Shown: piece after piece, positions 1 through 20,407 of the stretch
How the letters are laid out: each line of letters opens with the position of its first letter
How positions within the stretch are numbered: position 1 is the stretch's first letter
DNA from: a virus
IMG/VR virus record: IMGVR_UViG_3300025135_000591
Location: 1 to 20,407 of that record
Reading direction: 5' to 3' (one strand)
DNA length: 20,407 nt
Notes under the pieces: model-generated
Told to the model about the DNA's origin: nothing
What the model saw: the letters and a program-made list of their open reading frames with translations, nothing else
Databases searched by the model: none
Program-made: the position numbers and the translations under genes

Positions 1-699
1 ATTACAGGTTTATTTTTTGATTTTTATCATGATTTACTTATTGAACTTAGTAAACATAAAATTTATTATATAAAGTTACATTTTCATGGAGATTCTCTAA
101 TTACAAGAGCTAGGAATTATTTGTTATCAGAATATTATTATTATACTAAGATATACCCTTTAACACATTTGTTGTTTTTAGATTCTGATATATCTGTTGA
201 TCCTTATGCTGTTGCTCGTATGATATTAGATTCTATAGAAGAAAATATTGATGTTATTGGCGGATATGTGCCTATTAAAGAATTTATAAGTGATCGTAGT
301 AGGCAACCAATAGGATATAAGCATACATATAATATAGATCCTCCATGTTTTATTAATAGAGAAAAGAAGTTACAAAAAGTTGATTATTTGACTACTGGTT
401 TAATTGCTTTAAAAACTAATGTTGTTAATCAATTAGTAAAAGATGCAAAAATTAAAAAACAGTGGTATCACCATGAACTGCCAGAAGGTACTAAAAGAGT
501 ATTTGATATATTTAAATGTGATATTAGAAAGAAATCTATGGGTGACAAAGTGTTGCCTATTTATTTATCAGAAGATTGGTATTTATGTGAGTTGTTAAAA
601 GAATTAAATTTTGATGTTGTTGTGGATTTAAGAATGAATATAACACATAGAGGACATTATGATTACAAGTTCTTATCTGCAACTATAAAGGAGGAATAG
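1..699 (+). CDS. Glycosyltransferase, GT-A type, 5' end outside the window
   Basis: The reading frame is open from base 1, so the gene begins upstream; a TTG at 121 lies inside the conserved part and is not the start. The visible 232 residues have a GDSLITRARN segment (88-117) followed by a hydrophobic strand ending in DSD (bases 181-189). That is the usual layout of phage GT-A enzymes, where the arginine/asparagine stretch helps hold the nucleotide sugar and the DxD binds the metal. A later SEDWYLCE stretch looks like the acceptor-side acidic motif. The enzyme should transfer a sugar from a nucleotide sugar, but donor and acceptor cannot be read. It is the first of four transferase-like genes before the terminase and ends three bases before the next start, inside that gene's SD region. 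The family is fairly sure; the substrate is unknown. Confidence 0.75.
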   Translation: MTGLFFDFYHDLLIELSKHKIYYIKLHFHGDSLITRARNYLLSEYYYYTKIYPLTHLLFLDSDISVDPYAVARMILDSIEENIDVIGGYVPIKEFISDRSRQPIGYKHTYNIDPPCFINREKKLQKVDYLTTGLIALKTNVVNQLVKDAKIKKQWYHHELPEGTKRVFDIFKCDIRKKSMGDKVLPIYLSEDWYLCELLKELNFDVVVDLRMNITHRGHYDYKFLSATIKEE

Positions 700-701
700 T
701 A

Positions 702-1061
702 TTGAATAGTTCATTTTATTATGCACCTAAAAGTATGGATTATTATACACAGCCTAATTTAATTAGTACGGGAACTACTACTAAAACTATTATTGAAGCT
801 GGTATTGCTTGGACTAATATGAATGAAGAAAAAAAGGAGGAAGAAAATATGAAAACTTTATATCGAATTTTTGTTGTTACTAATAAAGGTCGTATTATTG
901 TAAGAGGAGATCTTGTTATTGCGATAAATAAAGAAGAAGCTGCTTTTAATATTAACTTACATCCTATTTTAAGAGCCCAATGTCTAAAATTGAGTGAAGT
1001 TACAGTGTTATTTGAAGAATTAGGTAAAGTTAAAGTAGAAGATGAAGACGATGAAGGATAA
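702..1061 (+). CDS. Hypothetical protein with a second in-frame start
   Basis: Not recognised. The start is TTG 702, with AAAGGAGG at 687-694 inside the end of the glycosyltransferase gene. The 119-residue product has a polar, tyrosine- and threonine-rich first 40 residues, then a Glu/Lys stretch, then a compact region of about 70 residues with alternating hydrophobic strands (YRIFVVTNKGRIIVRG) and an acidic tail. The Glu/Lys stretch is encoded by a strong internal SD, which precedes an in-frame ATG at 849, so a shorter product is likely (listed separately). The end overlaps the next gene by 20 bases. No catalytic motif, signal peptide or membrane segment is visible. Confidence 0.55.
   Translation: MNSSFYYAPKSMDYYTQPNLISTGTTTKTIIEAGIAWTNMNEEKKEEENMKTLYRIFVVTNKGRIIVRGDLVIAINKEEAAFNINLHPILRAQCLKLSEVTVLFEELGKVKVEDEDDEG
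849..1061 (+). CDS. Probable internal-start short form of the 702-1061 protein
   Basis: AAGGAGG at 834-840 sits eight bases before ATG 849, in the same frame as the longer gene. This is as good an initiation site as those of the surrounding genes. The 70-residue product starts MKTLYRIFVV, a natural protein start, and contains all of the compact strand-rich part. Either this is the main gene and the upstream 49 codons are a separate extension, or both forms are made. Function is unknown. The placement of the SD is visible; use of the site is inferred. Confidence 0.5.
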   Translation: MKTLYRIFVVTNKGRIIVRGDLVIAINKEEAAFNINLHPILRAQCLKLSEVTVLFEELGKVKVEDEDDEG

Positions 1062-1290
1062 TTTGGAAGAGTATGGAAAACTTAATAAGGTTGAACAAAC
1101 AGAATTAAAAGATTTAGCAATTAAATTATTAGCTATTGAATCTATTTTTAGAAGAATTAAAGTTGAACAAGAAGAGTATTGGAGAAAGAAAGAAGATTTT
1201 TTTGCTAGGTTGCGGGAAAAGCATTCTATACCAACAGATACACCTATCGCGATTAAAGATGATGGAAGAATTGTTAAAGAAGTAAAATAA
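1042..1290 (+). CDS. Small charged helical hypothetical protein
   Basis: Not recognised. An 82-residue product, very rich in Glu, Lys, Leu and Ile, with heptad-like spacing over about residues 5-60, suggesting a helical hairpin or coiled coil. It ends in a short polar tail (DDGRIVKEVK) of the kind seen in small accessory proteins of large phages. The start is uncertain: ATG 1042 and ATG 1051 are both in frame and neither has a good SD, so translation is probably coupled to the preceding gene, which it overlaps. It is the last gene before the terminator at 1364-1387, so it likely closes an upstream transcription unit. Confidence 0.55.
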   Translation: MKTMKDNLEEYGKLNKVEQTELKDLAIKLLAIESIFRRIKVEQEEYWRKKEDFFARLREKHSIPTDTPIAIKDDGRIVKEVK

Positions 1291-1306
1291 TTTGAAAATT
1301 TTCTGC

Positions 1307-1371
1307 GGACCAAGTTGAAGAAGAGTTCTCGCCACTACTTATATATGAGGGACCAAATATATTAGCCACTA
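1307..1371 (+). repeat. Two-part short direct repeat in the intergenic region
   Basis: The gap 1291-1423 holds two copies of an ordered pair of 7-mers. GGACCAA is at 1307-1313 and 1350-1356, each followed by GCCACTA at 1331-1337 and 1365-1371. The second GCCACTA is the left arm of the terminator hairpin. No gene, tRNA or clear promoter is visible in the rest of this gap. The repeats are directly visible; whether they mean anything is unknown. Confidence 0.4.
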
Positions 1372-1387
1372 TTATAGTGGCTTTTTT
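1364..1387 (+). terminator. Rho-independent terminator
   Basis: A perfect inverted repeat, AGCCACTA against TAGTGGCT, with a very short centre, is followed at once by a run of six T (1382-1387). It separates the first small-gene group from the GIY-YIG endonuclease and radical SAM genes, so those genes either have their own promoter or depend on read-through. Confidence 0.8.
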
Positions 1388-1423
1388 GTGTACAAATTTA
1401 TAAGTAGAAAAGGAGAGCTTATT

Positions 1424-1804
1424 ATGATGGGTGTATATGAGATATATTGCAATAAGTCAGGAAAGCGATATATAGGATCATCTAAAGATATAGAACAGAG
1501 ATGGCAGTCACATTTAAGTGGTTTGCGGCGGAAGGCTCATCATAATTATTATTTACAAAGAGCCTATATTAGATATGGTGAAGATAATTTTGTTTTTACT
1601 ATTTTAGAAGAAGTTTATGATGAAGATTTGCTTTACGAAATTGAAGAAAAACATATAAAGAGATATAATTTTAATGATTTATTTAATGCTTTGCGGAAGC
1701 CTGGAGCTGTACCTAAGCGGAATAGCAGATGGATGCAGTATTGTGCGGGCGGAGGCGTTAAAAAAGAGAGTAAAAAGGAGGAATGGGCGTTTGGAGGAGA
1801 ATAA
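1424..1804 (+). CDS. GIY-YIG family endonuclease (probable free-standing homing endonuclease)
   Basis: The start is ATG 1424 (ATG 1427 also possible), eight bases after AAAAGGAG at 1408-1415. The 126-residue product opens with GVYEIY (residues 3-8) and RYIGSS (15-20), the two signature strands of the fold. R26 and H30 follow at the usual catalytic spacing. E75 is the likely metal-binding glutamate and N88 the likely late asparagine. Only about 35 residues follow the nuclease domain; they are basic and Gly/Lys-rich, and no recognisable DNA-binding repeat such as NUMOD is seen. It should nick or cut DNA and act as a selfish mobile gene, as in Seg-type phage enzymes. Its last codons carry the SD for the radical SAM gene and overlap it by 14 bases. 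No intron boundaries were recognised around it. Confidence 0.88.
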   Translation: MMGVYEIYCNKSGKRYIGSSKDIEQRWQSHLSGLRRKAHHNYYLQRAYIRYGEDNFVFTILEEVYDEDLLYEIEEKHIKRYNFNDLFNALRKPGAVPKRNSRWMQYCAGGGVKKESKKEEWAFGGE

Positions 1805-3026
1805 AAATATATTATTATTAACTTCGCCTGCTCCATTAAAATCAGGATTTTCTGTAAGAGAGAAAAGACCTCCTTTAGGAGTTGGGTATTTAATTAGTGT
1901 ATTAAGAAATAATAATTATAATGTATATTTTAATGATCAGTATTTACAAAAGAATGATATTTTGAATAGTCCATTTTTATTAAAACATAATATTGATGTA
2001 ATAGGTATTTATTCAAATACAGTATGTTTTCAGGGAACATTAGATTTATTAGCACAATTAAAATCACAAGATTGGAAGGGAAAAATTATTATAGGTGGAC
2101 CTCATACTTCTGTGGGAAGTGATATGTTTTCACAAGAAGTAGATTATATTGTAATTGGAGAAGGAGAAATTACATTATTAGATATTTTACAAGGCAAAGT
2201 AGATGAAAGAATTGTACAAGGGAAAAAAGTAGAGAATTTAGATACATTACCAAGATTGCCTTGGGAAGATTTTATGAGTTTACCATATCATAAAAATAGC
2301 AAATGGTTAAAAAGTAAAAAAAATATTGTTACTTTAAATACTAGTCGTGGATGTCCTTTTAATTGTACTTTTTGTTCTGTAAAATCAATATGGGGCAGAA
2401 AATATCGTTGTATGAGCGCTAATAGGATTATAGATGAAATTGAATTTTTAATTAAAAAGTATTCTATTGATGGTATTTATTTTAGAGAAGATCATTTTAC
2501 TTTTAATAAACAACGCACAATTGATTTTTGTGAATTATTATTAAAAAAGAATATAAATATTGATTGGTTGTGTGAAACTAGAGTGGATGATTTAGATGAT
2601 TTAGAGTATCAAAAATTATTAGCAAAAGCAGGTTGTAAAGTGTTTTATATTGGTGTAGAATCTGGTAGTCCTAGAATGTTAAAGTTTTATAAAAAAGGAG
2701 AAACAGTAGAACAATTTATTCAAGCTTTTGATAATGCTAAAAAAGCAGGTATTACAACATATGCAAGTCTAATAACAGGTATTCCAGGTGAGACAGAAGA
2801 AGATAAACAATTAACTAAAGTTTTTTTAAAAAGAATACAACCTGATTTCATTACTAATAATTATTATGTTGGTATGCCTGGTAGTGAAATATATAATTAT
2901 CTTTATGATAATAAACTATATGAATATATGGATTGTAATCGTATCTTATATCCTAAAGGATTTTGGGAGAATAATAAACAGCACAAAGATAAGCTAGTAT
3001 ATAATTTAAAGGATATTGAGGGTTAA
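1791..3026 (+). CDS. Radical SAM enzyme with N-terminal B12-binding-like domain
   Basis: The start chosen is TTG 1791, because AAGGAGG at 1775-1781 lies nine bases upstream and protein-like sequence begins there; an in-frame ATG at 1674 would bury the start in the endonuclease gene. The 411-residue product has an N-terminal Rossmann-type domain (about 1-135) with PPLGVGYL, GGPHTS and VDYIVIGEGE, as in B12-binding radical SAM proteins, but without the DxHxxG cobalt-ligand motif. The radical SAM core carries C188, C192 and C195 (CPFNCTFC), which bind the 4Fe-4S cluster that cleaves S-adenosylmethionine. A GVESGS segment and a GIPGET segment fit the SAM-binding barrel. Relatives methylate or rearrange unreactive carbons in sugars, lipids, cofactors or peptides. 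Here it lies among glycosyltransferases, so a sugar or glycan substrate is the best guess. Family sure; reaction unknown. Confidence 0.92.
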   Translation: MEENKNILLLTSPAPLKSGFSVREKRPPLGVGYLISVLRNNNYNVYFNDQYLQKNDILNSPFLLKHNIDVIGIYSNTVCFQGTLDLLAQLKSQDWKGKIIIGGPHTSVGSDMFSQEVDYIVIGEGEITLLDILQGKVDERIVQGKKVENLDTLPRLPWEDFMSLPYHKNSKWLKSKKNIVTLNTSRGCPFNCTFCSVKSIWGRKYRCMSANRIIDEIEFLIKKYSIDGIYFREDHFTFNKQRTIDFCELLLKKNINIDWLCETRVDDLDDLEYQKLLAKAGCKVFYIGVESGSPRMLKFYKKGETVEQFIQAFDNAKKAGITTYASLITGIPGETEEDKQLTKVFLKRIQPDFITNNYYVGMPGSEIYNYLYDNKLYEYMDCNRILYPKGFWENNKQHKDKLVYNLKDIEG

Positions 3027-3028
3027 TT

Positions 3029-3748
3029 ATGCGAAGATTTAATATTTTAATGACTAATTATAATAATGGTGAATATATAGAGACAGCAATTTTATCAATA
3101 ATCAAGCAAACATTTAAAGATTGGTACTTAATTATTGTTGATGATGCTTCTACAGATAATTCTTGTTTAATTATTGAAAAATATGTTAAATTATATCCTG
3201 ATAAAATTAAGTTTATTCGCAATATTGATAATAAAGGGTATAGTTTAAGTTTACGCGAAGGTGTTAAATATGTTAGTACAGATATATTTGGTATAGTAGA
3301 TAGTGATGATGCAATTACTATAGATGCTTTGGAAATTATGTACAAATCTCATATGCAACATCCTAGCATTGGTTTGATTTATTCTCAATTCATGTATTGT
3401 GATGACAGTTTATCTCCCGTAGATATTGGTTATTGTGGTAATATTCCCACAGGAAAGACGAGTTTGGAAGAAGGATTAGTATCTCATTTTAAAACATTCA
3501 AACTAAAATATTATTTATTAACAGATGGCTTCCATAAAGAAAATCAAAAGGCAATTGATAAGGATATTGTTTATAAGATGGAAGAAGTTTCTTCTATTTT
3601 ATTTGTTAATCGTATTTTATATATGTATAGATGTCATGAAAAGGGTATTTCACAAGGGAAAAATATTAAAAAAGCATTAAAAGATAAAAAAAAGGCTAAA
3701 TGGGAAGCGAGAGAAAGGAGGAAAAGGCGTAATAGTGAAAGAACTTAG
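3029..3748 (+). CDS. Glycosyltransferase family 2
   Basis: The start ATG 3029 follows GAGGG at 3018-3022, two bases after the radical SAM stop. The 239-residue product has the GT2 pattern: an N-terminal strand with NYNNGEYIETAILSI, VDDAS with D38/D39 for the nucleotide, and DSDD at 91-94 for the metal and sugar phosphate. A later DKDIVYKMEE and LYMYRCHEKGIS resemble the acceptor-side half of GT2 enzymes. It should be a soluble inverting transferase; no membrane segment is seen. The last 25 residues are very basic, and their codons include AAGGAGG at 3715-3721, which serves the next gene; the two genes overlap by 14 bases. Donor and acceptor are unknown. Confidence 0.88.
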   Translation: MRRFNILMTNYNNGEYIETAILSIIKQTFKDWYLIIVDDASTDNSCLIIEKYVKLYPDKIKFIRNIDNKGYSLSLREGVKYVSTDIFGIVDSDDAITIDALEIMYKSHMQHPSIGLIYSQFMYCDDSLSPVDIGYCGNIPTGKTSLEEGLVSHFKTFKLKYYLLTDGFHKENQKAIDKDIVYKMEEVSSILFVNRILYMYRCHEKGISQGKNIKKALKDKKKAKWEARERRKRRNSERT

Positions 3749-4457
3749 TATTATTTTACCTATTAGTAAAATTTTAGATAGTTACAGGGAGAAGAATTTT
3801 TATTTTGTATATAATTATTATTTAAATCATTTTCCTGGAGCCCAAATTATTATAGGAAAAGATGATGGTAATTATGCTTTTTTTTGTAAATCTAGAGCTA
3901 TTAATAACGCGGCAAAAAGCGTAATGAAAAGCTATATATTAATTGCTGATATTGATATTGTACCTTCTTTTCTTAATATAAGAGAAGGTATTAATCTATT
4001 GAAATTACAAAATTATGCATGGATTATTCCTTATAATAAAATTTATAAATTTCATAAACAAGATTCTCAGAAGATTATTGAGGGCACAGATATTAATTCT
4101 TTAAATTTAAATGCTGTTGGTTCTTTGGTCCGTACTAATCCTGTAACTGGTGGTTTGCAATTAACAACAAAACGAAATTTTGATTATGTGAATGGATATG
4201 ATGAAAGATTTATTGGATGGGGAGATGAAGATATTTGTTTTTGTTACTCCCTTAAAACTTTATGTGGAGAAGGTAAAATTGTAACAGGTGATATTTATCA
4301 CTTATGGCATCCACGACAAGCAAGTTTTGTTTCTCGTAAATCTTCTGAAGTTGAAAAAAATAAAAATTTTCAGTTAAGACAAGAATATAAAAAGATAGTT
4401 GGTAATAAATCGGCTATGATGGAGATGAGGTGTTTACATGGAAATACAAAAAGTTGA
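3735..4457 (+). CDS. Glycosyltransferase with GT2 N-half and galactosyltransferase-like C-half
   Basis: The start is GTG 3735, with a purine-rich SD region at 3715-3727. The 240-residue product has a metal-binding DID at 72-74 (IADIDIV). A C-terminal block then runs from GGLQL (139) through FDYVNGYDERFIGWGDED (149-166). This GG...GYDE...GWGDED block is the hallmark of the Glyco_transf_7C/galactosyltransferase half found in chondroitin-polymerase-like enzymes and many phage transferases, where the late acidic residues act as catalytic base. It overlaps both neighbours (14 and 20 bases), so the three genes are probably translated together. It likely adds a hexose or hexosamine to a growing glycan; the sugar is not known. 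Confidence 0.85.
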   Translation: MKELSIILPISKILDSYREKNFYFVYNYYLNHFPGAQIIIGKDDGNYAFFCKSRAINNAAKSVMKSYILIADIDIVPSFLNIREGINLLKLQNYAWIIPYNKIYKFHKQDSQKIIEGTDINSLNLNAVGSLVRTNPVTGGLQLTTKRNFDYVNGYDERFIGWGDEDICFCYSLKTLCGEGKIVTGDIYHLWHPRQASFVSRKSSEVEKNKNFQLRQEYKKIVGNKSAMMEMRCLHGNTKS

Positions 4458-5559
4458 TTTTTATGCACAACAACCTCATTATTTTGATCATTTATTAAAT
4501 ATATGGAATACTTTACCAGAAGAATACAAAGGTAATTATTATATACCTCCCTATTTTTTACATAACAAGGAATTTGATTTTATTAAATATGCTAAAATTC
4601 GGGGTTGTGATGTACAACGACTTTATTCTAATCAAAAATTTCCTTTATTAGTTGTAGCAGGAGTTAGTCAAAGATATATAGGGAATACTCCTTTAATTTT
4701 AATTAATCATGGTGCAGGTCAAAGTTATATTATGAAGAATGGCAAAAGACATAGTAGCTACGCGGGAGGAGAAGACCGACATAATGTTGTATTATTTATT
4801 GAGCCTAATGATTACGCAAGTAATTTAGATGCTCAAAGGTATCCTGCTTCGCGACAAATAATATCTGGTTGTTGTAAATTAGATATTTGGCACAAAGCTA
4901 AATTAAATAGAGAAATTAAAGAGAGAAGTAAAATTCCTGTAGTAGCTATTAGTTTTCATTGGGATTGTTATGTTGTTCCAGAAACTCGTAGTACTTGGTC
5001 TTATTATAAAAGTATTCTGCCAATGTTAGCATATAATAATATTATCAATAAATGGAAAGTATTGGGACATGGTCACCCTGGTATATTATCGACTTTAGTA
5101 CCAGAATATAAAAAACATGGGATAGAGATTGTAGAAAGTTTTGATGAAGTTATGGAAAGAGCGGATATATACATATGTGATCATATGTCTACTTTATATG
5201 AATTTGCTAGTACTGATAGACCTGTTGTTGTTTTAAATGCCCCATGGTATAGAAAAGATATAGAACATGGGTTAAGATATTGGCAGTATGCAGATGTTGG
5301 TATTAATGTAGATTATCCTAACCATTTAGAGAAAAGTATTGATGTTGCTTTAGAAGATACTTTAGAACAAAAAATGAAAAGAGAAAGAGCAGTAGCTGCA
5401 GTTTATAAATATCGAGATGGAATGTGTACAGAAAGAGCTGTAGAAGGGATAATAAATTATTTAGAAGAACCAAAACCTGAAAATATTATTAATAAGCGGA
5501 GTAATACTTTAATAGAAAAAACTATAAGAAGACAAGAAACTTGGTATAATACGAGTTAA
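4438..5559 (+). CDS. CDP-glycerol glycerophosphotransferase-like protein (GT-B fold)
   Basis: The start ATG 4438 lies seven bases after GAGG at 4427-4430, inside the preceding gene. The 373-residue product shows the motifs of the teichoic-acid-type glycerophosphotransferase family: INHGAGQSY near residue 89, a G-x-x-K-x-D segment (GCCKLD, 144-149), a GHGHP loop at 210-214, and YICDHMSTLYEFA (245-257) followed by DRPVVVLN. In known members the histidines of the HG and HxH loops and the DxxSxxxE segment bind the CDP-alcohol or acceptor phosphate. Relatives include other nucleotide-sugar GT-B enzymes, so the donor may be CDP-glycerol, CDP-ribitol or a sugar nucleotide. It is the last gene of the glycan module. 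A role in adding a polyol phosphate to a glycan, or in altering host wall polymer, is inference. Confidence 0.8.
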   Translation: MEIQKVDFYAQQPHYFDHLLNIWNTLPEEYKGNYYIPPYFLHNKEFDFIKYAKIRGCDVQRLYSNQKFPLLVVAGVSQRYIGNTPLILINHGAGQSYIMKNGKRHSSYAGGEDRHNVVLFIEPNDYASNLDAQRYPASRQIISGCCKLDIWHKAKLNREIKERSKIPVVAISFHWDCYVVPETRSTWSYYKSILPMLAYNNIINKWKVLGHGHPGILSTLVPEYKKHGIEIVESFDEVMERADIYICDHMSTLYEFASTDRPVVVLNAPWYRKDIEHGLRYWQYADVGINVDYPNHLEKSIDVALEDTLEQKMKRERAVAAVYKYRDGMCTERAVEGIINYLEEPKPENIINKRSNTLIEKTIRRQETWYNTS

Positions 5560-5573
5560 AGGAGGAAATTTTA

Positions 5574-6620
5574 GTGGTTAAAAAAGCTGATAAGACAAAA
5601 GTTACAGAAGAACCTAATGCTATAATTAAAGTTAATAAAAAAATGACAGAAGAGCTAATGAATATTATAAAACGCTATAATGAAATGTTTAAAGAAGTAC
5701 CAGAATCTGCAAGAGTATGCGGACATTGTAAAAAAAATAAAACTTTAACTCATTATTTCTCCGCAAGAAATCCTTTGATGCACAATAGAAAAATTAGTAT
5801 TTGTAAAGAATGTGTAGAAGAACAAATACATTTTGAAGAATATGGAGAAGCTCAATATTTTTTAACTTTAATGGGATTACCGTTTGTTGAAGATGCTTGG
5901 GAAAGATGTTTACGAGATCCTGCTCCCATCGGACAGTATGTGAAATTAATGAATTTGGGTCAGTATGCTAGCTTGGAAGCCGCGACTATAAATAGAATAA
6001 AATCGTACAGTGAAGCTTTTGATCATGACCCTTATCAAGCTCAATTAGATACTTTAACCGATGACGAGAAAGGATACTTGAAAGCTAAATGGGGAGATCA
6101 TTATACTTTTATAGATTGTTTAAAATTAGAAGAATATGCAGAACAAATGATGGAAGATTATGATATTGATACTAGATCTCATCAGGATTATTTACAAAAA
6201 ATTGCGAAAGTGTCTTTAATTATAGATGGTATGATAAGAGATGGAGATTATGATGGAGTTAAAAAAATGAGTAAAACTTTAGATGATTTAATGAAATCCG
6301 CCGGTTTTGCTCAGAGTACTAAGTCTAAGGACTCAAAAACAGATAGTGGCTTTAATGCTTTTAGTGTTCTTTTTGAGATGGCAGAAAAAAAAGGATTTAT
6401 TCCTAAATATGCTACTGATGAACCTAAAGACATTGTTGATACTACTATTAAGAATTTACAAGCTTGGACTTATCAATTAATTGCAAAAGAACCTGATTTA
6501 CAAACTTTATTAGAAAACGCGGCAAAACGCGTTATAGAACAAGAGAAAAAAGAAAAAGATGAAAAGAAGGAATACGCGGAATTAGAGGACATTGACTATG
6601 AATATAATGAGAAAACATAG
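5574..6620 (+). CDS. Zinc-ribbon protein in the small-terminase position
   Basis: The start is GTG 5574, eight bases after AAAGGAGG at 5558-5565. The 348-residue product has a basic N-terminus, then a treble-clef or ribbon-like zinc site formed by C49/C52 (CGHC) and C77/C80 (CKEC). A mostly helical acidic body and a Lys/Glu-rich C-terminal coil follow. The CxxC pair about 25 residues apart with a phenylalanine between is common in phage proteins directly upstream of the large terminase. It overlaps the large terminase gene by 23 bases, which supports a joint role in recognising and packaging phage DNA. It is much longer than ordinary small terminases and lacks an obvious helix-turn-helix, so the role is inferred from position. 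Confidence 0.6.
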   Translation: MVKKADKTKVTEEPNAIIKVNKKMTEELMNIIKRYNEMFKEVPESARVCGHCKKNKTLTHYFSARNPLMHNRKISICKECVEEQIHFEEYGEAQYFLTLMGLPFVEDAWERCLRDPAPIGQYVKLMNLGQYASLEAATINRIKSYSEAFDHDPYQAQLDTLTDDEKGYLKAKWGDHYTFIDCLKLEEYAEQMMEDYDIDTRSHQDYLQKIAKVSLIIDGMIRDGDYDGVKKMSKTLDDLMKSAGFAQSTKSKDSKTDSGFNAFSVLFEMAEKKGFIPKYATDEPKDIVDTTIKNLQAWTYQLIAKEPDLQTLLENAAKRVIEQEKKEKDEKKEYAELEDIDYEYNEKT

Positions 6621-8292
6621 GGCAGAAAAACGCAAGCAAGAAAAACTTATTACGCATGATATGGTTGAAAAGAACTTAGATAAATTAATTCCTTATTTAT
6701 CATTTTTTAGAGCTTACCCAGACAAGTTTATAGATACTATTTCTGCACCTGATTGTCCTTTTAAATTCTTTTTTTATCAAAGAATTTTTTTAAGAGTTGT
6801 TATGCGCTTTAAATATGTTTTTGTTACTTTTAATAGAGCTTTTGCTAAGTCGTTTTTATCTGTTTTAGCGCTATATTTAAAATGTATGTTCTACCCAGGA
6901 ATTAAATTATTTATAACTGCTGGAGGAAAAGAACAAGCTACAGATATCGCCAAAGCTAAATTAGATGAAATATGGGATTGGTGGCCATGTTTAAGAAATG
7001 AAATGGCAAAATATGAAAAAAGTAAAGATTATATTAAAGTAATTTTTAAGAATGGTAGTCATTTAGATATTATGCCAGCAAAAGAAACTACAAGAGGACA
7101 ACGGAGACATGGAGGTCTTTTAGATGAGGTTATTATGATTGATGGAGAGAAATTAAATCGTTTTGTAATTCCTACCATGAACGTTGACAGAGTAGCACGG
7201 TGCGGAGGCATAGATCCAAATGAGAATCATAAGAGTCAAATATATGTTACAACGGCTGGCCATAAATCTTCTTTTGCATATGAAAAAATGATGCAATTAT
7301 TAGTTTGGATGTTTGTAAGAAAAAATGCTTTTGTATGGGGTGGAGATTATCGTATTCCTATGATGCATGGTTTATTAAGTGAAGATTTTGTAGATGAATT
7401 AAAAGAAGATGGAACTTATAATGAAATGGATTTCAGTAGAGAATATGAAAGTCTTTGGAGTGGTGCAGCGCAAGATGCATTTTTTGATCCAGAACAATTT
7501 GATAGATATAGAGTACTTGAAAAACCTCATAATAGATATATTCCTTCTGATGGAGCAGAAAATTTTTATATTATGGGAGTTGACGTAGCTAGATTAAAAG
7601 CACAAACAGTAGTGCAAATTATAAAAGTAGTAAGAAGGCCGGCAGGATATTATAAATCTTTAGTAAATACATTTGTTTATGAAAATAGACATTTTGTAGA
7701 ACAAGCAATAGATATTAAACGCAAAGCGATGGATTTTAATGTTAAACAAGTTGTTATTGACGGCAGTGGATTAGGAGTTGGTCTAATAGATTTTTTAGTT
7801 ATTGAAAATCAAGATACTTTAACAGAAAGTATTTATCCTCCTTTCTCTGTTACGAATGATAGTAATTATGATCAATTTGTAAAAGCAGAATCTTTGCCTT
7901 TACTTCATGTTATAAAGCCAAATGATGAATTAAACAGTCAAATATATGTGAATTGTTTGTCTCAATTTAATAGTGGTAAAATTAAGTTATTAGTAGATGA
8001 AAAAGTAGCAAAAACTAAACTATTGAATACGGCAGAAGGCAGACAAATGGCATCAGAACAAAAAGCATATTATCTTATGCCTTTTACTTATACTTCTATT
8101 TTGAAACAAGAAATGATGAATTTGCGGCAAAAGCACGATGGAAAATACTTAAGATTAGAAGAAGTTCAGAAAAAAGGCAAAGATAAATTTAGTGCTTTTG
8201 TATATGCTTTATGGTATATAAAAATTTTAGAAGATAAATTAATACAAGAAAAGAAGAAAAGAAAATTATCAGATTTTCTTATGTATAATTAA
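6598..8292 (+). CDS. terL: Terminase large subunit (packaging ATPase and nuclease)
   Basis: ATG 6598 is chosen because AGAGG at 6584-6588 lies nine bases upstream; TTG 6592 is too close. The 564-residue product has an N-terminal ATPase and a C-terminal RNase H-like nuclease. The Walker A is an unusual FNRAFAKSF (78-86, with K84/S85), and the Walker B is LLDE with D176 and catalytic E177. Nuclease acids are likely D329 (MGVDVAR), D388 (VVIDGSGLG) and D529 (KDKFSAFVYALWY). It should dock on the portal, pump DNA into the prohead with ATP, and cut the concatemer at the start and end of packaging. Its stop is 18 bases from the apparent portal start. The length fits the family. Confidence 0.93.
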   Translation: MNIMRKHRAEKRKQEKLITHDMVEKNLDKLIPYLSFFRAYPDKFIDTISAPDCPFKFFFYQRIFLRVVMRFKYVFVTFNRAFAKSFLSVLALYLKCMFYPGIKLFITAGGKEQATDIAKAKLDEIWDWWPCLRNEMAKYEKSKDYIKVIFKNGSHLDIMPAKETTRGQRRHGGLLDEVIMIDGEKLNRFVIPTMNVDRVARCGGIDPNENHKSQIYVTTAGHKSSFAYEKMMQLLVWMFVRKNAFVWGGDYRIPMMHGLLSEDFVDELKEDGTYNEMDFSREYESLWSGAAQDAFFDPEQFDRYRVLEKPHNRYIPSDGAENFYIMGVDVARLKAQTVVQIIKVVRRPAGYYKSLVNTFVYENRHFVEQAIDIKRKAMDFNVKQVVIDGSGLGVGLIDFLVIENQDTLTESIYPPFSVTNDSNYDQFVKAESLPLLHVIKPNDELNSQIYVNCLSQFNSGKIKLLVDEKVAKTKLLNTAEGRQMASEQKAYYLMPFTYTSILKQEMMNLRQKHDGKYLRLEEVQKKGKDKFSAFVYALWYIKILEDKLIQEKKKRKLSDFLMYN

Positions 8293-8293
8293 G

Positions 8294-8313
8294 AAAGGAG
8301 GGTCAAGATTATT
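8294..8313 (+). promoter_or_regulatory. Strong ribosome binding site serving an ATT start codon
   Basis: AAAGGAGGG at 8294-8302 is one of the strongest SD sites in the window, yet the only codon at the right distance in the portal frame is ATT at 8311 (or ATT 8308). AUU starts are rare and in bacteria are best known from infC, where initiation factor 3 discriminates against them. This would lower portal synthesis compared with the genes around it. Confidence 0.6.
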
Positions 8314-9783
8314 AAAAGAACACATCCTGATAGATTACAAAATATTAAAGAATTTGGGAAAGATGTTATGCAATTTAGGGCATTAACAGAAGAATTGTTA
8401 CCAACTTTGAAAACTGAAGGTCCTATGTATGCTTATTCTTCTGAAGATGTTAAGCTTACCATTGAAAGTGGAGATAAGAATCAAATGCGAGAGATTTCTC
8501 AGCATTTCTTCACAGTTAGTGGTATTTATAAAAGATTAATTTATTTATTTGCTGCTATGCCTAAATTTTATACTTTGGTTATTCCGCATTTTTTTACAGA
8601 AAAAGTACCAGAAAATAAAATGATGAAAGATTTTGTACAAGCATTAGATTTTGTAGATAATTTGAATATTAATTTGATTTTTCCTTTAATTAATTTATCA
8701 GTTTTTAAATATGGTATTTATTATGGATATTTAAGAGATGATAAAGATCCAACAGTTATTCAAACTTTACCTTTAGCATATTGTAGAAGTCGTTATAAAA
8801 AAGACAATAGATATACAGTTGAATTAAATTTAACTTATTTTGATCGTGAATTTGTAACAACAGAAGAAAAAACTCAAGCTATTAAACAATATCCTAAAGA
8901 AATTCAAAAAGAATATAATAGATATAAATCTGGTAGCACTTCTGGGGCGGATAAGGAATGGGTAATTTTGGATTTGGATCGTGCTATTTGTTTCAAAATG
9001 CCAGATGAAATTCCTTTTTTCTTACCTATTATTATTGATTTAATTGAACTTAGAGAAGCTAAAAATATTGAGTTGAGTAAAGATAAATTAGAGTTATTCC
9101 AATTATTAGTACAAAAGATACCCTTTGACAAAGAAGGTAATCCTGTATTCGACCTTCCTGAAGCTAAAGAGTTCCATAAAAATGCTTTAAAAATGCTCCA
9201 ACATAATCAAGGCATTGATGTTCTAACTACTTTTGCAGAAATGGATATATTGAATATTAAAGAAGCTAGACAAGTTCAAAAAGACAACTTATTAAAAACT
9301 GAAAGATCTGTTTTTAATGAAGCTGGCATTAGTAAAATGCTATTTGCCGCAGAATCTAATATTTCATTACAACATTCAATTACTACGAATGAAAGTGTAT
9401 TAGCTTTTTTATGGCCTCAGTATTCTGATTGGTTAACACATGCAACTAATTTTACTATAAAGCGTAATAATAAATATGCTTTTGAAGTGTGGTTTCCACC
9501 AGTAACAATTTTTAATGAAAAAGAGCTCCAAGAAAGATATATAAAACAAGCTACTTTTGGTTATGCAAAATTATTACCAGGTATTATGACAGGTATGAAA
9601 CAAAGTTCAATATTGAATTTAATGAAGTTTGAAAATGATTATTTAAAACTGAATGATATGATGGAACCATTAAAATCTAGTCATACTCAGTCTGGAGAAT
9701 CGGGTAGACCAGATAAGCCAGATGAAAAAAAAGTGGATGATACCATAGATAATGAAAATGAAGGCTCACAGGGAGGTGAATAA
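8311..9783 (+). CDS. Portal protein, apparent ATT start
   Basis: This 490-residue product fits the portal family of Gram-positive phages by position after the terminase and by features: a helical N-terminus, a strand-rich central part (YGYLRDD, LPLAYCRSRY), a long helix-rich stem and a SVFNEAGISKMLF segment typical of these portals. The C-terminal 40 residues are polar and disordered. It would form the dodecameric ring at one capsid vertex. The strong SD AAAGGAGGG (8294-8302) lies eight bases before ATT 8311, and no ATG, GTG or TTG occurs in this frame between the terminase stop and ATG 8368. ATG 8368 has no good SD, and the codons between read as normal protein (KRTHPDRLQNIKEFGKDV). The gene end holds the SD of the protease gene. 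Confidence 0.82.
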   Translation: MKRTHPDRLQNIKEFGKDVMQFRALTEELLPTLKTEGPMYAYSSEDVKLTIESGDKNQMREISQHFFTVSGIYKRLIYLFAAMPKFYTLVIPHFFTEKVPENKMMKDFVQALDFVDNLNINLIFPLINLSVFKYGIYYGYLRDDKDPTVIQTLPLAYCRSRYKKDNRYTVELNLTYFDREFVTTEEKTQAIKQYPKEIQKEYNRYKSGSTSGADKEWVILDLDRAICFKMPDEIPFFLPIIIDLIELREAKNIELSKDKLELFQLLVQKIPFDKEGNPVFDLPEAKEFHKNALKMLQHNQGIDVLTTFAEMDILNIKEARQVQKDNLLKTERSVFNEAGISKMLFAAESNISLQHSITTNESVLAFLWPQYSDWLTHATNFTIKRNNKYAFEVWFPPVTIFNEKELQERYIKQATFGYAKLLPGIMTGMKQSSILNLMKFENDYLKLNDMMEPLKSSHTQSGESGRPDKPDEKKVDDTIDNENEGSQGGE

Positions 9784-9785
9784 AA

Positions 9786-11210
9786 TTGCCAAAACTTATT
9801 GCTAGACCTGAAAATTTACAAGGAGTAACAAGATTTAATATACAAATATCAGATGTTGAACCTATCAATGATTTATTTTCTAAATGTTTTATAAAAATTT
9901 TATATCCTGGTTTAAATCAAAATAATATTTATATTGAAAAAGAAGTAGCAAATGTAATGTCAGAAACATTATATAATATACCTATTGTTGGTGAATTTAT
10001 AGAAACAATTGAAGATTTTAAAGATCATGGCGGAAGAATAGAGATAACTTCTGACGATATTAAATTTATACAGACAACTAAACCATATGGATTTGTGCCA
10101 GAGGGAGCAGAAATAGGCTGGCAGAATGTTGTAGAGAACGATGGGACAAGCCGAGAATATTTAACTTGTACAGGTTATTTATGGACTGGGAGATATCCTG
10201 AAGTTGTTGCAGTTATTCAAGATGGTAGACCACAAAGCATGGAATTAGATGAAGAATCGCTAGAAGGATATTGGGAAAGAAAAGATAATCAAGAATTTTT
10301 CCACATTACAAAAGCTAAATTCTCAGCTTTATGTATCTTAGGAAAAGACGTTCCTCCCGCGTTTGAATCAGCTAATATTGGCAGTTATTATGTTAGCAAT
10401 CCTATTGCTTTTAGTAAGCAACTTGGAAAGTTAATAAGGAATTTAGAGGAATCCTTAGTAGAAATAGAAGATAAAAAGGTAGTTAATTTTTCTTCTATTA
10501 AAGATAACAAGGAGGAAAAAACTAAAAAAGGAGGTTCAAATATGTTACAATTTAATTTGAATCTTGATGAAGACAATATCAAATATAAGCTTTATAGTAT
10601 ATTAAATGAAATTGTAGATGATACAAGAGAACTTAAATATAGTATTGCACAAGTTGATATTAATTCAGAAGAGGTCGTATTTGTTGATGAAAGTAATGAT
10701 AAAACATTTTTACAAAAATATGAAATAATAGATGATAATTTAAGTTTTGTTGGAGAGCCTGCAGAAGTTATACTAACAATTGCAAATGATAAAGAAATGG
10801 AAGAATTACAAACAAAATACGAACAATTAAATACTGAATATGAAGAATTAAAAGCTAAAAGTGGAGAAGAAAATACTAACAATGATACTGTATTACAACA
10901 AAAATTAGTAGATTTAGAACAAGAAAATCAAGCGTTAAAAGAATTTAAACAGCAAGTAGAAACCAAAGGAAAAGAAGATGTAATAGCTAAATTTAGTGCA
11001 ATTTTATCGGAAGAAGATATGCTTCCTTTCCAAGAGAAACTAGATAGTTTCAATCAATACGATTTAGAAAAAGAATTGGCTGCAATAGCTTTTAGTAAAA
11101 TTGATTTTTCTAAACAAGGAACAGATAATGATTTAATCCCAGATCCTAAAGAAAATGATGATTTGCCTGGATGGATTAAAATTGTTAAAAAACATAATGT
11201 AAATGAGTAA
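9786..11210 (+). CDS. Prohead protease fused in frame to scaffold
   Basis: The start is TTG 9786, seven bases after GGAGGTG at 9772-9778. The 474-residue product has an N-terminal protease domain (about 1-225). Blocks IPIVGEFIE, DFKDHGG, KPYGFVPEG, REYLTCTGYLWTGRY and GRPQSMELDEES, then FSALCILGKDVPPAFESA, match the prohead protease family of Gram-positive phages. Likely catalytic residues are H81 and S151, by motif position. From about residue 253 the sequence becomes acidic and helical with a coiled coil (around 335-385), typical of scaffold. A nested start for that part is listed separately. The protease should cut scaffold and possibly capsid protein during prohead maturation. Protease-scaffold joining in one frame is known from lambda C/Nu3 and other phages. 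Confidence 0.85.
   Translation: MPKLIARPENLQGVTRFNIQISDVEPINDLFSKCFIKILYPGLNQNNIYIEKEVANVMSETLYNIPIVGEFIETIEDFKDHGGRIEITSDDIKFIQTTKPYGFVPEGAEIGWQNVVENDGTSREYLTCTGYLWTGRYPEVVAVIQDGRPQSMELDEESLEGYWERKDNQEFFHITKAKFSALCILGKDVPPAFESANIGSYYVSNPIAFSKQLGKLIRNLEESLVEIEDKKVVNFSSIKDNKEEKTKKGGSNMLQFNLNLDEDNIKYKLYSILNEIVDDTRELKYSIAQVDINSEEVVFVDESNDKTFLQKYEIIDDNLSFVGEPAEVILTIANDKEMEELQTKYEQLNTEYEELKAKSGEENTNNDTVLQQKLVDLEQENQALKEFKQQVETKGKEDVIAKFSAILSEEDMLPFQEKLDSFNQYDLEKELAAIAFSKIDFSKQGTDNDLIPDPKENDDLPGWIKIVKKHNVNE
10542..11210 (+). CDS. Nested scaffold protein from an internal start
   Basis: ATG 10542 is in frame with the protease gene and lies seven bases after AAAGGAGG (10527-10534); another AAGGAGG lies just upstream near 10508-10514. 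The 222-residue product begins MLQFNLNLDED and contains only the acidic, helical part. It has a clear coiled coil (EELQTKYEQLNTEYEELKAK, then VDLEQENQALKEFKQQVE) and a C-terminal segment with WIKIVKKHNV, which may bind capsid protein. Scaffold is needed in far greater amount than protease, and a strong internal start would provide that ratio. SD and start are visible; production of the short form is inferred. Confidence 0.75.
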   Translation: MLQFNLNLDEDNIKYKLYSILNEIVDDTRELKYSIAQVDINSEEVVFVDESNDKTFLQKYEIIDDNLSFVGEPAEVILTIANDKEMEELQTKYEQLNTEYEELKAKSGEENTNNDTVLQQKLVDLEQENQALKEFKQQVETKGKEDVIAKFSAILSEEDMLPFQEKLDSFNQYDLEKELAAIAFSKIDFSKQGTDNDLIPDPKENDDLPGWIKIVKKHNVNE

Positions 11211-11216
11211 AATCAT

Positions 11217-11257
11217 TAAAGGAAAGAAAGGAACAAGCTCAAAATTTTAAGGAGGAT
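11217..11257 (+). promoter_or_regulatory. Purine-rich leader and SD of the decoration gene
   Basis: The gap before ATG 11264 holds ATTAAAGGAAAGAAAGG and then AAGGAGG. A similar ATTAAAAGGAAAATAAA plus AAGGAGG precedes the capsid gene (11850-11879), and AGTAAAGGAGAAAAAG plus AAGGAGG precedes the tail tube gene (16699-16723). These unstructured A/G tracts with a minor SD upstream of the main one may act as ribosome standby sites for the most expressed genes. No promoter was identified here. Confidence 0.4.
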
Positions 11258-11263
11258 ATATAA

Positions 11264-11845
11264 ATGGCAACTTATTTAAGAGATATTAACGGAGGAGACT
11301 ACTCTGTATTAGAAGCTAATTTTTTAGCAGCAAGAAGAACAGGTCAAGTTAAAGCACAATTGCCTTTAGGTAGTGATTTTGCTGCCGGCGAAGCAGTAGA
11401 GAATGGTATGTTTTTAGTATATGATACAGTAGCAGAAGAAGTTAAAAAACCTGCTAGTGCTGACCAAAAAGGTATGATGTTACATTTTTCAGTTGAAAAA
11501 GAATATGATAACATTCGTCCAGGTCTAAATACCTATGCGATTTTCAAACAAGACGCTAATAAATTTCCAGGAACACCATATCCAAGGTTATTTCAACCTC
11601 ATCTAGGAGATACTTTTACTACTGATGCAGTTCGTTTAAATAACGGAGATTTAAGTGCAGCAAATGCTCTAGCAGCATATGAAGCATTAACTGCAGGTCA
11701 TGTTTTTGGAATTGGAACAGATGGTTTTATTAATGCAACTACTAGTGGGGCAGCTGCTGAAGGAGTTCGTGTTAAATTAGTGAGTTTAACAACTTTACCA
11801 AATGGTGGCTACGCTTGTAAATTTGAAGTAGCCTATGTAGCTTAA
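11264..11845 (+). CDS. Probable capsid decoration (head stabilisation) protein
   Basis: The ATG follows a strong AAGGAGG and a purine-rich leader. The 193-residue product is rich in Ala, Gly and Thr with alternating short strands and no long helix, charged cluster or membrane segment. It lies between scaffold and major capsid, where head decoration proteins are usually encoded. Codon use shifts toward more C- and G-ending codons than in the neighbours, as in the capsid gene, suggesting an abundant virion protein. The sequence itself was not matched to a named family, so the role rests on position, composition and expression signals. A minor capsid or head-fibre protein is the main alternative. 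Confidence 0.6.
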   Translation: MATYLRDINGGDYSVLEANFLAARRTGQVKAQLPLGSDFAAGEAVENGMFLVYDTVAEEVKKPASADQKGMMLHFSVEKEYDNIRPGLNTYAIFKQDANKFPGTPYPRLFQPHLGDTFTTDAVRLNNGDLSAANALAAYEALTAGHVFGIGTDGFINATTSGAAAEGVRVKLVSLTTLPNGGYACKFEVAYVA

Positions 11846-11886
11846 GAGATTAAAAGGAAAATAAAAAAAAACAAGGAGGATCTTCA

Positions 11887-12915
11887 ATGGACGCAAAATT
11901 AAAAGATCTGAAACAATTAGCGTTGCAAGTGGCAAAGAAGCAGCCACCAACAAATTTTACATTAGAACAAGCAGAGGATGCGCTAAGAAAAGAATTAAGA
12001 ACTTTAGCGCCTGACTATAATGCTTTTAGACGCAATAAATTAACTATTTATGAGTTAATGCAAGAAATTACCGATGAAATTCTTCCAAATAGAGTAATTG
12101 AAGCTATGGGAAGATTTGCTGAAGTTAAAAACTTCAGACAAGGACAGAAGCCTATTTTTAAGAAAAAACTTGGAAAACAAAGAGGTAAATCTTTCGTTAC
12201 TCAAGTTGGTTTAAGTGGTATCTATGAGACTTTCAGACTAGATTCAACTTACTTAGAAGTTCCAACCAAAGCTTATGGTGGAGCAGCAGTAATTGAATTT
12301 GAAAGATTTTTAGATGGATTAGAAAGCTTAGATGAACTAATGGTTATTATTCAAGAAGGGCTTGAAGATGCATTTTATCGTGAAGTACAAAATGCTCTAA
12401 TTGCTACAATTGAAAATATGCCTGTTCCTAATGTTTATACTGGTTCTACTTTCTCCGGTTCACAAATGACTAATTTAATCAATGTTGCAAAAGCTTACGG
12501 AGGAAATGCAAATATCTTTTGTACTTCTGAGTTTGCTTCTACAATTACTACTTCTGGTGGTTTTTATGGAGACAATGGTTGGAGTACAATAGAACAAATG
12601 GAATTAAGAAATCAAGGATTTATTGGTAAATATAAAGGAGCTAATGTTCTAACATTACCTCAAAGCTTTGTAGATGAAACTAATACAGAGCAAGTTATCA
12701 ATCCTGGGTATGCTTATATTATTCCAACTGGCGGAGAAGGCGATGAAAAAATCGTTAAGATCGCTATGGAAGGTAATACTATTGTAGACGATTTCAAAAA
12801 TGCTGATAGAAGCATGGAAATTCAAGTTTATAAGAAGTTCGGTGTTGCCGTACTGAATACAAATTATTACTGCATTTATCGTAATACTGCATTAGATCCA
12901 GAAAGCGGATCGTAA
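11887..12915 (+). CDS. Major capsid protein (HK97-fold)
   Basis: The ATG lies seven bases after AAGGAGG at 11873-11879. The 342-residue product starts with a helical N-terminal arm (about 1-90). It continues with the features of HK97-fold capsid proteins of this class: a strand-turn region KSFVTQVGLSG, a long spine-like helix around SLDELMVIIQEGLEDAFYRE, and an A-domain-like part with IFCTSEFA, GWSTIEQMELRNQGFIGKYKGANVLTLP and a final EIQVYKKFGVAVL. The stretch of helix, surface loop and GxYkGa-nVltlP is typical of capsid proteins near their C-terminus. Codons are visibly enriched in C-ending forms compared with early genes. A strong terminator follows directly, which would also protect the transcript's 3' end. 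Gene order and sequence agree. Confidence 0.9.
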   Translation: MDAKLKDLKQLALQVAKKQPPTNFTLEQAEDALRKELRTLAPDYNAFRRNKLTIYELMQEITDEILPNRVIEAMGRFAEVKNFRQGQKPIFKKKLGKQRGKSFVTQVGLSGIYETFRLDSTYLEVPTKAYGGAAVIEFERFLDGLESLDELMVIIQEGLEDAFYREVQNALIATIENMPVPNVYTGSTFSGSQMTNLINVAKAYGGNANIFCTSEFASTITTSGGFYGDNGWSTIEQMELRNQGFIGKYKGANVLTLPQSFVDETNTEQVINPGYAYIIPTGGEGDEKIVKIAMEGNTIVDDFKNADRSMEIQVYKKFGVAVLNTNYYCIYRNTALDPESGS

Positions 12916-12941
12916 AAATAACTATATAAATAAATTTCATT

Positions 12942-12970
12942 AGGGAGGGGATTAACTTCCCCTCCTTTTT
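12942..12970 (+). terminator. Rho-independent terminator after the major capsid gene
   Basis: GGAGGGG at 12944-12950 pairs with CCCCTCC at 12959-12965 across an eight-base loop, followed by TTTTT at 12966-12970. It ends the decoration-capsid transcript or reduces read-through into the connector genes. Confidence 0.88.
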
Positions 12971-12994
12971 AAAGAAAACAAGGAGGATTTTAAG

Positions 12995-13456
12995 ATGTTA
13001 GATGAAAAAATGAAAGTAGAAGTAGAAAGTATTGGTAGAGGCGCTGTAGGATATCAATGTGTTAGTAATCCTTTAGTTCAAAGAGTTTGGCATAAACCAG
13101 GTATTAAAAAAATGATTACCTTAGAAGAACTTAGAGATGCAGTTTCTGCCCCTGGTGGTAATTTGCTATTTACCAGACATTTACTTATTAAAGATGAGGA
13201 AGTTAGAGCTGAATTAGACCTTCCTATAGACAAAGATAAAATGATGTCTGATAAAGAGTTAGAAGATTTACTAAAAGGCAATCCTACTAAATTAAAAGAC
13301 ACTATGCCAAATTTATATAAAGAAACTCAACGAAGAATTGCTGATAAAGCTGTTCAAATGAAACTTGATAATTTAACTAAAGTTTCTATTATTAAAGAAC
13401 ATACAGGTATTGATGTATATAAATTAATACAACAATCAGAAGAAAAAACTACTTAA
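12995..13456 (+). CDS. Hypothetical head protein following the capsid gene
   Basis: The ATG lies eight bases after AAGGAGG at 12980-12986. The 153-residue product has an N-terminal strand-rich part (KVEVESIGRGAVGYQCVSN, then VQRVWHKPGIKKMITLEELRD), a PGGNLLF turn and a helical C-terminal half with many Lys and Glu. Proteins with the same layout, a short mixed N-terminus and an 'I-T-x-E-E-L...PGG' segment, are common just after the capsid gene in Gram-positive phages, but I cannot name their role. It is spaced 15 bases from the connector gene and likely belongs to head completion. Confidence 0.6.
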   Translation: MLDEKMKVEVESIGRGAVGYQCVSNPLVQRVWHKPGIKKMITLEELRDAVSAPGGNLLFTRHLLIKDEEVRAELDLPIDKDKMMSDKELEDLLKGNPTKLKDTMPNLYKETQRRIADKAVQMKLDNLTKVSIIKEHTGIDVYKLIQQSEEKTT

Positions 13457-13471
13457 GAGGGAGGTGCTTGA

Positions 13472-13918
13472 ATGGGAACTCCCTATGCAGTAATTTATGA
13501 TGCTTATTTTGCAAGAGTAAAAGATGATTTTTATCAAAGCATTGATAAAATAGAACTAGAAATGGAACTAATCAAAATTATGGAAGCTGCTTTGCCGCGT
13601 TTTTTATATCCAAAAGTTGATTTAGATTTGCGAGATAATATTACACAAGAATTTCAAGAGGATTTAACTAATGCTGAAATTCAAATCATAGCTATTTTGA
13701 TGAACTCTATATGGGCCGAAAAACAAATTAGCGATATTGAAGTTACTCGACAGGTATTTAGAGATCATGATTTTCAATTAACTTCACAAGCATCTCATTT
13801 GAGAGGTTTAATTGCATTACAAGTTACCTTAAAGCAAATATCTCGTGAAATGATGCACAATTATACTAAAGTCAAAGATAGAGAGCCTGACTTTAGCGGT
13901 TTAGCAGGGAGTTGGTAA
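13472..13918 (+). CDS. Head-tail connector (adaptor-like) protein
   Basis: ATG 13472 follows GGGAGGTG at about 13459-13465. The 148-residue product is almost all helical. It has the pattern of a widespread connector family of Gram-positive phages: a start with TPYAVIYDAYFARV, then LEMELIKIMEAALPRFLYPKVDLDLR, a QEDLTNAEIQIIAILMNSIWAE block and an HLRGLIALQVTLKQISREM helix. It should sit as a ring below the portal and begin the neck. Position after the capsid and before other short junction genes agrees with this. The next ATG follows the stop after three bases. Confidence 0.75.
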   Translation: MGTPYAVIYDAYFARVKDDFYQSIDKIELEMELIKIMEAALPRFLYPKVDLDLRDNITQEFQEDLTNAEIQIIAILMNSIWAEKQISDIEVTRQVFRDHDFQLTSQASHLRGLIALQVTLKQISREMMHNYTKVKDREPDFSGLAGSW

Positions 13919-13921
13919 TAA

Positions 13922-14428
13922 ATGAAAACTAACTATCAAATAACTGTTTCAGAGAAATTCTTTAATATGTGGAAGCAAGAATATGAAAGCTGGAAGAATA
14001 AAATTCATAAAAGTGAAGATAGTAAATTTATTATCAACTTAATTGATGAATTTTTAAACAAAGCAGAAATTAATAAGATGATTGTGACTAAATATAATGA
14101 TTTTGAAGAAGAGGTATATGTAAGATATATAACTTATGTAAAAAATCAAATTTTCAAAATTTTACCGCTTGCCGAAGAAAGAGGAGAATGGAGAAAACAC
14201 TTAGATACTTTAATTAACGAATTAACGGGTTCAGATAAAATTTTCCTTAGAAGTGTAAATTTTATTAGTTTAATTAATAAATTAGAGACTTTGAAAGATT
14301 TTCCTGAGTATCCTTTATCTCATTCTCTTGATAATATCAAGAATACTGAAGAATTTAAGACATTCAGAAAAACAGTATTTGAGTGCATGAATGTTGCTCA
14401 AGATTTAACTTTGGCAGGTGATAAATAA
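13922..14428 (+). CDS. Hypothetical helical protein in the connector operon
   Basis: Not recognised. ATG 13922 is preceded by AGGGAG near 13906-13911, inside the connector gene's end. The 168-residue product is helical and mixed-charge, with many Lys, Glu, Phe and Ile, no cysteine cluster, no membrane segment and no enzyme motif. Its stop overlaps the next start as TAATG, so translation is coupled to the neck protein downstream. By position it could be a neck or head-completion component or a small assembly factor. Confidence 0.6.
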   Translation: MKTNYQITVSEKFFNMWKQEYESWKNKIHKSEDSKFIINLIDEFLNKAEINKMIVTKYNDFEEEVYVRYITYVKNQIFKILPLAEERGEWRKHLDTLINELTGSDKIFLRSVNFISLINKLETLKDFPEYPLSHSLDNIKNTEEFKTFRKTVFECMNVAQDLTLAGDK

Positions 14429-15402
14429 TGCCAACTGATTATTATAGACAAGTATATCAGAAACAATTAGATTATGCGGGGGAAAATTTACAAGGAAAAG
14501 CAGTTACAAGAGGAATCAAGGAATTTGAAAGATATTTGACTACTGCTCCTACGCGACAAGAGGTCTTAAAAAACGATGAACCATTGTATGTTTCTATTCA
14601 GCGTTCTCATCAGACATTAGTAGGAGATAGATATGAAAAAGACTTATTAGCAAGATTAGAAGATAATTTGCAAATAGGAGATATCTTAGAGTGGTCAGAT
14701 GAGAAGTGGATTATATTAACACAAAATAGATTAGCTATTCCTTCTCACTTTAAAGGAAAAATTCGTTTATGCAATTATTATTTAAAATGGAATTATAGTG
14801 GTATTATTTATGAAACTCCTGGTCACATTATTACTAGTCGTGCTTTTGCCTTGGAAGAAGGGCAAAAAGCTGGTTTAACATGGGAAGAAGGGGCAATGGT
14901 TGTTTTAGCTATTGTTCCAAGCAATGAAGAAACTAATACTATCAATAGATATACGAGATTTATTTTAAAAAATAAAGCTTGGCGAGTAGTTAGTACTGAT
15001 ACTTTATCTGTTGATAATTTATTGTTTATTAGATTAGAAGAAGATCAAATTAATTTAGCTACTGATGATCTTGAGAATAATATAGCAGATAAATATGTTC
15101 CAGATGAAGATCATGAAGAAACTATTGAAGGATATGTATATGTAATTGATGGTTCTGCTAAGCTTGTATCTAATCAAACTAGTCAATATACTGCTAAAAT
15201 AGATGGAGAAATCGTAGAGAATGTTGTTTTTTCTATTGATATAACAGATTTAGCAATTTTAACAGTTGAAAATACTGTAAATCCGACATCTGTAAAAGCA
15301 AATAGTAGTGGATTAGTAGGTGAATTTAATCTTACTTGTGAATTTGTAAATACAGGGAAAACTATTATTAAACCTATTAAAGTGACTAGTTTATGGGGGT
15401 GA
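14428..15402 (+). CDS. Head-closure or neck protein with C-terminal Ig-like domain
   Basis: ATG 14428 overlaps the previous stop and follows AGGTGAT at 14416-14422. The 324-residue product has a first part (about 1-225) with helices, then short strands (ILEWSDEKWIILTQN, RYTRFILKNKAWRVVSTDTL). This resembles the small beta-barrel stopper domain of head-closure proteins, here with a long N-terminal extension. An acidic linker follows, then a C-terminal domain (about 236-324) with an Ig-like rhythm: VYVIDGSAKLVSN, QYTAKIDGEIVENVVFSIDI, LTVENTVNPTSVKANSSG, FNLTCEFVNTG. Ig-like domains are often attached to virion proteins exposed on the surface and may bind carbohydrates. Junction role by position and fold impression; Ig domain by pattern. 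Confidence 0.65.
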   Translation: MPTDYYRQVYQKQLDYAGENLQGKAVTRGIKEFERYLTTAPTRQEVLKNDEPLYVSIQRSHQTLVGDRYEKDLLARLEDNLQIGDILEWSDEKWIILTQNRLAIPSHFKGKIRLCNYYLKWNYSGIIYETPGHIITSRAFALEEGQKAGLTWEEGAMVVLAIVPSNEETNTINRYTRFILKNKAWRVVSTDTLSVDNLLFIRLEEDQINLATDDLENNIADKYVPDEDHEETIEGYVYVIDGSAKLVSNQTSQYTAKIDGEIVENVVFSIDITDLAILTVENTVNPTSVKANSSGLVGEFNLTCEFVNTGKTIIKPIKVTSLWG

Positions 15403-15412
15403 TTAAAAGGCG

Positions 15413-15970
15413 ATGACAGAAACTGGTAGATTTTTAGATTTAGATAAATTAATAAGAAAAATTGCAGAATATCTTATTGATGTTGAAAATTCTGATGCAA
15501 TTGTTGCACAAAGTGCACAAAAAATATGTAAATTATTATATTATACTGAAAAAGATCCGTTAATACAGCCGCAATCGCTTAGAACAAATAGTGGGAATCC
15601 TTCTCCTACTTTTGAAACTCTTGCTGAAGCGCAACAGTTTATTTTAGGTAAAAGGGTTCTATTGGTTCCTAGAGTACCTGCTGAAGAGGAAAGAGGATCT
15701 TTTATTATATGTATTATTGATGATTTTACTTTAAGTCCTAATAAGCAATTTAAACCTAATAAAATTATATTTGATGTATTGTGTCATCATGACGACTGGC
15801 TTTTAGAAAATACTTTAAGACCTTTTGTTATCATGCAACAAATTGATAATATCTTTAATAATCGTAAGTTATCTATTGGTAATATAGAGTTTGGTGGTTG
15901 TCGTTCTATTGTACTGACTCCCACGATGATAGGATATCAATTGGTATATAAAAATGTTTCAATTAACTGA
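15413..15970 (+). CDS. Tail-completion or neck protein
   Basis: ATG 15413 is used with GGGGGTGAT at 15396-15404 as SD. The 185-residue product follows a pattern common in Gram-positive phages at this place: an N-terminal helix (LDKLIRKIAEYLIDVENSD), a KICKLLYYTEKDPL segment, a central strand with RVPAEEERGSFIICIIDDF, then KIIFDVLCHHDDWLLE, a RPFVIMQQIDNIFN helix and a final IGNIEF...LVYKNVS strand pair. It likely caps the neck side of the tail tube. The tail end of the gene overlaps the next start by 17 bases. Confidence 0.6.
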   Translation: MTETGRFLDLDKLIRKIAEYLIDVENSDAIVAQSAQKICKLLYYTEKDPLIQPQSLRTNSGNPSPTFETLAEAQQFILGKRVLLVPRVPAEEERGSFIICIIDDFTLSPNKQFKPNKIIFDVLCHHDDWLLENTLRPFVIMQQIDNIFNNRKLSIGNIEFGGCRSIVLTPTMIGYQLVYKNVSIN

Positions 15971-16694
15971 TAGTGATAAAAAAGCTAGATGTTTATGTGG
16001 ATTTCCTTTACATATTAATGAATTAGCAATTTATCCTATATCAGTTAGGCAAGTAATAGAAGTGGGAGAAACTCAATATAATTCTTATATTATGTTGCTA
16101 TTAAAGCCTAATATACTTTTTGAAAATTTCCTTAAAGATGTTAAAAATATAGATAGTGAAGATATTGAAAAAATCACTAAATTAGAAATATTATTATTAT
16201 TTTGTAGTCTTTATCCACAATTTATAGATAATATTGCAAAGGCATTTAATTTTTTTACTGGAAAAGATATTGTCTTTAATCAAGAAGGATATTTTGAAAT
16301 CAAAGATATGGATATTAAAGTAGATGAAGAATTTTATAATCAATTCGTACATATTATAGAATTACAAACATATATGTTTAAACAAGAAGAAGAGAAAGTT
16401 TTAAGTAAGAAAGCTAAAGAAATATTAGACCAGAAAAAAAAATCGCAAGAGAAGATTGATAGATTAAAAAATAAAGATAACAGTCCTTTAACTATTACTG
16501 ATTATATTTCTATAGTATCAGCTAAAAGTTATGAAATGGATATGCAAAAATGTTTAGATATGACTATTTATGCTTTGTTTGATTATGTTGAAAGACACGC
16601 TCTATTTGATAATTATGATATAGGAGTTAAACAATTATTAGCAGGGGCGAAAGCAGATCAAGTTAATCTAAAGCATTGGTTATCTAAATTATAA
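15954..16694 (+). CDS. Putative tail-assembly protein
   Basis: ATG 15954 has a poor SD and overlaps the previous gene by 17 bases, so translation is probably coupled. The 246-residue product opens with LCGFPLHINELAIYPISVRQVIEVG, continues with a helical middle and a Lys/Glu coil (about 140-175), and ends with a conserved-looking AGAKADQVNLKHWLSKL. This head-and-tail pattern (LCG.P.. I..., P.t..ei, then ..AGA....K.WL.K.) is shared by proteins encoded near the tail tube and tape measure genes in Clostridia-type phages. They are usually called hypothetical or tail-assembly proteins. No enzyme motif or membrane segment is present. Role by context only. Confidence 0.55.
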   Translation: MFQLTDSDKKARCLCGFPLHINELAIYPISVRQVIEVGETQYNSYIMLLLKPNILFENFLKDVKNIDSEDIEKITKLEILLLFCSLYPQFIDNIAKAFNFFTGKDIVFNQEGYFEIKDMDIKVDEEFYNQFVHIIELQTYMFKQEEEKVLSKKAKEILDQKKKSQEKIDRLKNKDNSPLTITDYISIVSAKSYEMDMQKCLDMTIYALFDYVERHALFDNYDIGVKQLLAGAKADQVNLKHWLSKL

Positions 16695-16731
16695 GAGAGT
16701 AAAGGAGAAAAAGTATAAGGAGGAATTCTTA

Positions 16732-17508
16732 ATGGCAGAAGCAAAATTTGGTGTAAAGGAAGTTATGAACGTTACTTTCTATAGCCTAACAGATTATAAG
16801 CCAGTTTTATATGTAGATACTCTAAAATTATCTAACTTAGAAAATACCGCAGAAGAAAGTCATGCTAGAGGTGGTTGGGGAAACCCTATTCTTTTAACTT
16901 GGGACTATAACAGAGAAGCAACATTTACTGTTCAGGATGCTTTAATTTCTTTTGATGGTCTAGCGTTGATGACAGGAAATCCAGTTACAGCAACTAGTGA
17001 AATCGTTTATAAGAGAGAAATGTTTACAGGTCAAGAGATTAGCGATGGTAGTGGTAGTGTTACATTGTCTGAAACTCCCGTTGATCCTGATACAGGATTA
17101 GCATCAGACACTAGAGTATTTGTTTATGATGCTGCTGGTGGTATTGGTGGAGATTCGGTAGGTAGTGTAAGTGGAACAACTGTTAGTGGATTAAGTGCCT
17201 ATACTAGTGGCGTTGTAGCTTACTATCCTTACAAAAACGAAGGTTCAGCTTTACAAGTTGTTACAATTACTTCTGATAACTTCCCTGGTTACTACAAAAT
17301 CGTTGGAGATACTCTTATTAGAAACGCTAATACTGGCGTTGATGAGCCTTTCCAATTAATTGTAGAGCGTGCTAAAGTACAACCTGGATTTACTTTAACT
17401 ATGCAAGCTGAAGGAGATCCATCTGTATTTGATATGAACTTAACAGTTATGAAGCCTACAGACAAAACAACTATGATTAAGTTAATTAAATATACAGAAG
17501 GTAGCTAA
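16732..17508 (+). CDS. Major tail tube protein
   Basis: The ATG follows AAGGAGG and a purine-rich leader. The 258-residue product is strand-rich, Gly/Thr/Ser-rich and has the layout of tail tube proteins: VMNVTFYSLTDYKPVLYVDT, RGGWGNPILLTWDYNREATFTVQDALIS, then ALMTGNP, and a C-terminal GYYKIVGDTLI with alternating strands. The middle (about 105-180) is a Gly/Ser/Val-rich insert that may form a surface domain on the tube. Codons are enriched in C-ending forms (AAC, TAC, TTC), as in the capsid gene, fitting an abundant virion protein. A strong hairpin terminator follows. A divergent second copy is encoded about 220 bases downstream. Confidence 0.85.
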   Translation: MAEAKFGVKEVMNVTFYSLTDYKPVLYVDTLKLSNLENTAEESHARGGWGNPILLTWDYNREATFTVQDALISFDGLALMTGNPVTATSEIVYKREMFTGQEISDGSGSVTLSETPVDPDTGLASDTRVFVYDAAGGIGGDSVGSVSGTTVSGLSAYTSGVVAYYPYKNEGSALQVVTITSDNFPGYYKIVGDTLIRNANTGVDEPFQLIVERAKVQPGFTLTMQAEGDPSVFDMNLTVMKPTDKTTMIKLIKYTEGS

Positions 17509-17521
17509 TAAGGTGTTACGC

Positions 17522-17554
17522 GGGAGGGCGTTTATGCGCCCTCCAGTTTATTTT
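17522..17554 (+). terminator. Rho-independent terminator after the tail tube gene
   Basis: GGAGGGCG at 17523-17530 pairs with CGCCCTCC at 17537-17544 around a six-base loop, followed by a T-rich tail (AGTTTATTTT). The stem is very GC-rich against the AT-rich background and would end or stabilise the tube mRNA. Confidence 0.85.
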
Positions 17555-17725
17555 GGGACAATTTATGTTATTATGTTTGTTCCAGATATTGTTATAACGC
17601 GGGAAGAAGGCAGAAAAACATTCTTGAATCAGAAAATAAACGGTTAAAAGTCCGGTTGAAATATATTCATATTCTAACTTTAGGAATTTTAGTTAGATCA
17701 TCTAGAATAAGAGGAGGTAGAGCTT
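17555..17725 (+). other. Intergenic stretch without a convincing gene
   Basis: Between the tube terminator and the paralogue gene are about 170 bases in which no gene with a start and SD could be found. One frame is open from the terminator through to about 17798 and would read NILESENKRLKVRLKYIH near 17617-17670, but it has no proper start and uses codons such as CGG and GTC that are uncommon nearby. GAGGAGG at 17711-17717 belongs to the next gene. A promoter may lie here but I could not find boxes with good spacing. Confidence 0.4.
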
Positions 17726-18466
17726 ATGGAAGAATATCTTATACAAGGTTATTCACAAATAAGTATTTTAGAGTGTGTAACAAAAAAACCTGTATTATAT
17801 TTCCCTGAAGCTCATGTAGCTAATATACAAGTAGAAAGTAATAGTCGTATTGGTTCTGGAGGTAAACAAAATTTAGATTTAATTGGTTGGAACACTGAAG
17901 GTGACGGACAATTTGTAATACTTTCTCCTATTTTTTCTATGAAATTTTTGGAAATTGCTGCAGGTAGTGAAATAAAAGAAAGATCGCATATTTTTATGGA
18001 AATGGAAACGCAGATGATAGAAAATAATGAAATCATCTTAGTGAATATTCCTGCCGAAAATAAAGAAATTAAAGTTTATCAGTTAAATAGTAGTGGTAAA
18101 TTAATTTTAGATGAAATTGATATTGCTAATATAAATGAAAACACTCTTGAATTGAATGGGAATCATAGTGGCTGGGCATTAATATTTTATTATATAGAAG
18201 ATACTGTGGAATTGTTAGATATAGGTAAATTTGTAAATAAAGGATATTATAGTGTTATTGGTAATTTTGAAATTTATAATAATGTATCAGCTGAAAAAGA
18301 AATTTTAAGATTTGAATTTCCCAAAGTTTTAATTAATAATAGCTTTAATGTTAAATTAATGAATAATAGGAATCCAGAAGAAGTTTATATGTTACAATGT
18401 CAAGCATTATTAGAAGAAGAAATTAATAAATCTTTATTAAGAATAATTAGGAGAGTAGAAGGATAA
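17726..18466 (+). CDS. Second tail-tube-like protein (divergent paralogue)
   Basis: ATG 17726 follows GAGGAGGT at 17711-17718. The 246-residue product aligns by eye to the major tube protein at both ends. KPVLYF (residues 21-26) matches KPVLYV (23-28) with the same strand pattern around it, FLEIAAGSEI (74-83) matches LALMTGNPV (77-85), and GYYSVIGNFEIYNN (173-186) matches GYYKIVGDTLIRNA (186-199); both end in a helix plus EG. The Gly/Ser-rich insert is replaced by a different segment. Codon use is ordinary, unlike the major tube gene, and there is no purine leader, so it is probably made in small amount. It may be a tube initiator, terminal ring or minor tube protein. Terminators on both sides make it a unit of its own. 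Confidence 0.7.
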   Translation: MEEYLIQGYSQISILECVTKKPVLYFPEAHVANIQVESNSRIGSGGKQNLDLIGWNTEGDGQFVILSPIFSMKFLEIAAGSEIKERSHIFMEMETQMIENNEIILVNIPAENKEIKVYQLNSSGKLILDEIDIANINENTLELNGNHSGWALIFYYIEDTVELLDIGKFVNKGYYSVIGNFEIYNNVSAEKEILRFEFPKVLINNSFNVKLMNNRNPEEVYMLQCQALLEEEINKSLLRIIRRVEG

Positions 18467-18470
18467 TTAT

Positions 18471-18506
18471 ACGGGAAAACATTATATATGTTGTCCCGTT
18501 TTTTTT
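18471..18506 (+). terminator. Rho-independent terminator after the tube paralogue
   Basis: ACGGGA at 18471-18476 pairs with TCCCGT at 18494-18499; the stem extends with one mismatch through AACA/TGTT, around an AT-rich loop, and is followed by eight T (18499-18506). It lies 22 bases before the next start. Confidence 0.88.
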
Positions 18507-18527
18507 GTGTTATAAGAGGTGATGTAA

Positions 18528-19823
18528 TTGGAATATAGAGAACCTAGATTTTATCCTTTTTATGATTTAGGAGGAATGTACGTACATACTAATTATGATA
18601 GTTTTAAACATAATTTAGGTAGTTTTGGTGATCATTTTAGTTCTGAAATAGATGAATTAGCAAATAGAATATTACACAAACAACGAGGCAGAGAAGAAGA
18701 AATTGGGAGACAATTGCAAGAGTTATATGGTAATGATTTATCTTTGAAAGCAATTTTACAATTTTTTGTTAAACCACGAGGGTTATTTGATAGGATGAAA
18801 GAAGCTTATATTACAGCGATCGATGAAGCAGAAACAGATTTTGTTATAAAATTTACTCATTGGGCATATGCACAATTTGACATTGGTAAAGATGCTGCTC
18901 ATCGCATGGAATCTTTACTAAATCCAATGATGGATAGTTTAAATCAAATTAATGTTGCAGGATATATTAATAAAGAATCTTTGGAAAAAGCTAAATCTTC
19001 AATTGAATCTTCAATAGGAAATTTACGATTAAAAGATAAAGATACTGAACAAAATAGTATAGCTAAGACAGTTAGAAGTATTAAAGGTTTTATTTGGGAA
19101 GTATATATGGCTAGATTTATGATAGAAGCTTTAAAAAGTATTGACAATATTGAGGATTTTGAAGTAATTTTATTAGGTCGAGGTAGAGTAGCTGATTTAA
19201 AAATAGATTTTAAATCTTTTTCAATAGGAATTAATATAAAATCTGCGAGTACTAATACTTTTCAAGGTGATTATGGAATTACCTTATTTAGTCAAAGTAC
19301 ATTAAAGAATATTAGTAGTATGATGGAGAAACATTATAAAACTATGGCAGTAGAAGCATTTAAATATTACGTTATAAATATTTCTAGAATGAAAGCATCT
19401 CCTTTATCAGGTGTCAGTGCTGCTGGATTAGGTCATAGTCAAGAAGGATTAAAATTAATTAAAAGTATTTTAGGGACTTATGCGACTATTTTTATAGGAG
19501 AACAAGAAACTTTTGAGGGTGGAGAGGTAAATGAATTAAAACAAGCTGATATTTTATTTACTGTTGATAGAGTTTATTTAAAATCAGAAATTTTAGAAAG
19601 TTTAGCTAGTGAAAAAACAGAAGGAATGGAAAACATGGAGTCTTTTTTAAAGATTACTTATAGTTCTCAAGGAGATTGGAGACAGTTTGATCAAATTAAA
19701 AGGCGTGTAATGAATTATGAAAAAGGAGATTATAAAGCTGCTATGAATAGAACTTATATGAGAACTGCAGTTGATAGTTTATTAAATCAACAAGCTTCAG
19801 TGAAGCTTAGATTATTGAAATAA
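18528..19823 (+). CDS. Protein with PD-(D/E)XK nuclease-like core, unknown role
   Basis: TTG 18528 is taken as start; AAGAGGTGAT lies just before it (18514-18523). The 431-residue product has a long helical N-terminal part (about 1-180). A core then resembles restriction-endonuclease-like folds: helix with E191 (KGFIWEVYMARF), a strand pair with D223 (RVADLKIDF), and a strand ending in GINIKSAS with K238. In PD-(D/E)XK enzymes the order is E, D, then (D/E)xK; here the acid before xK is N236, so activity may be lost or the metal site may be altered. The last 150 residues are helical. It lies between tube and chaperone-like genes, an odd place for a nuclease. No close family was recognised. Confidence 0.5.
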   Translation: MEYREPRFYPFYDLGGMYVHTNYDSFKHNLGSFGDHFSSEIDELANRILHKQRGREEEIGRQLQELYGNDLSLKAILQFFVKPRGLFDRMKEAYITAIDEAETDFVIKFTHWAYAQFDIGKDAAHRMESLLNPMMDSLNQINVAGYINKESLEKAKSSIESSIGNLRLKDKDTEQNSIAKTVRSIKGFIWEVYMARFMIEALKSIDNIEDFEVILLGRGRVADLKIDFKSFSIGINIKSASTNTFQGDYGITLFSQSTLKNISSMMEKHYKTMAVEAFKYYVINISRMKASPLSGVSAAGLGHSQEGLKLIKSILGTYATIFIGEQETFEGGEVNELKQADILFTVDRVYLKSEILESLASEKTEGMENMESFLKITYSSQGDWRQFDQIKRRVMNYEKGDYKAAMNRTYMRTAVDSLLNQQASVKLRLLK

Positions 19824-19836
19824 AGGAGGAGATTTT

Positions 19837-20352
19837 ATGTTAGAATTTAAAGATCTTATGGAGAATTTTGAATATCCAGATGCGAAAGTTATAGAATACA
19901 AAGGAAAAGATATTTTTATCAAACAGTATTTACCTGCATCTGAGAAGCATGGTTTAATTTATATTTGTATAATGTCTTTAGACTTAGATAACAAACCATT
20001 TAATCCGCTAATTGCTGAAATATTATTTGATACGAAAATTGTAGAATATTATAGTAATATTATTTTTGATGATAATGCGGATATGTTTAAGACATACGAT
20101 ATTTTGCAAGTTGAGAAAATTATTGATTTGGTTATCGAAAATATACCAAAAGAAGAATATGAAGAAATGCAAAGATTATATGAAGCAAGAATAGAAAGAA
20201 CAATAAATTATAATTCTTCTTTGAATAATATATTAAATAATTTAATGTCAGGATTAAATATAGATACTTCAGAAATTGAAAATTTTGATCCTGAAAAATA
20301 TAAAGGAATTATAGAAGATATTAAGAAACTTCAAGATAATAATGTTATTTAA
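19837..20352 (+). CDS. Putative tail assembly chaperone
   Basis: The ATG lies about seven bases after AAAGGAGGA at 19822-19830. The 171-residue product has an N-terminal part with KVIEYKGKDIFIKQYLPASEKHGLI (17-41) and a YYSNIIFDD segment, then a helical acidic C-terminal half. The 'gk-I-IKQYLP...K..li' block is typical of small proteins before the tape measure gene in Gram-positive phages, where tail assembly chaperones are encoded. No slippery sequence with a long second frame was found at its end, so a classical -1 frameshift product is not supported. The next gene starts 34 bases after its stop. Confidence 0.6.
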   Translation: MLEFKDLMENFEYPDAKVIEYKGKDIFIKQYLPASEKHGLIYICIMSLDLDNKPFNPLIAEILFDTKIVEYYSNIIFDDNADMFKTYDILQVEKIIDLVIENIPKEEYEEMQRLYEARIERTINYNSSLNNILNNLMSGLNIDTSEIENFDPEKYKGIIEDIKKLQDNNVI

Positions 20353-20386
20353 AAATATTTAACATTATAAAGGTGGTGAGTTTATT

Positions 20387-20407
20387 GTGTCAGAAGCAAC
20401 ATTAAAG
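20387..20407 (+). CDS. Start of a further gene, cut by the window end
   Basis: AGGTGGTGAG at 20371-20380 is followed by GTG 20387 and seven open codons reading MSEATLK. By position this could be a tape measure or another tail gene, but nothing in the visible part tells which. Confidence 0.5.

Follow-up and report, generated by a model that had tools for sequence, protein, structure and literature searches.

Introduction

Glycosylation of phage virions is a recent finding reported for a few mycobacteriophages. C-terminal glycans have been reported on the capsid and tail-tube proteins in virions of Che8, Corndog, and Myrna (Freeman 2023, as related in passages of PMC12619734, PMC12363180, and PMC11600133). 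The Che8 cassette is ordered as a GT2-like gene (gp108), a GT7 gene (gp109), and gp110, while that of the Corndog cluster lies between the portal and protease genes together with a methyltransferase gene. In Che8, the capsid protein ends in ...NKTGS and the tube protein in ...YSDGS; in Firecracker, a member of the Corndog cluster, the capsid protein ends in ...LVGS and the tail protein in ...GDS. A different target has been proposed for a gene cluster of Bacillus phage SP-15, which includes a CDP-glycerol glycerophosphotransferase, namely the bases of the phage DNA (PMC5977210). Here we describe a phage locus in which a transferase related to the teichoic acid polymerases TagF and TarL, which we call GlyP, is encoded with two glycosyltransferases and a B12-type radical SAM enzyme, and we propose that this cassette very probably modifies the C-terminal serine of the phage's own capsid and tail-tube proteins, with GlyP as the enzyme recognizing the acceptor.

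Gene organization of the cassette

The window analyzed here is the whole of IMG/VR record IMGVR_UViG_3300025135_000591 (20,407 bases), a tailed-phage fragment whose terminase is nearest, among GenBank phages, to that of Geobacillus virus E3 (54%). In the initial annotation, an operon before the packaging genes joined a radical SAM gene of the B12 type to two genes for GT-A glycosyltransferases and a CDP-glycerol-transferase-like gene, and both the coordinates and the domain matches bear this out (Table 1). The genes had also been described as overlapping, which is true of the GT2-GT7 (14 nt) and GT7-GlyP (20 nt) junctions, whereas the radical SAM and GT2 genes are separated by a 2-nt gap and GlyP and the small-terminase-like gene by a 14-nt gap.

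A further glycosyltransferase had been suggested at the left end of the window. The ORF there is truncated by the start of the contig, and its likeness to glycosyltransferases is weak, phrog_1574 being a family of unknown function. Because this ORF precedes a terminator-like hairpin and a GIY-YIG gene, it probably belongs to a separate transcript from the cassette; terminator-like sites are not commoner in the window than in shuffled sequence. The region 1290-1390 was also considered as a group I intron or other known RNA; this was rejected, since it had no Rfam match and folds in an ordinary way, and it is terminator-like only.

Table 1. Features of the window
Feature	Position	Strand	Evidence or remark
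Truncated GT-A-like ORF, possible further transferase	1..699	+	phrog_1574 9e-14; Anp1 E 0.16 only
Terminator-like hairpin between the 1-1290 genes and the cassette	1364..1382	+	8 bp stem, then T-run
Radical SAM enzyme, N-terminal domain B12-binding-like; presumed to tailor the sugar	1791..3026	+	PF04055, PF02310
GT2, GT-A glycosyltransferase family 2	3029..3748	+	PF00535 1.2e-25; 53% identical in L006
GT7C/GalNAc-transferase-like GT-A (phrog_1721)	3735..4457	+	PF02709, phrog_1721
GlyP, TagF/TarL-like GT-B transferase; proposed acceptor-recognizing enzyme	4438..5559	+	PF04464 above cut-off
Small-terminase-like gene, 3' of the cassette	5574..6620	+	phrog_3314 2e-53; precedes TerL as in relatives
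Large terminase (TerL)	6592..8292	+	
Major capsid protein, C-terminus ...LDPESGS	11887..12915	+	GS codons 12907-12912; homologue in Bacillus phage PJN02 annotated as major capsid protein
Tail-tube protein, C-terminus ...IKYTEGS	16732..17508	+	GS codons 17500-17505; PJN02 homologue annotated tail tube protein; phrog_2729 3.5e-63

The conserved transferase trio and the GlyP family

Both glycosyltransferases resemble enzymes of the mycobacteriophage cassettes. GT2 matches PF00535 at 90.8 bits, and an HMM of its family matches Che8 gp108 at 2.8e-7. The GT7-like protein matches PF02709 (34.1 bits) and phrog_1721 (E 1.7e-19), and by phmmer it is homologous to Che8 gp109 (1.5e-12) and Firecracker gp35 (1.1e-11), the latter itself a phrog_1721 protein (5e-110). 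The order GT2-GT7-GlyP before the terminase is kept in a close relative (locus L006), GT7 lies beside GlyP in 22/73 loci, and the two are fused into one protein in L026. These observations support the earlier suggestion of a dedicated pathway, as far as the three transferases are concerned.

GlyP matches PF04464 at 32.8 bits against a gathering cut-off of 22.1, and PHROGs and NCBIfam contain no confident model for it. Its AF2 model (pLDDT 82.8) has a GT-B fold close to TagF (Z 21.6) and TarL (Z 20.9), and UDP-GlcNAc 2-epimerases tie at Z 22; assignment by fold alone cannot separate an alditol transferase from a UDP-GlcNAc 2-epimerase. Sequence profiles match TarL and Cps3D, weakly favoring these. 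His91, His174, His211, His213, Asp248, and Ser251 are invariant in 46 members, and the HP and D-x-S-S motifs align with TarL in an alignment that does not reach the first catalytic His. A TagD/HldE-like nucleotidyltransferase (CTP_transf_like) gene is adjacent to GlyP in only 9/73 loci and is absent beside GlyP in this window.

Single-sequence viral scans with GlyP and with the radical SAM enzyme found no relatives, and alignments were used instead; in a tblastn search of GenBank phages, the only match to GlyP was Virus Rctr41k. The family comprises 73 distinct, non-redundant phage loci, almost all from uncultured phages. In 57 of them, GlyP has a gene for packaging, head, or tail no more than 5 kb away, and all 173 virion genes detected are on the GlyP strand. 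Among 28 scorable loci, GlyP lies between the head genes and the tape measure gene in 26 and before TerL, as in the window, in the other two. Fourteen loci have no recognized virion gene; short contigs explain some of these, but L065, L079, and L092 appear to be true exceptions. In L056, a transferase of the mycobacteriophage type had no match among GenBank phages.

C-terminal Gly-Ser on the capsid and tail-tube proteins

Just two proteins of the window end in Gly-Ser, the major capsid protein and the tail-tube protein; in L006, too, this end is confined to these two. Across the GlyP loci, 29/38 major capsid proteins end in Gly-Ser and 36/38 in Ser, against a background frequency of 0.6% for C-terminal Gly-Ser, and a second ORF ending in Gly-Ser is present in 22 of the 29 loci with such a capsid protein. 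No Gly-Ser end was found among the portal (0/37), TerL (0/32), TMP (0/23), and GT7 (0/21) proteins of these loci, nor in phages lacking the cassette, as judged from ten capsid homologues whose C-terminus is intact and from eight homologues of the tube protein. GlyP and the Gly-Ser end-tag are shared by dozens of phages that are unrelated and for the most part uncultured.

Within one capsid family, GlyP or a phrog_2170 glycosyltransferase occurs in 22/25 Ser-ending contigs versus 0/25 of the others. By Fisher test this association looks decisive; on a tree it reduces to three or four independent changes, two concordant and none discordant, and a sign test is not significant, so we regard it as support rather than proof. 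It is conceivable, though very unlikely in our view, that Gly-Ser is a structural or processing feature unrelated to the cassette, which would then act on other virion sites such as fibers. Gly-Ser is a common flexible end and is present in some GlyP-negative contigs: about a fifth of the contigs without a visible GlyP in this capsid family end in it, and these are mostly contigs with another transferase or short fragments. A merely structural end would not be expected to appear as exactly -GS in unrelated capsid families and never in portals or terminases, however, nor to be missing where homologues lack the cassette, and Che8, for which the passages cited above relate C-terminal glycans, has Gly-Ser on both proteins.

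The initial annotation had left virion, DNA, and host wall as possible targets; the tracking of the cassette by the capsid and tube tag favors the first of these and not the other two. Decoration of a host surface glycan, teichoic acid or another, which would block superinfection or alter receptors, is suggested by the resemblance of GlyP to TagF/TarL and by the Gram-positive hosts of the nearest GenBank terminase relatives. There are also known phage glycosyltransferases that alter the O-antigen or envelope of the host (PMC7029224). Nevertheless, we consider it very unlikely, because in unrelated phages alike GlyP is tied to the head-tail module, and because the Gly-Ser tag on capsid and tube would not follow from a wall target. 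Relatives are also present in a contig binned to a Bacteroidetes MAG, and wall teichoic acid would not be expected there. The attachment of a sugar or phospho-polyol to phage DNA bases also seems very unlikely to us. Radical SAM enzymes and glycosyltransferases do occur in other DNA modification pathways. SP-15 gene 151 offers a precedent (PMC5977210). Against this, a thymidylate-synthase-family gene, the expected source of hydroxymethylpyrimidine, was found in 1 of 50 GlyP records, many of which are fragments, and the cassette sits among virion genes and tracks the Gly-Ser tag.

The radical SAM enzyme

The first gene of the cassette encodes a protein matching PF04055 (98.6 bits, 5.9e-28) and PF02310 (52.3 bits, 6.3e-14) with a CxxxCxxC motif (GCPFNCTFC), the architecture of B12-binding radical SAM enzymes. 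It starts with TTG behind AAGGAGG, and a longer version beginning at ATG 1674 is unlikely. The top NCBIfam matches were ApyD, PhpK, BchE, and HpnJ, and no NCBIfam cut-off for a characterized subfamily was reached.

The gene had been taken as integral to the set, a view that did not hold. L006 instead has a SPASM-type radical SAM gene and a methyltransferase gene, and the radical SAM family was found in just 2/50 GlyP records; we therefore rejected the view that all four genes form one conserved unit. Since the trio is kept in L006 while its radical SAM enzyme is of another class, the B12 enzyme is an optional addition to the transferases. It may even be a passenger with a peptide or host metabolism as its target, a possibility that we regard as real but doubtful and that is compatible with a virion target for the three transferases. 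Among the GlyP records examined, only this phage has a B12 enzyme beside GlyP, and peptide maturases are among the best sub-threshold family matches as well. On the other hand, the gene opens the run, only 2 nt from GT2, and the presence in L006 of a radical SAM gene in this position, though a different one, argues for a role connected with the trio.

Proposed modification and its significance

On our reading, the last serine of both proteins most probably receives a small glycan or polyol-phosphate. Upon late expression, GlyP would recognize the Gly-Ser end of the major capsid protein and that of the tail-tube protein, and it would place a first residue, from a putative CDP-alditol or sugar nucleotide donor, on the hydroxyl of the terminal serine. 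GT7 and GT2 would then extend it, and the radical SAM enzyme, replaced in relatives by a methyltransferase or SPASM enzyme, may tailor the sugar by, for example, C-methylation, deoxygenation, or epimerization. More speculatively, GlyP might represent a class of virion-modifying enzymes that is widespread but undescribed. These relatives of teichoic acid polymerases would use a CDP donor to place an alditol phosphate or sugar phosphate on the C-terminal serine of capsid and tube, giving a "teichoylated" particle; Gly-Ser would then be a portable tag across unrelated capsid families, and a cobalamin radical SAM enzyme would tailor the product in this phage.

The present analysis ties virion glycosylation to a sequence rule, a C-terminal Ser (usually Gly-Ser) on capsid and tube, and adds a second enzyme class with at least 73 distinct phage loci. 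The rule is readable in the sequence and predicts which phages have decorated particles, a matter of interest for immune recognition and phage therapy. It also points to a tag of two residues, genetically portable, through which C-termini could be modified enzymatically. Phage-borne radical SAM enzymes, too, gain a testable substrate.

Comparison with known systems

The radical SAM enzyme shares its domain architecture and cluster motif with B12-binding-domain radical SAM methyltransferases and their relatives (PhpK, HpnJ, BchE, and ApyD), while its scores are far under every curated subfamily cut-off. With the CDP-alditol transferases TagF, TarL, and Cps3D, GlyP has in common the GT-B fold and the Pfam family, and its HP and D-x-S-S motifs align with those of TarL; unlike them, it is only about 370 aa long, without their N-terminal polymerase part, and is linked to virion genes. 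The SP-15 cluster, with its glycosyltransferases and its CDP-glycerol glycerophosphotransferase, resembles the present cassette, but its proposed target is DNA, in contrast to our reading here.

The closest parallel is with Che8 and the Corndog cluster, although the window phage, an uncultured virus, is of a different lineage and probably infects Gram-positive bacteria. All encode a glycosyltransferase cassette with a phrog_1721/GT7 enzyme and have capsid and tube proteins ending in (G)S. Neither Che8 gp110, the essential gp110/gp38-type transferase (phrog_854), nor Firecracker gp36 had a phmmer match to any ORF of the window, itself only a fragment of the phage genome. At the position that gp110/gp38 takes in those cassettes, the window has the TagF/TarL-like GT-B transferase GlyP, and it adds a B12 radical SAM enzyme.

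The terminase-proximal cassette and its conservation

The initial annotation had named a radical SAM enzyme, two GT-A glycosyltransferases (here GT2 and GT7) and a CDP-glycerol-transferase-like enzyme (here GlyP), and all four genes were confirmed as present and coding just 5' of the terminase genes; 14 bases separate the cassette from a small-terminase-like gene, and TerL is next. The closest GenBank-phage match to this TerL is that of Geobacillus virus E3 (54%), and the window, an entire IMG/VR record of 20,407 bases, is a tailed-phage fragment. At the site of a further claimed glycosyltransferase (1-699) the ORF exists in truncated form, its identity is tentative, and a terminator-like hairpin and a GIY-YIG endonuclease gene stand between it and the cassette.

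Features of the window and their coordinates
Feature	Position	Status
Truncated ORF, tentatively an extra glycosyltransferase	1-699	
Terminator-like hairpin	1364-1382	
GIY-YIG homing endonuclease (PF01541, 4e-16)	1424-1804	
Radical SAM enzyme, B12-binding-like N-terminal domain	1791-3026	present, coding
Family-2 glycosyltransferase (GT2)	3029-3748	present, coding
GT7C-like glycosyltransferase (GT7)	3735-4457	present, coding
GlyP, PF04464 enzyme	4438-5559	present, coding
Second tail-tube homologue	17726-18466	

The last 14 nt of the endonuclease gene, which lies immediately 5' of the radical SAM gene, overlap the start of the latter. For an AT-rich phage such as this one, 0.37 occurrences of the word ACGCGG would be expected; the window has eight (3907, 4760, 6517, 6574, 10357(-), 13595(-), 17518 and 17597). 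The close relative L006 has four, versus 0.14 expected.

L006 (TerL identity 71%) carries GT2, GT7 and GlyP in the same order 5' of its terminase, with identities of 53%, 39% and 64%, but a SPASM-type radical SAM gene, preceded by a class I methyltransferase gene, occupies the position of the B12 enzyme. No such cassette was found 5' of the terminase in other relatives, among them Geobacillus virus E3 and Alicyclobacillus phage KKP_3916. Because L006 retains the trio while exchanging the radical SAM enzyme, and these other relatives lack the cassette there, the transferase trio is the unit and the B12 enzyme a lineage-specific addition. Radical SAM family genes occurred in only 2 of 50 GlyP records, including L006, and our assignment of the window enzyme reached no characterised subfamily.

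The GlyP family

AlphaFold2 predicts a GT-B fold for GlyP (mean pLDDT 82.8), to which TagF, TarL and UDP-GlcNAc 2-epimerases are near-equal structural matches. At the sequence level, profiles gave hits to TarL and Cps3D at borderline E-values. Score and predicted fold place GlyP in PF04464, the putative donor being a CDP-alditol or a sugar nucleotide.

A viral search with an eight-member GlyP alignment matched approximately 80 contigs, which gave 73 loci after reduction at 70% identity; among GenBank phages, GlyP was found only in Virus Rctr41k. A packaging, head or tail gene lay within 5 kb in 57 of the 73 loci, and all 173 virion genes detected near GlyP were on its strand. Where both head genes and tape measure were visible, GlyP stood between them in 26 of 28 loci and, as in the window, 5' of TerL in the remaining two. 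GT7 of the window family was present in 22/73 loci and is fused to GlyP in a single 706-residue ORF in L026 (5317-7437); methyltransferases occurred in further loci. The GlyP of L009 (5740-7515) has a Nucleotid_trans glycosyltransferase domain at its C-terminus. Weak, sub-threshold RXYLT1/exostosin relatives adjoin GlyP in L013 (6368-7915) and L014 (7189-8970). RXYLT1 adds xylose onto the ribitol phosphate of dystroglycan, and these relatives are suggestive of a partner for GlyP as an alditol-phosphate transferase.

A cytidylyltransferase-like gene, placed between TagD and HldE by NCBIfam scores, was present in 9/73 loci. Such TagD/HldE-like genes adjoin GlyP in L030 (7355-7834), L032, L033, L043, L047, L053, L054, L075, L083 and L098. 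Elsewhere, cryoprotection or a wall function has been assigned to phage TagD genes (PMC11515562, PMC6918029); they could instead serve virion modification. In L015, a Bacteroidetes MAG contig (JAAYLC010000133.1), a GlyP with 45% identity to that of the window lies beside head-tail genes, which suggests that the system also occurs in phages of Gram-negative hosts; the same contig encodes a 153-residue protein ending NTGSGS.

C-terminal Gly-Ser and the probable target of the cassette

The only products ending in Gly-Ser (the GS tag) are the major capsid and tail-tube proteins, both in the window (ESGS and TEGS) and in L006 (SAGS and DAGS). The second tail-tube homologue of the window (E 1.6e-67 against the tube profile), 3' of the tail-tube gene, ends VEG and is untagged. 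The GS end was absent from 10 capsid homologues with intact C-termini and 8 tube homologues of relatives, drawn from Enterococcus, Clostridioides, Brevibacillus, Bacillus, Staphylococcus, Alicyclobacillus, Geobacillus and gut phages. Of 38 capsid proteins from GlyP loci, 36 have a Ser end and 29 a GS end, compared with a GS end in none of 37 portals, 32 terminases, 23 tape measures and 21 GT7 proteins; the background is 0.6% as an internal dipeptide and 1/183 in control contigs. Since these capsids belong to several unrelated families, common descent of the C-terminal tail does not explain the GS end. Read from these protein ends, the target would be capsid and tail tube.

Within one capsid family gathered independently of GlyP neighbourhood, GlyP or a phrog_2170 glycosyltransferase accompanied 22/25 Ser-ending records and 0/25 others. 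The tree implies three to four trait changes, with two independent contrasts concordant and none discordant, too few for significance. Capsids of L117, L125-L127, L131, L141, L151, L152 and L155 end TAGS, TAAS or THQS, with phrog_2170 glycosyltransferases and without GlyP; the former are apparently another enzyme solution for the end tag.

The initial annotation proposed a modified sugar or polyol-phosphate on virion, DNA or host wall. DNA hypermodification has a precedent in the PF04464 enzyme of phage SP-15 (PMC5977210), but only 1 of 50 GlyP records contains a thymidylate-synthase-family gene. Modification of the host wall would agree with the enzyme family of GlyP and is at odds with the virion-gene linkage and the GS tag. 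The proposal is thus supported in part, and narrowed to a probable modification of the C-terminal serine of capsid and tail tube.

Comparison with mycobacteriophage virion glycosylation

According to citing papers, glycans were reported on the C-termini of mycobacteriophage capsid and tail-tube subunits (Freeman et al. 2023, via PMC12619734), in work on Che8, Corndog and Myrna in which gp110 and gp38 are essential (Freeman et al. 2023, via PMC12363180); PMC11600133 and PMC11256854 also cite this study. Inspection of the Che8 genome showed NKTGS at the end of the capsid protein and YSDGS at that of the major tail protein, the GS end being absent from the other Che8 virion proteins inspected. 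The capsid and tail of Firecracker, a Corndog relative, end LVGS and GDS; capsid and tail proteins of TM4 and Bxb1 have no Ser end. Che8 gp108 is matched by the GT2 profile, and gp109 directly matches the window GT7 (1.5e-12). The Che8 cassette gp108-gp109-gp110 thus parallels that of the window, and because GlyP takes the place of gp110, we infer by analogy that it may recognise the GS tag. Judged from its genes, the window system probably works as a variant of the Che8/Corndog cassettes, differing from them in its putative acceptor-recognising enzyme, GlyP, and in a putative added radical SAM step.
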